Source: Collinsella aerofaciens (GTDB lineage: Bacteria; Actinomycetota; Coriobacteriia; Coriobacteriales; Coriobacteriaceae). Taken from it: a stretch of DNA of 64,000 nt. The stretch lies in NCBI RefSeq assembly GCF_902364945.1, contig NZ_CABJFS010000004.1, forward strand, positions 171,284-235,283, in the 5' to 3' direction. How positions within the stretch are numbered: position 1 is the first letter of the stretch; each line of letters starts with the position of its first letter. The notes beneath the pieces were generated by a model, which was not told where the DNA came from, ran no database searches, and worked only from the letters and a program-made list of their open reading frames with translations. Positions 1 through 64,000 of this stretch are shown piece after piece. The position numbers and the translations under genes were made by a program.

Positions 1-2
1 CT

Positions 3-1028
3 AAGAAACTAGTGAACGAATGGCGCGATTATGAGGAAGAGCTAAGTAAGCGAGACATTCAATACACCACGGTTGAGAAGGCCATTCGTGATTACGTTGA
101 AGGTCAATATGCTCTTGGGCAAATCGACACAGTCACTTACCAAAGAAATATCAGACAAGGCGAATATGCGATATTCCCCTACATAGGAGAAGAGAACTTC
201 TATGAGATTACGTCTGAAACCTTACAAAATTGGATTAATGCTTTAGCAAAACGATATGCCATGAGTTCAGTTCAGGGCTTCTACGCTATTTTCAACAAAG
301 CGTATAAATCCGCATTTCATCAAGGCAAGATAGTCAAAGATGCTAGAGCTGGTTTGATTATGCCAAGAAATACTAGTAAGCATAAAATCGCTTATCTCGA
401 TAGCGAAGGTCTTAACAAGCTCTATTCGCTAATTGACGGTGGCGAGATAATAGGCGCTAGGAATAATAACCTCTATATTCCTATCTGCCTTGCGCTATAC
501 GGTGGTTTGCGTGCTGGTGAGGTATGTGCTTTAAGGTGGAATGATATTAATCTAGCGACAAACAATATCTATATCACTAAAGCAGAGAAGCAGATTAAAG
601 ATAAAGAAGGCAAAAATGTAGTAGTTGAAGGCGATACAAAGACCTATTCAAGAAGAACAGTACCGATGATGCCGCAGCTTAGAGATGCTCTGATAGCTGA
701 GCAAAGACAGAGTAGGCCAAACGATAAGGACTATGTTTGCCATTGGAGAAATCCTAGGTATTTGGGCAGTGCTTTTCAAAAATGGTCAAGCCGCAATAAG
801 CTAGATAGCGTCTTAGGAAAACCAATTACGTTTCATGGCCTTCGGCACACTTTCGCTACCCTTGGCGTTAAAAGCAAGATGGATATTAAATCGTTAGCAT
901 CTATCCTTGGTCATAAAGATGCGGCAATGACGCTGAACATCTACGCAAGCGATGATGAACAGGCCAAGCAGATTAATATTCAGAACTTGGGTAATCTGTT
1001 TGCGGAAAAACAGGATAGTGATTTCTAA
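3..1028 (+). CDS. Tyrosine recombinase/integrase, 5' end possibly outside window
   Basis: A site-specific recombinase that would integrate and excise the surrounding element. The frame is open to the left edge; a GTG at 12 is the first candidate start, and numbering here is from it. The catalytic set is complete: Arg167 in GGLRAGE, His275 and Arg278 in HGLRHT, His301 in LGHKD, and the nucleophile Tyr311 in LNIYA. The first ~110 residues look like the SAM-like core-binding domain. Family members usually carry an extra N-terminal arm-binding domain, so part of the protein is probably missing. The next gene overlaps its stop codon (TAATG). Confidence 0.92.
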   Translation, partial: KKLVNEWRDYEEELSKRDIQYTTVEKAIRDYVEGQYALGQIDTVTYQRNIRQGEYAIFPYIGEENFYEITSETLQNWINALAKRYAMSSVQGFYAIFNKAYKSAFHQGKIVKDARAGLIMPRNTSKHKIAYLDSEGLNKLYSLIDGGEIIGARNNNLYIPICLALYGGLRAGEVCALRWNDINLATNNIYITKAEKQIKDKEGKNVVVEGDTKTYSRRTVPMMPQLRDALIAEQRQSRPNDKDYVCHWRNPRYLGSAFQKWSSRNKLDSVLGKPITFHGLRHTFATLGVKSKMDIKSLASILGHKDAAMTLNIYASDDEQAKQINIQNLGNLFAEKQDSDF

Positions 1029-1606
1029 TGCAGCTGAGTGAGCTTTGGGATTACCAATCTAAGGTAATTCAATACAAGGAGTACATGAAAAATAAGATTT
1101 CATTAGAAGAAAAGTTTAACCCTGAGATGCTGTTTTCGGCTGAAGAGGGTGCTTACATAGAGTTAAACAGGCTTCAAAAGCAAATGAACAGGGATGGAGG
1201 ACAGGAGCCAAGCACAGGTGATTTGCTGTGTGTCGTAGAAGCGGAGACGCTTATTGAAATTGATAAAGGTCTACTTCTAAACGATGTAGAAAACTACGTA
1301 GGGCCGCAATTCTTTTTTTGGAATCGGATTCTAGACAGAATTGAAGGAGAATCCTACGTAGAGTTCTTCCATTTAGTTATCGTTCCAGCCTTTACGTTCC
1401 TGCTCTTAGAGATTCCAGAGTATATGCCAAATTTCTTCGATGAATCCAATTGTCTAGTCGATAGGGAGTGGGCAACGGAGTGCCTTACTTACGCCTATCA
1501 ACTGTTGAATACTCAAGATAAAGAGCGAATTGAGGTAAGAGACAGGTTTCGCGAACTACTATGGACAGAGGATTACGCTAGGAATCTATTCAAATATATT
1601 CAATAG
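1028..1606 (+). CDS. Hypothetical protein translationally coupled to the integrase
   Basis: A 192-residue acidic protein of unknown function. Its ATG overlaps the integrase stop codon by one base, so it is probably co-translated with it. Residues ~95-130 are aromatic and hydrophobic (FFFWNRIL, FFHLVIVPAFTFLLLEI) and could be a buried helix or a membrane segment; the rest is charged and soluble-looking. No motif I recognise. Position and coupling suggest an accessory role in recombination or element maintenance, which is inference only. Codon use matches the rest of the element. Confidence 0.7.
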   Translation: MQLSELWDYQSKVIQYKEYMKNKISLEEKFNPEMLFSAEEGAYIELNRLQKQMNRDGGQEPSTGDLLCVVEAETLIEIDKGLLLNDVENYVGPQFFFWNRILDRIEGESYVEFFHLVIVPAFTFLLLEIPEYMPNFFDESNCLVDREWATECLTYAYQLLNTQDKERIEVRDRFRELLWTEDYARNLFKYIQ

Positions 1607-1616
1607 CCATAGAGGT

Positions 1617-2180
1617 CTAGTTTTCCCTAGATGCCTCAATAGCCCTATAGACAGTGGCCCTACTCAAACCGACAGCCGCACAGATTTCTGCAATGGACAT
1701 TTCGCCTTTTCGATAAAGCTCTACGGCACGCTCCTTTGCGGCATTGCTTGCCTTGGGCCTACCCATCTTCTTACCTGCTGCCTTAGCAGCCTCATAGCCC
1801 TCGCGCTGGGTTTCCCTGATTATTTCACGCTGGAATTGCGCTACAGCGGCACTAACGGTAAAGAAAAAACGACCTTGCGGCGTTGAGGTATCAATCTGTT
1901 CCTTGATTGAGTAGAGGTTTACGCCCTCAGCCTCAAATCTGTTAGACAAATCGAGAAGCTGCTTAGTGGAACGTGCCAACCTGTCGAAAGATAGGATAAC
2001 GACAGTATCATCTTTGCGGAGTCGCGAGAGCATATCGTCTAGAGCTGGACGCTCTGCTTTTGCTCCTGAGATTTTATCGCAAAAGATGTTCTTGTCCTCA
2101 ACGCCTGCCTTGTGTAAGGCTTCAATCTGCCTATCAAGATTCTGCTCGATGGTGGAAACTCTAGCGTATCCAAATTTCAT
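1617..2180 (-). CDS. Serine recombinase of the resolvase/invertase family
   Basis: A small serine recombinase of 187 residues, the usual length for Tn3/gamma-delta resolvases and Hin/Pin invertases. The N-terminus reads MKFGYARVST, placing the nucleophile serine at residue 9; the conserved arginines follow around SFDRLARST (~65-73). The long E helix runs through QREIIRETQREG, and a C-terminal helix-turn-helix (SIAEICAAVGLSRATVYRAI) binds DNA. The gene reads away from a palindromic region at 2206-2336 that looks like its own res site. Expected roles are resolving multimers or cointegrates, or inverting DNA. Confidence 0.93.
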   Translation of the reverse strand: MKFGYARVSTIEQNLDRQIEALHKAGVEDKNIFCDKISGAKAERPALDDMLSRLRKDDTVVILSFDRLARSTKQLLDLSNRFEAEGVNLYSIKEQIDTSTPQGRFFFTVSAAVAQFQREIIRETQREGYEAAKAAGKKMGRPKASNAAKERAVELYRKGEMSIAEICAAVGLSRATVYRAIEASREN

Positions 2181-2205
2181 TTTGCTAATCTCCCGTCTAG
2201 ATAGC

Positions 2206-2336
2206 GTCTCAATAATTCAAATTATAGAATATTGAGATACTAAATAAAGAGACGAGTTTTGAGAATTTCATTAGCAGGTATTTTAACGTTATCTTAGTGT
2301 CTCAATGCGCTGTATCAAAAAGTATGCTGCTGAGAC
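2206..2336. other. Candidate res site (resolvase binding and crossover region)
   Basis: Two imperfect palindromes share the same half-site. The first (2206-2240) begins GTCTCAATA and ends TATTGAGATAC. The second (2299-2336) begins GTCTCAATGCG and ends TGAGAC. Between them lies a degenerate half-site around GAGACGAG (2249-2256). Several spaced inverted repeats just upstream of a serine-resolvase gene match the known layout of res sites. The sub-site assignment is inference. Confidence 0.55.
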
Positions 2337-2448
2337 GGTGCTAAAGCGTTAGGACATTTTTCTAAAACGTGGGCAAAAATCTGTAATTCGTACAGTCTAT
2401 TTTTCAAATAGAGATAGAAGAAATCATTTCTATTGAAAGGAGACTGAT

Positions 2449-2754
2449 ATGGCAAAAGATACGAAAGTAACCATTCGTATTTCTGAGGAAAAGAAAAAAC
2501 TCTGGGAAGATTACTGCGATGCTCATGGAAAGGGCTTAACGCTTACAGGTCTAATTGAATTAGCTGTAGACGATAGGGTAACTAACGTAATTGAGTTCAA
2601 AGATAGGGCCGCAGGAACGGGTCTTTACTGGATTCTTAAACCTAATGGCGAATATCGCAAGCAATACGATTCTAGAGTTGAGCGTTTAGGCCGCATGGAA
2701 ATCGAACGCCTGAACACCCATAAGCAGAATATCTTAAACGGCATTTACGACTAG
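2449..2754 (+). CDS. Small RHH-like DNA-binding protein
   Basis: A 101-residue protein with a strong ribosome site (AAAGGAG) ahead of ATG. The N-terminus KVTIRISEEKKKLWEDYCDAHG has the strand-then-helix pattern of ribbon-helix-helix (MetJ/Arc) proteins, followed by a second helix (LTGLIELAVDD). The C-terminal half is charged, with no motif I know. Its stop overlaps the GTG of the replication gene (TAGTG), so the two are coupled. A plausible role is copy control or autoregulation of the rep operon, by analogy with CopG-type proteins on plasmids; nothing in the sequence proves this. Confidence 0.65.
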   Translation: MAKDTKVTIRISEEKKKLWEDYCDAHGKGLTLTGLIELAVDDRVTNVIEFKDRAAGTGLYWILKPNGEYRKQYDSRVERLGRMEIERLNTHKQNILNGIYD

Positions 2755-5306
2755 TGCTGTTCTGCTATTCAGTAGATGCACTTAGTAAAAAGCCAAGTAA
2801 TCCCAGTCCGTATCAAAGGAAAGAGAACTATCGACAAGACGATTTATCAATTGAAGATATAGCTAGACTTTGCGGCACTGGGCATTGTTGGCGTGCTGGT
2901 ATCTACGATTTGAATAATGGCACGTTCAAGAAGAAGGACGCTCAGGCCGCACAGTTGATAGCACTTGATTTTGATAAGGTCGAGACAAGCCCATACGAAG
3001 CAATAGAATATGCGGCGAACGTTGGTCTACCTGTTTCATTCTGGTATCCGAGCTTTTCAATGAATCCCGAAACTCTGAAAAAAGAAGCAAAAAGTGCGGA
3101 TTCCACCTGTGTACTTATAAGTAATCTATTAAGTACACAGGTGCAAAACGGCGATTTTGGGTCTAAAAACGGAGTATATAAAGACGGTTGGAATTACCGC
3201 ATAGTTTGGTGCCTTAAACGTCAAATCAAACCTCGTGAATATGAAAGCATCTACAAAGCGCTTCTAGGGCTGTTTGGCAAGTTCGCTCCTGATAGAGCCA
3301 CAAAAGACTGCTCAAGGCTCTGGTATGGCGGCAAACTGGGCTATGAGGTAATTAGCCAAGAGCCACTTGATACGGCTCTTATTGGGCGCATGATGGCCTT
3401 AGATAAGGTTTCTTCTGGTACTGAGCCTAACAAGGCAATGAGGCAAAAGAAGAACTTCATACCTGAGTATGCGGATATGCCAACGCCTGATGCCGTGCAG
3501 GTCAATGAGGGCTGGTACCGCAAACTTCAGGGCCGTTGTAATTTATGGGACAGATGGACTAAGGGCGATTACCTCGATTACAACGAACGCCTTGCACTAT
3601 TCAGCAACCTTCGATTCCTTAGATACAGCGACAAGAATAGGTTTGTCGTTCAGGATGTTTTAAAGTTCTTCGTTCCCGAGACGTATGAAGGTCATACCTG
3701 CGATGAAGGACAGATTAGGCAGAAATTCAGAGATAGCAGTCTAAAGCCTTGTCCGATTGTCAAAGGGCCTTTAGGCGTACCGCAAACAATCCCAGAGTTT
3801 CTTTCTCAAAACATAGATATTCCAATAGTTCCTAATCTAAGCAAGGTTCCTTTAGAGAACTTAGATAAGTGGATGGACGAACATGTACCGCAGTTTCTAG
3901 ATGATAGAGACGCTGGTATTAAGATTCTTAAGTCACAAACAGCTTCGGGAAAGACCGAGCGAATAATCAACTATCTTCTTACTAAGGTTAAACTTGAAAA
4001 GACCAAGGTGATTTATGCGGCACCCAAGCATTCAAATCTAGAAGAGGTCGAGACGCGCTTATTCAACAAGGCAACCTTTAATCAGAAAGCATTAATTCAT
4101 CGTTGCCCGCAAAAAGAAGTTACTCAATCTGATTTGCTATATCTACAATTGGGTCTACCCGCAAAAACAAGAAGCGCAAAGAGAAAAGGCTTCATAGATA
4201 AGTTATTCAGCCCCGATGAAAAGGGGCTGTTTCTATTAACTCACAGCCTGCTAACAAATCTAAGTAACTTGAATGCGGATTTGATTATCGTAGACGAAGA
4301 AATTGATTCGAGCTTAATCAAAGAGACGAAACTAGGCCTAACCAACCTAGCAACGACAATTCCTTTTCTAGATTTACAAACATCCCAAGAGCTTACTCAA
4401 TTCATTAATGATGTAAAAGATAGAAAGCGTGACGAAGGTTTAGATATTGACCTAACCATCTTACGAGAGAGAGTAGCGCCGCAAGTAGAAGAGCGGCTAG
4501 ATAGTTACATTCAGTCAACGCAAACAAGCTCAATAGCAGTCGGTCTATTTGAGTGTTACAAGACAGACGGCAGGCTTTCGAAAGACAATGCGGGAAATAA
4601 TTGCGTGCGAATGGTTCGCAAAAGTACGTTAATTGGCGATGCCAAGTTAAACGGTATTCCCGTTAGGGTATTCACTGCAACGCCTTTAACCAAACGAACT
4701 GAAATGTACTACGGAGTAGAGATTGAGGTCATTGAAGCGCCGCTTGCAGAGAATAAAGGCAAGATTGTGCAATTCTGCGGCCTTAGTGGTGCTAGAGGGA
4801 TGCACAATGACAACTTTCCCAAACTTGCGCAGTACATAAAGGAAAAGTTGCCGCAGGAAATAATAGATAAATCAATTCTGATTACCTTCAAGGGCAGTAA
4901 AGAGGAAGTTGATTTTTGGCAGAGCCAAGGATTCAACGTGGCGGAGAACAAAGGGAATCAAATACACCTGCTAAACAATAGCGGTCTAGATTGCTTTAAG
5001 GGTAAATCACTGATAATCGCGGGTAAGTCAGATTTGCCTCAACAAGCCTATCAAGACTACTACGATGATTGCCATGAATCGCCGCAGGAACTTACGAGGC
5101 AGAATCAGGTTATAGAGCTTAACGGCGTGCGGCAATCTCTATACCTCTTTGAGGATGAAGAGATGCGTAAGCTACAACTTCAAAACATCCAATCTGATAC
5201 AGAGCAGTCCGCAGGACGCGCTAGGGCGTTACGCGAAGAAGGTGTAACGGTCTATCTCTTTAGCAATCTGGTAATTAGGGATGCGGATGAAGTTATAGAT
5301 AGGTAG
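2754..5306 (+). CDS. Replication protein: primase-polymerase-like domain plus SF2-like helicase
   Basis: An 850-residue protein starting at GTG that overlaps the upstream stop. The N-terminal third resembles archaeo-eukaryotic primases: an acidic LDFDK pair at residues 72-74, then YRIVW, and DCSRLWYGGK near 182-191. The second half has an ATPase core: SQTASGKT (P-loop, ~393-400), LIIVDEE (Walker B, ~509-515) and FTATP (~640). A late EQSAGRARAL stretch resembles the arginine-rich motif VI. Together this suggests the element's replication initiator. Primase assignment is less certain than helicase. A perfect inverted repeat lies inside the gene at 3104-3143. Confidence 0.8.
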   Translation: MLFCYSVDALSKKPSNPSPYQRKENYRQDDLSIEDIARLCGTGHCWRAGIYDLNNGTFKKKDAQAAQLIALDFDKVETSPYEAIEYAANVGLPVSFWYPSFSMNPETLKKEAKSADSTCVLISNLLSTQVQNGDFGSKNGVYKDGWNYRIVWCLKRQIKPREYESIYKALLGLFGKFAPDRATKDCSRLWYGGKLGYEVISQEPLDTALIGRMMALDKVSSGTEPNKAMRQKKNFIPEYADMPTPDAVQVNEGWYRKLQGRCNLWDRWTKGDYLDYNERLALFSNLRFLRYSDKNRFVVQDVLKFFVPETYEGHTCDEGQIRQKFRDSSLKPCPIVKGPLGVPQTIPEFLSQNIDIPIVPNLSKVPLENLDKWMDEHVPQFLDDRDAGIKILKSQTASGKTERIINYLLTKVKLEKTKVIYAAPKHSNLEEVETRLFNKATFNQKALIHRCPQKEVTQSDLLYLQLGLPAKTRSAKRKGFIDKLFSPDEKGLFLLTHSLLTNLSNLNADLIIVDEEIDSSLIKETKLGLTNLATTIPFLDLQTSQELTQFINDVKDRKRDEGLDIDLTILRERVAPQVEERLDSYIQSTQTSSIAVGLFECYKTDGRLSKDNAGNNCVRMVRKSTLIGDAKLNGIPVRVFTATPLTKRTEMYYGVEIEVIEAPLAENKGKIVQFCGLSGARGMHNDNFPKLAQYIKEKLPQEIIDKSILITFKGSKEEVDFWQSQGFNVAENKGNQIHLLNNSGLDCFKGKSLIIAGKSDLPQQAYQDYYDDCHESPQELTRQNQVIELNGVRQSLYLFEDEEMRKLQLQNIQSDTEQSAGRARALREEGVTVYLFSNLVIRDADEVIDR
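3104..3143. repeat. Perfect 14-bp inverted repeat inside the replication gene
   Basis: The left arm CACCTGTGTACTTA (3104-3117) and the right arm TAAGTACACAGGTG (3130-3143) are exact reverse complements around a 12-base spacer. The repeat lies in the primase-like part of the coding sequence and stays in frame. It could be an origin or nicking/hairpin site, or a small palindromic insertion. Confidence 0.7.
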
Positions 5307-5327
5307 AGAATAGGGGCGGGGTATGTT

Positions 5328-5362
5328 ACGGGATTCTCCAAAACGGTTTGATTAAATCCCGT
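5328..5362. repeat. Short inverted repeat after the replication gene
   Basis: ACGGGATT (5328-5335) pairs with AATCCCGT (5355-5362) across 19 bases, in the 120-bp gap between the replication gene and the next ORF. There is no T-run, so a terminator is not convincing; it may be an operator or origin element. Confidence 0.35.
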
Positions 5363-5426
5363 CCACCCGCTCAACTTACCGACCAAAAGCAATTATTGAA
5401 TTACCGAAAAACGAATAGAGGTATCT

Positions 5427-5837
5427 ATGAATGTAACTAAGTGTTATGCCCTTTGGTACACAGGGGATGGGCTTCACAGGGTACTTAATGCGGCAAAGCA
5501 AGAAGCAGTCATTACAGATGCATACAACCTGCTTGGCAACGGCACAGTAACAGGTAAGCAAATGGCTGAGCGTCTTTTAGACAATCTAGAGTTTGATACC
5601 AAACAGCAAGAACGTTACGCAATGCAAATACGGGACAAAGGCACTCTAGAAGCAACCAAGGCAACCAGCAGAGAGATAGATAAAGTTCACAGGCTTCTGG
5701 GTGATGAAATTCGCAGTAAATGGGATAAACCCATTATTAGCGATGAGCAACTAGAGAACGCCTTGTACTTAGACGCAATACAAGACGAACTACCAGATAT
5801 TAAAAATAAGATACCGATTGAATTGAAATGCGGCTAG
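5427..5837 (+). CDS. Hypothetical protein of the element
   Basis: A 136-residue protein with no family I recognise, preceded by GAGGTATCT as a ribosome site. The N-terminus is aromatic (CYALWYTGDGLHRVL). The remainder is charged and helical, for example LDNLEFDTKQQERYAMQIRDKG, then a lysine/aspartate-rich end. It follows the replication gene on the same strand after 120 bp and precedes a strong palindrome, so it may close the replication transcript. Base composition is that of the element. Confidence 0.6.
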   Translation: MNVTKCYALWYTGDGLHRVLNAAKQEAVITDAYNLLGNGTVTGKQMAERLLDNLEFDTKQQERYAMQIRDKGTLEATKATSREIDKVHRLLGDEIRSKWDKPIISDEQLENALYLDAIQDELPDIKNKIPIELKCG

Positions 5838-5847
5838 AAATGACTAC

Positions 5848-5892
5848 ACCTCATTAGCTGAAGCACGCATTGTGCACCAACTAATGAGGTGA
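5848..5892. repeat. 11-bp perfect inverted repeat with a nested hairpin
   Basis: CACCTCATTAG (5848-5858) and CTAATGAGGTG (5882-5892) form an 11-bp stem. Its loop contains a second small stem, GCAC/GTGC. It sits between convergent genes, but there is no T-run on either side. It may be a Rho-independent-like end signal or a replication structure. Confidence 0.5.
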
Positions 5893-5928
5893 TAGATAGT
5901 GGCGAATTCTGTAATACGGAAGAGAAAG

Positions 5929-6372
5929 TTATTCTTTTGAGTATTCCATTCTGGTCTTATCAAAATTGCTTCCATTGAGCATGAAGTTTTTTAAATCATC
6001 CTCTGTTTTAAAAGCATAGAAATGTTTGTTGCTGACCATCGCATAGCGAAATTTGAAAAAGTACTTTGAGTTATGAGTTACCAATCTATAAACGTGGAAC
6101 TTTTCGCCGCTTACGGTGTATCCTTTGTCAAAGCATTTTTCCCAACGATAAGTTGAACCTAGATAGGATTCTGTTCCGCTTTTCTTATAGATAAAGGTTC
6201 CATCAGAGTTAAATTTTAAATCACGTCTATCGCTTTCTTGCACGCTAGACGGATTATCTAGTTTCCAAGTTCCTACAATCGGCTCTTTGTTGAATAGTAG
6301 GTAACAGCTGAAAACGATAATCAAACAAACCAGTGCGAGGCAAATCGGCTTGATTAGTTTCTTGCTTTTCAT
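5929..6372 (-). CDS. Membrane-anchored small protein with lipocalin-like repeat
   Basis: A 147-residue protein. Residues 1-6 are basic (MKSKKL), followed by one hydrophobic segment to about residue 27 (ICLALVCLIIVFSCYLLF), so it is anchored in the membrane with the remainder outside. The segment contains SC but no proper lipobox. After it comes VGTWKLDN and later FNSDGTFIYKK, the opening strands seen in small beta-barrel lipocalin-like domains of unknown function. It stands alone on the minus strand within the element; cargo of unknown role. Confidence 0.6.
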   Translation of the reverse strand: MKSKKLIKPICLALVCLIIVFSCYLLFNKEPIVGTWKLDNPSSVQESDRRDLKFNSDGTFIYKKSGTESYLGSTYRWEKCFDKGYTVSGEKFHVYRLVTHNSKYFFKFRYAMVSNKHFYAFKTEDDLKNFMLNGSNFDKTRMEYSKE

Positions 6373-6505
6373 CTATAGCGCCTTTCAATTAATGAAATTA
6401 GCCTTTCTTGCTGTAGAGAATAACGCTCATTTCTGTTTTCTATCTAATGAAATGAGTTTATTATTTTCCTTGAGTTTAGCCCTTTGTCGCTAGAAAGGTT
6501 GAATT

Positions 6506-7069
6506 ATGGCTGTCGCAAAGGATAAGAAGCCTAAAAAGCCCGAGATTAAGTATCAAGCTACGATTCATAAGAAATATGCCGAGTTTATTGATAAAGAAGC
6601 CAAGGCAGAAGCGAATAAGGCTCTTGAAGTCCTTAAAAAGACTCACCCTAATGTTCAGCTTGCCTTTAAGCCCAGTCCTTTGGCTGAAGTACTAACTAAG
6701 ACCAACCTTGATATTTGTAAGGCCCTGTTTGTTGACTCTGAAGAATCGGGTGCCTTTAGTTTCAATAAGCCGCGCTCTAAGACTGTTGAACAGACCGTTA
6801 GGGCAAATCTGATTGCTTATAACAATGCTAAGACCGCTCTTGAAGAAGAGGCTTTCGATGATTACAAGTATGTCTACATAACTATCGTAGATGCCCTCGA
6901 AGTCTATTTCTCCATTGCCGCAGAAAGTGCGTTGAGGGAATACTTCACGGGCTACGCTGAGTTTGCCGATAACTATACAAAAGAGGAAGAGAAGAAACAG
7001 GCCGAAAAGTCTGTGAAGAGGCGCAAGACAGAGGAAGAGAAGAAGCAGGGCAAGGATGCGGAGAAGTAG
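6506..7069 (+). CDS. Charged hypothetical protein with Lys/Glu-rich tail
   Basis: A 187-residue protein with good initiation context (AGAAAGGTTGAATT ahead of ATG). The first 20 residues are lysine-rich (KDKKPKKPEIKYQ). The middle (residues ~40-150) is a mostly helical soluble domain. The last 30 residues are almost all K, E and R, as in nucleic-acid-binding or coiled tails. No family recognised. It is the last gene of the element before a strong terminator. Its codon use is more G/T-ending than its neighbours, but it is still unlike the backbone. Confidence 0.6.
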   Translation: MAVAKDKKPKKPEIKYQATIHKKYAEFIDKEAKAEANKALEVLKKTHPNVQLAFKPSPLAEVLTKTNLDICKALFVDSEESGAFSFNKPRSKTVEQTVRANLIAYNNAKTALEEEAFDDYKYVYITIVDALEVYFSIAAESALREYFTGYAEFADNYTKEEEKKQAEKSVKRRKTEEEKKQGKDAEK

Positions 7070-7117
7070 CGTAAGGCTCTTCGGCTGAATTTATAGGGCA
7101 ATGCGGCCCTGTATTAT

Positions 7118-7149
7118 GGGGGTGCGGGAAACCGCATCCCCTTCTTTTT
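7118..7149 (+). terminator. Intrinsic terminator closing the element
   Basis: GGGGGTGCGG pairs with CCGCATCCCC around a short A-rich loop, with one G-U pair. It is followed at once by TTCTTTTT. It ends the transcript of the lysine-rich protein. Confidence 0.85.
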
Positions 7150-7177
7150 GTAGAAGTTCATTTGAACTTTTTTCTAC
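7150..7177. repeat. Palindrome at the element/backbone junction
   Basis: AAGTTCA-TT-TGAACTT, flanked by GTAGA and TCTAC, forms a 28-base hairpin directly before the GC-rich backbone. Its position makes it a candidate for part of the attachment site, or for an operator. Nothing in the window can confirm either. Confidence 0.35.
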
Positions 7178-7241
7178 AAAACGTTTCTACTGTTTATGTA
7201 CACGATAGCGATTTCGCAGGTGAGAAAGGTAAAATAGGACA

Positions 7242-8921
7242 ATGGCGGAGTTTATCTACCAGATGTATCAGGCTCGCAAGGCCCATGGCGACAAGGTAAT
7301 CCTTGACGACGTGACCCTGAGCTTCTACCCCGGTGCCAAGATCGGTGTCGTGGGCCCCAACGGCATGGGCAAGTCGACCCTGCTCAAGATTATGGCCGGC
7401 ATTGAGGAGGTCTCCAACGGCGATGCCAGGCTCACCCCCGGCTACACCGTGGGTATCCTGCAGCAGGAGCCGCCGCTCGACGACGACAAGACCGTCATCG
7501 AGAACGTGCGCATGGCGTTTGGCGACATGATCGCCAAGGTCGATCGCTTCAATAAGATCGGCGAGGAGATGTGCGACCCGGATTGCGACATGGACGCCCT
7601 CATGGCAGAGATGGGCAAGCTCCAGGACGAGATTGACGCCGCCGACGGCTGGGATATCGATTCCAAACTCGGCCAGGCCATGGACGCTCTGCAGCTGCCC
7701 GATTCCGACATGCCGGTCAACGTGCTTTCCGGCGGCGAGCGCCGCCGTGTGGCCCTGTGCAAGCTGCTGCTCGAGGCTCCCGACCTGCTGCTGCTCGACG
7801 AGCCCACGAACCACCTGGACGCTGAGTCGATCCTGTGGCTCGAGCACTTCCTGCACAACTACCAGGGCGCGGTGCTTGCCGTCACGCACGATCGCTACTT
7901 CCTGGATAACGTTGCCGAGTGGATCTGCGAGGTCGACCGCGGCCACCTTTATCCCTACAAGGGCAACTACTCCACGTATCTGGAGACCAAGGCCGCGCGT
8001 ATTGAGGCGCAGGGCAACCGCGATGCCAAGCTCGCCAAGCGCATGGAGGCCGAGCTCGAGTGGGTACGCAGCTCGCCCAAGGCTCGCCAGGCCAAGAACA
8101 AGGCCCGTCTGGCTCGCTACGAGGAGATGGAGGCCGAGGCCCGCGCAAGCCAGAAGCTCGACTGGACCGACATCCGCATCCCTGTGGGCCCGCGTCTGGG
8201 CAACAAGGTGCTCGAGGCCCATCACCTGCACAAGGAGTTCGATGGCCGCGTGCTCATCGATGACCTTTCGTTCACCCTGCCGCGCAACGGCATTGTGGGC
8301 GTTATCGGCCCCAACGGTGTCGGTAAGACCACGCTGTTCAAGACGATTGTGGGCCTGGAGCCGCTGACTTCGGGCGAGCTCGAGGTGGGCGAGACCGTCA
8401 AGATTTCTTACGTCGACCAGAACCGTTCCGGCATCGACCTCGACAAGAACCTGTGGGAGGTCGTCTCGGATGGCCTGGACCACATGATGGTCGGCGAGAC
8501 CGAGGTTCCGAGCCGCGCTTATGTGGCGAGCTTTGGCTTTAAGGGCCAGGACCAGCAGAAGCGCGCTGGCGTACTCTCCGGTGGCGAGCGCAACCGTCTG
8601 AACTTGGCGCTTACGCTCAAGCAGGGCGGCAACCTGCTGCTCCTCGACGAGCCCACGAACGACCTCGACGTCGAGACGCTGTCCTCGCTTGAAGCGGCGC
8701 TGCTCGAGTTCCCGGGCTGCTCGGTGGTCATTAGCCACGACCGTATGTTCCTGGACCGCGTCGCCACGCACATCCTGGCGTGGGAGGGCACCGACGAGAA
8801 TCCGGGCAACTGGTATTGGTTCGAGGGCAACTTCGAGGCCTATCAGGCCAACCGTATCGAGCGCCTGGGCGAGGACGCAGCCCAGCCGCATCGTATTCAC
8901 CGCAAGCTGACGCGCGATTAG
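7242..8921 (+). CDS. ettA: Energy-dependent translational throttle protein EttA (ABC-F)
   Basis: A soluble ABC-F ATPase that binds the ribosomal E site and gates translation according to ATP/ADP ratio. The 559 residues match the ~555 of E. coli EttA, and the N-terminus (FIYQMYQARK...LSFYPGAKIGVVG) follows the EttA subgroup. The first ABC module has GPNGMGKST at residues 38-46 and LSGGERRRVA; the second has GPNGVGKTT and LSGGERNRLN, with LLLLDEPTNHLD and LLLLDEPTNDLD Walker B boxes. The charged helical linker between modules (KARQAKNKARLARYEEM) is the P-site-contacting arm. There are no membrane segments. It is a single gene with its own terminator. Confidence 0.95.
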   Translation: MAEFIYQMYQARKAHGDKVILDDVTLSFYPGAKIGVVGPNGMGKSTLLKIMAGIEEVSNGDARLTPGYTVGILQQEPPLDDDKTVIENVRMAFGDMIAKVDRFNKIGEEMCDPDCDMDALMAEMGKLQDEIDAADGWDIDSKLGQAMDALQLPDSDMPVNVLSGGERRRVALCKLLLEAPDLLLLDEPTNHLDAESILWLEHFLHNYQGAVLAVTHDRYFLDNVAEWICEVDRGHLYPYKGNYSTYLETKAARIEAQGNRDAKLAKRMEAELEWVRSSPKARQAKNKARLARYEEMEAEARASQKLDWTDIRIPVGPRLGNKVLEAHHLHKEFDGRVLIDDLSFTLPRNGIVGVIGPNGVGKTTLFKTIVGLEPLTSGELEVGETVKISYVDQNRSGIDLDKNLWEVVSDGLDHMMVGETEVPSRAYVASFGFKGQDQQKRAGVLSGGERNRLNLALTLKQGGNLLLLDEPTNDLDVETLSSLEAALLEFPGCSVVISHDRMFLDRVATHILAWEGTDENPGNWYWFEGNFEAYQANRIERLGEDAAQPHRIHRKLTRD

Positions 8922-8930
8922 TAGCAAGTA

Positions 8931-8962
8931 GAAAGGCCGCCAGCAAGGGCGGCCTTTCTTGT
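8931..8962 (+). terminator. ettA terminator
   Basis: GAAAGGCCGCC and GGGCGGCCTTTC form a strong stem with a 5-base loop, followed by TTGT. Confidence 0.85.
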
Positions 8963-9133
8963 AGCAATTGCACTGCAGCTATGCCCTGGCTGCTGGTTTG
9001 ATTCATAATCAAAGTCATCTCTTTGGGATTAAAGCCCGTTTTTGCTATGAGTGATTTTCTAATTCCGTTTAAAACGTAAAGACGTATTGGGCTACAAGGA
9101 CATAAGCAAATCGAATTGAAATATAACCAGTGC

Positions 9134-9145
9134 TGTAACGTTACA
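9134..9145. promoter_or_regulatory. 12-bp palindrome upstream of the protease gene
   Basis: TGTAACGTTACA is a perfect palindrome 57 bp before the protease start. A TATAGAAT box follows at 9154-9161. It is a plausible operator for a dimeric regulator. The surrounding 8963-9201 is otherwise AT-rich DNA with no gene I can support. Confidence 0.35.
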
Positions 9146-9201
9146 AAAAAGGTTATAGAATAGGAGTATCTTATAAGTCGCTCCTCTAGAAAGAAGAACA
9201 T

Positions 9202-10329
9202 ATGCTTTCGCGTCGTCGTTTTCTGCAACTTGTCGCGTCTTCAATTGTCGCCTTAGCCGCACGTCCGAAAGAGGTTTTTGCTTCGACGGGCAATATTGAT
9301 GGTGAGCAGATACAATTTACTTCAGAAATTGCGCAAGAGCTTGCCGATAAATATATAAAGGGACTCCTCGGCTCTTCGTATACGCCCTCTGACCCTATTC
9401 CTTTTGTAGACGTTGATGGGTCCCCGCTTGGCTACATTGTTCCGGTTGTGACATTCAATAGAGCCGCGGGCTATTTGGTTTTAGATGCTTCAGATGATGA
9501 AATACTTACGGGATATCGTTTTGGAGACGGCTTAGTCAGCCCTATGGATCGGGGAGGAGATCTTGGTGTTGAGTCTTATTCTTTCAATAACCCAGTCGTA
9601 ATGATCAATCCATTCGAATTCGGTGTGCAATCTTTGGACGGTTCAATAACAACAAATTGCGGAAGAACAATCCCGGCTGTTTCCATAGAAGGACGGCCTG
9701 CCGTTTTATCGAATAAACCTTCAAGCTGGAACGATGTCGTAATTTACGCAACTCAAATGCAGGATTACACAGTATCTGGATTTCGTTCCATTTCTCAGTT
9801 TATGTCATATGATGAAAGCGAGATTAAGAGGCTTACTGCCCACTATGCTTGTATGGTGACAGCTTTTTCGAACGTTGCGGAACTGTATGGCATTGCCAAT
9901 TTATATAGCGACCCTTCGCAATATATGCAGATATGGAATTACACCAATACCCATGCTCTTTCCGATGAAGAACAGACTGTTCCCGGCGTTGTTTTGGGTG
10001 GAACGCCGATATCAACCTGTGCAACGGGGTTTACAAATTACTGCGCAAGCAGAGGAAGTACTCTTATCGCCCGCACTGTCTCCTCTCCGGCTATCGCGAG
10101 CATTCAAAATGAGATTAACTCTAATAGACCGAATGTTTTACATGCGAGTTTGTACAACGGATCAGCCCATTCTGTAACAGCGGAGGCTTACGCCACACTT
10201 ACTGGTAAGAAAACTGGAGAGACGAGGCAGATGATTGGCATAGCGGACGGCTGGAATTCATCTTTATCCTTCCTGAAGTATGATCAGAGCTATTATGCGT
10301 GGACTTATGGAACGACTTTTTCGAAGTAG
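9202..10329 (+). CDS. Putative secreted papain-like cysteine protease
   Basis: A 375-residue protein with an export signal: SRRRFLQL at residues 3-10 resembles a twin-arginine motif, then a hydrophobic stretch to ~20. Residues ~38-100 (FTSEIAQELADKYIKG...GYLVLDA) resemble the propeptide of streptopain-type (C10) proteases. Cys217 in HYACMVTAFSNVAELYG and His323 in NGSAHSVTAEAY are spaced like a papain or C39-like Cys/His pair, with Asp349 or Asn352 (ADGWN) as a possible third residue. The usual CGPTA context is not kept, so this is a distant member or a non-catalytic relative. It overlaps a lipoprotein gene. The patch is AT-richer than its surroundings. Confidence 0.55.
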   Translation: MLSRRRFLQLVASSIVALAARPKEVFASTGNIDGEQIQFTSEIAQELADKYIKGLLGSSYTPSDPIPFVDVDGSPLGYIVPVVTFNRAAGYLVLDASDDEILTGYRFGDGLVSPMDRGGDLGVESYSFNNPVVMINPFEFGVQSLDGSITTNCGRTIPAVSIEGRPAVLSNKPSSWNDVVIYATQMQDYTVSGFRSISQFMSYDESEIKRLTAHYACMVTAFSNVAELYGIANLYSDPSQYMQIWNYTNTHALSDEEQTVPGVVLGGTPISTCATGFTNYCASRGSTLIARTVSSPAIASIQNEINSNRPNVLHASLYNGSAHSVTAEAYATLTGKKTGETRQMIGIADGWNSSLSFLKYDQSYYAWTYGTTFSK

Positions 10330-10699
10330 GGCGATTCGTCTAGCTCTGTCTTTGGTGCTGATGGCTTCATTGGTGGGCTGTTCAACAAAGGAAGAGATAT
10401 CGCGCGGAGGTTCCGGAGAAGTGACTGCGACAGACTCAGGTTCATTAGAAATAGCTGGCGGGCATGCCGATGTGATGTTACAAGGAAAAGGCGTGCTTAG
10501 GTCGATTGATGCTGAAGACGCTGTCTGCTCAATAGAGGATTTGAAGACAGGTGAAACTGCATCGTACCGAGTTTCAGATAATGCTGCGAATATGATTGAG
10601 TCGATACCGACTGGAGCGCAGGTTTCTTTTAGATACTTTGCTCCGCAACTTGAGGATGAGCTTGCTTCTCTGGTGTCTATATGCGCCGATGACAACTAA
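10307..10699 (+). CDS. Small lipoprotein overlapping the protease gene
   Basis: From ATG 10307 (MERLFRS) the signal has basic residues, then LALSLVLMASLVGC. This is a clear lipobox with cysteine about 25 residues in, so the mature ~105-residue protein is lipid-anchored on the outer face of the membrane. Upstream in-frame ATGs at 10280 and 10295 are possible; none has a clear ribosome site, and all overlap the protease end, so translation is probably coupled. The mature part is acidic with no known domain. Its pairing with a secreted protease suggests an inhibitor, chaperone or partner (inference). Confidence 0.65.
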   Translation: MERLFRSRAIRLALSLVLMASLVGCSTKEEISRGGSGEVTATDSGSLEIAGGHADVMLQGKGVLRSIDAEDAVCSIEDLKTGETASYRVSDNAANMIESIPTGAQVSFRYFAPQLEDELASLVSICADDN

Positions 10700-10712
10700 A
10701 AGGCCTGAATTC

Positions 10713-10755
10713 AAATGGCCTCGGATGGTCAATTGGCTATCCGAGGCCATTTTTT
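10713..10755. terminator. Bidirectional terminator
   Basis: AATGGCCTCGGAT and ATCCGAGGCCATT form a long stem followed by TTTTTT on the plus strand. It separates two convergent genes and may serve both. Confidence 0.85.
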
Positions 10756-12061
10756 ACTCGACCGGGGCTTCGACCTTGTCGATGGCCCAGGTGGCTCCGA
10801 GACCGCCGGTGGTGTTGCGGCGGATACGCACGGTAACCTCGCGGCGCTCGCCGGCCTGCGTGTAGCGCAGGGGGAAGCTTGCGCGGTTTCGCGCGGCCTC
10901 AATGGTACCGCGTTCGCGGGCGATCCAGTAGTACTCGCCGACGATGCCGAGCGTGTCAGCGCCGTAGGGGAGATAGGTCGACAACTGGTGCAGAAGCGGG
11001 CCGGGGCAGAAGACCACGGTTGCGAAATCGACGGGGAAGTCCTTGGGGATGGCGGGCGCTGCAGGTGCGGGGGCTGGGGCCGCTGCGGGTACCGAAGCCG
11101 GTGCGGATGCGGGTATTTGGTCGCAAGCAGCGGCGGGCATGGATTCGATGACGGGTGCGGGCTCCGGCGTTACTTTCGGCTTGATCGTGGAATCTGCGGG
11201 CTTTACGGTGACGGGCGCGTCTGCAGCTGCAGTTTCAACCTCAACCTGCGTCGCGTTCTCGTTCTCGACGCTCGGCTTTGCCTCAATGGGCGTGGATGCC
11301 ATGGTGGTGATGCCGGCGTTTGCGTTCTCGGGGTCATAGACGACCGTGAGTGAGATGGCAGGCTGCGGTGCCTCGGGCTCCGGCACCGACTCGGTAGCGT
11401 CTTGATCGGCAGGCTCGTCGGACTGATCGTCCTCAGCCTCATCGCCAAAGACATCGCTGTTTTGGAACGCAGGCGTTTCGGGTTGGTTAGTGGCTTCTTC
11501 GATTGTCGACTTGGGAGCCTCATCGAGCTCTGCAGTGGCTTCCTGCTCGGATATGGCTTTGGGATCGGTCGTGGCGGCGATTTCGGTTTCGGCTTCTGCT
11601 GCTACCTCAATAGCGACTTCGATCTCTGCCTCGGGTTCGGGTTCCGGCACGGCTTCAACCATGGTTTCTGGCTCGGGACGCTTAACGTGCTTGGGACGCA
11701 CGGCCTTGAGGTCCTTCTCGCCGCGCTTTTTCTTTTTGTAGGACTGCTTGGCTCCCTTGGCTGCCTTGGGCTTGTCCTCGCCCTTGGCAAGGGCGGCATC
11801 CCAGGCCTCGTTGGCGATGACGGTGGCATACAGGCGACCGCCCTTAAAGACGGTCAGCTTAATGCAGTCGTCGAGCTCCTCGAGCAACTCGCGCGTGGAC
11901 TCGAAGCCCAGGTCATAAGCAGTCATGTCGCCAGCGGCGAGCGCCTCTTCGACCTGCGTCATAAACGTTTGCTTGCCGCACCCAATCGCGTCGCGCAGCA
12001 GGCGATACAGATAGATGTGGTTGCCCAGCGATAGCGTGGGCGTAACTATTGTCTTGCTCAT
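10754..12061 (-). CDS. Acidic low-complexity protein with possible LOTUS-like N-terminal domain
   Basis: Start taken at ATG 12061 because GGAGATTTGCC lies just upstream; an in-frame ATG at 12091 has no such site. The protein is about 435 residues. The first ~85 residues form a compact domain whose end, YDLGFESTRELLEELDDCIKLTVFKGGRLYATV, resembles the OST-HTH/LOTUS winged helix; this is a resemblance by eye, not a search result. A lysine patch (KKKKRGEKD) follows, then ~200 residues rich in Glu, Pro, Ala and Val. A C-terminal ~100-residue domain starts around IPKDFPVDFATVVF. No export signal. It could bind RNA, but that is inference. Confidence 0.6.
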   Translation of the reverse strand: MSKTIVTPTLSLGNHIYLYRLLRDAIGCGKQTFMTQVEEALAAGDMTAYDLGFESTRELLEELDDCIKLTVFKGGRLYATVIANEAWDAALAKGEDKPKAAKGAKQSYKKKKRGEKDLKAVRPKHVKRPEPETMVEAVPEPEPEAEIEVAIEVAAEAETEIAATTDPKAISEQEATAELDEAPKSTIEEATNQPETPAFQNSDVFGDEAEDDQSDEPADQDATESVPEPEAPQPAISLTVVYDPENANAGITTMASTPIEAKPSVENENATQVEVETAAADAPVTVKPADSTIKPKVTPEPAPVIESMPAAACDQIPASAPASVPAAAPAPAPAAPAIPKDFPVDFATVVFCPGPLLHQLSTYLPYGADTLGIVGEYYWIARERGTIEAARNRASFPLRYTQAGERREVTVRIRRNTTGGLGATWAIDKVEAPVE

Positions 12062-12132
12062 GGCAAATCTCCTCTTTACACACCAAAGCATCTTACCATC
12101 GCACGGGGCGTGCTACCTCGGCGCCCAAGGCA

Positions 12133-12166
12133 AACGGGCGCGACCGTTGCCGGTTCGCGCCCGTTG
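12133..12166 (-). terminator. GC-rich hairpin after the Ser/Thr-tailed membrane protein
   Basis: ACGGGCGCGA and TCGCGCCCGT pair around a 12-base loop. The minus-strand T-run is weak (TTTG). It lies between two minus-strand genes and likely separates their transcripts. Confidence 0.6.
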
Positions 12167-12199
12167 TACAGGTTGGTTATCTATGGGAGGCCATCGTGC

Positions 12200-13144
12200 T
12201 TAGTTGCCCGATGTCGTGCCTTGGCTCGAGCTGTCAGATGCCGTGCCGGATGCGGTTCCGCTCGAGCTGTTGGTGTTGCTGCTGTCGGTAGAGCCCGTGC
12301 CCGATGCGTTGCCGTTTGTCTGGTCGCTCGTGCTCGGCTGAGAGCCGTCAGTCGTTTGGCTGGAATCGGTCGTTCCGGATTGCGCGCCATTATTGTTTGC
12401 GGAGGAATCGGCGCCCTGCGACTGGTCAGGGGCGGTCGAGGAAGAATCGGTGGATGCGGAGTCGCCCTGCGAGTCGTCCTGCTTGCTTTGCGATTGATCG
12501 CTGCTATCCGCGTCGTGCTCGGGTGTGTGCGACGAAAGGATCGGTTCGGGGCGCTCACCCAGACCCTCGCCGGCGGTGGTGATAAGGATGGCGCCGGCGC
12601 AGGCGATGACCGCGACGATGGCGATGGCGATCGAGAAGACGATGACCTTCTTTTGCGTCTGGCTGCGCTCTGCCGCCGCCTTGGCACGTAGGCTGTTAGG
12701 GGCGACACGCGCCGTAGTCGCGCGCCCAGCAACCTGACGCATCTCCTGCGTAGTCGCAGCTCCGCCCAGGTGCTCGTTTGCATTGAGCTCAACGGGTTCG
12801 TAGGCGCCGACGGGATAGTCGACGGCGGCATGCGTACCTTTGATGGCTTTGGCGCTGGCAGAGATAAAGTGGCGGTAGATCTGCGAGGACACAACGGTGA
12901 TGACTGAGCTCACAGCGGCACCAATCACCGAGCCGGCAATGCCGATCTTGGAGGCAAGCGCGACGCTCGTTGCGGCAGCTGCGGCGCCGGCGATGATCTG
13001 GGGAATGGAAATGTCGTCGAACAGGCCCTTTTTGGGCGCGATGGCCATGGTCTGGCCGATGGAATGGTTTTCGTGAACGCCGTTGTTCAGTGCGGCGGGA
13101 GTCATGACGCGTGTACGCGGCGCGTCGGTGTACTTGGTTGTCAT
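12200..13144 (-). CDS. Membrane protein with long Ser/Thr/Asp-rich tail
   Basis: A 314-residue protein. Residues ~47-88 are Ala/Gly-rich and hydrophobic, probably two closely spaced membrane helices. Residues ~166-190 (VIVFSIAIAIVAVIACAGAILI) are a clear transmembrane segment. Everything after ~195 is a disordered tail made of Ser, Thr, Asp, Gln, Gly and Asn, typical of a stalk exposed outside the cell. There is no LPxTG and no catalytic motif. Good ribosome site (GGGAGGACCCC) before ATG 13144. Function unknown; a cell-envelope role is inferred from topology only. Confidence 0.65.
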   Translation of the reverse strand: MTTKYTDAPRTRVMTPAALNNGVHENHSIGQTMAIAPKKGLFDDISIPQIIAGAAAAATSVALASKIGIAGSVIGAAVSSVITVVSSQIYRHFISASAKAIKGTHAAVDYPVGAYEPVELNANEHLGGAATTQEMRQVAGRATTARVAPNSLRAKAAAERSQTQKKVIVFSIAIAIVAVIACAGAILITTAGEGLGERPEPILSSHTPEHDADSSDQSQSKQDDSQGDSASTDSSSTAPDQSQGADSSANNNGAQSGTTDSSQTTDGSQPSTSDQTNGNASGTGSTDSSNTNSSSGTASGTASDSSSQGTTSGN

Positions 13145-13318
13145 ACGGGGTCCTCCCGGTGTAAATCTGCTTCGTTTCGTGTAGCCATCAGGTTACCCAC
13201 CAGATGTGAATCGTACGTGACATTTAACAGATACCATCAACTCATCAAGGGGGCTTGCTGTCTTTGGTGCAATAACTTGATGCTAAACTGGATTTATGTT
13301 TGCGAGGTGGTTTACGTG

Positions 13319-13537
13319 ATGTACCCGTATATGACATTCGAAGATGGAACCGAGGTCATTCATTCTGACCTGATTACAGATGGCGATATCGAAAAGGTCA
13401 TCGTGCATTTTGAACGACCGACGGCAGAGGGCTTCGACTCCGCTCGTTGTGAGTTGCCTTCCTGTTCGTGGACTGACTGGGAAGGGCATTTTACTCAGAG
13501 TGAAAAGCGAGCTTTCGAAGAGTGTCTGAGCAAATAA
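13319..13537 (+). CDS. Small conserved-looking acidic protein, 72 residues
   Basis: ATG 13319 is preceded by GCGAGGTGG, and the protein begins MYPYMTFEDGTEVIHSDL. The frame is open further upstream, but that part reads as random sequence. The protein is acidic, with two Cys near the middle (CELPSC) and a Trp-rich WTDWEG. I recall similar short proteins in Firmicutes and Actinobacteria but cannot name a family. It ends ~100 bp before the radical-SAM island and may be a separate backbone gene. Confidence 0.65.
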   Translation: MYPYMTFEDGTEVIHSDLITDGDIEKVIVHFERPTAEGFDSARCELPSCSWTDWEGHFTQSEKRAFEECLSK

Positions 13538-13543
13538 TTTAGA

Positions 13544-13563
13544 TTAGTTCGAGTTTAGTTCGA
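13544..13563. promoter_or_regulatory. Direct repeat TTAGTTCGA, two copies 11 bp apart
   Basis: TTAGTTCGA occurs at 13544-13552 and 13555-13563, one helical turn apart, ~75 bp before the DUF2087 gene. This is the layout of a binding site for a regulator that touches one face of DNA. The gap 13538-13637 shows nothing else firm. Confidence 0.35.
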
Positions 13564-13637
13564 ATAAAGAAGCTGAATGCTATGACCTAAAGCGTATGCA
13601 TTTTTAGTATTAGATGCGTATGAAATGGAGGATGTGA

Positions 13638-13919
13638 ATGGATGAGCTAATAGACTTTAAAAAACGATTTCTCAAGAATGGCGAGCTGGTTTCAATTCCA
13701 AAAAAGGAAAGCTATAAAAGAATCATGCTGCTATGGGCCGTCTCTTTCTTTGAATTAAATACAAGTTATACGGAGCTTCAGGTTAATCGTGTACTGTCAC
13801 AGCTCTATCCTGATTATGCCGTGTTGAGGCGGTGCTTGGTTGATTATGGATTCCTATTAAGGGATGAACGAGGCCTGAAATACGAGGTTAATCGTGATGT
13901 TCACGGTATTGAGAGCTAG
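13638..13919 (+). CDS. DUF2087-type protein, likely regulator of the peptide locus
   Basis: A 93-residue protein that follows the DUF2087 pattern closely: FLKNGELVSIPKKESYKRIMLLWAV at the start, then NTSYTELQVNRVLSQLYPDYAVLRRCLVDYGFLLRD. Families with this domain are winged-helix-like and are often attached to transcription regulators. GGAGGATGTGA precedes the ATG. It is the first gene of a tight four-gene run, and its last 23 bp overlap the MFS gene, so the two are translated together. A role in controlling the downstream exporter and maturase is inferred from position. Confidence 0.75.
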   Translation: MDELIDFKKRFLKNGELVSIPKKESYKRIMLLWAVSFFELNTSYTELQVNRVLSQLYPDYAVLRRCLVDYGFLLRDERGLKYEVNRDVHGIES

Positions 13920-15081
13920 CCGTCCGGTTCGGGTCCTATATATTGCTAGAGGGATAAGCGAAATAGGCAATTGGTGTGCGAATATTGCTTTGCCAATGCT
14001 GATTTACGAGGTAACTCACGATGTTTCTGCAACTGCTTTGATGGTCTGCTGCAGATTTGCCCCCTCTCTGTTTTCAGTTGCGCTCGCGCAGCTGCCTCAG
14101 AAGATGGGTATCGGGACACTGCAGGCCATGAGATTGGCAGACTTAATTCGCGCGGGATTATTCGTTTGCTATATTTTTGTTGATAGTAAATGGAGTATGT
14201 TTGCTATTACGTGCGCGGTATCGCTTTGCCGAACGGTAGAAATGCCCTGCTTTTACTCGTTGTTAAGAGCCAATACGAATAGTATCAATCGCGACGTAAT
14301 TAATAATTCGTTTGGGTTCCTGCAGAATTTAATGATGGTTCTGGGGCCAGTTGCCGGCGGTTTTGTTGTCGCTCAATTTGGGGCGGAGGCTGTTCTTGCA
14401 TTAGACGCGCTTTCTTTTGCCGCGTCGTTCTGGTTGCTGCGAGATGTTCCGTCGGTTATCGAGGTTAATGATAAAGAGGGAATAAGCAAAAATGAAAAAA
14501 ACAGGACTGCATTTAGTGATCTTAGCGCGAAGCACTTGGCAATTGGTTTCCTATTAATCGATATTTCTAGTGGCGTGGCATTCGGCTCTCTGAATTCTCT
14601 TTTGCCAGCTATAGCGCAATTGCAATTTGACTCGTCATCGATACAATACGGATTCCTTCAGAGTAGTCTTACAATCGGACTGTTGTTCGGAAATACAATA
14701 TATGGTCGTTTAATCAGTGGTTCCGATTGCGTTAAATCATATTGTTTTGTGACGTATCTTGCGCTCGGTGCGTATCTGGCGTTTGGCTATCGCTATGCGT
14801 CTGGGATATCGTTTATTTTCCTTTTTATCGTCGGTGCCGGAAACGCCATTCAAGATGTGCTTCTCATAACATCGCTGCAGGATTTGGCGAGAGACGGATC
14901 TGAATCGATAAGCCTGTTTTCAATTAGGGAGTCTTTGCAATCGGTTGCTGTTGTTATTTCAACACTTCTTGTTTCGCTGTTCACGAGCATCGCGATGTTC
15001 TCAATTCTCGTTACAGGACTTGGTGTATTTTCAATTATGATGGTAGTTGTGTTTCAATTGAATTACTTACGAAAGATGTGA
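13897..15081 (+). CDS. MFS transporter, probable exporter of the peptide product
   Basis: About 394 residues from ATG 13897 (GAGG nine bases upstream), with a GTG one codon earlier as the alternative. Hydrophobic segments throughout give roughly 12 membrane helices, the major facilitator plan, and the opening RPVRVLYIARGISEIGNWCANIALPMLIYEV resembles MFS drug/macrolide-type exporters. There is a soluble loop near residue 190-205 (NDKEGISKNEKNRT) between the two halves. It overlaps the DUF2087 gene and ends 7 bp before the radical-SAM gene. Export of the modified peptide, or immunity, is the natural reading. Strongly AT-rich codons. Confidence 0.85.
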   Translation: MFTVLRASRPVRVLYIARGISEIGNWCANIALPMLIYEVTHDVSATALMVCCRFAPSLFSVALAQLPQKMGIGTLQAMRLADLIRAGLFVCYIFVDSKWSMFAITCAVSLCRTVEMPCFYSLLRANTNSINRDVINNSFGFLQNLMMVLGPVAGGFVVAQFGAEAVLALDALSFAASFWLLRDVPSVIEVNDKEGISKNEKNRTAFSDLSAKHLAIGFLLIDISSGVAFGSLNSLLPAIAQLQFDSSSIQYGFLQSSLTIGLLFGNTIYGRLISGSDCVKSYCFVTYLALGAYLAFGYRYASGISFIFLFIVGAGNAIQDVLLITSLQDLARDGSESISLFSIRESLQSVAVVISTLLVSLFTSIAMFSILVTGLGVFSIMMVVVFQLNYLRKM

Positions 15082-15088
15082 CGTTGAT

Positions 15089-17410
15089 ATGCCTAAAACG
15101 CTTTTAGTATTTCCCCCAGGATGGAGTCCAGTGGGGCCGTATCTTGCCTTGCCTGTTTTGAAGTCATATCTTCAAGAGGTTGAACAATACAAAGTTGACA
15201 TTGTTGACTTAAACGTGGAATTTTACGATGACCTCCTATCTTTTAGACATGTCGAAGAGTGCTGTAAAAGGTATCGGGAATCAAAGGATTCGTTTAGTTC
15301 GAATGTTCAATTAACAATCGAGTTGATACAAAAGTCGGCACTTAATGTTGACGAGGCAAAAGATATTTTCAGATCGAAGAGATACTTTAATCTAAAAGAA
15401 AGACAATATGCTGAAAACATTTTTAGAAATGCACTCTATATCATAAATCACGTCTCATATGGAGTTAAATACACGTTCAACTCCATAGATCTGCCCTATG
15501 ATTATTATTCGACACCAGAAATAATGAAATCGCTTGCGGATACCTTGCATAATCCGTTTATTTCCTTCTATGAAACTGCCTTTCTTAAGCGTATTCAGAG
15601 GGAAAAAATCGAGTTTATTGGGATTTCGGTGAGCGGCTGTTTCCAATTGATTTCTGCAGTTACGTTAGCGAAACTGATTAAAGAAGAATGTCCATCTGTT
15701 AAACACGTCTCATTGGGCGGCAATTACATTACTCGTTTAGCAGATGACTGCATGAAAGAATGGCATCCCTTTTTTGAATACATTGATTCGATAATGATGT
15801 ATGACGGCGAAGAGCCGCTTGCACGTCTTCTTGAGGCTCTTGACTCTGGTGATGACAATCTCGACTGTGTTCCAAACCTTTGCCATGCTAAAGGTGGAAA
15901 GATATATAAAAACCATCGGATTGAGCAAACATTTATCAACGATACAGTTCCCGATTTCGATGGCTTCGCCCTTTCTAAATACTTCATGCCTGAGCTAATA
16001 TTGCCGGTTTATTCCTCTAGGCAGTGTTTTAATCATTGCGCCTTCTGCACCATTCCCGGTGCTACCGGTGGTTGTTACCGAAAGATGCCTATATCGAGAG
16101 TATTTGAAATAATGTGTCGGTTAAATGAAAAATACGGCACGAGAGTTTTCTCTTTTGTGGATGAAACATTCGAAGGCAAAAGAATGGAGCAACTCGCGGA
16201 TGAAATAAACGCATCGGGAAAAACGTTTTTCTGGCATGGAGAAACGAGGTTCTCTCCAACCCTAAGTACAGACGTTTTTAACAAGATATACCAAAGTGGA
16301 TGTAGGCAGATTCAGTTTGGCCTCGAGTCATACAACCAAAGAGTTCTTGATCTAATGAAGAAGAACACGAGAGTTGATTGGATTGATCGCAATATCCATG
16401 ATTGTCTCAATGCGGGTATTCCTGTTCATCTATTTTTTATGATTGGCTTTCCGACCGAAACTAAAGAAGAGGCTCTGAACACCTTAGCTTATACAGAGAA
16501 TGTTTTGAATTATTCAAAACAGGTATGTGGTGTTCCATATTCCACGAGAGGATTTACGAATTTTGGTCTCGTTATGGGGTCGGATGTTTGGAATCATCCC
16601 GATAAGTATGGTGTCTCTGTAATGCCGAAGTCCCAATATGAGGATTTGCGCCTCGAAGTGGATTATGTTTCAGGCACTGGTTTAACTTTAAATGAAGCAA
16701 AATCCTTATCTGATGAGCATCATATTGATTTTTATATGCAAGAGGTCATAAACGGTAGCGACACAATTGACTTGCCCCAGCGGCTTCATATTTCAGAGGT
16801 GACCTGGATCCTAGATTCTATTCACGCTGTCAGGTATAAGGGACATTTGACCAAAGTAAAGCGACGGCTAACTAGTCTAAATCCAGCTGATCGAATCTGG
16901 CTGGATTCCAAGACCTCTGTCGTGCTCGTTGAGCCATTTGCCTACTTCTATAATTCTGAATACCATCATGTCTATGCTGTTTCCCAGTTGGTATACCTTA
17001 AGTTGGCCCGTTTATTGGAGGCCGATTGTAGCATTTCTCTTATTCTTGATCAGGGCGACCTCGAGCTGACAAGGGCGATAGAAGAACTGTTGCATTATGG
17101 ATTGCTGAATACAAATATCGATGCCGATTATGTAATGCACGATAATGGTTTTCAATTGGTTAAAAGTTCGTTTGTTAAAGAAGTCGGACGCTCAAAAGAG
17201 GGGTTAAGAGTACTGCTGAGTTGTGCCACCCATAGAATGTGTGCGGTTAATGATTATTCGTTCGCTTTGCTTTCGTTGTTTGAAAAGCCGATTACTAAGA
17301 ACGAGGTGCGCGATATTTTGAAAAAAGAGGGACTATCGGCAAACGAGGAGCAATTAAACACGTTGGTTGATAATTGCATGAAAGCAGATATACTACAATT
17401 GATTAGATAG
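15089..17410 (+). CDS. Large radical-SAM enzyme with B12-binding-like N-terminus, probable peptide maturase
   Basis: A 773-residue enzyme. Residues 1-~285 resemble a cobalamin-binding Rossmann domain (MPKTLLVFPPGWSP, later IEFIGISVSG and HVSLGG) but lack the DxHxxG histidine motif. The radical-SAM core follows: Cys313, Cys317 and Cys320 (CFNHCAFC) bind the 4Fe-4S cluster, GES-like HGETRF and FGLESYN come later, and Cys329 lies nearby. Residues ~590-773 are extra: two winged-helix-like stretches (VYLKLARLLEADCSISLILD... and FALLSLFEKPITKNEVRDIL...) that could bind a leader peptide as PqqD/RRE domains do. It sits 7 bp after the exporter and 13 bp before the 36-codon peptide gene. I infer it modifies that peptide; the chemistry is unknown. 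Confidence 0.85.
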   Translation: MPKTLLVFPPGWSPVGPYLALPVLKSYLQEVEQYKVDIVDLNVEFYDDLLSFRHVEECCKRYRESKDSFSSNVQLTIELIQKSALNVDEAKDIFRSKRYFNLKERQYAENIFRNALYIINHVSYGVKYTFNSIDLPYDYYSTPEIMKSLADTLHNPFISFYETAFLKRIQREKIEFIGISVSGCFQLISAVTLAKLIKEECPSVKHVSLGGNYITRLADDCMKEWHPFFEYIDSIMMYDGEEPLARLLEALDSGDDNLDCVPNLCHAKGGKIYKNHRIEQTFINDTVPDFDGFALSKYFMPELILPVYSSRQCFNHCAFCTIPGATGGCYRKMPISRVFEIMCRLNEKYGTRVFSFVDETFEGKRMEQLADEINASGKTFFWHGETRFSPTLSTDVFNKIYQSGCRQIQFGLESYNQRVLDLMKKNTRVDWIDRNIHDCLNAGIPVHLFFMIGFPTETKEEALNTLAYTENVLNYSKQVCGVPYSTRGFTNFGLVMGSDVWNHPDKYGVSVMPKSQYEDLRLEVDYVSGTGLTLNEAKSLSDEHHIDFYMQEVINGSDTIDLPQRLHISEVTWILDSIHAVRYKGHLTKVKRRLTSLNPADRIWLDSKTSVVLVEPFAYFYNSEYHHVYAVSQLVYLKLARLLEADCSISLILDQGDLELTRAIEELLHYGLLNTNIDADYVMHDNGFQLVKSSFVKEVGRSKEGLRVLLSCATHRMCAVNDYSFALLSLFEKPITKNEVRDILKKEGLSANEEQLNTLVDNCMKADILQLIR

Positions 17411-17423
17411 AGGAGGTTTCTGC

Positions 17424-17534
17424 ATGGACGTTATAAACAAAGATCTCTTGGAGCAACTGAAAGAGTCTCAGGAAGAGGGCGTCGTGGTAGAAGTGTTCGA
17501 CTTTGAGGACTACATGGATAAATTCTGCCATTAG
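17424..17534 (+). CDS. Candidate precursor peptide, 36 residues
   Basis: An uncatalogued-looking short ORF with a near-ideal ribosome site (AGGAGG, then TTTCTGC) starting 13 bp after the radical-SAM stop and ending before a strong terminator. It starts MDVINKDLLEQLKES and ends FDFEDYMDKFCH: acidic, with a helical first half, a Val-rich middle (GVVVEVF), and a single Cys next to the C-terminus. A helical acidic leader followed by a short core rich in modifiable residues (Phe, Asp, Tyr, Cys) is the usual form of radical-SAM RiPP substrates. That it is a substrate is inference from context; that it is translated is strongly supported by its ribosome site and placement. Confidence 0.7.
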   Translation: MDVINKDLLEQLKESQEEGVVVEVFDFEDYMDKFCH

Positions 17535-17558
17535 TTTCGGAATTTACTTGCCTCGCTT

Positions 17559-17592
17559 AAAGGAGAAGTCGATTATCGATTTCTCCTTTTTT
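17559..17592 (+). terminator. Terminator of the radical-SAM peptide operon
   Basis: AAAGGAGAA and TTCTCCTTT pair, with inner TCGA/TCGA pairing, and run straight into TTTTT. It marks the operon end after the peptide gene. The gap 17593-17722 shows no gene. Confidence 0.88.
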
Positions 17593-17722
17593 AATTAAAG
17601 ATATTTTTGGAATACATGCTCTTAGCACAGGTTGGCGTCTCAGTAAACTGGGAGGTTGCTTTGGCTAGTTAGAGATATGTGAACGTCCGTTAGACTGAAT
17701 CTCAGGGTAGAAGGGGCCTCCA

Positions 17723-19723
17723 GTGTCCAGATCAACAAGGCAATGTTGCGTTTCGGCTAATAAGAACGATGGCTTTTTGCGTGTGGCGGCGGCGTCGCCG
17801 CGGATTCGCGTGGCCGATGTCGAGGGCAATGCCGAGGTTGCGCTGGGGGCTGTTCGGGAGGCTGCCGAGCGCGGCGTTCGCGCGTTGGTGTTGCCCGAGC
17901 TTAATCTGTGCGGCTATACCGCGGCCGATCTGTTCCATAACCGCACACTGCTGCATGCCTGCGAGGCGGCACTTGTGCACATCCTCGATGAAACCCGTGA
18001 GTTGCCGGTCGTCTTTACCATCGGTCTTCCCGTTGCAGTTGCCGAGAATATCTACAACTGCGCCGCCGTGTGCTGCGCGGGCGAGCTTTTGGGCCTCACG
18101 GTCAAGAAGTATTTGCCCAACTATGGCGAGTTCTATGAGCGCCGTTGGTTTGCTCCGGCGCCTGCGGATCCCGTGTGGGTTGAATTTGCCGGTCAGGGTC
18201 CGGTCCCGCTGGGTTCGGGGCTTGTCTACCGTTGCTGTGATGAAGGCGCCGAGGACCTGGTGCTGGGCGTTGAAGTCTGTGAGGACCTGTGGGTGCCGGC
18301 ACCCCCTTCGACCGAGATGGCGCTTGCCGGTGCGACGGTGATTCTCAACCCGTCGGCCTCGGATGAGATTATCGGTAAGGCAGACTATCGCCGCAGCCTT
18401 ATCTCCAATCAGAGTGCGCGCCTGTACTGCGCCTATGCCTACGCGGATGCGAGCGAGGGCGAGTCCACGACCGACATGGTCTTTGCGGGCGAGAATCTTA
18501 TCTACGAAAACGGCTCCAAGCTCGCTGCTACCAAGCTGCTCACTTGCGATATGGCGGTGGCCGATGTCGACCTCGATCGTCTGGTTGCCGAGCGCCGCCG
18601 CTCGACGACGTGGACGCGCGCGGACGATGCGCCGGAGGCCACGACCGTTGAGTTTTCGTTTGAGGGCGTGCTGGCCAAAGAGCCTGTTCTGCGCGATGCC
18701 TGCGATATCGACCGCGTTTTCCCTCGCGCGCCTTTTGTGCCGGCCGACCACGGTGATCTGGCCGAGCGTTGCGAGACTATTCTCAATCTGCAGACTGCGG
18801 GCCTCAAGACTCGCCTTGCCCATACGGGTACCAAGGCTGCAGTCATCGGTCTTTCGGGTGGCTTGGACTCCACGCTGGCACTGCTTGTGACCGTGCGTGC
18901 CTTCGACGCACTGGGACTGCCACGCACGGGTATCACGGCGGTCTCCATGCCCGGCTTTGGCACGACGCATCGCACCAAGTCGAATGCCGAGTCGCTCGCC
19001 CGCGACCTGGGCGTGAGCTTCCGCGAGGTTTCGATCCACGCGGCTGTGGAGCAGCACTTCAAGGACATTGAGCACGATCCGGCCGTGCAGGACGTGACCT
19101 ACGAGAACAGCCAGGCCCGCGAGCGTACGCAGATTCTGATGGATCTGGCCAATCAGGCCGGCGGTTTTGTCATCGGCACGGGCGACCTGTCGGAGCTGGC
19201 GCTCGGCTGGGCTACCTACAACGGCGACCACATGAGCATGTACGCCGTCAACGCGAGCGTGCCCAAGACGCTTGTGCGCCATCTGGTGCGCTATGCCGCT
19301 GATGTTTTTGGCGGGCGTATTGCCGAGGTCTTGCTCGATATCCTCGATACGCCGGTGTCCCCCGAGCTTCTGCCGCCCACGGGCGACGGCGAGATTGCGC
19401 AGAAGACTGAGGATTTGGTGGGCCCGTACGAGCTGCACGACTACTTCCTCTACTACCTGCTGCGTTTTGGCTTTGAGCCGGGCAAGATCTACCGCATGGC
19501 GCTCAAGAGCTTCGAGGGCGCCTACGACGTCAAGACCGTTCACACGTGGCTGCGTACGTTCTACCGTCGCTTCTTTGCCCAGCAGTTTAAGCGCAGCTGC
19601 CTGCCCGATGGCCCCAAGGTGGGTTCGGTCACGCTCAGCCCGCGCGGCGATTGGCGCATGCCGAGTGACGCCAGCTCGCGCCTGTGGCTCGCCCAGATTG
19701 ACGCGCTCAATCCGATGGACTAA
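17723..19723 (+). CDS. nadE: Glutamine-dependent NAD+ synthetase
   Basis: Makes NAD+ from deamido-NAD+, using ammonia released from glutamine. The N-terminal ~300 residues are a nitrilase-type glutaminase with its triad in place: Glu59 (LPELNLCGYT), Lys129 (KKYLPNYGEFYE) and Cys186 (GVEVCEDLW). The C-terminal synthetase has the PP-loop SGGLDSTLAL near residue 376 and the later GTGDLSELALGW. At 666 residues it is the usual size for the two-domain form. Start is GTG 17723, with AAGGGG upstream. It is a single gene with its own terminator in return to GC-rich backbone. Confidence 0.95.
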   Translation: MSRSTRQCCVSANKNDGFLRVAAASPRIRVADVEGNAEVALGAVREAAERGVRALVLPELNLCGYTAADLFHNRTLLHACEAALVHILDETRELPVVFTIGLPVAVAENIYNCAAVCCAGELLGLTVKKYLPNYGEFYERRWFAPAPADPVWVEFAGQGPVPLGSGLVYRCCDEGAEDLVLGVEVCEDLWVPAPPSTEMALAGATVILNPSASDEIIGKADYRRSLISNQSARLYCAYAYADASEGESTTDMVFAGENLIYENGSKLAATKLLTCDMAVADVDLDRLVAERRRSTTWTRADDAPEATTVEFSFEGVLAKEPVLRDACDIDRVFPRAPFVPADHGDLAERCETILNLQTAGLKTRLAHTGTKAAVIGLSGGLDSTLALLVTVRAFDALGLPRTGITAVSMPGFGTTHRTKSNAESLARDLGVSFREVSIHAAVEQHFKDIEHDPAVQDVTYENSQARERTQILMDLANQAGGFVIGTGDLSELALGWATYNGDHMSMYAVNASVPKTLVRHLVRYAADVFGGRIAEVLLDILDTPVSPELLPPTGDGEIAQKTEDLVGPYELHDYFLYYLLRFGFEPGKIYRMALKSFEGAYDVKTVHTWLRTFYRRFFAQQFKRSCLPDGPKVGSVTLSPRGDWRMPSDASSRLWLAQIDALNPMD

Positions 19724-19790
19724 GGTTGCCAAATTGAACCAAAACAGCGGGTGCAAGCGTTACACTTTTGCAATCTGATGGCCCGTATCG

Positions 19791-19821
19791 CGCGGCGCTC
19801 TTGTCGGAGCGCCGCGTTTTT
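19791..19821 (+). terminator. nadE terminator
   Basis: CGCGGCGCTC and GAGCGCCGCG form a perfect 10-bp stem followed by TTTTT, 20 bp before the aminotransferase start. Confidence 0.88.
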
Positions 19822-19840
19822 CATATCGAAAGGTGGCACC

Positions 19841-21004
19841 ATGCAGGCATCGCAGCGTCTCGACCGCTTTGGCGCGGAGGTCTTCGCCTCGCTCAACAAC
19901 AAACTGCTTGCGCTGAAGGCTCAGGGCAAGACCATTTACAACATGAGCGTGGGCACGCCCGACTTTAAGCCGTACGACCACGTGGTCGAGGCGCTCACGC
20001 AAGCGGCCCAGGACCCCGAGATGTGGAAGTATGCCCTGCGCGACCTGCCCGAACTCAAGCAAGCCGTGTGCGATTACTATGAGCGCCGCTTTGGCGTTTC
20101 GGGCATTACGCCGTCTATGGTGCAGTCGTGCAACGGCACGCAGGAGGGCGTGGGCCATTTGGGCCTGGCCCTGCTCGATCCGGGTGACACCATTTTGGTT
20201 CCCGATCCGTGCTACCCGGTCTTTGAGGCGGGCGCCAAGATTGCCGATGCCAAGCTCGAGTACTATCCGTTGGTCGCCGAGCATAATTACCTGCCCTATG
20301 TGGCGGGCATCGATCCCGAGGTGGCCGATCGTGCCAAGTATATGATCGTGTCGTTGCCCGCCAACCCGGTCGGCTCGGTGGGCACGCCCGAGGTCTACGA
20401 GGAGATCATCGCTTTCGCCCGCGAGCACGACCTGCTCATCGTCCATGACAACGCGTACTCCGACATCGTGTTCGACGGCGAGCCGGGCGGAAGCTTCTTG
20501 CAGTATCCTGGTGCGCTTGAGGTGGGCGTGGAGTTCTTCTCGCTTTCCAAGTCGTTTAACGTTACCGGTGCGCGTATCGGCTTTTTGGTCGGCCGCGAGG
20601 ACGTGGTCTCTGCCTTTGCCAAGCTGCGCGGCCAGATCGACTTTGGTATGTTCTTCCCGATCCAGAAGGCTGCTATCGCCTGCCTGAACGGTCCGCGCGA
20701 TGAGGTCGAGGCGCAGCGTCTGAAGTACCAGGAGCGCCGCGATGCCCTGTGCGACGGTCTTGAGGGCTTGGGCTGGGAGCGTCCCAACGCGCATGGCTCT
20801 ATGTTTGTGTGGGCCAAGCTTCCCGGTGGTCGCACCGATTCCATGGCGTTTTGCGAGGAGCTTATGGAGAAGGCCGGCGTTGTGGTGACGCCGGGCGCGA
20901 GCTTTGGTCCTTCGGGTGAGGGGCATGTGCGCATGGCGCTGGTCCTGCCGCCCGATCAGATCGCTTTGGCTGTCGAGGCCATTCGCGAGGCGGGCCTGTA
21001 TTAG
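19841..21004 (+). CDS. PLP-dependent class I/II aminotransferase, candidate N-acetyl-diaminopimelate aminotransferase
   Basis: A 387-residue fold-type I aminotransferase. Start is ATG 19841 (AAAGGTGGCACC upstream), not the longer frame from 19751, which reads through the nadE terminator. Lys237 in SLSKSFNVTGARIGF is the Schiff-base lysine; the GTQEGVGHLGLALLDPGD and NPVGSVGTPEVYEEI segments are typical of aspartate/LL-DAP aminotransferases. The window contains dapH but no other aminotransferase, so this may be the PatA/DapX step of the acetylated lysine pathway. That link is inference; a general aspartate or alanine aminotransferase is the alternative. The 21005-21204 gap holds the ldh leader. 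Confidence 0.85.
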   Translation: MQASQRLDRFGAEVFASLNNKLLALKAQGKTIYNMSVGTPDFKPYDHVVEALTQAAQDPEMWKYALRDLPELKQAVCDYYERRFGVSGITPSMVQSCNGTQEGVGHLGLALLDPGDTILVPDPCYPVFEAGAKIADAKLEYYPLVAEHNYLPYVAGIDPEVADRAKYMIVSLPANPVGSVGTPEVYEEIIAFAREHDLLIVHDNAYSDIVFDGEPGGSFLQYPGALEVGVEFFSLSKSFNVTGARIGFLVGREDVVSAFAKLRGQIDFGMFFPIQKAAIACLNGPRDEVEAQRLKYQERRDALCDGLEGLGWERPNAHGSMFVWAKLPGGRTDSMAFCEELMEKAGVVVTPGASFGPSGEGHVRMALVLPPDQIALAVEAIREAGLY

Positions 21005-21147
21005 AAAGCTATTCCGCTCGTCAATAGCTCGAAACCGATTTCGTGCAGTTATTTTACGAATCCTGCAAACAATTTCGGTAAACGGTCGATTTTTGGCTGC
21101 GAATAGGAGCATAATCAAAGTCCCGATTGGATGTATTGGGATTACGG

Positions 21148-21181
21148 CAAGCCGCTCGGGTCGTTCCCGGGCGGCTTGTTT
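21148..21181 (+). terminator. Hairpin in the ldh leader
   Basis: CAAGCCGCTCGGG and CCCGGGCGGCTTG pair perfectly, followed by TTTG. It may end the aminotransferase transcript or act as an attenuator in the ldh leader; a CATAAT box at 21110-21115 upstream favours a leader. Confidence 0.55.
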
Positions 21182-21204
21182 GTGGAGAGAGATGGGAGTT
21201 TCTA

Positions 21205-22155
21205 ATGGTTAACGAGAAGAAGGTCGCTATTGTCGGCTGCGGTTTCGTTGGTTCGTCTTCGGCGTTCGCGCTGATGCAGAGTGGTCTGTTCTCCGAGATG
21301 GTCCTCATCGACGTGGACAAGAACCGCGCCGAGGGTGAGGCCCTGGATATCGCGCACGGCATGACGTTTGCCGAGCCGATGAAGATCTACGCCGGCGATT
21401 ATTCCGATGTCGCCGACGCCGCCATGATCGTCGTCACCGCTGGCGCTGCCCAGAAGCCCGGTGAGACTCGCCTGGACCTGGTCAACAAGAACGTCAACAT
21501 CTTTAAGTCCATCATTCCCGAAATTAAGAAGTCTGGCTTCGACGGCATTCTGCTCATTGTCTCCAACCCGGTCGATGTTCTGACCTATGCCGCCATCAAG
21601 ATGTCCGGCCTGCCCGAGGGCCATGTCATCGGCTCCGGCACCGTGCTCGACACTGGCCGTCTGCAGCAGATGCTTGGTGCCCACGTCGAGGTTGACCCGC
21701 GCGATGTCCAGGCCTATGTCATGGGTGAGCACGGCGACTCTGAGTTTGTCGCTTGGTCCAGCGCCCAGGTTGCCGGCGTGCCGCTGAACACTTTCTGCGA
21801 GCTTCACGGTCATCTGGAGCATGAGGCTGCCGAGAAGCGCATCGCCGAGGACGTCAAGAACTCCGCCTACACCATCATCGAGAAGAAGCACGCCACCTAC
21901 TATGGCGTCGCCATGGCCGTCAAGCGCATCTGCACCGCCGTCATGCGCGATGAGCAGACCGTTCTGCCCGTCTCCTCGCTCATGGTGGGCGAGTATGGCC
22001 TGTCCGATCTTGCCATCTCCATGCCGACGGTCGTTGGCCGCGACGGCGTCGTCTGTCGCGTCCCCGTGCCGCTGAACGATGACGAGCAGCATGAGCTCAC
22101 CGCCTCCGCCAAGGCCCTCAAGGACATCATCGACAGCGTCGACTTCTCCTGCTAA
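21205..22155 (+). CDS. ldh: L-lactate dehydrogenase
   Basis: Reduces pyruvate to L-lactate with NADH, a fermentative redox sink. It has 316 residues from ATG 21205 (GGGAG upstream); a longer in-frame start at 21127 runs back through a hairpin. The Rossmann motif GCGFVGSS is at the N-terminus. AAQKPGETRLDLVNKN carries the Gln that distinguishes lactate from malate dehydrogenases, with the substrate-loop Arg. MGEHGDSE holds the catalytic His, and LDTGRLQQML the Asp/Arg region. A strong terminator follows directly. Confidence 0.93.
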   Translation: MVNEKKVAIVGCGFVGSSSAFALMQSGLFSEMVLIDVDKNRAEGEALDIAHGMTFAEPMKIYAGDYSDVADAAMIVVTAGAAQKPGETRLDLVNKNVNIFKSIIPEIKKSGFDGILLIVSNPVDVLTYAAIKMSGLPEGHVIGSGTVLDTGRLQQMLGAHVEVDPRDVQAYVMGEHGDSEFVAWSSAQVAGVPLNTFCELHGHLEHEAAEKRIAEDVKNSAYTIIEKKHATYYGVAMAVKRICTAVMRDEQTVLPVSSLMVGEYGLSDLAISMPTVVGRDGVVCRVPVPLNDDEQHELTASAKALKDIIDSVDFSC

Positions 22156-22188
22156 ATCAAGCTCGCTAGAGCGAAAAGCTACAATGAA

Positions 22189-22222
22189 GGCGTCCGGGTC
22201 CACACGGCCCGGGCGCCTTTTT
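22189..22222 (+). terminator. ldh terminator
   Basis: GGCGTCCGGGT pairs with GCCCGGGCGCC (a few mispairs), followed by TTTTTGG. Confidence 0.85.
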
Positions 22223-22276
22223 GGTGCAAAGTAACCTGACCCCAATGCACCATAGTTGCCCCAATGCACCATAGTT
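22223..22276. repeat. REP-like repeat, copy 1
   Basis: GGTGCA ... TGCACC closes a short hairpin whose minus strand contains GGGGTCAGGTT. The end is then duplicated: CCCCAATGCACCATAGTTG occurs twice in tandem. A sister copy follows the next gene at 23454. Confidence 0.6.
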
Positions 22277-22288
22277 GATGGGAGGGCC

Positions 22289-23449
22289 ATGTCGGATTCG
22301 CCTAATTTTTTAACCTATGCCCAGACGGCGTTTGATCCGTTTGAGGAGAGGCCGTTCTGCGCGGTGGATAGCCTCGTCTTTGCGTGGTTGTCCTATTTGC
22401 GTTTGCCGGGTGATATGGCGGAGCTGACGAACTGGCAGGGCCTAGACGTACGCGAGCTGCTGCGTGCCGAGTGCTACCGGGACATGATTGACGACTTGTG
22501 GGACCCGGAGGGGAGCAAGGCCTTGCTGGAGGCCGTGGCAGCAAGTCCTCGCTACCGTGGCGTGCACGTTTGCGGCTATCGTGCCGTGAGCGATGTGGTG
22601 GCGACAGAGCAGTTTGCAGCCATGGCGTTCCGGTTTCCGGCGGGGTTTAGCTATCTTTCCTTCCGGGGGACCGACAGCACGATTGTGGGCTGGAAAGAGG
22701 ACTTTAACATGGCGTTCCGGTATCCTGTGCCGGCCCAGGAATCCGCGGCGCGTTATGTGGACGAGGCGGCGGATGCGATTGACGGGCCGCTTTTGTGCGG
22801 AGGTCATTCCAAGGGTGGAAACCTTGCGGTGTACGGTGCGGCGATGTGCTCCGATGTCGCCCGTGCGCGAATCGAACAGGCGTATTCCCATGATGGTCCG
22901 GGTTTCGTCGAGGAGTTTCTGAACGGCAACGCCTTTGCCGATCTTTCCGGTCGAATCGACAAGACGCTACCTCGGTCGTCGATCTTTGGCATGATGTTCG
23001 AGACGCAGGAGGACTATGCCATCGTTGAGAGCACCGAGTTCAGCCTGCTGCAGCACAATCCCTTTAGCTGGGTGGTTGATGGTCGCGACTTCGTGTACTG
23101 TGAGCGCCTGTCCGCCGGTGCTCGATACGTTGATGGCTCCATTCGCGAGATGCTGCTTGCAGTTTCGCCTAGCGAGCGCGAGCGTTTTGTAGATGCGTTG
23201 TTCTCCGTGTTTGAGGCTACGGGTGCTGAGCGGTTTGCGGATATCGCTGGGAATCTGCGCGAGAGCCTGCCCGTGATGCTCCAGGCTGCGCAAGGGTTTG
23301 ACAAGGATACGCGACGCTTTGTCTCGCAGACCATCGTGGCAATTCTTAAGTGTGCGCTGCTGCCCAAACGTCCCGAGTTCAGCGTGCCTTCTAGTGGTAA
23401 GAGCCTGGCAGAACAGCTCGAGGTATGGCAGTCCGAGCTCCTGCGCTAG
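22289..23449 (+). CDS. Lipase-like alpha/beta hydrolase (DUF2974/Mbeg1-like)
   Basis: A 386-residue protein from ATG 22289 (GGGAGGGCC upstream). It follows the Mbeg1-like/DUF2974 layout: an N-terminal DPFEERPFCAVDSLVFAWLSYLR, then FSYLSFRGTDSTIVGWKEDF (strand and oxyanion region), then the nucleophile elbow GGHSKGGNLAVY near residue 175. DGPGF further on is usual for this family. No signal peptide or membrane segment. The natural substrate is unknown; esterase or lipase activity is inferred from fold. It is flanked by two copies of the same short REP-like repeat in the same orientation. Confidence 0.8.
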   Translation: MSDSPNFLTYAQTAFDPFEERPFCAVDSLVFAWLSYLRLPGDMAELTNWQGLDVRELLRAECYRDMIDDLWDPEGSKALLEAVAASPRYRGVHVCGYRAVSDVVATEQFAAMAFRFPAGFSYLSFRGTDSTIVGWKEDFNMAFRYPVPAQESAARYVDEAADAIDGPLLCGGHSKGGNLAVYGAAMCSDVARARIEQAYSHDGPGFVEEFLNGNAFADLSGRIDKTLPRSSIFGMMFETQEDYAIVESTEFSLLQHNPFSWVVDGRDFVYCERLSAGARYVDGSIREMLLAVSPSERERFVDALFSVFEATGAERFADIAGNLRESLPVMLQAAQGFDKDTRRFVSQTIVAILKCALLPKRPEFSVPSSGKSLAEQLEVWQSELLR

Positions 23450-23453
23450 CCAT

Positions 23454-23484
23454 TGGTGCAAAGCAACCTGTCCCCGATGCACCA
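23454..23484. repeat. REP-like repeat, copy 2
   Basis: The GGTGCA/TGCACC hairpin again. On the minus strand it reads GGGGACAGGTT in the middle, close to copy 1 across the lipase-like gene. Confidence 0.6.
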
Positions 23485-23551
23485 ATCTTCGATGCGCCTG
23501 GGGCGGGCTCGACCGCTATACTGGTTCGTGCTCAATTCAATCTAGAACGGA

Positions 23552-24565
23552 ATGCCGTATATGAAAATCAATCATGCGATTCTGCATATCCTGGACTTTG
23601 ACTCTGCCGTCAACGTTATGAGCCAGCGCGAGCTCGATATCGAGAGCCGTACCGTGCGCAACTTCGTGACCACGCATCTGCGCCGCGCACGTACCTCGGC
23701 CGACAATAAACGCGCCGCGTTTGCCGAGAACTCTGCGTTTGGCGGCGAGCTCAAGGGCTATTTCTTTGGCGAGCGCGAGTTCGTAGACCTGTCGCAGCAG
23801 ATTGCGGAGTTCATTTCCTCCGAGCTTACCAAGGCCGAAAAAGCCGAGTCCACCGATGTGCTCGTGGCCGACTTTGACGACGATGAGGATGCCCGCTGGT
23901 TTGCCGTGATGCTGCTGGGCTCCAAGCAGGCCTTTATGCACGAGGTGGGCCGCGAGGAGGGCGAGGTACGCAACGACATCGCGCGCCACTATGCTATCCT
24001 GCCGAATCCTTCCCAAAAGGTGCCAAGCTATGCCATCGTGCGTGCGAGCACCATGGAGATCGGCTATGTGGACAAGAAGCGCAAGATTGCCGGCGAAGAC
24101 CGCATGCTCATTCCCGACGGTCTGCTGCAGTGCGATACGGGCGTGTCGGGCAAGGAGGTCATCGACACCGTGACGCGCGTGGTCGAGGAAGTCGCCGAGG
24201 AGCACGGTGCCAATACGGCCGTAGCGCTCGCTAAGGTTAAGGCTGCCGTTGCCGAGAAGGTTGAGGATGACGAGGAGCTGCCGCCCTGGGATATCGTCGA
24301 TGAGGTCTTTGAGGACGAGCCGGTCATCAAGGAGAGCGTACGAGCGGCGCTGACCGAAGAGAAGGTGCCCGAGCGTGTGCCCGTGGAGCGCAAGCAGGTC
24401 GAGCGTGCGGCCGTGCGCAACCACAAGATTCGTACCGATACGGGCATCGAGATCAGCTTTCCGGCCGAGATGGGCTCGAACTCCGAGTACATCGAGTTCG
24501 TCAACGAGCCCAACGGCCTCATTTCCATCGAGCTCAAAAACATCGGCAGCATCGAGAATAGATAA
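23552..24565 (+). CDS. Nucleoid-associated protein (NdpA/YejK, NA37 family)
   Basis: A 337-residue protein that follows the 37-kDa nucleoid-associated family: an N-terminal MKINHAILHILDFDSAVNVMSQRELDI, a mid-section FAVMLLGSKQAFMHEV, then LPNPSQKVPSYAIVR. The C-terminal ISFPAEMGSNSEYIEFVNEPNGLISIELKNIG is the most typical part. Family members bind nucleoid DNA in E. coli; a role in phage or element defence has been suggested for relatives, but nothing here tests that. The acidic insert around 245-270 (VEDDEELPPWDIVDEVFEDE) is a little long. Single gene, own terminator. Confidence 0.85.
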   Translation: MPYMKINHAILHILDFDSAVNVMSQRELDIESRTVRNFVTTHLRRARTSADNKRAAFAENSAFGGELKGYFFGEREFVDLSQQIAEFISSELTKAEKAESTDVLVADFDDDEDARWFAVMLLGSKQAFMHEVGREEGEVRNDIARHYAILPNPSQKVPSYAIVRASTMEIGYVDKKRKIAGEDRMLIPDGLLQCDTGVSGKEVIDTVTRVVEEVAEEHGANTAVALAKVKAAVAEKVEDDEELPPWDIVDEVFEDEPVIKESVRAALTEEKVPERVPVERKQVERAAVRNHKIRTDTGIEISFPAEMGSNSEYIEFVNEPNGLISIELKNIGSIENR

Positions 24566-24591
24566 ACTGCGCTTGGACGCTGCAGAAAAAC

Positions 24592-24625
24592 AAAGGTCGA
24601 AACCCTTCGGGACTTCGGCCTTTTT
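24592..24625 (+). terminator. Terminator after the nucleoid-associated gene
   Basis: AAAGGTCGAA and TTCGGCCTTT pair with one G-U, then TTT. Confidence 0.8.
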
Positions 24626-24668
24626 GCTTGGAGCTGAATTGAGTTGCAGACTGAGCATACGTCAGCGA

Positions 24669-24807
24669 AAACGCCCCTAGGCGAGCAAGGTGACGTGAAA
24701 GAGGAGGGAAGCGTACTTCGGTACGCGACCGACGATTGAACGTCAGATTGCCGCTTAGGGGCGTTTGCAGCGTCGAGCCGTTACGCGGTTTGGTAAAACC
24801 GCGTAAC
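24669..24807 (+). ncRNA. Structured repeat family A, copy A1
   Basis: Nested stems: outer AAACGCCCCTA/TAGGGGCGTTT (24669-24679, 24756-24766), middle TGACGT/ACGTCA (24691, 24740), and apex GCGTAC-TTCG-GTACGC (24711-24726). A separate 3' hairpin GTTACGCGGTTT/AAACCGCGTAAC (24780-24807) follows. It lies between convergent genes. Copies A2 (45010-45148) and A3 (39421-39521) share the apex while their outer stems differ but stay paired. Whether it is transcribed is unknown. Confidence 0.65.
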
Positions 24808-24809
24808 TT

Positions 24810-25529
24810 CTACAGCCGGCGTAAGCCTTCCTCGAGTCCGGTCTTGCTGTCGGTCTTCTCGTCGCGCATCTTGATGACGCGGGCGGGGACGCCGGCCACG
24901 ACGGCACCAGCGGGGACGTCCTCGACGCACACGGCGCCGGCGGCAACGACAGCGCCCTTGCCTACGTGCACGCCTTCCAGGACCACGGCGTTGGCGCCGA
25001 TCATGACATCGTCCTCGATGATGACGGGCGTGGCGCTTGCGGGTTCAACGACGCCTGCCAACACGGTTCCAGCGCCGATGTGGCAGTTCTTGCCCACTGT
25101 GGCGCGGCCGCCCAGCACGGCGCCCATGTCGATCATGGAGCCCTCACCGATGACGGAGCCGATATTGATGATGGCACCCATCATGATGACGGCGCGATCG
25201 CCGATCTCGACGCGGTCACGGATGATCGCGCCCGGCTCGATGCGGGCGTTGATGCCCTTAAGGTCGAGCATGGGCACGGCGGAGTTGCGGCAATCGTTCT
25301 CCACATCGTAGTAATCGATGGAATCGGCATTGGCATCAAGGATGGCTTTGAGCTCATCCCAGTCACCAAAGACGGTCTTGCCACGACGACCGCCGTAGAC
25401 GTGCGCATTGCCCCACTGGACCTTCATGCCCGGCTTTTCGCGCACGTACAGTTTGACGGGCGTTTTCTTGGGCGCGGTGGCGATGTAGTTGATAATCTCC
25501 TGTGCATCCATCTCGGCTGCGTTACTCAT
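24810..25529 (-). CDS. dapH: Tetrahydrodipicolinate N-acetyltransferase
   Basis: Acetylates tetrahydrodipicolinate with acetyl-CoA, the branch-point step of the acetylase route to diaminopimelate and lysine. It has 239 residues. The N-terminal [23 protein letters not shown] is typical of DapH/YkuQ. From ~95 on, hexapeptide repeats form a left-handed beta-helix ([36 protein letters not shown]), and [11 protein letters not shown] contains the usual His. AAGGAG lies before the ATG. It is the last gene of the lysA-dapA/dapB/dapH operon, 39 bp after dapB. Confidence 0.93.
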
Positions 25530-25568
25530 ATGCTGTTTCTCCTTTTCGTGGATACGGTTGATACCTGG

Positions 25569-26309
25569 TTAGGCAAACATGACCTGGTCGAAGGTGTAGA
25601 AGCCGGGGTCGCGGGTGATGAGCTTCTGGGCGGCGGCCAGGGCCCCGTTGACAAAGATCTGGCGGTTCGTGGCACGGTGTGTGAGCGTGACTTCTTCGTC
25701 CTGGCCAAAGAAACTCACTTCGTGCACGCCGGCGACAGTGCCACCGCGCAGCGAGTGCATGCCGATCTCCTTGGGGTCGCGTGCGCCGCACATGCCCTCG
25801 CGGCCATAGACGGGGTGGTAACCTGCCTCGGGCTCGGCTTCGACGACGGCGTCGAGCAGCAGCTTCGCGGTGCCGCTGGGGGCGTCGGCCTTTTGGTTGT
25901 GGTGCGTCTCGACAATCTCGCAGTCAAAGCCGGGCAGCTCACGCGTGGCCTGTGCCACCAGATGACGCAGGGCCGCGATGCCGATGGAGTAATTGCCGGA
26001 GTGCATGACGCGGGCGTTCTGACCCAGCTCGCGCAGGCGATCCATCTGCTCGGGCGTGTAGCCCGTGGTGCCCGAGACCAACGCCGCGCCCGTGCGCTCG
26101 ACATAGGCGACGACAGCATTGAAGGCCGCAACGTTCGAGAAGTCGATGATGACGTCGGCTGCTGGGGCGTTCTCGAGCTCGGACAAGTCGAAGCCGATCT
26201 GGGCGACGATGTCAAAAACGGCCTCTCCAGCGGCGTTGACAATGCCCTCGGCGGTAGTGCGGATGAGCGAGCCCATGCGGCCCGTTCCCATAATGACGGT
26301 CTTAATCAA
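25569..26309 (-). CDS. dapB: 4-hydroxy-tetrahydrodipicolinate reductase
   Basis: Reduces the DapA product with NAD(P)H in lysine/DAP synthesis. It has 246 residues. GTGRMGSLIR near the N-terminus is the nucleotide-binding loop. DVIIDFSN, VSGTTGYTPEQ and YSIGIAALRHL follow in family order, and ETHHNQKADAPSGTAKLL carries the catalytic His pair and Lys. Its ATG overlaps the last codons of the upstream lysA-dapA ORF, so translation is coupled. It shares the lysine riboswitch at the head of the operon. Confidence 0.95.
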   Translation of the reverse strand: MIKTVIMGTGRMGSLIRTTAEGIVNAAGEAVFDIVAQIGFDLSELENAPAADVIIDFSNVAAFNAVVAYVERTGAALVSGTTGYTPEQMDRLRELGQNARVMHSGNYSIGIAALRHLVAQATRELPGFDCEIVETHHNQKADAPSGTAKLLLDAVVEAEPEAGYHPVYGREGMCGARDPKEIGMHSLRGGTVAGVHEVSFFGQDEEVTLTHRATNRQIFVNGALAAAQKLITRDPGFYTFDQVMFA

Positions 26310-28611
26310 GCAGACCAGCTCCCTTCAAAGCATCGGTAAGTGCAGCGCGCGTGTCGTTGGCCATGGGGCACAGCGGCATACGGTAGTTTGCCTCGATCAT
26401 ACCCATCTGAGCGAGCGCCTCTTTGACGGGGATGGGGTTGACCTCACTAAAGAGGGCGTTGATGAGCGGCTGACCGGCAATCTGGATATCGCGGGCGCGC
26501 TCCACGTCGCCGTCCAGATAGGCACGGCACATGTCGTGCACGAGCTGCGGCTGAACGTCTGCCCACACGCTGATGGTACCCGAAGCGCCTAGGCTCATGA
26601 GCGGCACGGTGAGGGCATCCTCGCCCGAGTACATGCGGAAGTCGTCTGACAGCAGGTGGGCGATCTTGGCCGCGTAGGCGACGTTGCCCGAGGCCTCCTT
26701 GATGCCCATGATGTTGGGGTGCGCGGCCAAGCGCTCTACGTTGCGCTCGCTGATGCCGCAGCCACAGCGGCCGGGGATGTTGTACAGAATGCAGGGGATG
26801 TCCACGGCGTCGGCCACGGTCTTAAAGTGCTGGTAGATGCCCTCTTCGTTAGACTTGTTGTAGTAGGGGGTAATGAGCAGCAGACCATCGGCGCCCAGGC
26901 CCTGGTAAGTGAGCGACTTAGTGAGCATGGTCTGCGTGGAGTTAGAGCCCGAGCCGGCAATAACGGGGACTCGGCCCGCAACCTGCTTGACCACTGCGGC
27001 GACAACGGAGTTGTCCTCGTCGTCGGTCATCGTGGCACTCTCTCCGGTGGTGCCCAGGGTGAGGATGGCGTCGGTGCCATTTTGCAGGTGGAAATCGATA
27101 AGGCGCTCGAGCGCGTCAAAGTCGACACTGCCGTCCTTTTTAAACGGCGTGACAAGGGCGACGATTGAACCCTCGAGATTGCGGATGTCCATGTTCTTCT
27201 CCTTCGCTTCCGCGATCTGGATGCGTTTGTTCCACTGAGCGGCGACGGCCAGGCGCTCGTCCTGAGCGCGGCGGCGGGCACTTTCGGCGCGCGACTTGGC
27301 CAGCAACTCTCGGCCGCACGGCAGCACGTCGAGCGTGGCAAAGTAGTCGCCCGGGCGCTCGGCGCGACGGATGAGGTCGGCCGAGCCATCGGGGCGCAGC
27401 AGGACCTCGGCGGAGCGCAGACGGCCGTTGTAGTTGTAGCCCATGGAGTAGCCATGCGCGCCGGTATCGTGGATTACAAGCAGGTCACCCATGTCGATAT
27501 GCGGCAGCTCGCGATCGATAGCGAACTTGTCGTTGTTCTCGCATAGGTTGCCCGTGATGTCATAGGTGTTCGTGACGGGCGCTGTGGCCTTGTCGGCGCC
27601 GCCCGGCTGACCCATCACCGTGATGTGGTGGTAAGCGCCATACATGGCGGGACGAATGAGGTCGACGGCACTGGCGTCCACGCCGATATAGTCCTTGTAG
27701 ATTTGCTTCTCGTGGATAGCCTTGGTGACCAGGCAGCCGTAGGGGCCCATCATAAAGCGGCCCATCTCGGTGCAGATGGCCACATCGTCCATGCCGGCGG
27801 GAACCAGGATCTCGTCGTATGCCGCGTGTACTCCCTCGCCGATGGCGCGAATGTCGTTGGCCTGCTGCTCGGGCAGGTAGGGGATGCCGACGCCGCCGGA
27901 CAGATTGATGAAGGCGACGTGTGCGCCGGTCTCGCGCTCCAGGCGTACGGCAAGCTCAAAGAGGATGCGCGCGAGCTTGGGGTAGTAGCCGTTGGTGACA
28001 GTGTTGCTGGCAAGGAATGCGTGGATGCCAAAGTCCTCGGCACCCTTGGCCTTGAGCATGCGGAAGGCCTCGAAGAGCTGCTCGGTGGTCATGCCATATT
28101 TGGAGTCGCCCGGGTTGTCCATGATGCCGTTGGAGAGCTGGAACAGGCCGCCTGGATTAAAGCGGCAGCTGACCGTCTTGGGGATGGGTCCCGCAACACG
28201 CTCAAAGAACTCGATGTGGCTGATGTCGTCAAAGTTGACGATGGCGCCCAGCTTGTCGGCGAGCTCAAAGTCCGCCGCCGGCGTGTCGTTGGACGAGAAC
28301 ATGATGTCATGCCCCGTGATGCCCAGCGAGCGGGCGATCATGAGCTCGGTATAGCTCGAGCAATCGCAGCCGCAGCCGTATTCGTTGAGAATGGAGATGA
28401 GCGCCGGGTTGGGGTTGGCCTTGACGGCAAAGTATTCCTTAAAGCCCGGGTTCCATGCAAAGGCGTCGCGCACTTCTTGCATGTTGCGGCGGATGCCCGC
28501 CTCGTCGTATAGATGAAACGGCGTGGGGAACTGCTCGACGATATGCTCGAGCGTCTCCTTGTCCACAAACGGCTGCTTGGCCGCATATGCCTCGTTGGGA
28601 GTCAATGACAT
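26302..28611 (-). CDS. lysA-dapA: LysA-DapA fusion: diaminopimelate decarboxylase joined in frame to dihydrodipicolinate synthase
   Basis: One uninterrupted 769-codon ORF. Residues ~1-437 are LysA: FAVKANPNP holds the PLP lysine, then FNPGG, LSGGVGIPY, and the C-terminal barrel with DTGAHGYSMGYNYNGRLR. Residues ~437-473 are a charged linker (SRAESARRRAQDERL...). From Met474 on is a full-length 296-residue DapA: LVTPFKKDGSVD, LGTTGESATM, ITPYYNKSNEEG (active Tyr), and GIKEASG (Schiff-base Lys). AAGGAGAAGAAC sits directly before the Met474 codon (27192), so DapA may also be made on its own. The two enzymes catalyse the first committed and the last steps of lysine synthesis, which makes the fusion unusual. 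A lysine riboswitch lies upstream. Confidence 0.88.
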   Translation of the reverse strand: MSLTPNEAYAAKQPFVDKETLEHIVEQFPTPFHLYDEAGIRRNMQEVRDAFAWNPGFKEYFAVKANPNPALISILNEYGCGCDCSSYTELMIARSLGITGHDIMFSSNDTPAADFELADKLGAIVNFDDISHIEFFERVAGPIPKTVSCRFNPGGLFQLSNGIMDNPGDSKYGMTTEQLFEAFRMLKAKGAEDFGIHAFLASNTVTNGYYPKLARILFELAVRLERETGAHVAFINLSGGVGIPYLPEQQANDIRAIGEGVHAAYDEILVPAGMDDVAICTEMGRFMMGPYGCLVTKAIHEKQIYKDYIGVDASAVDLIRPAMYGAYHHITVMGQPGGADKATAPVTNTYDITGNLCENNDKFAIDRELPHIDMGDLLVIHDTGAHGYSMGYNYNGRLRSAEVLLRPDGSADLIRRAERPGDYFATLDVLPCGRELLAKSRAESARRRAQDERLAVAAQWNKRIQIAEAKEKNMDIRNLEGSIVALVTPFKKDGSVDFDALERLIDFHLQNGTDAILTLGTTGESATMTDDEDNSVVAAVVKQVAGRVPVIAGSGSNSTQTMLTKSLTYQGLGADGLLLITPYYNKSNEEGIYQHFKTVADAVDIPCILYNIPGRCGCGISERNVERLAAHPNIMGIKEASGNVAYAAKIAHLLSDDFRMYSGEDALTVPLMSLGASGTISVWADVQPQLVHDMCRAYLDGDVERARDIQIAGQPLINALFSEVNPIPVKEALAQMGMIEANYRMPLCPMANDTRAALTDALKGAGLLD

Positions 28612-28681
28612 ATCCCGTAAACCTCGCTATCCAGACGGCGCTACCTGCGCATCGAATCCACATAGCGTGGACCCAATGTCC

Positions 28682-28840
28682 GGATAGCGCTCCCGCATTG
28701 CTGCAGACAGTCCTGCGGGTGTTTCCCGCAGGCCCACCAGGCTGTTCGTGCCCGAAAAACCCAGTTCGGCGGGTTTCGCCTCCCCGCGGGGTCAAAGCCT
28801 GCCGGCTCGCCCGCGGCTCTTCGTGCCCGCGCCTCTATCA
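28682..28840 (-). ncRNA. Lysine riboswitch (L box) upstream of the lysine operon
   Basis: Read on the minus strand, the leader starts GATAGAGGCGCG, then an AAGAG element, GGGGAGGCGAAACCCGCCGAAC, and a P5-like GGACTGTC, closing with GCGCTATC, which pairs with the start as P1. This order and these conserved boxes match the lysine riboswitch by comparison with the remembered B. subtilis lysC leader. Downstream, GGATAGCG just before the lysA GAGG site can pair with the closing CGCTATCC, suggesting the switching arm. Control of ribosome access rather than termination is inferred from the lack of a T-run. Confidence 0.88.
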
Positions 28841-28850
28841 AGTGGTAACG

Positions 28851-28879
28851 ACCCTACCACGTTGCACTTTACCAAACAA
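28851..28879 (-). promoter_or_regulatory. Promoter of the lysine operon
   Basis: On the minus strand a TTGTTT box (28874-28879) and a TAGGGT box (28851-28856) are 17 bp apart and lie immediately before the riboswitch. The spacing is ideal and the boxes are near consensus. Confidence 0.6.
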
Positions 28880-28990
28880 GAGTATTCGTATATAACGTTT
28901 AAAAAATGCAGGGATATGCTGGAAATAAGGGTGTAGCAATCTTGCGGCACAATAGATAGCAGCCGACGCGCACCTACGAAAGGAACCAAT

Positions 28991-30178
28991 ATGGCCGAGC
29001 TCCAAGAACTCTGTCGCTACCGCCGCGACTTGCACAGGATCCCGGAGCTCGACTTCGATCTTCCGCAGACGATCGCCTATATCGAGGGCGTGTTGGCACC
29101 GCTCACCTGCGAGGTGACCCATCCGTGCCCCAGCTGCGTTTGCGCTTTCTTCGATGCCGGCACGGGCGCCGTGCATGCCACGGCGATTCGCGCCGATATG
29201 GATGCGCTGCCCATTGCCGAGGCAACGGGGGCAGTGTTCGCTTCGACCCATCCCGGCAAGATGCATGCTTGCGGCCACGATGGACACATGGCCATGGCGC
29301 TTGCGGCGGCAACCTTTGTCGACCGTGCGATCCGTGAGCAGCCGGGCGCCATTAAGCGCAATGTGCTCTTTGTGTTTCAGCCGGCCGAGGAGACGACTGG
29401 TGGTGCCAAGACGGTGTGCGAGAGCGGCGTGTTCGAGCGCTACGGGGTGGATCGCATCTTCGGCTTCCACGTGTGGCCCGATCTGCCCGCCGGCACGTTG
29501 GCGAGCTGCTCCGGTCCGTTGCTGGCGCGTTCGAGTGAGACACACATTCATATCCATGGCACGAGCATCCATATTGCTAAGACCTATGGCGTTCCGGTCG
29601 AGGAGTCGCACGATGCGGCGCTGGCGGCTGCCAAGTTCTTGGTTTCCGAGCGCGAGCTCATGGACGAGTTGGGTTTCGACGAGCCCTGCATTGGTAAGTT
29701 CGGCCTGCTGCAGGCCGGCACCGTCTGCAATGCGGTGGCGGGGGAGGCCCATGTTGCCGGCAGCCTACGTGTGTTTACGGACGACATGTTCGGCCGCGCG
29801 CGCGAGGGCGTGCGCCGCGTGCTGGACGATGCCTGCGTCGCAACGGGCTGCACATATGACCTCGATTTTGCCGAGGGCTATCCGCCGGTCGATAACGACC
29901 CCGTGCTGTTCGCCCACATTGCGCCTGTCTTGTCCGAGCTGCAACTCGTGGATGAGCCTTTGCTGATTGCCGAGGACTTCGCTTTCTATCAGCGCCATCT
30001 GCCAGGCGTGTTCTTCCTCCTGGGTACGGGCGTGCCGGAGGGACAAGATAATCCGATCGATTCGGATGGCTGTCCCGCCTATGCCACGAGCGCCCTTCAC
30101 ACTGATACCATGCTCTTTGACGAGGAAATCCTACTCAAAGGCCTCGATGTCTACAAACGATTGCTTGGCTTGGAGTGA
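28991..30178 (+). CDS. M20D amidohydrolase, candidate N-acetyl-diaminopimelate deacetylase
   Basis: A 395-residue metal-dependent amidohydrolase of the M20D (HipO/DapL-like) group. YRRDLHRIPELDF opens it. RADMDALPI and MHACGHDGHMAMAL carry metal ligands, FQPAEETTGGAK the catalytic Glu pair, and FGFHVWPDLPAG and IAEDFAFY the later metal residues. It is divergent from the lysine operon with 130 bp between. Since dapH is the acetyl branch enzyme, a deacetylase is needed and this is the obvious candidate. Hippurate or IAA-amino-acid hydrolase activity is the alternative. Good ribosome site GAAAGGAACCAAT. Confidence 0.85.
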   Translation: MAELQELCRYRRDLHRIPELDFDLPQTIAYIEGVLAPLTCEVTHPCPSCVCAFFDAGTGAVHATAIRADMDALPIAEATGAVFASTHPGKMHACGHDGHMAMALAAATFVDRAIREQPGAIKRNVLFVFQPAEETTGGAKTVCESGVFERYGVDRIFGFHVWPDLPAGTLASCSGPLLARSSETHIHIHGTSIHIAKTYGVPVEESHDAALAAAKFLVSERELMDELGFDEPCIGKFGLLQAGTVCNAVAGEAHVAGSLRVFTDDMFGRAREGVRRVLDDACVATGCTYDLDFAEGYPPVDNDPVLFAHIAPVLSELQLVDEPLLIAEDFAFYQRHLPGVFFLLGTGVPEGQDNPIDSDGCPAYATSALHTDTMLFDEEILLKGLDVYKRLLGLE

Positions 30179-30180
30179 CG

Positions 30181-30504
30181 ATGGAACGACGCCGACAGTC
30201 TGCCGTATATAGTCCGGGTGGATGCGGATGCGGTTTGCTGCTGCTTCCGGTCATCGCTGTGAGCATTGGCGTGATGTTTGTGTTTGCTGGGCTGGCTGCG
30301 GCGGCACTCGTACTGTTTATCACCGCCATCGGCGTGACGGTCTGGCTGTGCCGTTCTCGCGAGCAGCGCCGCGCCGACGGTAAGACCAATGTCGGCTGGG
30401 TCGTCTTCCTGATCATTGCGTACCTATTGAGCATCAGCTACCTGGTGTTCTTTGTCCTAATGATGATCAGTGCCTTTACCGGGAAATCCGTCACGGTGGG
30501 TTGA
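30181..30504 (+). CDS. Small membrane protein, about 107 residues
   Basis: ATG 30181 follows the M20D stop by two bases. A Gly/Cys-rich stretch (PGGCGCGLLLLPVIAV) leads into two or three hydrophobic segments: ~13-55 (two close helices) and ~75-98 (VVFLIIAYLLSISYLVFFVLMM). A charged loop RSREQRRADGKTN lies between them. No recognised family. Probably co-transcribed with the amidohydrolase. Function unknown. The stretch 30505-30668 has no gene I can support. Confidence 0.6.
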   Translation: MERRRQSAVYSPGGCGCGLLLLPVIAVSIGVMFVFAGLAAAALVLFITAIGVTVWLCRSREQRRADGKTNVGWVVFLIIAYLLSISYLVFFVLMMISAFTGKSVTVG

Positions 30505-30668
30505 TGCGCTGCCAGCAGACGGTCACGCAAAGTGCGTTTGCTCGGCGTCTGGATAGCTGCATTGGCCGTTTACCGCAACCTTAGCTCTCAGCTAATGAAT
30601 TCAAGTTCAATCCTTTCTACGATGTGCTGTGTGCCGGCACGGTAGCCGGATCGTAGGAAGGATGAATA

Positions 30669-31112
30669 ATGGCAAAAGAGGGAAAGAAGCCGATCGGCAA
30701 GATTGTCCTGGGCGTCATCGTAGTGCTGGTTATCGTCGGTGCCGTGGGCTCTATGGGTGGCAATTCAACCGATTCGTCTGCGAGCGATTCGGCAAAACCT
30801 GCCGAGACGACACAGCAGGCTGAGGAGCAAAAAGAACCGCAAGAACCGTATACCATTGCTGACGAGGCTGAAGACACCTCCAATCAGTTTGCCTATAAGA
30901 TCACGGGCACGCTGACCAATAACACGGACAAGGAAAAGAGCTACATTCAGATTGAGTATGTTCTGTATGATGCCGATGGCAACCAGGTTGGAACGGCTCT
31001 TGCAAACACCAATCATCTGAAGGCGGGCGGCTCCTGGAAGTTCGAGGCGCTGGGTACGGTGTCTCCCGACCAGGTTGCTAGCTGGGAGCGTTCGGACGTA
31101 AGCGGTTTCTAG
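30669..31112 (+). CDS. FxLYD-domain protein with N-terminal membrane anchor
   Basis: A 147-residue protein: basic start (MAKEGKKPIGK), one transmembrane helix at ~12-29, a Ser/Glu/Gln-rich linker to ~65, then an FxLYD domain (FAYKITGTLTNNTDKEKSYIQIEYVLYDADGNQVGTALANTNHL). FxLYD domains are small beta-sandwiches exposed outside the cell and are common in Actinobacteria and Firmicutes; their ligand is generally unknown. GGAAGGATGAAT precedes the ATG. It lies 32 bp before an HTH gene on the same strand. Confidence 0.75.
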   Translation: MAKEGKKPIGKIVLGVIVVLVIVGAVGSMGGNSTDSSASDSAKPAETTQQAEEQKEPQEPYTIADEAEDTSNQFAYKITGTLTNNTDKEKSYIQIEYVLYDADGNQVGTALANTNHLKAGGSWKFEALGTVSPDQVASWERSDVSGF

Positions 31113-31144
31113 CATGTTGCATGCACTGGGGGAGGTGAAGTCGT

Positions 31145-31567
31145 ATGCCCGATAAAAAGCTGACCGAGGAGCTGCTCAATGAGCTTCTCGATGCGCCGAA
31201 CATCGATGGCTATATCAGGGAGCACGACTTTGCCGCCCCGTCGCTTTCGGACTACCTGAAGCAGCTGCTGCAGGAAAAGGGCTTGGAGCGTTCGCGCGTG
31301 GTGCGTATGGCCGACCTCAACGAGACCTTTGGCTATCAGATCTTTACTGGTTCGCGCAATCCGAGTCGCAATAAGGTGCTGCAGATTGCCTTTGCGATGG
31401 CGCTGACGCTCAAAGAGGCCAACCGTGCACTGACGGCTGCCGGGGTAAGCGTCCTTAACTGCAAGGATCGCCGTGATGCGATTATCATCTTTTGCATCGA
31501 TCGCGGGTGCAGCCTCCAAAAGGTCAACGAGGAGCTGTATCGCTTTGGCGAGGAGACGGTGAGTTAG
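31145..31567 (+). CDS. HTH (XRE-like) protein upstream of a Ser/Thr kinase
   Basis: A 140-residue protein. Residues ~30-100 (LSDYLKQLLQEKGLERSRVVRMADLNETFGYQIFTGSRNPSRNKVLQIAFAMALTLKEANRALTAAG) read as an XRE-type helix-turn-helix. The recognition helix is ETFGYQIFTG, and a second helical half follows. GGGGGAGGTGAAG lies before the ATG. It is followed after ~100 bp by a protein-kinase gene. HTH proteins of this type next to eukaryotic-like kinases are often kinase substrates or partners; that relation is inference here. Confidence 0.75.
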   Translation: MPDKKLTEELLNELLDAPNIDGYIREHDFAAPSLSDYLKQLLQEKGLERSRVVRMADLNETFGYQIFTGSRNPSRNKVLQIAFAMALTLKEANRALTAAGVSVLNCKDRRDAIIIFCIDRGCSLQKVNEELYRFGEETVS

Positions 31568-31665
31568 CGGCTGATATCTGAGCCGGCGGAGCTGCCGAAC
31601 AACGATGCAAACGAACGGGGCGCGGATGCCATGGGGTGTCTGCGCCCTGCGCTATGATGGAGGCT

Positions 31666-33045
31666 ATGGATACTCAGACCACAACATATTCCGATGACGA
31701 GCTGACCGCAGCGCTTGCCGAACATCTGGCGTCGCTCGATCGCGACGACAGCTATCGCGTGGAGCGTGTACTTAAGCGCTCGTCCGTTGAAACAACCGAG
31801 CTCGTGTACTTTGAAGGAACCGGCGGTGGTTCGCTCGGCCCCTTTGTCCGTAAACGCATCGATGCTTCGGCTCAAATCGGCGGGGCATACGGGCGTCTGT
31901 TTGCCGCCCAGCGGGCAGGCAGGCGTTTTGAGCACCTGCCCAGAATCGTCGATTGTCATCGTGTGGGCGACGAGCTCAACGTGGTTATGGAATACATCGA
32001 AGGGGAGACGCTCAGGGCGCTGGTGGACCGTCTGGGAGCCACCCCCGATTATGCGCGTGAATTGTATCCTGCCCTATGCGATGCCGTGGGCGAGCTCCAC
32101 ACCGGTTTTGCAATAGCGGGGGAGACGTCGGCGCCGGTGATCCATCGCGACCTCAAGCCGTCGAATATCATCGTGACAGGTGCCAACTATACGCCTGATG
32201 ACGGCCTGACGTTTTCATCGCTGGTGATTATCGACTTGGGGATCGCGCGCGTATGGCGCGATGGCGCCGATGCCGATACCGTCAAGTTTGGGACACGGCC
32301 CTATGCGCCGCCCGAGCAGTATGGGTTTGGGCAGACGAGCGTGCGAAGCGACGTCTACGCACTTGGCGCCCTGTTGTTCTTCTGCTTGACGGGAGTCGAC
32401 CCTAAACCAGGGCTCGACATGCGCGAGCAATGCGAGGCGCGCGGCATTCCCACTCCACTTGCCGATGCCGTCTGCATGTCGATGGCGCTCGACCCGGCCA
32501 AGCGTTTTGCGAGCGCGGAAGCGTTGGGACGGGCGACGCGCGCGGCATACGATCTAAGTCGCCCCGTGCGGCCTCCTGCGCCTGTGCTTGTCCGTGCTCC
32601 GGCCTTGGAGACGGCGTTGACGCCCCAAGGGCTCCAGAACCCCACAGGGCTTCCTAGGCCTGCCGCCTCTGTTGCATGCGGTCTGCTCTCTCGCGTTCCG
32701 GAGTCTCTGGGGCGTATTTGGAATACGCTCGTCTGCTTCTCACTGCTTGTGTTCTTTGCCGGAAGTCACTTTGCCGTCTTTCACCCCACGGGAGCAAACC
32801 AAAGCTACCCGACGTGGCTTCTCATAATCGAGTATTTTTTCTTTGTCGATGGCCTTATGGTGCTTATGCATTTTGCGTTGCTCGATAAGCGCCGTCTTCG
32901 TCGGCGATTCGCACTGCTCGACAGCTATCGCGGCAAGAAGCTCGCGAAACTTTGGCTCAAGGCATTGGGTGTGCTGCTCCTATGCATGATCGTCATAGTC
33001 GCGGTTGCCAATGCGACCGGCGTCGTCGATACCTCCGCTACCTAA
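31666..33045 (+). CDS. Membrane-bound eukaryotic-like Ser/Thr protein kinase
   Basis: About 459 residues from ATG 31666; ATG 31654 and an upstream GTG at 31636 are alternatives, and the GGAGG site sits unusually close. The kinase lobe contains VIHRDLKPSN (catalytic Asp ~162), IIDLGIA (DLG in place of DFG), and an APE-like YAPPEQYGFGQTSVRSDVYALGALLF. The N-lobe ATP lysine is FVRKRID. No clear glycine-rich loop is kept (GTGGGSLG). After a Pro/Ala-rich linker come three transmembrane helices (~355-375, ~390-415, ~430-450). There are no PASTA repeats, so it is not the PknB type. The kinase domain is cytoplasmic. Confidence 0.85.
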   Translation: MDTQTTTYSDDELTAALAEHLASLDRDDSYRVERVLKRSSVETTELVYFEGTGGGSLGPFVRKRIDASAQIGGAYGRLFAAQRAGRRFEHLPRIVDCHRVGDELNVVMEYIEGETLRALVDRLGATPDYARELYPALCDAVGELHTGFAIAGETSAPVIHRDLKPSNIIVTGANYTPDDGLTFSSLVIIDLGIARVWRDGADADTVKFGTRPYAPPEQYGFGQTSVRSDVYALGALLFFCLTGVDPKPGLDMREQCEARGIPTPLADAVCMSMALDPAKRFASAEALGRATRAAYDLSRPVRPPAPVLVRAPALETALTPQGLQNPTGLPRPAASVACGLLSRVPESLGRIWNTLVCFSLLVFFAGSHFAVFHPTGANQSYPTWLLIIEYFFFVDGLMVLMHFALLDKRRLRRRFALLDSYRGKKLAKLWLKALGVLLLCMIVIVAVANATGVVDTSAT

Positions 33046-33049
33046 AAGA

Positions 33050-33072
33050 AAAGGGCCCCATTGGGGCCCTTT
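33050..33072. terminator. Bidirectional terminator
   Basis: AAAGGGCCCCA and TGGGGCCCTTT are exact reverse complements around one base, with A/T runs on both sides, between convergent genes. Confidence 0.85.
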
Positions 33073-33082
33073 GCAGTTGCAC

Positions 33083-34216
33083 TTAGATGCGGTTCATCTG
33101 AGCGGCGACTTTGTTGTACCAGTCCTGCCACGTGGGCGGGCAGTACTTTTTGGCCGCTGCCGGGGTAAGGGTGGAGCCGTAGTTGGCGCCCAGATAGGCG
33201 ACGTGAGCGGAGATGCCCTCGCTCCAGCTGCCAAAGCTGCGCCAACCGCCGCCACGGGCACTCCAGCCCCAGGCGTTGTAAGAATTGGCGCAATAAGCAC
33301 CCTTGGTGCTCTCGATGCAGGCGATGGCGGGGGACCAACGGGGATCGACACCGGTATTCCAAGCGGCGACGGCAAAGTTGTAGCCCTGGCCTGCCATGGG
33401 GGAGCCGGCGAGATAATTGTCGATGCGGCCCGTCCACTCATTAATGAACGAATCGTAATCGGAGCTACCGGTATTGGCGTTGTTCACCGTGGTGTCGATG
33501 GTAGTGTTGGTGTTGGTGGCCTGGCTGCTGGAATTGCTGCCGCTTACGCCCTCGCCCGAGAGCTTCTCGGCGGCAGCGGCCTTATCGGCCTCAAGCTTGG
33601 CAAGCTCGGCGGCATTTTCCTGCTCGGCTTTTGCCTGTGCCTCGCTGCGGAGCTGCTGGGCCTGCGCCAGCGCATCCTCGGCGTTTTTCTGCTCCGCCTC
33701 AAGCTGAGACTTGGCCTGCTGGAGCTCGGCCTTGTTCTGCTCGAGTTCGGTTTGCATGTTATTGAGCTCTTCGATCTCGTCGACGCTCGAGCTCGTGATC
33801 TGGTTGGTGTATTTGCAGGTCGTGATGAACTCACCCAGGCTCTGCGCGTTGACCAGGAAGCTCACGATGGGATTGGTGCCCTTCTGATACTTGTACAGAT
33901 CGCGCATGGCAGAGCTTGCCTTGGCCTGCTGCTCGGGAAGCTTAGCCTCGATTTCCTCGATGCTCGCCTCATTGGAGTCAATCTGCTTTTGCAGGTCATC
34001 GAGTTTGGTGCGGGCGTCGTTGTAGGCGCTCGTGGCGGCTTCGATCTTCTGCTGGGCTGCGGAAAGCTGGTCCTGCGTTGCCTGCGAGGCGGCATACGCC
34101 GCAACGGGGGAGAGCATCGGTGTGGCCGTCAGCGCAACGGCGAGCGCGACGCTCGTGATGATACGAGCCGGCTTCGACGCAATGAGCGCTGCGGTGCGAT
34201 GATTCGAATGCTGCAT
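33083..34216 (-). CDS. Secreted coiled-coil protein with C-terminal lysozyme-like domain
   Basis: A 377-residue protein from ATG 34216 (AGAGGGACTGG upstream); the frame extends to a TTG at 34231. A signal peptide runs to about AAYAAS (SVALAVALTATPMLSPVAAYA). Then come ~190 residues of coiled coil (QDQLSAAQQKIEAATSAYNDARTKLDDLQ..., VDEIEELNNMQTELEQNKAELQQ), like PcsB/FtsX-partner hydrolases. A Ser/Asn/Thr linker follows, then a domain with WNTGVDPRWSPAIACIESTKGAYC and NAWGWSARGGGWRSFGSW. The last part resembles lysozyme-like/glucosaminidase folds (Glu of IEST as candidate catalyst). A role in peptidoglycan cleavage at division is inferred. Confidence 0.78.
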   Translation of the reverse strand: MQHSNHRTAALIASKPARIITSVALAVALTATPMLSPVAAYAASQATQDQLSAAQQKIEAATSAYNDARTKLDDLQKQIDSNEASIEEIEAKLPEQQAKASSAMRDLYKYQKGTNPIVSFLVNAQSLGEFITTCKYTNQITSSSVDEIEELNNMQTELEQNKAELQQAKSQLEAEQKNAEDALAQAQQLRSEAQAKAEQENAAELAKLEADKAAAAEKLSGEGVSGSNSSSQATNTNTTIDTTVNNANTGSSDYDSFINEWTGRIDNYLAGSPMAGQGYNFAVAAWNTGVDPRWSPAIACIESTKGAYCANSYNAWGWSARGGGWRSFGSWSEGISAHVAYLGANYGSTLTPAAAKKYCPPTWQDWYNKVAAQMNRI

Positions 34217-34275
34217 CCAGTCCCTCTGCAATCAATCGTAGGTTATGGTTCGAACGGTATTCTACTACTGCTTTC

Positions 34276-34326
34276 GACCTCAACTTGAACCTTAAAGGTT
34301 CCAAAGGGTCAAGTTGAACTTGAGAC
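34276..34326. promoter_or_regulatory. Palindromic operator of MerR/SoxR style between divergent genes
   Basis: GTCAAGTTGAACTTGAGAC (34308-34326) contains TCAAGTT-G-AACTTGA, a perfect 7+1+7 palindrome resembling the SoxR-box half-sites. Just before it, CCTCAACTTGAACC followed by AAAGGTTC forms a second related inverted element. Either divergent gene (33083-34216 or 34612-35868) could be controlled. The rest of 34232-34611 shows no gene. Confidence 0.5.
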
Positions 34327-34611
34327 TTTGGCTTTGACCTGCAGTTATGATGAATTGTTGAGAAACCATAGAGTTCAACTTTAACGTTACGGGGGCCTGT
34401 TTGCGGACGGGCTTTCGGTCGTGAAAGCTATCTCAACAGGGGGTTTGCAGCTACAAGGCCCCATCGCGGTGAGTGCGGCCTTTATGCTGGACGATTACGT
34501 CGATTGCCATAGATACGGTGGAGCTTTGGGCGCCGGCGGCTTGGCACGCTAGAATAAATCAGTTGCGCAAAGACCGCCCGTTGTGTGGGCAGTTCATGAT
34601 AGGAAGTTTCC

Positions 34612-35868
34612 ATGGCATTGCAATTTACAGAGCGCGAGTTCATTCCCGTGCTGCTCGGTGGCGACATCAACGCCTATTCGGTGGCGCGCGCCTTCTACGA
34701 GGAGTACCAGGTCAAGAGTCTGGTTTTTGGCAAGTACCAGACGGGTCCCGCGTACCGCAGCCAGATTATCGACTACACGCCCAACGTAGATATCGACACC
34801 ATGCCCGTGATGCTCAAAACCGTCAACGGCATTGCCCAAGCGCATGCCGACAAGACGATTGTCCTTGTGGGCTGTGGCGACAACTATGTTGCCCTCGTGG
34901 CTCAGGCCAAGGATGCTCATGAGCTGGCGGATAACATCGTCGCTCCCTACGCGCCCTACAGCATGCTCGAGCAGTGCCAGAAGAAGGAGATCTTCTACGA
35001 GCTGTGCGAGAAGCATGGCGTGCCCTATCCGCATACCTTTACCTTCACCATGGCGATGCTCAACGCTCAGGGTGAGGCTCCCGCCGAGGTGCTCGACCAG
35101 ATCGACTTTCCCTACCCGATGATCCTGAAGCCTTCTGACGGCATCATGTGGTGGCAGCACGAGTTCGAGGGCCAGAAAAAGGCCTATGAGATTGCCGACC
35201 GTGCCGAGCTGGAACAGGTCATTCGCGACTCGTATGCCAGCGGCTACACCGACGACCTGATCTTGCAGGATCGCGTGCCCGGCAACGACGAGTACATGCG
35301 CGTGCTCACCAGCTATTCCGACCGCAACGGCAAGGTCCGCATGATGTGCCTGGGTCACGTGCTGCTCGAGGAGCATCAGCCCCATGGCGTCGGTAATCAC
35401 GCCTGCATCATCACCGAGCCCAATGATGAACTCATGGGCGGCGTGCGCAAGTTGCTCGAGGACCTTCACTTTGTGGGCTATTCCAACTTTGACGTTAAGT
35501 ACGACGAGCGCGACGGCTCGTTTAAGTTCTTCGATTTCAACACGCGCCAAGGTCGCAGCAACTACTACGTCACCAACAGTGGCTTTAACGTTGCCAAGTA
35601 TGTTGTGGACGAGTATGTGTTCAACCGCCCGTTTGAGCCGGAGTTTGTGACGGCGCAGGACGAGGCGCTGTGGATGGTCGTCCCCATGGGCGTCGTCGAC
35701 AAATACGTCAAGGATCCCGAGCTGCGCGCTAAGGTGCATCGCCTGGACAAGGAAGGCAAGGGCGCCGACCCTTCGTTTATGAAGGGCGACTTTGTCTTTA
35801 ACCGCTGGCTGCGCATGTGGCACACCAAGCTGCGCCACTTTAAGCTGTTCAAGACGTATTACAAGTAG
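34612..35868 (+). CDS. ATP-grasp carboxylate-amine ligase, probable D-aspartate ligase
   Basis: A 418-residue ATP-grasp enzyme. It opens with EFIPVLLGGDINAYSVARAFYEEY, then has MILKPSDGIMWWQHEF (the ATP-binding lysine in LKPSD), ILQDRVPGNDEYMR, and KFFDFNTRQGRSNYY (metal-binding Asp/Asn). The overall form resembles Asl-type ligases that attach D-aspartate to the lysine or ornithine of peptidoglycan precursors. It is followed 84 bp later by an Asp/Glu racemase, which would supply the D-amino acid. Substrate is thus inferred from the pair; another carboxylate-amine ligation remains possible. GGAAGTTTCC precedes the ATG. Confidence 0.75.
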   Translation: MALQFTEREFIPVLLGGDINAYSVARAFYEEYQVKSLVFGKYQTGPAYRSQIIDYTPNVDIDTMPVMLKTVNGIAQAHADKTIVLVGCGDNYVALVAQAKDAHELADNIVAPYAPYSMLEQCQKKEIFYELCEKHGVPYPHTFTFTMAMLNAQGEAPAEVLDQIDFPYPMILKPSDGIMWWQHEFEGQKKAYEIADRAELEQVIRDSYASGYTDDLILQDRVPGNDEYMRVLTSYSDRNGKVRMMCLGHVLLEEHQPHGVGNHACIITEPNDELMGGVRKLLEDLHFVGYSNFDVKYDERDGSFKFFDFNTRQGRSNYYVTNSGFNVAKYVVDEYVFNRPFEPEFVTAQDEALWMVVPMGVVDKYVKDPELRAKVHRLDKEGKGADPSFMKGDFVFNRWLRMWHTKLRHFKLFKTYYK

Positions 35869-35952
35869 ATGAGCGCGGCGCCCGTCCGGTTTGCATCGGG
35901 CGGGCGCGGGTATGATACGCGCAATTGCGCAAGCGTCACCAAGGAGGCGGCG

Positions 35953-36699
35953 ATGGAAAAGCTGGGAGTTATCGGTGGCATGGGCGCCGAGGCCACGTCG
36001 TATTACTACGACCAGGTGGTGCGTCATACGGCTGCTGCCTGCGATCAGGAACATATCGACATGGTGGTGCTCTCCAAGTCGACCATGCCCGACCGCACGT
36101 TGGCCATTAAGACCGGCGAGCATGCCAAGCTGCTGGCGACCATGAAAGAGTGTGCCCAGGCACTCGAGTCGCTGGGCTGCGCGCACATTGCCATTCCCTG
36201 CAACACGTCTCACTACTTCTACGACCAGATCCAGTCGTTTACGAAGGTGCCGATTATTCACATGCCGCGTGAGTCGGTGCGCTATGCCCTTGCGGGTGCG
36301 GTGATGGGGGAGTGCGAGTTCGACCCCAACCTGAGTATGCCGGCCGAGCCGGTGCACAAGATTGGCATCATGGGCACCGACGGAACCGTGGGCGCGGGCG
36401 TCTACGGCCGCGAATGCGAGGCTGCGGGTGTTGAGGTCGTCTATCCCAGCGAGAAACGCCAGAACGATGTGATGTCGCTTATCTACGATGATGTGAAAGC
36501 CGGACGTGAGCCCGATATGGATAAGTTCGACCGCGTGATGTGGGAGTTCGCCCGTAGCGGCTGCGACCGTGTCATTCTGGCCTGCACCGAGCTATCGGTG
36601 CTGCAGAAGTATCGAGAGATGCCCGAGATCACCCTCGATGCCATGGATGTCCTGGTGCGCGAATCCATCATCCGCAGCGGCGCCCCCTACCGCCTCTAG
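35953..36699 (+). CDS. Aspartate/glutamate racemase
   Basis: A 248-residue cofactor-independent racemase; start is ATG 35953 with AAGGAGGCGGCG upstream (the open frame from 35869 lacks such a site). MEKLGVIGGMGAEATSYYYDQVV is typical of aspartate racemases. The two catalytic cysteines are in AIPCNTSHYF and LACTELSVL, which would give two-base chemistry. Paired with the ATP-grasp ligase just upstream, it probably makes D-aspartate for the peptidoglycan cross-bridge. Amino-acid specificity cannot be read from the sequence with certainty. Confidence 0.88.
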   Translation: MEKLGVIGGMGAEATSYYYDQVVRHTAAACDQEHIDMVVLSKSTMPDRTLAIKTGEHAKLLATMKECAQALESLGCAHIAIPCNTSHYFYDQIQSFTKVPIIHMPRESVRYALAGAVMGECEFDPNLSMPAEPVHKIGIMGTDGTVGAGVYGRECEAAGVEVVYPSEKRQNDVMSLIYDDVKAGREPDMDKFDRVMWEFARSGCDRVILACTELSVLQKYREMPEITLDAMDVLVRESIIRSGAPYRL

Positions 36700-36713
36700 C
36701 TTCCGACCCGCCA

Positions 36714-36750
36714 AAAAGGGACAGGTTTATTTTGGTAGGTTTTATCTGGT
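36714..36750. repeat. REP-like repeat, copy 3
   Basis: Contains AAAAAGGGACAGGTTTATTT, sharing GGGACAGGTT with the repeats at 22223, 23454 and 39334. It lies between a gene end and a terminator. Confidence 0.5.
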
Positions 36751-36758
36751 GAAACAGT

Positions 36759-36796
36759 AAAGGCCTCGGCTCGTTTGGTGCGAGCCGAGGCCTTTT
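36759..36796. terminator. Bidirectional terminator
   Basis: AAAGGCCTCGGCTC and GAGCCGAGGCCTTTT form a 14-bp stem between the racemase gene and the convergent ecfT. Confidence 0.88.
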
Positions 36797-36824
36797 GCGT
36801 TGGGCGGTTGCTGTCGGTGGTGAA

Positions 36825-37571
36825 CTAGAAGAGGAAGCCGATGGCGATGAGGGTGATACTGACGATGAGCACGGCGATGTCCAGGCCCTTGATGGGGTAG
36901 CGCTTGTACGAGCTGGCGCGCGTGCGCAGATAGAAGCCGCGCTGTTCTGCCGCCAAGGCTGTGGCATCGGTCTTGCCCACGCTCGAGATGAGCAGTGGCA
37001 CGCACAGTGGCAGCATGAGCTTAAGCTTCTTGATGGGGTTCTTGGTGTCGTACTCGACGCCGCGTGCGGTCTGCGCCTCCATGATGGCGTTCATCTCCTG
37101 ACCAAACACCGGCACAAAGCGCAGCGCCGTGGTAAAGGTGAAGGCATAGCGATACGGTACGTGCAGCACCTCGACGCAGGCGTTGGCAAGGTCGTTGAGC
37201 TTGGTCACCATGAGCATGAGGATGAGTGGTAACGCCACACCCAGTAGGCGCAGACAGGCCTTCGATCCTGTGATGAGGCCCGTGTCGGTGATAAAGCCCC
37301 ACACCACGTTGCCATCGCGCATAAAGGCCAGCTGGAGCACCAGCATGATAAGCGCGAGCGGAATCAGCAACTTGAGCAGCGAGAACAGACGGTTGACGAC
37401 GCCGGCATAGGCACCCAGTACAAGGGTGAGCGCCAAAAAGCCCAACAGCGCCACGTAGGTGTCGGACAAGAAGATGCCGACGATGATGGCGGCGGCGAGG
37501 CCCAGTTTGACGACGGGGTTCAGGCGATGCAGTAGCGTATCGCCCGGCATGTAGTCGATGACGTTAACCAC
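36825..37571 (-). CDS. ecfT: ECF transporter transmembrane subunit (T component)
   Basis: A 248-residue membrane protein that couples the ATPase pair to the substrate-binding S component. The best start is GTG 37571, because AAGGAGATGGTCCACC lies just before it and it overlaps the stop of the ATPase gene; a longer frame to 37616 lacks such a site. Hydrophobic segments give about five or six helices. The two family coupling motifs are visible as EAQTARG (ARG box) and AEQRGFYLRTR (AxRG-like). PLHRLNPVVKLG-type opening (DTLLHRLNPVVKLGLA) is typical of CbiQ/EcfT. Confidence 0.92.
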   Translation of the reverse strand: MVNVIDYMPGDTLLHRLNPVVKLGLAAAIIVGIFLSDTYVALLGFLALTLVLGAYAGVVNRLFSLLKLLIPLALIMLVLQLAFMRDGNVVWGFITDTGLITGSKACLRLLGVALPLILMLMVTKLNDLANACVEVLHVPYRYAFTFTTALRFVPVFGQEMNAIMEAQTARGVEYDTKNPIKKLKLMLPLCVPLLISSVGKTDATALAAEQRGFYLRTRASSYKRYPIKGLDIAVLIVSITLIAIGFLF

Positions 37572-39315
37572 GGTGGACCATCTCCTTGGTAATTCGAACG
37601 ACATCGGTGACCTCACTCACCTGCGCAAAAGCGGGCGAAACGGAAGATGCCAGACGGCGCGAGAGTTCAATAACCTGGGGAGGCTCCACGTAGGCACGCC
37701 GCATGAGATCGATGTTCGAGAATAGTTCGTGCGTGCGGCCGCGGTCGAGGATGCGACCGTCGGCCATTACCACAATGCGCTCGGCAAAATCCGAGACGAC
37801 TTCCATATCGTGGCAGACCATGATAACGGCGCAACCGCGCTCGGCCATGGTGCGCACCGTTTCCATGACGGTCATGCACTCGCGGTAATCAAGGCCGCTC
37901 GTGGGCTCGTCGAGCACGACGATCTTGGGCTCTACGACCACGACAGAGGCGAGTGCCACCATTTGGCGCTGACCGCGCGAAAGCGAGAAGGGTGCCTCAT
38001 CGGCAGGCAGGCCAAAGCGGTCGATGACGAGCTGGGCGCGACGCAGTGCCTCGGCACGGTCGATGCCGGCAAGCTCCAGGCCAAAAGCGACCTCGTCGAG
38101 TACGGTGTCCTTGCAGATCTGGCGGTCGGGGTTTTGGAAGAGGGTTGCGACTTCGCGGGCGATGCGGCTCGTGGGAACGGCTGCGGTATCCAGTCCCGTG
38201 ACGCGCACGCTGCCCGAGGCGGGCTTAAGCAGGCCTGTGAGCAGCTTGGTGAGCGTGGTCTTGCCGGCACCGTTCTGGCCGACGATGCCCACGAGCTCGC
38301 CGGGATAGAGGGTCAGGTTGAGGTCGTGTACGGCGGCGCCGCCATTGGGATAGGCAAACTCAACATGATCGAAGGTGAGCACGGGCTCGGCGTCCTTGGC
38401 GTGCGGGCGCAACGACGGTGCGTGCGGTGAGCCGGCGGGTGCCTGGGTGCCGTTTGTCGCACGGTCGGGATCCGCGATCCCCGCGATCAGTTGCTCGGCC
38501 TCCTCGACATTCAGGCAGGGGGTGCCGCTTACCAGACCATCGGCCTCGAGGCTATTGAAGATACGCGTGACGCGAGGGCAGTCGACGCCGATGGCACGGA
38601 GCTCGTCGGTATGTGCGAAGACCTCGTGTGGCTCGCCCTGCAGTGCGATTTCGCCATGGTTGAGCACGAGCACGCGGCTGCAGTACTCCGAGAGCAGGGC
38701 GACCTTTTGCTCAACGACGACAATGGTGATTCCAAGTGCGCGGTTTGCCTCACGTAGCGTCTCGAAGACCAACGTGGAGCTGGCGGGGTCGAGTGCCGCG
38801 GTGGGCTCGTCGAGAACCAAGACGCGCGGACGCATGGCGAGGATGGCGGCGATGGCTACCTTTTGCTTCTGTCCGCCCGAGAGGGTGGCGATCTCGCGGT
38901 CGCGCAGGTCGCTGATGCCGACGGTCTCGAGCGTTTCGCTCACGCGCTGCTCGATCTGGTCGTGGGGAACACCAAAGTTCTCCAGGCCAAAAAGCATCTC
39001 GTCCTCGACGACCGAGGCGACCATCTGCGTGTCGATATCCTGCAGCACACTGCCGACGATTTGCGATACGTCGGTCAGCGAGACCTCGCAGGTGTCGCGG
39101 CCGTCAACCATGACGGACCCAAAGAACGTGCCGGTGTAGTGGTGGGGCACAGCACCCGACAGACAGGCGGCAAGCGTGGACTTGCCGGCGCCCGAGGGCC
39201 CGATGATGCCGATGAAATCTCCCTTGTTCACGCTGAGCGAGATGTGGCTTAGCGCCTGCTCGGTCTGCGTGCCATAGGAGAACGAGACATCGTCGACGTT
39301 GATGATCGTTTCCAT
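37564..39315 (-). CDS. ECF transporter ATPase, two ABC domains fused
   Basis: 583 residues with two complete ABC modules in one chain, a fused EcfA1-EcfA2. Module 1: GPSGAGKST (~38-46), then LSGGQKQKVAIA and VLVLDEPTAALDP. Module 2: GQNGAGKTT, LSRGQRQMVALA (Arg in place of Gly in the signature) and IVVLDEPTSGLDY. The linker around residue 290-310 is Pro/Ala-rich (TNGTQAPAGSPHAPS). It energises uptake together with EcfT (overlapping downstream) and the S subunit (upstream, after a 212-bp spacer holding two repeats). GAAAGGTATCC precedes the ATG. Confidence 0.93.
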   Translation of the reverse strand: METIINVDDVSFSYGTQTEQALSHISLSVNKGDFIGIIGPSGAGKSTLAACLSGAVPHHYTGTFFGSVMVDGRDTCEVSLTDVSQIVGSVLQDIDTQMVASVVEDEMLFGLENFGVPHDQIEQRVSETLETVGISDLRDREIATLSGGQKQKVAIAAILAMRPRVLVLDEPTAALDPASSTLVFETLREANRALGITIVVVEQKVALLSEYCSRVLVLNHGEIALQGEPHEVFAHTDELRAIGVDCPRVTRIFNSLEADGLVSGTPCLNVEEAEQLIAGIADPDRATNGTQAPAGSPHAPSLRPHAKDAEPVLTFDHVEFAYPNGGAAVHDLNLTLYPGELVGIVGQNGAGKTTLTKLLTGLLKPASGSVRVTGLDTAAVPTSRIAREVATLFQNPDRQICKDTVLDEVAFGLELAGIDRAEALRRAQLVIDRFGLPADEAPFSLSRGQRQMVALASVVVVEPKIVVLDEPTSGLDYRECMTVMETVRTMAERGCAVIMVCHDMEVVSDFAERIVVMADGRILDRGRTHELFSNIDLMRRAYVEPPQVIELSRRLASSVSPAFAQVSEVTDVVRITKEMVHRG

Positions 39316-39333
39316 GGATACCTTTCATAGTCA

Positions 39334-39403
39334 TTGGGGACAGTCTTAAATGACCAGTTGTTTAAGAACGTCCCCAAAAGCTAGTCGTTTGGGACAGTCT
39401 TTG
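39334..39403. repeat. REP-like repeat, copy 4, with long hairpin
   Basis: TTGGGGAC ... GTCCCCAA closes a hairpin (39334-39377) whose inner part TCTTAAA/TTTAAGA also pairs. A half copy, TTTGGGACAGTCTTTG, follows at ~39388-39403. It shares GGGGACAG with the other REP-like copies and lies inside the ECF operon, between the S-subunit gene and the ATPase gene. Confidence 0.6.
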
Positions 39404-39420
39404 TTGGTGGAGTGCGGAGA

Positions 39421-39521
39421 CGGCTTTACGAGGGGCCCCAGGTTGGCGCGAAAGAGGGGCGAAGCGTACTTGGGTACGCGAGTGACGAATGAACGCCAAG
39501 ATGGGGTGGCTCGTAAAGCCG
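39421..39521 (+). ncRNA. Structured repeat family A, copy A3
   Basis: Outer stem CGGCTTTACGAG/CTCGTAAAGCCG (39421-39432, 39510-39521), then CCCCA/TGGGG, then TTGGCG/CGCCAA (39443, 39494), with apex GCGTAC-TTGG-GTACGC (39464-39479). All stems except the apex differ in sequence from A1 and A2 but keep pairing. It lies antisense within the ECF operon spacer, just after the S-subunit gene. Confidence 0.6.
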
Positions 39522-39527
39522 AGCGGG

Positions 39528-40100
39528 TTAATTGAGCCTAAGGGCCTTCTGGATGGGCAAGTAGAGGGCGCCGACCAGAATGGCGTTAAAGACGGCGGTC
39601 ATGGCGACGACGGGCAGCATGGCGGCGGCGAGCTCGCCGACCACGCCGAGCATGGCCATCTTGATGACCATGAAGATGGCGCCGGAGACAAAGGTGGTCA
39701 GGAAGGTTGCAACAATGGCGATGGCGGTCTTGACCTGACCGTTCTTGCCGGCGGCATTGACGATGCCGGCCATGAGCATGGCGGCGATGCCCTCGGCGGC
39801 AAAATCGACGAACGGCGAAGTGGTGGTGATCTGGATCACGGCAGCCGAGATGAGGCCAATGACGAGCGCCTGGCCGATGTTGGGGCGAACGACCAGGATG
39901 GTGAGGCAGAAGGCCGAGATGATGAACTCGGGGCTGATCATGCCGCCCGAGATGCCCGAGATGGCCTTGCCGACGGTGAAGTTGAGGATGAAGCCTGCAG
40001 CGAGCAGGATGGCGAGCAGGACGAGAGCGCGGACGTCGAGTTTGCCGCGGTCGGCGGTCTGGACGGTGCGGGGCTGAGTGGCGGTGGTGTTCTGAGACAT
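39528..40100 (-). CDS. ECF transporter S component, predicted tryptophan-specific
   Basis: A 190-residue integral membrane protein from ATG 40100 (AGAAAGGATTTTCACC upstream). After a polar ~25-residue start (MSQNTTATQPRTVQ) there are about five or six helices: LVLLAILLAAGFILNF, FIISAFCLTILVV, ALVIGLISAAVIQI, and three more. This is the usual small S-subunit plan, with the two ATP-ase/T genes downstream. The substrate comes from the leader at 40245-40313, which encodes three consecutive Trp codons before a terminator, so tryptophan (or a Trp precursor) is inferred. Without that leader I would call the substrate unknown. Confidence 0.82.
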   Translation of the reverse strand: MSQNTTATQPRTVQTADRGKLDVRALVLLAILLAAGFILNFTVGKAISGISGGMISPEFIISAFCLTILVVRPNIGQALVIGLISAAVIQITTTSPFVDFAAEGIAAMLMAGIVNAAGKNGQVKTAIAIVATFLTTFVSGAIFMVIKMAMLGVVGELAAAMLPVVAMTAVFNAILVGALYLPIQKALRLN

Positions 40101-40177
40101 GGTGAAAATCCTTTCTGAAGGGAAGCGCAAGGGAAAAGCGGAGGCGCGTGATGCGAATGCGATCGGGCTCGAGATAG

Positions 40178-40209
40178 AAAAAGGCCCCCGGTCGAAACCG
40201 GAGGCCTTC
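40178..40209 (-). terminator. Attenuator terminator before the ECF operon
   Basis: On the minus strand GGAAGGCCTCCGGT pairs with ACCGGGGGCCTTTT around TTCG, followed by TCTATC. It lies 36 bp after the leader-peptide stop and ~78 bp before the S-subunit start, so it would stop transcription before the transporter genes. Confidence 0.82.
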
Positions 40210-40244
40210 CAATCACCTAGAGCGCAAAAACAGGCGTGAGGGAC

Positions 40245-40313
40245 TCACTGTCGACCGATCGTATTCGCATCACGCCACCACCAGTTGTTGAGAGACTTCA
40301 TCGTGTTCTTCAT
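40245..40313 (-). CDS. Tryptophan leader peptide controlling the ECF operon
   Basis: A 22-codon ORF with an excellent ribosome site (AAAGGAGCCACCAAC before ATG). The peptide contains SLNNWWWRDANT: three Trp codons in a row. Trp codons in a leader followed by a terminator are the hallmark of ribosome-mediated attenuation, as in trp operons. The codons just after WWW contain GGCGTGA, which can pair with TCACGCC after the stop codon, as a protector-like stem. It predicts that Trp-tRNA shortage raises transporter expression. Confidence 0.85.
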   Translation of the reverse strand: MKNTMKSLNNWWWRDANTIGRQ

Positions 40314-40452
40314 GTTGGTGGCTCCTTTCGTGATGCCGTGGCACGGTCGCACCTAGTTGCTGTTGCGCTGCACTATAGCACAGCGAAGTGCGTGCGGGGA
40401 AATCTTTTTTAAAAAGATTTCAGGCGGGTTTCCCACCGGTCAAATGAGCGGG

Positions 40453-40492
40453 CTGAGCGGGCGAGGCTGCCATTGCTGCCTTGCCCGCTCAG
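40453..40492 (-). terminator. Hairpin after the dipeptidase gene
   Basis: CTGAGCGGGC and GCCCGCTCAG pair, with inner AGGC/GCCT, right after the dipeptidase stop. No T-run is seen on the minus strand, so strength is uncertain. 40399-40421 also has an A/T palindrome (GAAATCTTTTT/AAAAAGATTTC). Confidence 0.5.
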
Positions 40493-40500
40493 CTAGGACG

Positions 40501-42444
40501 TTACTCCTTATTGCGACGGTAGAGGAAGTAACCGCCCGCGGAGATGACGGCAACGCCAGCGATGGCGAATGCAGCCACCACGCGGCCATCAAAACGATCA
40601 CCGGTGGTGGGCAGGCCGCCCTTGGTGTTCGCCTTGTTGGTGGTTACCGTGGTCGTGGTGTCCGACTTGCCAGGCTTCTCGGGCTTGGTGGTGGGCTGCT
40701 CGGGCTTAGCGGGCTGCTCGGGGGTACCGGGCTGCTCAGGAGTACCAGGCTGCTCGGGAGTGCCAGGCTGATCCGGGGTTACCGGGTCGGTGGCAAGAGC
40801 GTCCTTGGCGTAGGTGATGGACACCTTGAGGCCGTTGGTCTCGGTGTTCAGGTCGCTCGGGGTGAAGGGCGTGCTGAAATCCTCAGCCTTCAGATAAGCG
40901 CGCATCTCCTGGAGCAGGGCCTTGCACTTGACGTAGGTGTTCTCAGTGGCAGCCTTGCCGGCCTTGTTTGCCAGGGCGGTGCGGCCCTCAGTGGTGGTCT
41001 CGGCCTGCATAGCAGCATCGACCTCAAGGTTCTGTTCGATGAGCTCGTTCTGGAGAGCGTCGAGGTAGGCGCGAACGCCGGTGCCGAGCTGCTCGCGGTG
41101 CTCGTAGCAGAGGGAACTAATGTCCATGAGGACGTAGTTGATGGAGTTCTCGGGCTCCTCGTTGTTCACGATGTCCGTCTCTTCGCAGTGATCGTAGGAG
41201 ACATCCTGATTGCTGAAGAAGGGGCTGACCTCGGTGAGCAGTGCAGAGTACAGAGGAATAGCGACGGAGTAGGCGGCGCGGGAGAGCATCTCCCACTGAA
41301 TGGTCGCGATCTCGGGGTCCATGCCCTGACGGATCTGGAAGAGGTTGGTCTCGGTGCTTCTTTCGGTGCCGATGGCGTAGACACCGTCGGTGTTGGCGTT
41401 GAGGCCGGGGACATTTTCGCCGCGGTTGCCAAATGCACGGATCATCTCAAAGGTGTTCCAGTCGGACTTGCCGGGCTGGAAGAACAGGGGCTGGATCTCG
41501 CTGACCATGGCTCCGATTTGGTCGGGGCCTTTTTTCGGTTTAACCGTGACGATGTCGTAATCCGCACCCTTGGTCAACGGGGCCATGAAGTAATCGCGGC
41601 CCTGGACATAGCGAGTCCACTGATGAACGCCGGAATCGGCGACGCTTTTGCCATAGGTCTTGGCAACGTCGAACTTGCCGTCGGTGTACTCGGCGAAGCC
41701 ATTTTTCTCGGGCATGGTCTGGATGCCCTCGGAGTGGAGGCAGTTCTCGGCGTCATCAAGGTTGACATCGTAATTGAGTCCGCCGATGTTGGGGTTGAGT
41801 GAGGCGACGTCATCGGCGAGCTTCATGGCGATCCACTGGTGGCCGGAAAGTGCGGCAAACAGCCAAGTCTCGTTGCTGTCGGCGATGATAATCTGATCGT
41901 TGCCGTTGGCGCCCTGCTCGTCGATGATCTTGCCGAGGAGCTCGACACCCTCACGTGCTTTGGCACTTTCGCCTAAGATAACGCTGCCGTAGCTATACTC
42001 GCCAATGCCAGTGTCGGTCAGGGGGTCTGCCTTGGCGGCTTTATCGTTCATGTTGGTGGTCAGCGTTGCGGAGCAGGACACGCCCTTCTCATTGATGCCT
42101 GCCTCAGAGTAGGCATCATAGCGCCCGTGCCACTGCGAAGGATGATCGCGCACGTAGCTATAACGATATGTAGTCTTGGTCGACCTGTATGAGAAGTCGG
42201 ACTCGTCTGAGCCGTAGGTATACCCGGGGGCATGCGACGGCTCAATGCCAAAGTGCTTGAGGTAGCGCGGGCCAAAGTCCTCGGCGCGGCCGTAGTACGT
42301 GTTGCCGTCGGCTGTTAAATCTTTGCCCATGTACATCTGCGTGCAGGCGAGCGCAGATGTCGGCATGGACATGATGGTTGCAGCTCCAAAGGCGAGGCCT
42401 ATGCCTAGCTTCTTGAGCGCGTTGACGGGGTGAGTTTTCCTCAT
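40501..42444 (-). CDS. Sortase-anchored C69-family dipeptidase
   Basis: A 647-residue secreted Ntn-type dipeptidase. The signal peptide ends at ALA, so mature protein begins with Cys34 (ALACTQMYMGK), which in C69/PepD enzymes is the N-terminal nucleophile. NTYYGRAEDF and later KGVSCSATLT, ETWLFAALSGHQW are family-typical. After ~530 comes a Pro-rich stalk with PEQPGT repeats. The end is GLPTTG, a hydrophobic helix and RRNKE, an LPxTG cell-wall sorting signal. It would hydrolyse dipeptides on the cell surface. The 42464-42487 hairpin lies in its leader. Confidence 0.92.
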   Translation of the reverse strand: MRKTHPVNALKKLGIGLAFGAATIMSMPTSALACTQMYMGKDLTADGNTYYGRAEDFGPRYLKHFGIEPSHAPGYTYGSDESDFSYRSTKTTYRYSYVRDHPSQWHGRYDAYSEAGINEKGVSCSATLTTNMNDKAAKADPLTDTGIGEYSYGSVILGESAKAREGVELLGKIIDEQGANGNDQIIIADSNETWLFAALSGHQWIAMKLADDVASLNPNIGGLNYDVNLDDAENCLHSEGIQTMPEKNGFAEYTDGKFDVAKTYGKSVADSGVHQWTRYVQGRDYFMAPLTKGADYDIVTVKPKKGPDQIGAMVSEIQPLFFQPGKSDWNTFEMIRAFGNRGENVPGLNANTDGVYAIGTERSTETNLFQIRQGMDPEIATIQWEMLSRAAYSVAIPLYSALLTEVSPFFSNQDVSYDHCEETDIVNNEEPENSINYVLMDISSLCYEHREQLGTGVRAYLDALQNELIEQNLEVDAAMQAETTTEGRTALANKAGKAATENTYVKCKALLQEMRAYLKAEDFSTPFTPSDLNTETNGLKVSITYAKDALATDPVTPDQPGTPEQPGTPEQPGTPEQPAKPEQPTTKPEKPGKSDTTTTVTTNKANTKGGLPTTGDRFDGRVVAAFAIAGVAVISAGGYFLYRRNKE

Positions 42445-42463
42445 TTTCCCTCCCAGCGTGCGA

Positions 42464-42487
42464 AAGCCCTCTGTCGCCAGAGGGCTT
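42464..42487 (-). promoter_or_regulatory. Hairpin in the dipeptidase leader
   Basis: AAGCCCTCT and AGAGGGCTT form a 9-bp stem starting 20 bp upstream of the dipeptidase ATG. It may act as a stability or attenuation element. 42488-42750 is AT-rich with no gene I can support. Confidence 0.4.
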
Positions 42488-42750
42488 CAGCCAATAAAGA
42501 CACCCCATTAGCGTAACGAACTGGAAACAATATTCATCTATGAAAGAAACTTACTCGATAAGCGTAATGAAATATGCGATGAGCGGTTAATTATACTCGG
42601 TTTGTAGCTTTACTTAAATAAAGGCACCCTGCAATTACTGTACCTGAATAAAGCATCTTGCACGGGGCGCAAAGAAAATCCACCGCTGTTTGGCAAATGC
42701 ATAAACAGCAGGGGAGACGATAATTGGATGAATATCATACCAATGTGGAA

Positions 42751-42843
42751 TTACTTCTTCCGGCGGTGGATCACGTTGATCGCATAGCCGACGAGCATGG
42801 CCAAAACGATGATGATAAAGCCGAGCAGGGGATTGTCGTTCAT
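42751..42843 (-). CDS. 30-residue membrane miniprotein after the lipid kinase gene
   Basis: A short ORF with GGAGGACCCT directly before ATG 42843, ten bases after the lipid-kinase stop. It encodes MNDNPLLGFIIIVLAMLVGY then AINVIHRRKK: one transmembrane helix and a basic cytoplasmic end. The ribosome site, gene position and clean topology argue that it is real. It may modulate the kinase or associate with membrane lipids (inference). Too short for most gene callers. Confidence 0.65.
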   Translation of the reverse strand: MNDNPLLGFIIIVLAMLVGYAINVIHRRKK

Positions 42844-42852
42844 AGGGTCCTC

Positions 42853-43770
42853 CTATTTTCCGAGCGGGGAGAATTCGTCGACGATGAGGTCGAGGCATTG
42901 CGGAAGCGCGCGGGCTCCAAAGACGCCCGAATTGCTGGAGATAATCTCGCCATCGAACTGCATGCCCAACGACGGCGTGCAGGTGATCTTGGCTTCCTTG
43001 GTCTGGATGATCTTGAACTGCGGGCGCCCGAGTACCTTACCGGCGGGGTCAAGCGCAGCGGTGATCACAGTAGGCAACAGCTGCACGGTGCGCACGGGTT
43101 CGATGACCGCAATGTCGACCATGCCATCGTTCATGCGGCAGTCGGGGAACAGGTTGATGTCGTTTTGGATGACCGAGGTATTGCCCGCCATGCAGCAGAT
43201 GCCGTCGAGCTCCTCGACAATGCCGTCGTGCTCAATCGTAAAGTGCGCCACCGTGGGGTTGGGCGTGGCGAGCGCAGAGAGGAAGTAGGCGATCTCGCCG
43301 ATGTCGTTTTTGGTGGGAGCGGCCTTCATCATGATTTCGGCGTCGAAGCCCGAGCCGGCGATGATGATAAAGCCGTGGCGCTTCTCGTTGCCGTCCTCGT
43401 CGAGCCAAAAGAGCTCGCCCATGTCTACTTTGACCGTGCGACCGGCGCGGCAAGCCTTGGCAAGCGCCGCTGCCTCGGGGGCATTACCGATGTTGTTAAA
43501 GAACAAGCAGGCTGTGCCGGAGGGGAAGACGAGCGTGGGGACACCGCATCCGCGCATCTGATCGAGCACGTTGGAGACGGTGCCGTCGCCGCCCGAAACG
43601 ACCACGCGGTCAAACTCGCGCACGTCTGCCACGGCGTCCTCGGGCTCCATGCCATCGCCGATAAAGCGCATCACGACCTCGTCGCCGCCCTGCGCGAGGG
43701 CGTGCGTGAATGCGTAGATTTCATCTGAGCTGGGGCCCGATGCCGGGTTGTGGATGATAAGGCAGCGCAT
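42853..43770 (-). CDS. Diacylglycerol/lipid kinase family protein
   Basis: A 305-residue DAGK-catalytic-domain protein of the YegS/DgkB type. IHNPASGPSS opens it; VVSGGDGTVSNVLDQM (residues ~58-73) is the nucleotide-binding GGDGT motif; FPSGTACLFFNNIGN follows. The second domain contains GSGFDAEIMM and ends in EFSPLGK. It phosphorylates a lipid such as diacylglycerol, or a related substrate; the specificity cannot be read. It is cytoplasmic, with no membrane helix of its own, and is followed by a membrane miniprotein. Monocistronic start at ATG 43770. Confidence 0.88.
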   Translation of the reverse strand: MRCLIIHNPASGPSSDEIYAFTHALAQGGDEVVMRFIGDGMEPEDAVADVREFDRVVVSGGDGTVSNVLDQMRGCGVPTLVFPSGTACLFFNNIGNAPEAAALAKACRAGRTVKVDMGELFWLDEDGNEKRHGFIIIAGSGFDAEIMMKAAPTKNDIGEIAYFLSALATPNPTVAHFTIEHDGIVEELDGICCMAGNTSVIQNDINLFPDCRMNDGMVDIAVIEPVRTVQLLPTVITAALDPAGKVLGRPQFKIIQTKEAKITCTPSLGMQFDGEIISSNSGVFGARALPQCLDLIVDEFSPLGK

Positions 43771-43868
43771 ACTTACGTTCCCGTTCTGTGACTAACCGAG
43801 TATAGTTGTAAGGCAATGCCGATATCCTACCCGTGTTTTTCGGGCCTAACCTTATTCGATGGGTTGAT

Positions 43869-45002
43869 ATGTACATTTCCACACATCAGGCTCTACTCGA
43901 CTTTTGCCAGCGCGCCCGTGAGTTCGACGCGATTGCCGTCGATACCGAGTTTTTGCGCGAGCGCACGTTCCATCCGCGCCTGTGCCTGGTTCAGATTGCC
44001 ACCCCTGCCGAGAGCGTCGCGGTCGATCCCCTGGTGATTGACGACCTATCGCCGCTGGCCGAGCTTATGGCCGACGAGAGCGTGACTAAGGTCTTTCACG
44101 CCTGCTCGCAGGATATGGAGGTTATGCTCCATACCGTGGGCGTGCTGCCACGACCGATTTTCGATACGCAGGTTGCCGCCGCCTTTTTGGGCGAGCGCCA
44201 GCAGATTTCGTATGGCGCGCTTGTTCAGACGTTTTGCGGCGTCTCGCTGCCCAAGACCGAGTCGCTGACCGACTGGTCGCGTCGCCCGCTGACCGATAAG
44301 CAGATTGAGTACGCGATTGATGACGTCAAGTACTTGATCGTCGCCTATACCGAGATGATGAGTCGCCTGCGCGAGCTGGGCCGTGTGGACTGGGTGCTCG
44401 ACGAGCTACGCCCGCTGGCTGACGAGTCGCACTATCGCGCCGACCGTCACGAGGCATTCCGCAAGGTCAAGCGCATCAACTCGTGTAGCCGCCACCAGCT
44501 GGGCATCGCGCGCGAGCTCGCCGCCTGGCGCGAGGACCGCGCCGAGCGCCGTAACATCCCGCGCAAGTGGGTCATGTCCGACGACACGCTGCTTGCGCTC
44601 GTCAAGCGCAATCCCGTGCGCGTTGAGGAGTTCCGCAGCATCCGCGGCACCGATCAGCTGGGGGAGCGCGACGTGGACGGTGCGCTCATGGCTATCAAGC
44701 GCGGCGCAAGCTGCCCGCACGATCGCCTGCCGCTCATGGTGCGCGGGCATCGCCAGATCTCTCCGGAGTTGGAGAGCGTGACGGACCTGATGTACGCGCT
44801 CATCCGCCTGGTTGCCGAGCGCTCGGGCGTGGCGACCTCGGTCATTGCCTCGCGCGATGACCTGGCCGACTATATTGAGCATCCCGAGCAGAGCCCCCTG
44901 CGCGAAGGCTGGCGTTTTGAGCTTGTGGGCTCGCGCCTGGACGATCTGCTCTCGGGCAATATGGGGCTGACGGTGAAGGACGGCAAAATCGAGCTTCTAT
45001 AG
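43869..45002 (+). CDS. rnd: Ribonuclease D
   Basis: A 3'-5' exoribonuclease that trims tRNA and other stable RNA ends. About 377 residues from ATG 43869; a GTG at 43833 in the same frame is the alternative, and neither has a strong ribosome site. The DEDD catalytic set is visible as IAVDTEFLRERTFHP (Asp/Glu), VFHACSQDMEVML (Asp), and a later IEYAIDDVKYL (Tyr/Asp). The C-terminal HRDC domain includes ELAAWREDRAERRNIPRKWVMSDDTLLALVKR. Family copy A2 of the structured repeat follows its stop. Confidence 0.92.
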   Translation: MYISTHQALLDFCQRAREFDAIAVDTEFLRERTFHPRLCLVQIATPAESVAVDPLVIDDLSPLAELMADESVTKVFHACSQDMEVMLHTVGVLPRPIFDTQVAAAFLGERQQISYGALVQTFCGVSLPKTESLTDWSRRPLTDKQIEYAIDDVKYLIVAYTEMMSRLRELGRVDWVLDELRPLADESHYRADRHEAFRKVKRINSCSRHQLGIARELAAWREDRAERRNIPRKWVMSDDTLLALVKRNPVRVEEFRSIRGTDQLGERDVDGALMAIKRGASCPHDRLPLMVRGHRQISPELESVTDLMYALIRLVAERSGVATSVIASRDDLADYIEHPEQSPLREGWRFELVGSRLDDLLSGNMGLTVKDGKIELL

Positions 45003-45009
45003 TCATATA

Positions 45010-45148
45010 GTTACGCGGTTTTACCAAACCGCGTAACAGCTCGACGCTGCAAACGGCCGAGAGCGGCAATCTGACGTTCAATCGTCGCTCGCGTACCAAA
45101 GTACGCGACGCTTCTCTTTCACGTCACCTTGCTCGCTCTCGACCGTTT
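45010..45148 (-). ncRNA. Structured repeat family A, copy A2
   Basis: Minus-strand reading: outer AACGGTCGAGAGCG/CGCTCTCGGCCGTT, middle TGACGT/ACGTCA, apex GCGTAC-TTTG-GTACGC, then the hairpin GTTACGCGGTTT/AAACCGCGTAAC (45010-45037 on plus coordinates), nearly identical to that of A1. The outer stem differs from A1 at several paired positions. It lies between two plus-strand genes. Confidence 0.65.
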
Positions 45149-45240
45149 TCGCTGACATTGCCAAAACATCGATGTTGATTTGCTGGTCAGTCGAGTGGGT
45201 AGAATGCCTCCAACGTGTAACTCGATTCGGAGGAATTCGC

Positions 45241-45945
45241 ATGCCCTATTACTATGGATATGGCTTTGGCATCGACCCGCTGTACCTGCTGGTTGTTCTT
45301 GTTTGTACAGTGCTCGGTCTTGCCGCGCAGAGCTATATCAACTCGACGTACAAAACCTGGTCCAAGGTTCGCTCGGACGGCGACACGGGCGCTGCGGTCG
45401 CGCGCCGCATGCTCGACGCCAACGGCTGCAATGCCGTGGGTATCAAGGGCGTCGCTGGTGAGCTCACCGACCACTACAACCCGCAGGATAACAACCTGTA
45501 CCTCTCGGACGCCAACCGTTCGGGCGGCTCGGTTGCAAGCGTTGCTGTCGCTTGTCACGAGGCAGGCCATGCCGCGCAGCGTCAAAGTGGCTATGCCATG
45601 ATGAAGGTGCGCACCGCTTTGGTTCCCGTCGTCAACTTTACCCAGAACACTTGGACCATCGTGCTGCTCATGGGCCTGTTCATGAACATTGCGGGGCTCA
45701 CGACCCTCGCGCTGGTTTTCTTCTCGTTTAGCGTGCTGTTCCAGCTGGTTACGCTGCCGGTCGAGATTGACGCCAGTCGCCGCGCCGTGGCGTACATCGA
45801 GAAGTCGGGCATGAGTTCCAAGCAGGTCAACGGTGCCAAGAAGGTGCTGACGGCAGCCGCGCTCACCTACGTGGCTGCGGCGCTCACCTCGATTATTCAG
45901 CTGCTCTATCTTATGGCTCGCTACAACAGAAACTCCAACCGATAA
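45241..45945 (+). CDS. Membrane zinc metallopeptidase, YugP family
   Basis: A 234-residue neutral zinc metallopeptidase-like membrane protein. Start is ATG 45241 (GGAGGAATTCGC upstream), beginning MPYYYGYGFGIDPLYLLVVLVC. ACHEAGHAAQ (residues ~104-113) is the HExxH-type zinc site; SVASVAVACHEAGHA and PVVNFTQNTWTIVLLMGLF are family-typical. Four or five hydrophobic segments. The family (PF04298) is widespread in Firmicutes and Actinobacteria with no settled substrate. GC-rich hairpin follows. Confidence 0.88.
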   Translation: MPYYYGYGFGIDPLYLLVVLVCTVLGLAAQSYINSTYKTWSKVRSDGDTGAAVARRMLDANGCNAVGIKGVAGELTDHYNPQDNNLYLSDANRSGGSVASVAVACHEAGHAAQRQSGYAMMKVRTALVPVVNFTQNTWTIVLLMGLFMNIAGLTTLALVFFSFSVLFQLVTLPVEIDASRRAVAYIEKSGMSSKQVNGAKKVLTAAALTYVAAALTSIIQLLYLMARYNRNSNR

Positions 45946-45960
45946 CAAATTGGGTCGCTG

Positions 45961-45992
45961 GGCGCCGCGGGGATTTGTGTCCCCGCGGCGCT
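45961..45992 (+). terminator. GC-rich hairpin after the metallopeptidase gene
   Basis: GGCGCCGCGGGG and CCCCGCGGCGCT form a long stem with an 8-base loop. No T-run follows, so it may be a stabiliser or a weak terminator. Confidence 0.5.
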
Positions 45993-46060
45993 GTACTATG
46001 TGTTGGACTTGAATTTGCGCAGGGCCGGAGCCCTTGTGCACGATGACGAAAGGAGGCTGC

Positions 46061-47512
46061 GTGGCAGGCTGGAATCTGACCGGCAATGCCGTTTCCGCCG
46101 AGTTCGACGGTTCGGACGAGCAGGAGCGTAAGGAACTCAGCGTGAGCCAGGCGGTAGAGATCGCCGCCGGTGCGCTCGATGCCATTCCGCAGCTGAGCGT
46201 TCTGGGCGAGGTCACGGGCTTCCGTGGCCCCAATGCCCGAAGCGGCCACTGCTACTTCCAGATTAAGGACGACTCGGCCGCCGTCGACTGCATCATCTGG
46301 AAGGGCGCCTATCTCAAGCGTACCTTCGATCTACGTGACGGCATGCAGGTGAGCTTTAAGGGCAGCTTCAATCTCTATAAGGCCACGGGCCGCATGAGCT
46401 TTGTCGCTCGCTCGTTTTCGCTGGCGGGGGAGGGTCTGCTGCGTCAACAGGTGGCGCAGTTGGCCGAAAAGCTACGTCGCGAGGGACTGATGGACGAGTC
46501 CCGCAAACGCCGCATTCCGGTGTTTTGCTCACGCGTGGCGGTCGTCACCTCGCTTTCCGGTGCGGTAATCGACGACGTCAAGCGTACGCTGCGCCGTCGC
46601 AACCCGCTCGTCGAGCTTGTCTGCGTGGGCGCCAAGGTCCAAGGCGAGGGTGCGCCGGCCGAGCTCATTGAGGGCTTGCGCCGCGCCGCTTCCATTACGC
46701 CGGCGCCCGACTGTATTTTGCTGGTGCGCGGCGGCGGCTCCTTTGAGGACCTCATGACCTTTAATGACGAGGAGCTTGCCCGCGCGGTGGCGGCTTGTCC
46801 TGTGCCCGTGGTGACCGGCATTGGCCATGAGCCCGACACCTCGATTTGCGACATGGTGAGCGACCGACGCGCCTCCACGCCCACGGCGGCGGCAGAATCG
46901 GTGGCGCCGGCTATGACGGAGTTGGCCGATGTGCTCGAGGCGCGCCATCAGCGTCTGGGTGCCGCGATGGCATCGATGATTGGGTCGGCCCAGGTCGACC
47001 TGGAGATGCTCGATCAGCGCGGTCGCCGTGCCTGGGATACCTATACGGCTCGCTTGGGTGATGCGCTCGATGCCGCTGCGTGTCGCCCGTGCCTCAACGA
47101 CCCCACATTTATGGTCGAGCGTCGCGAATCGGAGCTTGCACTGACTGCCGATCGCCTGTCGGGCGCCATAGTACGCTCAGTCGGGGTCTTCCGCTCCAAC
47201 TTCGAGCGTCTGCCCGAGCGTCTGGTTGCAAGCACCTCAGGGCTCGACGGCAAACGCCATGCGCTCACGCTTACGAGTTCCCGTCTGGAGCATCAGGGGC
47301 GCACGATGCTCAGCAAACCAGCGTCCGACCTGGGCCGTGCAGCGGCTTCGCTCGATGCCCTGTCGCCGCTTAAGGTACTTGCCCGCGGCTATTCCATCGC
47401 GTACAGCGACGATGGTGTGGCTATAAGTGCCCAGACCTTTAAGCCGGGCGACGCCATCCGCGTGCGCATGGCGGACGGTAACGTGTCGGCAACCGTCAAC
47501 GCGGTCGAGTAG
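46061..47512 (+). CDS. xseA: Exodeoxyribonuclease VII large subunit
   Basis: Catalytic and DNA-binding subunit of exonuclease VII, which degrades single-stranded DNA. About 483 residues from GTG 46061, chosen because AAAGGAGGCTGC precedes it; an upstream frame from 46034 has no such site. The N-terminal OB-fold includes VLGEVTGFRGPNARSGHCYFQIKDD. The nuclease core contains RGGGSFEDLMTFNDEELARAVAACPVPVVTGIGHEPDTSICD and SDRRASTPTAAAE, the family signature. A long helical region follows and ends in VLARGYSIAY. xseB lies 42 bp downstream. Confidence 0.93.
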   Translation: MAGWNLTGNAVSAEFDGSDEQERKELSVSQAVEIAAGALDAIPQLSVLGEVTGFRGPNARSGHCYFQIKDDSAAVDCIIWKGAYLKRTFDLRDGMQVSFKGSFNLYKATGRMSFVARSFSLAGEGLLRQQVAQLAEKLRREGLMDESRKRRIPVFCSRVAVVTSLSGAVIDDVKRTLRRRNPLVELVCVGAKVQGEGAPAELIEGLRRAASITPAPDCILLVRGGGSFEDLMTFNDEELARAVAACPVPVVTGIGHEPDTSICDMVSDRRASTPTAAAESVAPAMTELADVLEARHQRLGAAMASMIGSAQVDLEMLDQRGRRAWDTYTARLGDALDAAACRPCLNDPTFMVERRESELALTADRLSGAIVRSVGVFRSNFERLPERLVASTSGLDGKRHALTLTSSRLEHQGRTMLSKPASDLGRAAASLDALSPLKVLARGYSIAYSDDGVAISAQTFKPGDAIRVRMADGNVSATVNAVE

Positions 47513-47554
47513 ACCGCGTTTCGCAGTGATAGACCCTTAGGAAAGGAAACAGAT

Positions 47555-47821
47555 ATGGCAGAGAAGACCCCGGTAGAGCAGCTTACGTACAAGCAGGCCT
47601 CGCAGGAGCTGGAGCTCATCATCCGCAGCCTGGAGTCGGGCGATATGGAGCTCGAGGAGTCGCTCGAGAGCTACACCCGCGGCGTCGAGCTCCTCAAGAG
47701 CCTGCGCACCCGCCTGTCCGATGCCGAGCAGAAGGTCTCGGTGCTCCTTAAGGACGTCGACGGCAACGACGTGCTCGCCGACGGCGAAGCCGCCAACACG
47801 GACGACAACCTCTCGTTCTAA
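47555..47821 (+). CDS. xseB: Exodeoxyribonuclease VII small subunit
   Basis: An 88-residue helical protein; the family is typically ~80. LTYKQASQELELIIRSLESGDMELEESLESYTRGVELLKSLRTRL is the XseB core, two helices that bind the large subunit. It lies directly after xseA with GGAAAGGAAACAGAT before ATG. The C-terminal ~20 residues are acidic (DGNDVLADGEAANTDDN). Together with xseA it forms exonuclease VII, and the pair is almost certainly one operon. Confidence 0.93.
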   Translation: MAEKTPVEQLTYKQASQELELIIRSLESGDMELEESLESYTRGVELLKSLRTRLSDAEQKVSVLLKDVDGNDVLADGEAANTDDNLSF

Positions 47822-47870
47822 GCATCTCGACCAAATATAATTACCTTGGTCTGTGAGAAAGGAACCAGCT

Positions 47871-48206
47871 ATGTGTGATTGCATCTTCTGTAAAATTGCC
47901 AACCACGAGATCCCCTCGACCGTTGTCTATGAGGACGACCAGGTCATCGCCTTCGATGACCTCAACCCCCAGGCGCCGGTCCACACGCTCGTGATCCCCA
48001 AGAAGCACTACAGCGACATCGCCGACAACGTGCCTGCCGAGACCATGGGCGCCATGGCTCACGCCATCCAAGAGGTCGCCAAGGCCAAGGGTCTGGAGGA
48101 CGGTTTCCGCGTCATCTCCAACAAGGGCGTCAACGCCGGCCAGACCGTCATGCACTTCCACATGCACGTCCTCGGCGGCAAAAACCTGGGCGAGAACCTC
48201 ATCTGA
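47871..48206 (+). CDS. HIT-family nucleotide hydrolase
   Basis: A 111-residue histidine-triad protein. Start is ATG 47871 (GAAAGGAACCAGCT upstream); a longer frame from 47853 reads through that site. CDCIFCKIANHEIPSTVVYEDDQVIAFDDLNPQAPVHTLVIPKKHY is the HINT-type beginning with a CxxC. MHFHMHVLGGK is the HxHxHxx triad. Hydrolyses nucleotide phosphoramidates or related adenosine compounds; the physiological substrate is unclear. Probably in the xse transcript. Confidence 0.92.
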   Translation: MCDCIFCKIANHEIPSTVVYEDDQVIAFDDLNPQAPVHTLVIPKKHYSDIADNVPAETMGAMAHAIQEVAKAKGLEDGFRVISNKGVNAGQTVMHFHMHVLGGKNLGENLI

Positions 48207-48247
48207 GGGCGCTTGGTCCGTCGACTTGGCTGCCTTTGGAGTAATCT

Positions 48248-49138
48248 ATGCAGCTTTCTCAACTCGAATACCTTCAAGCGGTGGCGAACTATGGCGGCGT
48301 GCGCAAAGCAGCTCGCGCCGTTCATGTGAGTCCGCAGGCCGTTTCGTCGGCAATCAAAAAGTTGGAATCTGAGTATCAGATTGTTTTGCTTGACCGATCG
48401 GCGGGGGAGGCTGTTTTGTCTCCGGCGGGCAGAGAATTTGCGCGTCGTGCACGCGTGATCCTGGCACAAGTCGACGATCTCAAAAAGTACGCTCAATCGA
48501 GGGGCGACGGCGTTTCGCCCGATGGCCACTTTCGTCTTTACGCCCCCTGCCTTCATGGGCGGGGGCGCCTTTTTGCCGAAAGCTGGTATGACTCGTTTGA
48601 ACGCTCGCACCCTCAGATTCACCTTGATGTGTGGCATCAGCCAACGGCTACATGCTTTGAATCACTTGTGCTTGGCATTTCGGATGCGGCTATCTCATTC
48701 GAGGAACCACGGGACAGCGTCCTTTCTTCAAAATATTTGGGTGAAAAGGAGCTCAAGGTTCTTTCATGCCCAGCGGGTCATCAATCTGTGGGCGCCATGA
48801 CCATTCGCGAGTTACTGGGCGGCAGGCTCGCTGTTCCCATTAATTTGTCACCCTGTCTCAATGCAATCAATCAATGTCCCGAAGCCCAGCTCGTCAATTT
48901 TCGCTTCCGTGATGTTGAATACGGAAGCAGGGCTCAGACTGAGTTTCTTCAAGCCGGGGGATTGATATTGAGTTTGTCTGGGTCCTCTCTCGCATCGGAT
49001 GGGTCAGAAGTGAGTGAGTGCTCCATTGAAGGTTCGCGTGATGTAACCTTGCCCATCTACTTTTGCTATCGGCAAAATTCCTGGACTGATCGACACCAGA
49101 CGGTTTTTCTGCACCTATTGCGTCATCTTGCTTCGTGA
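48248..49138 (+). CDS. LysR-family transcription regulator
   Basis: A 296-residue regulator, the standard LysR length. The N-terminal winged helix (MQLSQLEYLQAVANYGGVRKAARAVHVSPQAVSSAIKKLESEYQIVLLDRS) is clear. The rest would be a periplasmic-binding-like effector domain, less conserved than usual, and its ligand is unknown. It is followed after ~120 bp by an MFS transporter on the same strand, an arrangement in which the regulator often controls the transporter, though here they are not divergent. AT content is a bit higher than the flanking genes. Confidence 0.88.
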   Translation: MQLSQLEYLQAVANYGGVRKAARAVHVSPQAVSSAIKKLESEYQIVLLDRSAGEAVLSPAGREFARRARVILAQVDDLKKYAQSRGDGVSPDGHFRLYAPCLHGRGRLFAESWYDSFERSHPQIHLDVWHQPTATCFESLVLGISDAAISFEEPRDSVLSSKYLGEKELKVLSCPAGHQSVGAMTIRELLGGRLAVPINLSPCLNAINQCPEAQLVNFRFRDVEYGSRAQTEFLQAGGLILSLSGSSLASDGSEVSECSIEGSRDVTLPIYFCYRQNSWTDRHQTVFLHLLRHLAS

Positions 49139-49257
49139 GATTAATTGGCTTCGAGGCATCAAGTGATTATTGACGCCTTGTAACACATAGCTGACAGCTT
49201 TGCCCTCATGCTTTTCCAAGATTCCGATTTAGATTGCTGACTCTTGGAGGGCGGAGC

Positions 49258-50418
49258 ATGAAAAACCGTACGGTTTTGCTTTATATGACGTTCGTTTTTC
49301 TGTCGAACTTCAGCACCATCTTGTATTTTCTAACTGTCTACCTTGAGTTCGTCGGACTTTCGATGGTATCGATTTCTAGCATGATGATTGCATATCAAGT
49401 GAGCAAGTTCATCCTTGAAGTTCCCACTGGCTATATTGCTGATAGGTTTGGACGAAAGACAAGCGGTCTCGTTGGCGTCGTGGGGATGCTTGGATACTAC
49501 GCCGCCCTGCTTCTCGTCCGTTCTCCCCTGCTTTTAGTCGGTGCGTTCGCTCTCAAAGGTTTTGCCGTTGCGTGTGTGAGCGGATCCATCGAAGCGATTT
49601 ACATTGACAGCGTCTCTCAGGACCAGCTCGTAAGACTTAATGTCGTTGAGCGATTTGTTTTCTATGCCTCTTGTGCCATCTCCGCTTGCGTGGGCGGTTT
49701 CATTTCGTCCGTCGGTGCATATCTCATTGGTCTTTCGGCAGATATCATCGCAATGGTGTTGACGTTGGTTGTCGTTGTCTGCATTCCTGAGATGCGAAGA
49801 GGGGGCATTGCGACGACACCTGAACATGGGATTAGCCCGAAGATGATCGGTGCCGCTATTGCGGGTAATGGCATTCTTCGTTCAGCGTTCATCATGGACT
49901 GTTCTCAGGCATTTGCTTTTGTCGCCCTGGAAGACTTTTTCTCACTGCTGCTTGCGGGTCGCGGAATGAATGCCGTCGCTTCGGGTGTCACCATTGCGGT
50001 CCAGCTCCTTGCCTCGGCCTCCATGGGACTTATTGTGCCCTGCGCGATTGCTCATGTCGACAAGGGCCGCTTTGCGCGTATTTGCGGCATCGTGCGCCTT
50101 TTCCTGACAGCTTTGTTTTTGATTCCCCTTACTCCGGCTAATTTGCTGCCCGTGTTCTATGTGCTGCAGACGGTTGCGTACTCGTTATTTGCTCCAATTA
50201 AATACTCAATTTTTCAAAAAGTAGCCGATTCTTCGATGCGCTGTTCACTGATTTCGGTTCAAAGCCAGATGGTGGCGGTGGGCGCCATCCTTTTCTATCT
50301 GTTCAATGCTGTGTTGAGCAGCATCGCGGGCATTCGAGTCATATTGCTTGTCGCACTCGGAACCTCTTCTTTGGTGTATATCCCCGCGCTCTTTCGTCTT
50401 ACAAGCCAAAGGACATGA
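49258..50418 (+). CDS. MFS transporter
   Basis: A 386-residue transporter from ATG 49258 (GGAGGGCGGAGC upstream); the frame opens at 49234 without such a site. About 12 hydrophobic segments. The MFS signature is seen in the loop after helix 2: YIADRFGRKTSGLVG (a GxLaDrxGrkxxl-type motif). It follows a LysR gene. Substrate not predictable; a drug or metabolite exporter is likely. The 50419-50538 gap holds an acetate-kinase promoter region. Confidence 0.88.
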   Translation: MKNRTVLLYMTFVFLSNFSTILYFLTVYLEFVGLSMVSISSMMIAYQVSKFILEVPTGYIADRFGRKTSGLVGVVGMLGYYAALLLVRSPLLLVGAFALKGFAVACVSGSIEAIYIDSVSQDQLVRLNVVERFVFYASCAISACVGGFISSVGAYLIGLSADIIAMVLTLVVVVCIPEMRRGGIATTPEHGISPKMIGAAIAGNGILRSAFIMDCSQAFAFVALEDFFSLLLAGRGMNAVASGVTIAVQLLASASMGLIVPCAIAHVDKGRFARICGIVRLFLTALFLIPLTPANLLPVFYVLQTVAYSLFAPIKYSIFQKVADSSMRCSLISVQSQMVAVGAILFYLFNAVLSSIAGIRVILLVALGTSSLVYIPALFRLTSQRT

Positions 50419-50538
50419 GTATTTGGGCACCGATAACTTATATATCAACGCAATAAACCCGAGCGCGAGGGCGTTTGGGTTTATTATTGAAGCGTATGTA
50501 ACCTGGCGGCGCCACACCGCCTGTTAGTAGGGAGACAC

Positions 50539-51717
50539 ATGAACGTTCTGGTCGTCAACGCAGGATCTTCGACCCTTAAGTATCAGGTCATCGATACCAA
50601 GTCCCATAAGGTGTCCGCAAAGGGCTCCTGCGAGCGCGTCTGCTTTACCGGCGGCACTTTCACCCATGCTGCCAACGGCTCCAAGAAGGTGACCGAGAAC
50701 ATCGAGTTCCCCGACCACAAGGTCGCCATCGAGGTTGTCCTGAAGGACCTCGAGGCCAACGGCGTCAAGATTGAGGGTATCGGCCACCGTATCGTTCAGG
50801 GCGGTTGGTACTTTGGCGATTCCTCCCTCGTCGACGAGGATGTCCTCGCCAAGATCCGCGAGGTCGCTCCGCTCGCCCCGCTGCACAACAACCCCGAGGC
50901 CAACGTTATCGAGTACTGCCTGGAGCAGTATCCCGACCTGCCCAACGTCACGGTTTACGACACCGCTTTCCACTTCAACATGCCCGAGGTCGCCAAGACT
51001 TACGCCCTGCCCAAGGACGTCTGCGACAAGCTGCACATCCGTAAGTACGGCGCCCACGGCACCAGCTACCGCTACATCTCCAAGAAGGTCGCCGAGATGA
51101 CCAACGGCGAGGCCCGCAAGGTCGTCGTGTGCCATATCGGCTCCGGCGCTTCCCTGTGCGCCATCGAGGACGGCAAGTGCATGGACACCACCATGGGCTT
51201 GACGCCGCTCGACGGCGTCATGATGGGCACCCGCTGCGGCTCCATCGACCCGGCTACCGTGTGCTACCTGCAGCGCGAGGGCGGCTACACCTTCGACGAG
51301 GTCGACGAGATGATGAACAAGAAGTCCGGCCTTTTGGCTGTGACCGGCGGCAAGACCAACGACTGCCGCAACGTCGAGGAGCTCGCCGCTGCCGGTGACC
51401 CCGAGGCCCAGCTCGCCTTCGATATGTTCGTCTACAAGATTGCCGCCAAGGCTGCCGAGATGGCCACCTCCATGTGCGGTATGGACACCCTGGTCTTCAC
51501 TGCCGGCATCGGTGAGCACGCTCCTGCCGTCCGCGCCGGCGTGGCCGACCGCCTGGCCTTTATGGGCGTCAAGATGGATCATGCCCGCAACGCCCTGCGT
51601 GGTGACGGCGCATGGTGCCTGTCTGCCAAGGATTCCAAGGTCAAAATCTTTGTCATCCCCACGGACGAGGAGTTCATGATCGCTTCCGACGTCGAGCGCA
51701 TCGTCAACGGCAAGTAA
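50539..51717 (+). CDS. ackA: Acetate kinase, copy 1, with altered active-site residue
   Basis: Interconverts acetyl phosphate and acetate with ATP, the energy-yielding end of acetate fermentation. It has 392 residues. The family landmarks VLVVNAGSS, Arg84 (GHR), His116 (LAPLHN), Asp141 (VYDTAFH) and GTRCGSIDPA are kept. However, the active-site His in GTSH is Tyr177 here (AHGTSYRYI), whereas copy 2 has His177. Both copies also have VQGGW where VHGGE is usual. Loss of that His is expected to weaken catalysis or shift substrate, so this copy may have another role. GGGAGACAC precedes the ATG. Confidence 0.88.
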   Translation: MNVLVVNAGSSTLKYQVIDTKSHKVSAKGSCERVCFTGGTFTHAANGSKKVTENIEFPDHKVAIEVVLKDLEANGVKIEGIGHRIVQGGWYFGDSSLVDEDVLAKIREVAPLAPLHNNPEANVIEYCLEQYPDLPNVTVYDTAFHFNMPEVAKTYALPKDVCDKLHIRKYGAHGTSYRYISKKVAEMTNGEARKVVVCHIGSGASLCAIEDGKCMDTTMGLTPLDGVMMGTRCGSIDPATVCYLQREGGYTFDEVDEMMNKKSGLLAVTGGKTNDCRNVEELAAAGDPEAQLAFDMFVYKIAAKAAEMATSMCGMDTLVFTAGIGEHAPAVRAGVADRLAFMGVKMDHARNALRGDGAWCLSAKDSKVKIFVIPTDEEFMIASDVERIVNGK

Positions 51718-51723
51718 TTGCAA

Positions 51724-51768
51724 GAGGGGAGGGGCTGGACGACCGAGCGCCGTTCAGCTCCTCTTTTG
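51724..51768 (+). terminator. Terminator between the acetate kinase copies
   Basis: AGGGGCTGGAC pairs with GTTCAGCTCCT using two G-U pairs, followed by CTTTTG. Confidence 0.6.
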
Positions 51769-51881
51769 TACTCGTTGGGCGATATGCCTGATAGCTATTT
51801 ATCAAGTTGTGATAACTTCTTATTAACATGCGGCCGCCTTAAGGGGTCTGCGCCGACCGTATCGCACTGCAAAGGAGTCTC

Positions 51882-53060
51882 ATGAACGTACTTGTTGTCA
51901 ACGCCGGCAGCTCGAGCCTTAAATATCAGCTTTTGGATACCGATACCCGCGAGGTTTTCGCCAAGGGCAACTGCGAGCGTATCGGCTCGGAGATGGGCAT
52001 CTTTGGCCACTCCGAGAACGGTGGTGCCAAGCAGACCGAGGAGATTCCTTTTCCCGATCATCGCTGCGCCATTGCGCGCGTGCTCGAGGAGCTCGAGAAG
52101 ACCGACTTTACGATCGATGGCATCGGCCACCGTATCGTTCAGGGTGGCTGGCACTTCGATGATTCCGCGGTCGTCGACGATGAGGTCATGGCTAAGATCC
52201 TCGAGGTTGCTCCGCTCGCCCCGCTGCACAATTACGGCGAGGCCGCGGCAATCGAATATTGCCGCGAGAAGTATCCGGAGCTGCCCAACGTGGCCGTCTT
52301 CGACACCTCGTTCCACATGACCATGCCCGAGGTCGCCTACACCTACGCGCTGCCCAAGGACGTGTGCGACAAGTACCACGTGCGCAAGTACGGTGCCCAC
52401 GGCACGAGTCACCGCTATGAGTGGATGATGGCCAAGGAGATCCTGGGCTCGCGCTGCCACCGCCTGCTCTCGTGCCATTTGGGCAACGGCGCCTCGCTTG
52501 CCGCCATCGAGGACGGTGTATGCCGCGATACCACGATGGGCCTCACGCCGCTCGACGGCCTGATGATGGGCACCCGTTGTGGTTCCATTGACCCGGCTAC
52601 CGTGTGCTACCTGCAGCGCGAGGGCGGCTACAGCTACCAGGAAGTCGATGACATGATGAACAAGCAGTCTGGTCTGCTTGCCATCTCGGGCATCTCCAAC
52701 GACGCCCGTGACATCCGTACGCGCGCCTCCGAGGGCGACGAGCGCTGCCTGCTCGCCTTCGATATGTTCGCCTACAAGGCCATGCAGCAGGCCGGCTCCA
52801 TGATCGCTTCCATGGCGGGCGTGGACACCATTACCTTTACCGCCGGCATTGGCGAGAACGACTGGTCGATCCGCAAGGCCTTCTGCGACTGCTTCGAGTG
52901 GCTGGGCGTGCGCATCGACAACAACAAGAACCGCGAGGCCGTGGGTAACGGCCCGCAGGTCATCAGCGCCGCCGGCTCTTCCGTCACGGTCATGGTCATC
53001 CCCACCGACGAGGAATACATGATCGCCCACGACGTCGAGCGTTTGACCGCGAATAACTAG
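51882..53060 (+). CDS. ackA: Acetate kinase, copy 2
   Basis: A second 392-residue acetate kinase, colinear with copy 1 without gaps but clearly diverged along its length. The active-site residues are canonical here: Arg84, His116 (LAPLHN), Asp141 (VFDTSFH), His177 (AHGTSHRY), and GTRCGSIDPA. The same VQGGW variant occurs. It is read by its own ribosome site (AAAGGAGTCTC) and has its own terminator, so the copies can be expressed separately. pta is encoded convergently 350 bp away, giving the full acetyl-CoA to acetate pathway. Confidence 0.92.
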   Translation: MNVLVVNAGSSSLKYQLLDTDTREVFAKGNCERIGSEMGIFGHSENGGAKQTEEIPFPDHRCAIARVLEELEKTDFTIDGIGHRIVQGGWHFDDSAVVDDEVMAKILEVAPLAPLHNYGEAAAIEYCREKYPELPNVAVFDTSFHMTMPEVAYTYALPKDVCDKYHVRKYGAHGTSHRYEWMMAKEILGSRCHRLLSCHLGNGASLAAIEDGVCRDTTMGLTPLDGLMMGTRCGSIDPATVCYLQREGGYSYQEVDDMMNKQSGLLAISGISNDARDIRTRASEGDERCLLAFDMFAYKAMQQAGSMIASMAGVDTITFTAGIGENDWSIRKAFCDCFEWLGVRIDNNKNREAVGNGPQVISAAGSSVTVMVIPTDEEYMIAHDVERLTANN

Positions 53061-53082
53061 TGCGTTCGCTTGCGATTGAACG

Positions 53083-53117
53083 AAAGGCCTCCTGAGCAGC
53101 AGCTCAGGAGGCCTTTT
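53083..53117 (+). terminator. Terminator of acetate kinase copy 2
   Basis: AAAGGCCTCCTGAGC and GCTCAGGAGGCCTTT form a perfect stem with a TTTT end. 53118-53267 holds no gene that I can support. Confidence 0.88.
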
Positions 53118-53267
53118 TGCTAGCAGGCGGAAATTCGAGTCCCAAAGTGATCATCACCAGTAACGCCAGCGCTCCCAGCAACGACACCCATTCATTCAGA
53201 TCCTCAGCCCCAGCTCGTAGCCAAGCCGCCGTCCACTCCAGATGTTCTGAATGCTTCGTGGCAGTAG

Positions 53268-53396
53268 AAGGCCGTACGGGCTAACCCCTGAAAACATTCC
53301 GCAGACCAGAAACGCCCCCGTTCGTAGCTCCGAAGGAGCAGAACGGGGGCGTTTCATTGGTCGAGGACGTTTTCAGGGGTTAGCCCGTACGGCCTT
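53268..53396. repeat. Large nested inverted repeat (family C), between ackA and pta
   Basis: Outer arms of 28 bases (53268-53295 and 53369-53396) are perfect reverse complements, starting AAGGCCGTACGGGC. Inside, GAAACGCCCCCGTTC (53309-53323) pairs with GAACGGGGGCGTTTC (53341-53355), capped by CTCC-GAA-GGAG. It lies between convergent genes and reaches to within 17 bp of the pta stop. Confidence 0.7.
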
Positions 53397-53412
53397 CGGG
53401 CGAGTGCGTCCG

Positions 53413-54393
53413 CTACTCAGCCATCTGAGCCTGGACGGCGGTGATGGCTACGACACCCACGATGTCGTCGGCAGAGCAGCCGCGCGACAGGTCGTTGACC
53501 GGCTTGGCGATGCCCTGCAGAATGGGGCCGTAAGCGTCGGCGCCGGCGAAGCGCTGAACCAGCTTGTAGCCGATGTTGCCGGCCTCGAGGTCGGGGAACA
53601 CGAGCACGTTGGCCTTGCCGGCAACGGAGGAGCCGGGAGCCTTGAGCTGGGCGACGGTGGGGACGATAGCAGCATCGAGCTGCAGGTCGCCGTCGATGGC
53701 GAGCTCGGGTGCCTTCTCCTTGCAGAACTTCACGGCCTCCTGGACCTTCTTGGCGACCTCGCCACCGGCGGAGCCCATGGTGGAGTAGGAGAGCATGGCC
53801 ACGTGCGGCTCAACATTGCCCATGAAGGTGGACCAGGAGTGAGCGGAGGCGATGGCGATCTCGGAGAGCTCGTCGGAGGACGGGTTGATGTTGAGGCCGC
53901 AGTCGGCGAAGATCAGCGTGCCGTCGGTGCCGAACTGCGGGGTGTCGGTGCACATCACGAAGAAGGCCGAGACCAGCTTGGTGCCCGGGGCGGTCTTGAG
54001 GATCTGAAGCGCGGGGCGCAGGGTGTCGGCGGTGGAGTGGCAGGCGCCGGAGACCAGGCCGTCGGCGTCGCCCATCTTGACCATCATGGTGCCAAAGTAG
54101 GTGGCGTCCATCACCTGGGCGCGAGCCTGCTCGATGGTAACGCCCTTCTTGGCGCGGAGCTCGGCAAACTTCTGTGCGTACTCCTCGTGCTTCTCGGCAT
54201 TGCGCGGGTCGATGACGGTGGCGCCGGGAACGTTGATCTCGTTGGGATCGCCCAGGATGACGATGTTGGCCAGGCCTTCCTCGATGATCTTGTTGGCCGC
54301 GACGATGGTGCGCGGATCCTCGCCCTCGGGCAGGACGATGGTCTTAAGGTCGGCCTTGGCGGCAGACTTCATACGGTTTAGGAAATCGCTCAT
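53413..54393 (-). CDS. pta: Phosphate acetyltransferase
   Basis: Converts acetyl-CoA and phosphate to acetyl phosphate, which acetate kinase then uses to make ATP. It has 326 residues, the length of the short single-domain form. KTIVLPEGEDPRTIVAA, FFVMCTDTPQFGTDGTLIFADCGLNINPSSDELSEIA and MLSYSTMGSAGG are family-typical, and KANVLVFPDLEAGNIGYKLVQRFAGA the usual C-terminal signature. It is convergent with the acetate kinase genes rather than in an operon with them. A small ACCCGCT-GCT-AGCGGGT hairpin lies in its leader (54457-54473). Confidence 0.95.
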   Translation of the reverse strand: MSDFLNRMKSAAKADLKTIVLPEGEDPRTIVAANKIIEEGLANIVILGDPNEINVPGATVIDPRNAEKHEEYAQKFAELRAKKGVTIEQARAQVMDATYFGTMMVKMGDADGLVSGACHSTADTLRPALQILKTAPGTKLVSAFFVMCTDTPQFGTDGTLIFADCGLNINPSSDELSEIAIASAHSWSTFMGNVEPHVAMLSYSTMGSAGGEVAKKVQEAVKFCKEKAPELAIDGDLQLDAAIVPTVAQLKAPGSSVAGKANVLVFPDLEAGNIGYKLVQRFAGADAYGPILQGIAKPVNDLSRGCSADDIVGVVAITAVQAQMAE

Positions 54394-54624
54394 GTTACTC
54401 CTTACAAGCGTTTCGCTAAGCTCCAGGCGCCCGGCTGTTCACGAATAAACCCGCTGCTAGCGGGTCTACCTTTCAATTATGTTCGCCGCTGTGCTTGAGC
54501 TTTCCTTGTGTGGCAAGCTCATTATAGGACGCATTAGCGCTATAATCGCTCTGATAAATATGTCTCGAAGAATGTTCGAGAAAAGCCCAGCTAACGAGCC
54601 CGTGGCTTTTGACAAGGAGTATCG

Positions 54625-55827
54625 ATGCAGATTACCTCAGGCCTGCCTGAAGGCTTTAACGCCGGCGCGTACGACATGATTGTCGTCGGTGCTGGATATG
54701 CCGGTGCCGTTTGCGCCCGCCGTCTTGCCGAGACCATCGGCTATCGTGTTGCCGTTTTGGAGCGCCGTAGCCACATTGCGGGCAATGCCTATGACTGCAC
54801 TGACGAGGCCGGAATCCTGATCCACGAGTACGGTCCGCATATCTATCACACCTTTAACGAGCGCGTGCATAATTTCCTGTCGCGCTTTACCAAGTGGACG
54901 GATTATCAGCACAAGGTGCTCGCCAACATCAACGGTACCCTTATGCCCGTGCCCTTCAACCATGCGAGTCTCAAGCTCGCCTTTGGTGATGAGCGCGGCG
55001 AGGAGCTGTATCAGAAGCTCGTGGAGACCTTTGGCAAGGATGTCAAAGTGCCCATCATGGAGCTGCGTAAGAAGAACGACCCCGACTTGGCCGAGGTCGC
55101 CGATTACGTCTACGAGAACGTCTTTTTGCATTACACCATGAAGCAGTGGGGCCAGACGCCCGACCAGATCGATCCCTCGATCACCGGCCGCGTTCCCGTC
55201 TTTGTGGGCGACGATGACCGCTACTTCCCGCAGGCCCCCTTCCAGGGTATGCCGCAGGATGGCTACACGGCGCTGTTTGAGCACATGCTCGACCACGACC
55301 TGATTGATGTGTTCTGCGACGTGGATGCTCGCGATCTCTTCGAGATCGACGAGACAACCGTCAAGGTCGACGGCAAGGTCTACGGCGGCGAGATCGTCTA
55401 TACCGGTCCGCTCGATGAGCTGTTCAACCTCGACCTGGGCGCGCTGCCGTACCGCACGCTCGACATGAAGTTCGAGACGCTCGATATGGATCAGTTCCAG
55501 CCCGTGGGCACCGTCAACTACACCACGAGCGAGGACTACACCCGCATTACCGAGTTCAAGAACATGACTGGTCAGGTCCTGCCCGGCAAGACCACCATCA
55601 TGAAGGAGTACTCCAAGGCCTATACGCCCGGCTCGGGCGAGACGCCGTATTACGCCATTCTTGAGCCCGAGAACCGTGAGCTCTATGAGCGCTATCTTGA
55701 GCGCGTCCAGAACCTGACAAACTTCCACCCGGTGGGTCGTCTGGCCGAGTATCGTTACTACGATATGGATGCCGTGACCAATTCCGCCCTCGATCTTTCG
55801 GATGAGATTATCGCCTGCCATGCATAA
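54625..55827 (+). CDS. glf: UDP-galactopyranose mutase
   Basis: A flavoenzyme that converts UDP-galactopyranose to UDP-galactofuranose for cell-surface glycans. It has 400 residues. MIVVGAGYAGAVCARRLAE is the FAD-binding loop, HEYGPHIYHTFNERVHNFLSRFTKW the Glf signature, and TKWTDYQHKVLANINGTLMPVPFN follows. It overlaps the downstream glycosyltransferase by 8 bp, so the two are probably co-translated; ACAAGGAGTATCG precedes the ATG. Regulation is not visible; a TATAAT box at 54541-54546 is a possible promoter. Confidence 0.94.
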   Translation: MQITSGLPEGFNAGAYDMIVVGAGYAGAVCARRLAETIGYRVAVLERRSHIAGNAYDCTDEAGILIHEYGPHIYHTFNERVHNFLSRFTKWTDYQHKVLANINGTLMPVPFNHASLKLAFGDERGEELYQKLVETFGKDVKVPIMELRKKNDPDLAEVADYVYENVFLHYTMKQWGQTPDQIDPSITGRVPVFVGDDDRYFPQAPFQGMPQDGYTALFEHMLDHDLIDVFCDVDARDLFEIDETTVKVDGKVYGGEIVYTGPLDELFNLDLGALPYRTLDMKFETLDMDQFQPVGTVNYTTSEDYTRITEFKNMTGQVLPGKTTIMKEYSKAYTPGSGETPYYAILEPENRELYERYLERVQNLTNFHPVGRLAEYRYYDMDAVTNSALDLSDEIIACHA

Positions 55828-56851
55828 AGTCATAACATTCGGTATTCCCTCGTATAACGCCGCCAAGGACATGGACCATTGCATCACCTCCATCTTGGAG
55901 GGGAGCAATTACGCCACCGATATCGAGATTATCGTGGTGGACGACGGCTCCAAGGACGAGACGGCCGCCAAGGCCGACGAGTGGGAGGCCCGTTATCCTG
56001 GAATCATCCGCGCGGTGCACCAGGAGAATGGCGGCCACGGTATTGCCGTCCTTTCGGGTCTGCGCGAGGCGCAGGGCACCTACTACAAGGTCGTCGACTC
56101 GGACGACTGGCTTGACGGCGCTGCCCTTTCGACCATGCTGTCGATTCTGCGCGGCTTTGAAGAGCGCGACCAGCGCGTTGACCTGTTTATCTCGAACTAC
56201 GTGTACGAGAAGGTTTACGAGGGTACGCATACGGCCATTGGTTACAAGTTTGCCCTGCCTCGAAAAAAGATCTTTACCTGGGACCAGATCGGCCATTTCC
56301 GTTTGGACCAGAATCTGCTCATGCACAGCCTGTGCTATCGCACGGATGTGCTGCGCGAGTCCAACCTGCCCATGCCGCCGCACACGTTCTATGTGGACAA
56401 CATCTACGCCTACGTGCCGCTGCCGCGTTGCAAGACCATGTACTACGCCGACATCGACCTCTATCGCTACTTTATCGGTCGCGAGGGCCAGAGTGTCAAC
56501 CAGGCCACGATGGTCAAGCGTCTGGACCAGCAGTTCCGTGTTACGCGTATCATGATGGAGTCGTACCACCTGTACAGCGATGTCGAGTCGTCGCGTCTGC
56601 GTTCGTACATGATGGGCTACTTCACCATGATGATGGCGATCTGCTCGGTGCTCACCAAGCTTTCCGACGAGGATTGTGCCGATGAGCGTCTGAAGACGCT
56701 GTGGAATGATTTGAAGGCCTATGACGAGCGTATGTATCGTCGTGCACGTTACGGTGTGGTCGGCTTCTTCACTAACCTCCGCGGTCGTGCCGGAGACAAA
56801 ACCACACTCGGCCTATACCGTCTTGCCTCAAAGATCTTCAAATTCAACTAA
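55820..56851 (+). CDS. Family-2 glycosyltransferase
   Basis: A 343-residue GT-A enzyme. From ATG 55820 it begins MHKVITFGIPSYNAAKDMDHC; an in-frame ATG at 55802 is the alternative. IIVVDDGSKDETA is the nucleotide-binding start, and YYKVVDSDDWLDG is the DxD metal motif. A basic region near residue 130-140 (KFALPRKKIFTW) and two more helical areas follow; there is no membrane helix. Its placement behind glf suggests it uses UDP-galactofuranose or another sugar in the same glycan. The acceptor is unknown. Followed by the two family-B repeats. Confidence 0.88.
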   Translation: MHKVITFGIPSYNAAKDMDHCITSILEGSNYATDIEIIVVDDGSKDETAAKADEWEARYPGIIRAVHQENGGHGIAVLSGLREAQGTYYKVVDSDDWLDGAALSTMLSILRGFEERDQRVDLFISNYVYEKVYEGTHTAIGYKFALPRKKIFTWDQIGHFRLDQNLLMHSLCYRTDVLRESNLPMPPHTFYVDNIYAYVPLPRCKTMYYADIDLYRYFIGREGQSVNQATMVKRLDQQFRVTRIMMESYHLYSDVESSRLRSYMMGYFTMMMAICSVLTKLSDEDCADERLKTLWNDLKAYDERMYRRARYGVVGFFTNLRGRAGDKTTLGLYRLASKIFKFN

Positions 56852-56883
56852 CTGCTGAGTAATCGCTGCTGATAGGTTGACAG

Positions 56884-56993
56884 GGCCCCTTGGCCTTTAG
56901 TTTGCTACTGCGAACAGTCCTGCTCGCACGGAAAGCACATTGAGTGCTTTCCGGCTCGTGCGGAACTTGTAGCAAACTAAAGGCCAAGGGGCC
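56884..56993 (-). ncRNA. Structured repeat family B, copy B1
   Basis: A perfect 25-bp outer stem (56884-56908 with 56969-56993; begins GGCCCCTTGGCC). Conserved interior on the minus strand includes TTCCGCACGAGCC and AGGACTG, with apex GGAAAGCAC/GTGCTTTCC and a 5-base loop. It lies right after the glycosyltransferase stop. Orientation is opposite to B2. Confidence 0.65.
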
Positions 56994-57086
56994 TCTGCTA
57001 TAAGAATCGATTGTCAGGTTATTTGAATTTGAAGATCTTCGACGCGCGGTACACAGGGGCCTGGGCTGAAAAGAATCTGGTTGGTA

Positions 57087-57211
57087 GGTTGCCCGGTGGG
57101 GTTTGGTTATGTTTGTCGCGAGTTCCGCACGAGCCGAAGAGCACTTAATGTGCTCTTCGTGCGAGCCAGGACTGTAGAGCAGCAAACATAACCAAAACCC
57201 ACCGGGCAACC
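57087..57211 (+). ncRNA. Structured repeat family B, copy B2
   Basis: Outer stem 57087-57115 with 57183-57211, 28 of 29 positions paired, begins GGTTGCCCGGTGGGG and is unrelated in sequence to B1. The interior matches B1: TTCCGCACGAGCC, apex CGAAGAGCAC/GTGCTCTTCG, and AGGACTGT. Apex differences from B1 keep base pairing. It abuts the P1-peptidase stop (57224). Confidence 0.65.
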
Positions 57212-57223
57212 GGACGAGCTAGT

Positions 57224-58225
57224 TTACTTTGCGGCGCCGGGTATGCCGTGGGAGGTTTTGGCGTTTTTGGCTCCGTTTACGATGGCGGTCTGTAGGGCCC
57301 TTACGGCGAGCATGCCCAGCAGGTCTAGGGGAACGGCAGCGCTTGCCTGGGCGCCCAGTTTGCCGCTGGCGAGGGTGTAGATGGTGTCGCCGTCGTTGGT
57401 GGTATGCGTGGGGCGAATGGCGTGCGCGTAGGCGTCTGCTGCCATCTGGGAGACCTTGGTGGCCTGGGCCTTAGTGAGCTCCACGTTGGTGACGATGCAG
57501 CTGATGGTGGTGTTGGTGCGGTCGAGCGGCATCTGCATGGATCCGGCGGCAGCAAAGGCTGCGAGTTCCATGTCGACGATCTGGTCGCTATCGGCGGCGG
57601 CGCGCATGCCGGCGACCCACTCGCCGGTGAAGGGGTCGACCACGTTGCCGCAGGCGTTGACCGAAACCACGGCGCCTACCTTAACGGGACCGAGCGCCAC
57701 GGCGGCAGCGCCAAGGCCGGCTTTCATGCAGGTGGTGGGCCCCATGAGCTTTCCGACGGTGGCACCCGTGCCGGCACCTACATTGCCCTGTTCGAGCTTG
57801 GTGGGGGTGTTGTCGAGTGCTTCGCGTACGGCGGCGATGCCGGCCTCTATGTCGGGGCGAACGGCGGGATCGCCAAAGGCGAGGTCGAAGATGCAGCTGG
57901 AGCACACGATGGGCACCTGCGTGGGGCCGACGGGAAGGCCGATGCCGCGGCTCTCAAGCTCGCGAGCGACGCCGCTTGCAGCCTCGAGGCCAAAGGCCGA
58001 TCCACCCGAAAGGCAGACGGCGTGGACCTTGTCGACGGTGTTCTCGGGTCGCAGCAGGTCGGTTTCGCGCGATGCTGGAGCGCCGCCGCGAACGTCAACA
58101 CCGCCGGTAGCGCCCTCGGACGCCACGATTACGGTACAGCCGGTGCCGGCCTTTTCGTCGGTATAGTTACCAAAGCAAAAGCCATCGACATCGCAAACGT
58201 CAATGGCCTCGAGCAGTGTATCCAT
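57224..58225 (-). CDS. P1/S58-family peptidase (DmpA-like)
   Basis: A 333-residue protein of the DmpA/P1 aminopeptidase family. The N-terminal DVCDVDGFCFGNYTDEKAGTGCTV, then HAVCLSGGSAFGLEAASGVARELESRGIGLPVGP, and GNVGAGTGATVGKLMG are family-typical. The last is the region where the precursor is self-cleaved before a Ser/Thr nucleophile, here presumably around AGTG/TCMKAGLG; I cannot fix the exact bond by eye. No signal peptide, so it acts in the cytoplasm. Substrates in the family are short peptides with D- or beta-amino acids, which would fit a D-Asp-containing cell wall, but that is speculative. Confidence 0.85.
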   Translation of the reverse strand: MDTLLEAIDVCDVDGFCFGNYTDEKAGTGCTVIVASEGATGGVDVRGGAPASRETDLLRPENTVDKVHAVCLSGGSAFGLEAASGVARELESRGIGLPVGPTQVPIVCSSCIFDLAFGDPAVRPDIEAGIAAVREALDNTPTKLEQGNVGAGTGATVGKLMGPTTCMKAGLGAAAVALGPVKVGAVVSVNACGNVVDPFTGEWVAGMRAAADSDQIVDMELAAFAAAGSMQMPLDRTNTTISCIVTNVELTKAQATKVSQMAADAYAHAIRPTHTTNDGDTIYTLASGKLGAQASAAVPLDLLGMLAVRALQTAIVNGAKNAKTSHGIPGAAK

Positions 58226-58295
58226 GTTTAACTCCTATCGGTTTTCCGCCGCGCCATGTGCCCGGTCGGGATCCGTACGGTACGCCAAAATTGTA

Positions 58296-58318
58296 GGCGC
58301 TGGGGGATACCCAGCGCC
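58296..58318 (-). terminator. Terminator of the maf gene
   Basis: GGCGCTGGG and CCCAGCGCC pair around a 5-base loop. On the minus strand TACAATTTTGG follows. It lies just after the maf stop. Confidence 0.65.
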
Positions 58319-58326
58319 AGATGCAA

Positions 58327-58908
58327 TTACGAGAGTTTTTGAATCGCGCGCGCGACGCGAGCGATGGGTAGGCCCACCACGTTATAGAAGTCGCCCGATA
58401 TATCATGCACGAGCATGCGTCCTCCTGTGCCCTGAATGCCGTAGGCGCCGGCCTTGTCCATGGGCTCACCCGAGGCGACGTAGTGCTCGATCTGTTCGTC
58501 GTTGAGCTCGTAGAACGTCACGTCGGTCACATCGACAAAGGACAGGCTCTCGGCGGCATGTGGGGCGGCCGTATCGCCTGCCTTAACGATGCAGACGCCG
58601 GTTGCGACCTGGTGTGTGCGGCCCGAAAGCTCACGGAGCATGGTACACGCCTCGTCCTCGGTTGCCGGCTTGCCCAGAATCTTGCCGTCAAAGGTGACGA
58701 TGGTGTCGGCCGCGACCGTCAGCTCATTGGGCTCGGCATGCTCGGCGGCAACGGCGGCGGCTTTGGCGCGTGCTAAGCGTTCAACGAGCGTAAGCGGGGC
58801 CTCGCCATCAAACGGCGTTTCGTCGATATCGGCAGGAATGATGCGAATGTCATAGCCCGCCTCGCGCATCAACTCGATGCGGCGCGGTGATTGCGAAGCC
58901 AAAATCAT
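58327..58908 (-). CDS. maf: Maf-family nucleotide pyrophosphatase
   Basis: A 193-residue Maf/YhdE protein, the standard size. ILASQSPRRIELMREAGYDIRIIPADIDE is the family N-terminus, ADTIVTFDGKILGKP the catalytic strand (Asp), and YDVVGLP-like FYNVVGLPI the end. The family hydrolyses dTTP/UTP and modified nucleotides, and an old link to septum formation rests on overexpression. The start overlaps the stop of the DJ-1 gene by 4 bp (ATGA), so they are coupled. A terminator follows. Confidence 0.93.
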   Translation of the reverse strand: MILASQSPRRIELMREAGYDIRIIPADIDETPFDGEAPLTLVERLARAKAAAVAAEHAEPNELTVAADTIVTFDGKILGKPATEDEACTMLRELSGRTHQVATGVCIVKAGDTAAPHAAESLSFVDVTDVTFYELNDEQIEHYVASGEPMDKAGAYGIQGTGGRMLVHDISGDFYNVVGLPIARVARAIQKLS

Positions 58909-59447
58909 AGCTGAATGCCCTCGGCGACCTTCTCGACGGCCTTGTCGCCGGCGAGCGTGCGCAGCAGCTCAAGCGCAAAGGGGAGCGACTGGGCCATGCC
59001 GCTGGCGGTGATGATGTTGCCGTCTTGCGTAACCTTCTCGCCGGTATAGGCGCCTTCGGGGAAGCTTTTCTCAAAGCCAGGGAAGCACGTGGCGTGGCGC
59101 CCCTCGAGCAGGTCGAGCTCACCCAAGATAAACGGGGCGGCGCAGATGGCGGCGATGTGCTTGGTCGCGGCGAACTCGCAGACCACGTCGCAGACGCGCT
59201 GATCGGCGCGCAGGTTGGTGGCGCCGGGCAGGCCGCCGGGCAGCACGACGCAGTCGTACTCGTCAAAATTGATCTCATCAAAGAGCGCGTCGCAGGTCAC
59301 GGGGATCTGCAGCGAGCTTACGACCTCACGCGTGGGCATGATCGAGACGAGCGTGGCACGCACGCCGCCGCGACGCATGACATCGACCATGGTCAGGCAT
59401 TCAATCGTTTCAAAGCCATCGGCGGCGAGAACGGCAACGCTGGGCAT
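58905..59447 (-). CDS. DJ-1/PfpI-family protein
   Basis: A 180-residue DJ-1-like protein. The start is ATG 59447 (GAAAGGAACCCTC upstream), giving MPSVAVLAADGFETIECLTMVDVMRRGG; the longer open frame to 59612 starts with an unlikely Ser/Lys stretch. AAICAAPFILGELDL carries the nucleophile-elbow Cys, and EEFET-type Glu is in the first strand (GFETIE). Possible roles are glyoxalase-like or protein-repair; DJ-1 members vary. It precedes maf in a two-gene operon. Confidence 0.88.
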   Translation of the reverse strand: MPSVAVLAADGFETIECLTMVDVMRRGGVRATLVSIMPTREVVSSLQIPVTCDALFDEINFDEYDCVVLPGGLPGATNLRADQRVCDVVCEFAATKHIAAICAAPFILGELDLLEGRHATCFPGFEKSFPEGAYTGEKVTQDGNIITASGMAQSLPFALELLRTLAGDKAVEKVAEGIQL

Positions 59448-59553
59448 GAGGGTTCCTTTCATAGGCGGCATACAATTAGCCGTCTTATACCCCGAAGACC
59501 TCCGCTTGCCACGCTCGATTTCCCAATGATTTTTCTGAGCAATGATTAAGTGG

Positions 59554-60867
59554 CTAGTTGCGCTTGAGGTGGACGACGGTTTCGCAGTGGAAGGTTTGCG
59601 GGAACAGGTCAACTGGCGTGATCTTTACGGGGGAGAAGGTGCCTTCCTCGACAAAGCGTTTGAGATCGCGCGCCAGGGTGGCCGGGTCGCAGCTCACGTA
59701 GGCGACATCGCGGGCACTCGTGCTGGCGATAAGGTCGATCGCCTCGGGGGCGAGGCCTGCACGCGGCGGGTCGACCACCAGGACATCGGCGTCCTGGTCG
59801 GGGAACTCGCGCACGGCATCGCCGCCGATGACGTCGACGTTATCGAGCTTGTTGATCTCGAGGTTGCGGCGCAGGTCGCGTACGGCCGGTCCGTAGGCCT
59901 CGACAGCGGCAACAAAGTCGCAGCGGCGGGCGAGCGGCAGGGTGAAGGTTCCGGCGCCGCAATACAGGTCTACGGCAAGTTCGTCTTCCTGCGGGTCGAG
60001 CGCCTCCATGACAAGCTCGATCAAAATCTCGGCACCCTTGGTGTTGACCTGGAAAAACGACGGGGCCGAAAGGCGCATCTGGCCGTCGGCGATGTTCTCG
60101 GTCCAGGAGCCCTCGCCGGCGAGCATCTCAACCTTGGAGACGCGGCGGGCCTTCTTCTCACCCTTGCTCATAACGCGCACTATGCTCGTGGGGTGTGCGG
60201 CGTCTGCCAGCACGCGCGAGACCTGCGAGCGCGGAAACGAGCCCGTGGGCGTCCAGAGCGCGATTTCGAGCGCCTTGGTGCGACGCGAGGCGCGAATGCC
60301 CACGCGCTCCAGGCCTAGGTCGTGGCTGCCGCTCAGATAGTTGAGCGCGCCGACGACCGACTTGAGCGCCTTGGGAAAACGTTTATCGAACAGCGGACAC
60401 GAATCGACGGTCACGATCTTGCTGGGATCGACGCCGTGCATGCCAAGACGAACGCGGCCGTTGACGACGGTCGGTTCGAGCTCGATTTTATTGCGGTAGC
60501 CCCAGTCGTCCTTGGTGTGGCGGATGGGCTGCACCAGCTCGTCGACTTGCTCAGGGGTGAACTTGCCGATGCGCTCGAGCGTGGAGCGCAGGTTTTGCTC
60601 CTTGGCGGCAAGCTGAGCGGTGCGCGAGAGATTGCCCCACGAGCAGCCACCGCAGACGCCCACGAAGGGGCAGGGAGGCTGAATTCGATCGGGGCTTGGC
60701 TCCAGAATCTCGGTGGTGCGGGTGCGCATGAACGACTTGCCGTCCTGCACGATTTCGGCCTCGACGGTATCGCCCGCCACGGCGCCCTGCACAAATACGG
60801 CCTTGCCGTTGTCGGCGTGCGCCAGACTATCGGCGCCATACGTCATCGATTCTATGGTGAGCTTCAT
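59554..60867 (-). CDS. 23S rRNA (uracil-C5)-methyltransferase, RlmD/RumA type
   Basis: A 437-residue SAM-dependent enzyme that methylates uracil in rRNA (or tRNA). Start ATG 60867 (GGCAGGAAT upstream); in-frame upstream Met codons at 60882-60903 are weaker. An N-terminal TRAM domain (KLTIESMTYGADSLAH...) is followed by the 4Fe-4S cysteines CPFVGVCGGCSWG and a later CPLF. The methylase core has VDLYCGAGTFTLPLA, DVLVVDPPRAGLA, and YVSCDPATLARDL with the catalytic Cys. Which base it modifies is not certain. 59448-59553 holds no gene that I can support. Confidence 0.88.
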   Translation of the reverse strand: MKLTIESMTYGADSLAHADNGKAVFVQGAVAGDTVEAEIVQDGKSFMRTRTTEILEPSPDRIQPPCPFVGVCGGCSWGNLSRTAQLAAKEQNLRSTLERIGKFTPEQVDELVQPIRHTKDDWGYRNKIELEPTVVNGRVRLGMHGVDPSKIVTVDSCPLFDKRFPKALKSVVGALNYLSGSHDLGLERVGIRASRRTKALEIALWTPTGSFPRSQVSRVLADAAHPTSIVRVMSKGEKKARRVSKVEMLAGEGSWTENIADGQMRLSAPSFFQVNTKGAEILIELVMEALDPQEDELAVDLYCGAGTFTLPLARRCDFVAAVEAYGPAVRDLRRNLEINKLDNVDVIGGDAVREFPDQDADVLVVDPPRAGLAPEAIDLIASTSARDVAYVSCDPATLARDLKRFVEEGTFSPVKITPVDLFPQTFHCETVVHLKRN

Positions 60868-60915
60868 ATTCCTGCCCGTCATTCGCGTTGTTATTCGCAC
60901 CATGGTAGCAGGGAA

Positions 60916-60957
60916 AAGCGCCCCGCATCCGAGGCTTTCCTCAAATGCGGGGCGCTT
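60916..60957 (-). terminator. ppk terminator
   Basis: AAGCGCCCCGCAT and ATGCGGGGCGCTT form a 13-bp stem; on the minus strand TTTTCCC follows. It separates ppk from the rRNA methyltransferase gene. Confidence 0.82.
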
Positions 60958-60967
60958 CTACAAACGT

Positions 60968-63427
60968 CTATTTCGTCTTGCCGGTAATGAGCGTCTTAAG
61001 GCCTAAGCCGATCAGGCCCAGACCCATACGCACGCGGCCGGGGCGATGGCGCTCGATGGCCTTGGTCTTGCCGGCGGGTTTCTCGCGGCGGGCGCTTGCA
61101 TGGGGCGCGGACTTGACGGTCTGCGGCTGAGGCTGGGGCTGGGGCTGGGGCGCAGGCTCGGGTTCGGATTCCAGGTCGGGTTCAATGACGGTTGCCTGGA
61201 CCTTCTGGACCTTGGGAACGTCCGCCTGGGGCTTGGGCTTGGGGCCCAGAACAGGTGCGGATTCCGGTTTTGCTTTGGCGACGGGCTCCGAAGCCACGGC
61301 TGCGGACTCGGCGTTGCGATAAGCGCGCTCCAACAGGAACTCCTGCGAGTTAAAGGGCTTCTCACCCTCTTTTCGCTCTACGGGAACCCAGGTGCCGTCG
61401 CTCGTCAGGCTACGTGCCTTCACGTTGTCGCGCAGCTGCACGCCCATGTACTCGTGCACCAGCGCGCGGCAGGTGGGGTCGAGCACGGGGAAGGCGATTT
61501 CTACGCGATGCTCGGTGTTGCGCGTCATCATGTCGGCAGAACTCAGGTAGATCATGTCCGAGTCCACGCCGAAGGCATAGACGCGCGCGTGCTCCAAGAA
61601 ACGTCCGACGATAGAACGTACGTGCACGTTTTCGGTCTTGCCCGCAATGTTGGGCTTCAGGCACGAGATGCCGCGGATGATCATGTCCACGCGCACGCCA
61701 GCACACGATGCCTCGGAGATCTTGTCGATGACCTCGCGGTCGGTGAGCGAGTTGAGTTTAAAGAACACGCGGGCGGGCTCGCCGGCGAGGGCGCGCTGGA
61801 TCTCGCGGTCAAGCCCGCGCATGATGAGCGGTTTCAGTCCGACGGGCGCCACACCCAGGAAGCGGTAATCGCCGCGCAGGTTGCCCAGCGACAGGTTGCG
61901 GAAGAACAGGTTGGCGTCCTCGCCGATGCCGGGGTGAGCGGTCATGAGCATAAAGTCGCTGTAGAGTTTGGCCGTCTTCTCGTTAAAGTTGCCGGTGCCC
62001 AGCAGCGTCAGGCGCGTTAGCGCCATGCCCTCGCGATAGGTGAGCTGGCAGATCTTGGAGTGGCACTTAAAGCCCTCGGAGCCGTAGATGACGGTGCAGC
62101 CGGCCTCTTCCAGGCGCTCGGCCCACTCGATGTTGTTCTGCTCGTCAAAGCGCGCGCGGAGCTCCATGAGCACCGTGACCTCTTTGCCGTTCTCGGCGGC
62201 ATCGATCAGTGACTCGCACAGGCGGCTCTGCTTGGCCACGCGGTAGAGCGTGATGCGCAGTGAGATGCACTCGGGGTCGTAGGCGGCCTCGTGCACCAGA
62301 TCCAGGAAGGGGTTCATGGCCTCATAGGGATAAAAGAGCAGCTTGTCGTGCTGAAGTACCTGCTCGCGGATGGAGCGGGTCATATCGATGGTGGAGTTGG
62401 GCTGCGGCTTAAACGGCGTAAAGAGCAGCTCGTTGCGCAGGTGCTCGGGAATCTTGCCCTCAATGCCAAAGACGTAGCCTAGGTCGAGCGGGATATCGCA
62501 GGTAAAGACAGAGCGGCGCGAAAGCTCGAGCGCCTTGCGGATGGTCTTGAGCGTCGCCTTCTCGAGCGACCCCGAGACCGCGAGCACCACCGGCTGCAGG
62601 CGCAAGCGTTTCTTGAGGATGCGCTTCATGTGCTGACGGTAATCCTCTTCCTCCTCGACGCCCTCGCCGTCCGGGTCGATGTCGGCGTTGCGGGTGACGC
62701 GGATGAGCGCGCGGTCGAGCGGCTTATAGGAGCCAAAGCAGCTGTCCAGGCAGGCGAGGATGACGTCCTCGAGCAAGATGTAGGAGTAGGTGCCGGTGGG
62801 CGAGGGGATCTCGACCACGCGGTTCATCGAGGTGGGAATCTCGATAAGGCCCAGCAGACTCTCCTCGTCGGTGACGCCGTCCAGGCCGCAGGCCAGGTAG
62901 AGTGCGCCGTTGCGCAGGTTGGGGAAGGGGTGGCGCGGGTCAATCACCAGCGGTGAGATGACCGGCGACACGTAGGCCTGGAAGTAACGGGTTACAAAGG
63001 GGCGCTCCTCGGGCGTAAGCGAATCGATGCGGGCGCGGTGAACGCCCAGGGTGTCGAGCTTGCCCTCGATGCTCTTAAAGATGGACTCCCATCGGGTAAG
63101 GAGCCCGGGCATTTCGGCCATGACAGCATCGACCTGTTCGGAGGCGGCCATATTGCTCTTGTTGTCGACAGGCTGTTTTTTGAGCTCTGCCAGATCGGAC
63201 AGGCCGCCCACGCGCACCATGAGAAACTCATCGAGGTTAGACTCGAAAATCGACACGAACTTTAGCCGCTCGAACAGCGGAACGGTCTCGTCGAAGGCTT
63301 CGTCAAGCACACGGTTGTCAAAGCGCAGCCAGCTGAGCTCTCGGTTCTGCGTGTACGAGAAGTCGCGCGGCGGCTTACGCAGCTTTGCAGCGGCTTGCTT
63401 TTTTTCGATTTTGCTCGGCATATGCAT
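60968..63427 (-). CDS. ppk: Polyphosphate kinase 1 with long Pro/Gln-rich tail
   Basis: Makes polyphosphate from ATP. About 819 residues from ATG 63427, versus ~690-740 usual; the start could also be ATG 63421 or further up. The body has NRELSWLRFDNRVLDEA, HDKLLFYPYEAMNPF, VTVLMELRARFDEQNNIEWAERLEEAGCTVIYG, CHSKICQLTYRE (first catalytic His), GTGNFNEKTAKLYSDFMLMTAHPGIG and YLSSADMMTRNTEHRVEIAFPV (C1/C2 PLD-like domains). After ~710 comes an extra tail: KPESAPVLGPKPKPQAD, EPDLESEPEPAPQPQPQPQPQ and a basic end. The tail is disordered-looking and not part of the catalytic fold. Confidence 0.93.
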   Translation of the reverse strand: MHMPSKIEKKQAAAKLRKPPRDFSYTQNRELSWLRFDNRVLDEAFDETVPLFERLKFVSIFESNLDEFLMVRVGGLSDLAELKKQPVDNKSNMAASEQVDAVMAEMPGLLTRWESIFKSIEGKLDTLGVHRARIDSLTPEERPFVTRYFQAYVSPVISPLVIDPRHPFPNLRNGALYLACGLDGVTDEESLLGLIEIPTSMNRVVEIPSPTGTYSYILLEDVILACLDSCFGSYKPLDRALIRVTRNADIDPDGEGVEEEEDYRQHMKRILKKRLRLQPVVLAVSGSLEKATLKTIRKALELSRRSVFTCDIPLDLGYVFGIEGKIPEHLRNELLFTPFKPQPNSTIDMTRSIREQVLQHDKLLFYPYEAMNPFLDLVHEAAYDPECISLRITLYRVAKQSRLCESLIDAAENGKEVTVLMELRARFDEQNNIEWAERLEEAGCTVIYGSEGFKCHSKICQLTYREGMALTRLTLLGTGNFNEKTAKLYSDFMLMTAHPGIGEDANLFFRNLSLGNLRGDYRFLGVAPVGLKPLIMRGLDREIQRALAGEPARVFFKLNSLTDREVIDKISEASCAGVRVDMIIRGISCLKPNIAGKTENVHVRSIVGRFLEHARVYAFGVDSDMIYLSSADMMTRNTEHRVEIAFPVLDPTCRALVHEYMGVQLRDNVKARSLTSDGTWVPVERKEGEKPFNSQEFLLERAYRNAESAAVASEPVAKAKPESAPVLGPKPKPQADVPKVQKVQATVIEPDLESEPEPAPQPQPQPQPQTVKSAPHASARREKPAGKTKAIERHRPGRVRMGLGLIGLGLKTLITGKTK

Positions 63428-63913
63428 CTGTCCGTTCAGTCCCCGTGGGGGACGGTTGCCTAACACTATTCACTATTGTCTCAATTTAGTCGACCTATGG
63501 CACGGACGTATTGCGTGAACGGTATCTTTACCTATTTCTTACGATGCCCGGCCATAGAACTAACGCTCGCGACGCAATTGCTAGCGTTCAATATTCTCAC
63601 TCAACTGATAGGGATGCGTGAATAAGAATGATGGTGAGCTGAATATCATCGAATTCGGTCCAAAACGTGAGCTAGCTTCATTTATATACATAAAACCGTT
63701 TTACCTATGCAATTCTGAATCATGGATTTATAGATGCGATGGGGGATAATTTATAGGAAAAAGAGCGTTTACCTTAGAAAAGTTACTTTAGAGCGCCGAA
63801 GTGCATCATGGGGGAATCACATGCGATATACCGTTCATCGCACTTTGTTGACCGTTCGGGGGCGAGGTGGAATTGCGGGTGGAATTTGGATATAACTAGA
63901 GCTGTCAGCAAGC

Positions 63914-63936
63914 AGCGCCCGTTACGGAAGGGCGCT
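63914..63936 (+). promoter_or_regulatory. Hairpin in the leader of the next gene
   Basis: AGCGCCC and GGGCGCT pair about 40 bp before the start at 63978. A second small hairpin GGCC-GAAA-GGCC lies just after it. A TATAAC box at 63891-63896 could be the promoter. The gap 63428-63977 is AT-rich, with no coding signal that I can support. Confidence 0.4.
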
Positions 63937-63977
63937 GATAGATTCGGCCGAAAGGCCCGAAAGAAAGGTAGGAGGCC

Positions 63978-64000
63978 ATGACGAAAGGTCTGCACGTGCC
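63978..64000 (+). CDS. Start of a gene cut by the right edge
   Basis: ATG 63978 follows AGGTAGGAGGCC, an excellent ribosome site at ideal spacing. Only MTKGLHV is visible before the window ends, so no product can be named. Confidence 0.5.

Follow-up and report, generated by a model that had tools for sequence, protein, structure and literature searches.

The window, by which we mean the whole 64,000-nucleotide stretch of Collinsella aerofaciens DNA that was analysed, carries four genes on one strand. A first-pass annotation had described them as closely packed within an AT-rich island that a strong terminator closes, with a 36-codon open reading frame (ORF) and an AGGAGG site directly behind the gene of a 773-residue radical-SAM protein, and coordinates, GC content and fold z-score all agree with this description. 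The features of the locus are listed below, where G045 and G206 are two other genomes that hold relatives of these genes.

13638..13919, + strand: gene of a 93-aa DUF2087 protein, a probable regulator (PF09860, E 3e-19; a 44% identical partner beside the radical-SAM gene of G045, a third member in G206)
13897..15081 (alternative GTG start at 13894), + strand: gene of an MFS exporter of 394-395 aa (PF07690, MFS_1, E 7e-16; relatives behind the peptide in G045, 30% identical, and G206, 32%)
15089..17410, + strand: gene of a 773-aa cobalamin-type radical-SAM protein, a probable peptide maturase (Radical_SAM, E 8e-18)
16025..16048, + strand: CxxxCxxC motif of the radical-SAM protein, C313-C317-C320
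16892..17113, + strand: first PqqD-like repeat, residues 602-675 (strands and helices of the model; profile match to the second repeat)
17153..17404, + strand: second PqqD-like repeat, residues 689-772 (Pfam PqqD in relatives; aligned columns)
17411..17416, + strand: AGGAGG ribosome-binding site of the peptide (read from the sequence)
17424..17534, + strand: precursor-like peptide of 36 codons, MDVINKDLLEQLKESQEEGVVVEVFDFEDYMDKFCH (ORF undamaged in each of the 10 Collinsella genomes examined, the window among them; G045 and G206 carry relatives)
17481..17531, + strand: probable 17-residue core VVVEVFDFEDYMDKFCH after Glu-Gly (G045/G206 core pN; end of the metagenomic peptide P0158)
17559..17597, + strand: hairpin terminator of the operon (stem 17559-17589, T run, fold z)
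13249..17767, no strand: stretch standing in place of about 123 bp at empty sites (seen in 12 of the 13 C. aerofaciens-complex genomes without a cassette that were examined)

The DUF2087 and MFS genes overlap by 23 nt (ATG at 13897) or 26 nt (GTG at 13894), the MFS and radical-SAM genes are 7 nt apart, and the peptide ORF follows the radical-SAM gene after 13 nt. GC content is 0.36-0.46 across the operon genes versus about 0.58-0.64 in the flanking genes, and the terminator stem has 14 pairs followed by a T run (fold z = -3.46). Promoter-like sites showed no excess, with 9 observed and 10.1 in shuffles, and neither a protease nor a separate immunity gene is among the four genes of the cassette. 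A small ORF at 13319-13537 was considered as a further member of the operon and rejected; a relative 88% identical in DNA occupies the same site in genome G011, where it adjoins a DUF4160 gene without the stretch from DUF2087 to the peptide. This ORF of 72 aa, which has no Pfam family, resembles one half of a two-gene module severed by the cassette.

The radical-SAM protein models as a cobalamin-type enzyme similar to OxsB and TsrM with two PqqD-like repeats at its C-terminal end. The radical-SAM domain and the CxxxCxxC motif are both present in the window enzyme, and among 35 sequences C313 and C320 are invariant and C317 nearly so. The B12-binding family PF02310 gave a sub-threshold 19.8 bits in the window enzyme (cut-off 32.1) and was detected at E <= 0.1 in 17 of 35 enzyme relatives. 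The enzyme model matched the fold of OxsB/TsrM over its N-terminal part at 17% identity, in a comparison that covers mostly residues 1-584. The best NCBIfam match was TIGR03975 (RiPP maturation radical SAM C-methyltransferase, rSAM_ocin_1) over residues 6-519; because its score of 119.7 bits is far under the curated cut-off of 281.85, membership of this family and its reaction are not established for the window enzyme. The enzyme also differs from TIGR03975 in its C-terminal part, from about residue 600, where the two PqqD-like repeats lie outside the match.

One repeat-to-repeat profile comparison of the PqqD-like repeats gave an E value of 2.8e-5. Pfam PqqD reached its cut-off in the C-terminal part of the relatives P0027, P0072 and P0090, fell below it in P0025, and had no match in the window enzyme itself; the C-terminal part folded alone gave a pLDDT of 47, and that model was discarded. 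Compared with its homologue in G045, the enzyme is 51% identical over 591 columns (N-terminal and catalytic part) and about 18% identical in the C-terminal part, so that the PqqD-like part diverges in the same way as the leader of the peptide described below. Such steep divergence would be expected if this part reads the leader, the relation being a correlation only. Relatives of about 35-46% identity were found in Lachnospiraceae, Lactococcus, Fusobacterium and Desulfosporosinus (best 120 of 268 matches). Among plasmid sequences no relative exceeded 28% identity, and distant relatives on viral contigs, at most 30% identical, were set aside. Among the papers searched, none joined radical SAM, Lactococcus lactis, cobalamin-binding and RiPP, and none joined cobalamin-dependent radical SAM, precursor peptide, genome mining and PqqD.

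The peptide matched no Pfam family, its single NCBIfam row was weak, scoring 14.9 bits where the cut-off is 90, and a plasmid search with it returned no match. A profile built from two sequences, those of the window and G045, was run against 396 genomes of the class and matched 10 of them at E <= 2.7e-16, with the next best match at E 0.01; these matches include the profile's own two types, and G206 is the only new lineage. The radical-SAM gene or parts of it were present in nine of the ten peptide-positive genomes of this class sample, and the peptide in all nine radical-SAM-positive genomes. The peptide stands behind the enzyme gene, or behind its 3' remnant in copies broken by insertions. 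A precursor-like ORF beside the enzyme is found in 9 of 9 radical-SAM-positive genomes of the class sample, among them G045 with its different layout.

Conservation within the peptide is concentrated at its C-terminal end, where the last 15-17 residues are kept in the form E-V-x-D-x-E-D-Y-x-x-K-[FY]-C and the preceding part is divergent, a pattern that suggests a division into leader and core. The last 15 residues in G045, IEVLDHEDYLVKYCN, and in the window, VEVFDFEDYMDKFCH, are identical at 8 of 15 positions, and 0 of 200,000 shuffles gave an equally good end-anchored match. P0158 has a different leader and a last 15 residues identical to those of the window peptide, and both peptides have Glu-Gly at a distance of 17 residues from the end. 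For the core, the comparison of G045 with G206 gives a pN of 0.024, with pS saturated at about 1.0; for the whole peptide pN is 0.18. Among seven representatives chosen by hand, Met1 and E-V-x-D-x-E-D-Y-x-x-K-x-C are invariant. In 37 window-type metagenomic clusters (39 found, less P0122 and P0158), Ser replaces Cys in 3 and Asn or Ser replaces Tyr in 4, and the end was read by eye as truncated, extended or shifted in 13, some of which may be assembly artefacts. Judged by these comparisons the short ORF is not a chance ORF. The earlier annotation had named a peptide ORF conserved in no relative as evidence against its reading; the core-like C-terminal end that it proposed recurs in G045, G206 and P0158.

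At E <= 1e-60 the enzyme was found in nine of the 396 class genomes, eight of the genus and G045, which belongs to another family of the same order (locus L046). Maturase homologues consistently lacking a short ORF at this place had likewise been named as such evidence; the G045 homologue has a 39-codon ORF 21 nt behind the enzyme gene. The MFS gene comes next after this peptide (30% identical to the window MFS, E 1e-37), and the DUF2087 gene lies upstream on the opposite strand (44% identical). GC content in this stretch is mostly 0.40-0.46, versus mostly 0.58-0.67 upstream and 0.47-0.63 downstream. The same four gene types are kept together across two families of one order, in altered order and strand. 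In G206, DUF2087, peptide and MFS genes occupy the place corresponding to that in G045, with an MFS protein 54% identical to that of G045; no enzyme gene is in the G206 cassette, and the best enzyme-profile match in that genome has an E value of 7e-5. Since G206 keeps peptide, MFS and DUF2087 without the enzyme, the peptide may act unmodified there. Two further MFS relatives are on contigs of 162,832 and 9,614 bases, sizes shared with those of two radical-SAM relatives (among the best 120 of 268 matches listed), and from these matching sizes the two kinds of relative are presumably on the same contigs.

A comparable set of gene types is known from bottromycin. The DUF2087 protein BtmL raises expression of the bottromycin precursor gene in the btm cluster of Streptomyces scabies, where a short precursor peptide, class B radical-SAM methyltransferases and BtmA, an MFS transporter, are also encoded (PMC7113386). 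A DUF2087 protein, an MFS protein, a short precursor and radical SAM (of B12 type here by fold only) are common to bottromycin and the cassette. The cassette differs in having one radical-SAM enzyme and no other modifying gene among its four, and in having the conserved end of the peptide at the C-terminus. Bottromycin has its core at the N-terminus of the precursor, and YcaO-type enzymes are required in its cluster; no YcaO-type or related enzyme was found by Pfam among the four cassette genes, and the resemblance goes no further than the parts named above. Of the two structural matches, OxsB acts on a nucleotide and TsrM acts on free tryptophan (tryptophan-bound structure entry). The PQQ and mycofactocin systems join a short precursor with a fixed C-terminal end, a PqqD-like leader-binding part and radical SAM, but their radical-SAM enzymes are SPASM types, not B12 types, and the PqqD-like repeats here are, in contrast, fused and doubled. 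DUF2087 had no solved structural relative by sequence. We read the cassette as a new RiPP-like system with regulator and exporter types common to bottromycin.

The gene set of G045, the co-occurrence of peptide and enzyme and the conserved core support the RiPP-like reading that the first-pass annotation had offered, the term RiPP being inferred from sequence. Taken as a whole, the locus is best and, we think, probably explained by four genes that make a small RiPP-like peptide product. The PqqD-like repeats would bind the variable leader, and the radical-SAM/B12 part would then modify the conserved core; C-methylation of an unactivated carbon is the likeliest reaction, with other radical chemistry also possible. 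Because none of the four genes encodes a protease, the core would be freed near Glu-Gly by an enzyme from outside the cassette, a general protease. The MFS protein would export the product and protect its maker, and DUF2087 would tune expression, as BtmL does for bottromycin.

The cassette has recently spread among the related species that make up the C. aerofaciens complex. It is present, whole or in part, in nine other genomes of the complex: six isolates, of which one bears the label Collinsella sp., a MAG and two further genomes; the D40t1 sequence covers only its 3' end onward. When these genomes are compared with the window in steps of 200 bases, identity is 97-100% over 13700-17500 and mostly 85-97% in the flanks, with extremes of 67.5 and 100. 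The start of nadE was matched at >= 91% in 21 of 43 genus genomes, of which 8 have the cassette, 12 a clean empty site and 1 (G011) a different insert, the ORF like 13319-13537 beside a DUF4160 gene (L068). At the empty site, some 123 bp containing nadE's own start link window position 13248 to about 17768; the first codons of the NAD synthase gene are thus among what the cassette replaces. At about 17723-17767 these first codons differ from those of empty-site genomes, the start region having been exchanged by the insertion.

The enzyme gene is intact in two of the ten Collinsella genomes, the window and G024, and carries a lesion in the other eight. The start codon is changed from ATG to ATA in MCC370, stops occur at codon 11 in 1001271st1_C3 and at codon 29 in MAG L003, and G007 has two extra G at codon 15-16. 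BSD2780120874b H1 has an insertion at codon 198 with transposase-like ORFs and a 4-5-bp duplication; we take its long ORFs to resemble IS21-type genes. D31t1 and BG-O-102 have insertions near codons 748-752, with duplicated target sites of 14 and 15 bp, and the D40t1 contig starts at the same junction as the second contig of BG-O-102, perhaps through one shared event. Contigs breaking near codon 748 had first suggested a shufflon or invertible 3' end, a possibility rejected when the junctions showed insertions; the breaks in D31t1 and BG-O-102 are insertions because their target sites are duplicated. The insertions at codons 748-752, which lie in the final 25 or so codons, may spare part of the function, and the ATA start in MCC370 might be weakly used. 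Some lesions could be errors of sequencing or assembly, which is unlikely for insertions with target duplications. Protein searches gave one further kind of damage and one possible one. P0002-P0007 are 1053-aa proteins in which MFS and radical-SAM are fused across a deletion (P0002 and P0007 read), another breakage of the enzyme gene. P0013, a 68% enzyme relative of 537 aa without the first third or so, possibly comes from a damaged enzyme gene, and its contig (162,832 bases) matches in size that of the full-length MFS relative P0164. The MFS protein search had no full-length window-type proteins among its listed rows, and its short rows are maybe contig ends, so that it was uninformative as a control for the lesions.

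The other genes are largely undamaged: DUF2087 is intact in 9 of 9 genomes and the peptide in 10 of 10, and of nine MFS genes eight are intact, the exception being that of D31t1 with one inserted A. Pooled pairwise pN/pS was 0.10 for the enzyme, 0.20 for MFS, 0.23 for DUF2087 and 0.13 for the peptide; by its value the enzyme was under purifying selection until recently. Private changes in the enzyme gene (nine genomes, D40t1 left out) comprised 13 synonymous, 4 missense and 7 lesions. Eight of the nine lesions are in the enzyme gene, which makes up about 60% of the coding length; this excess is not significant (p about 0.07 by hand; with BG-O-102 and D40t1 counted as a single event, about 0.10). 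We propose, tentatively and as a possibility, that an undescribed RiPP class, defined by a B12 radical-SAM maturase with fused tandem PqqD-like repeats and a precursor with a ...EVxDxEDYxxK[FY]C[NH] core, recently swept through the C. aerofaciens complex and then repeatedly lost its maturase with exporter, regulator and precursor kept, a turnover from producers to resistant non-producers. A product that is antagonistic or otherwise costly would lead to frequent loss of the maturase after arrival of the cassette, with exporter and regulator kept. On the lesion pattern alone, the cassette plausibly encodes an antagonist, with export and self-protection outlasting its production.

The lesions could instead be the neutral decay of an unneeded cassette, an explanation that concerns the lesions only and is compatible with the RiPP-like reading. 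It accords with the occurrence of lesions in isolates and one MAG, with the single frameshift in MFS and with an excess of enzyme-gene lesions over length share that is not significant; however, missense changes are purged in all four genes (pN/pS 0.10-0.23), and private lesions outnumber private missense changes in the enzyme gene, 7 to 4 in nine genomes, and we regard such decay as somewhat unlikely. If the product were not an antagonist but a metallophore or a small molecule of cofactor type, this would fit the fixed core with its C-terminal Cys-His/Asn and an exporter distantly like EntS. The closest NCBIfam models of the MFS protein are exporters, all far below cut-off, with the EntS model at 47.6 bits against 324. 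The core varies little, as is typical of cofactor and metallophore precursors, unlike most bacteriocins, and loss in many strains also fits cheating on a public good. A cheater would need an importer, yet it is the exporter that is kept, and no importer or receptor gene is among the four; this variant of the RiPP-like reading is unlikely.

That the peptide itself is active, as a signal or toxin, with the enzyme an optional tailoring step that can be lost, seems quite unlikely to us. The intact peptide in 10 of 10 Collinsella genomes beside a damaged enzyme gene in 8 of 10, and the conserved core in G206 without an enzyme gene, agree with it; purifying selection on the enzyme until recently (pN/pS 0.10) speaks against it, the peptide is a small mutational target of 111 bp, and the spoilt ends in 13 of 37 metagenomic clusters, artefacts perhaps among them, suggest that the peptide is apparently lost as well. 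It is very improbable that the short ORF encodes an attenuator, a regulatory leader peptide controlling the MFS efflux gene, with the enzyme acting on another substrate: the peptide is directly upstream of MFS in G045 and G206 with a G+C-rich inverted repeat between them, as read from the sequence, and both genes persist without the enzyme in G206, but in Collinsella the peptide is the last gene before the terminator and MFS is upstream, so that it cannot attenuate MFS there, and the same C-terminal segment is kept.

On the RiPP-like reading, such conservation of the core suggests a single defined product and target, and an operon of four genes with a short conserved core is small enough for testing in E. 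coli. C. aerofaciens is a common human gut species whose RiPPs seem little described. Purged missense changes set against frequent lesions raise the question, testable in gut metagenomes, of whether competition within the host makes strains give up production but retain self-protection.

Other features of the window were recorded. A second AT-rich island at 8920-10770 encodes a protein of 375 aa that has a signal-like N-terminus and matches no Pfam family clearly; the island is absent at the same place in L003, L005 and L007. An inverted pair of a 148-nt interspersed repeat, 89% alike, lies at 24661-24808 and 45009-45156, and in L003 and L007 the position of the 8920-10770 island is taken by sequence resembling this repeat. 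Finally, 50686-52675 contains two direct repeats, 74-82% alike, at a spacing of 1343 nt.
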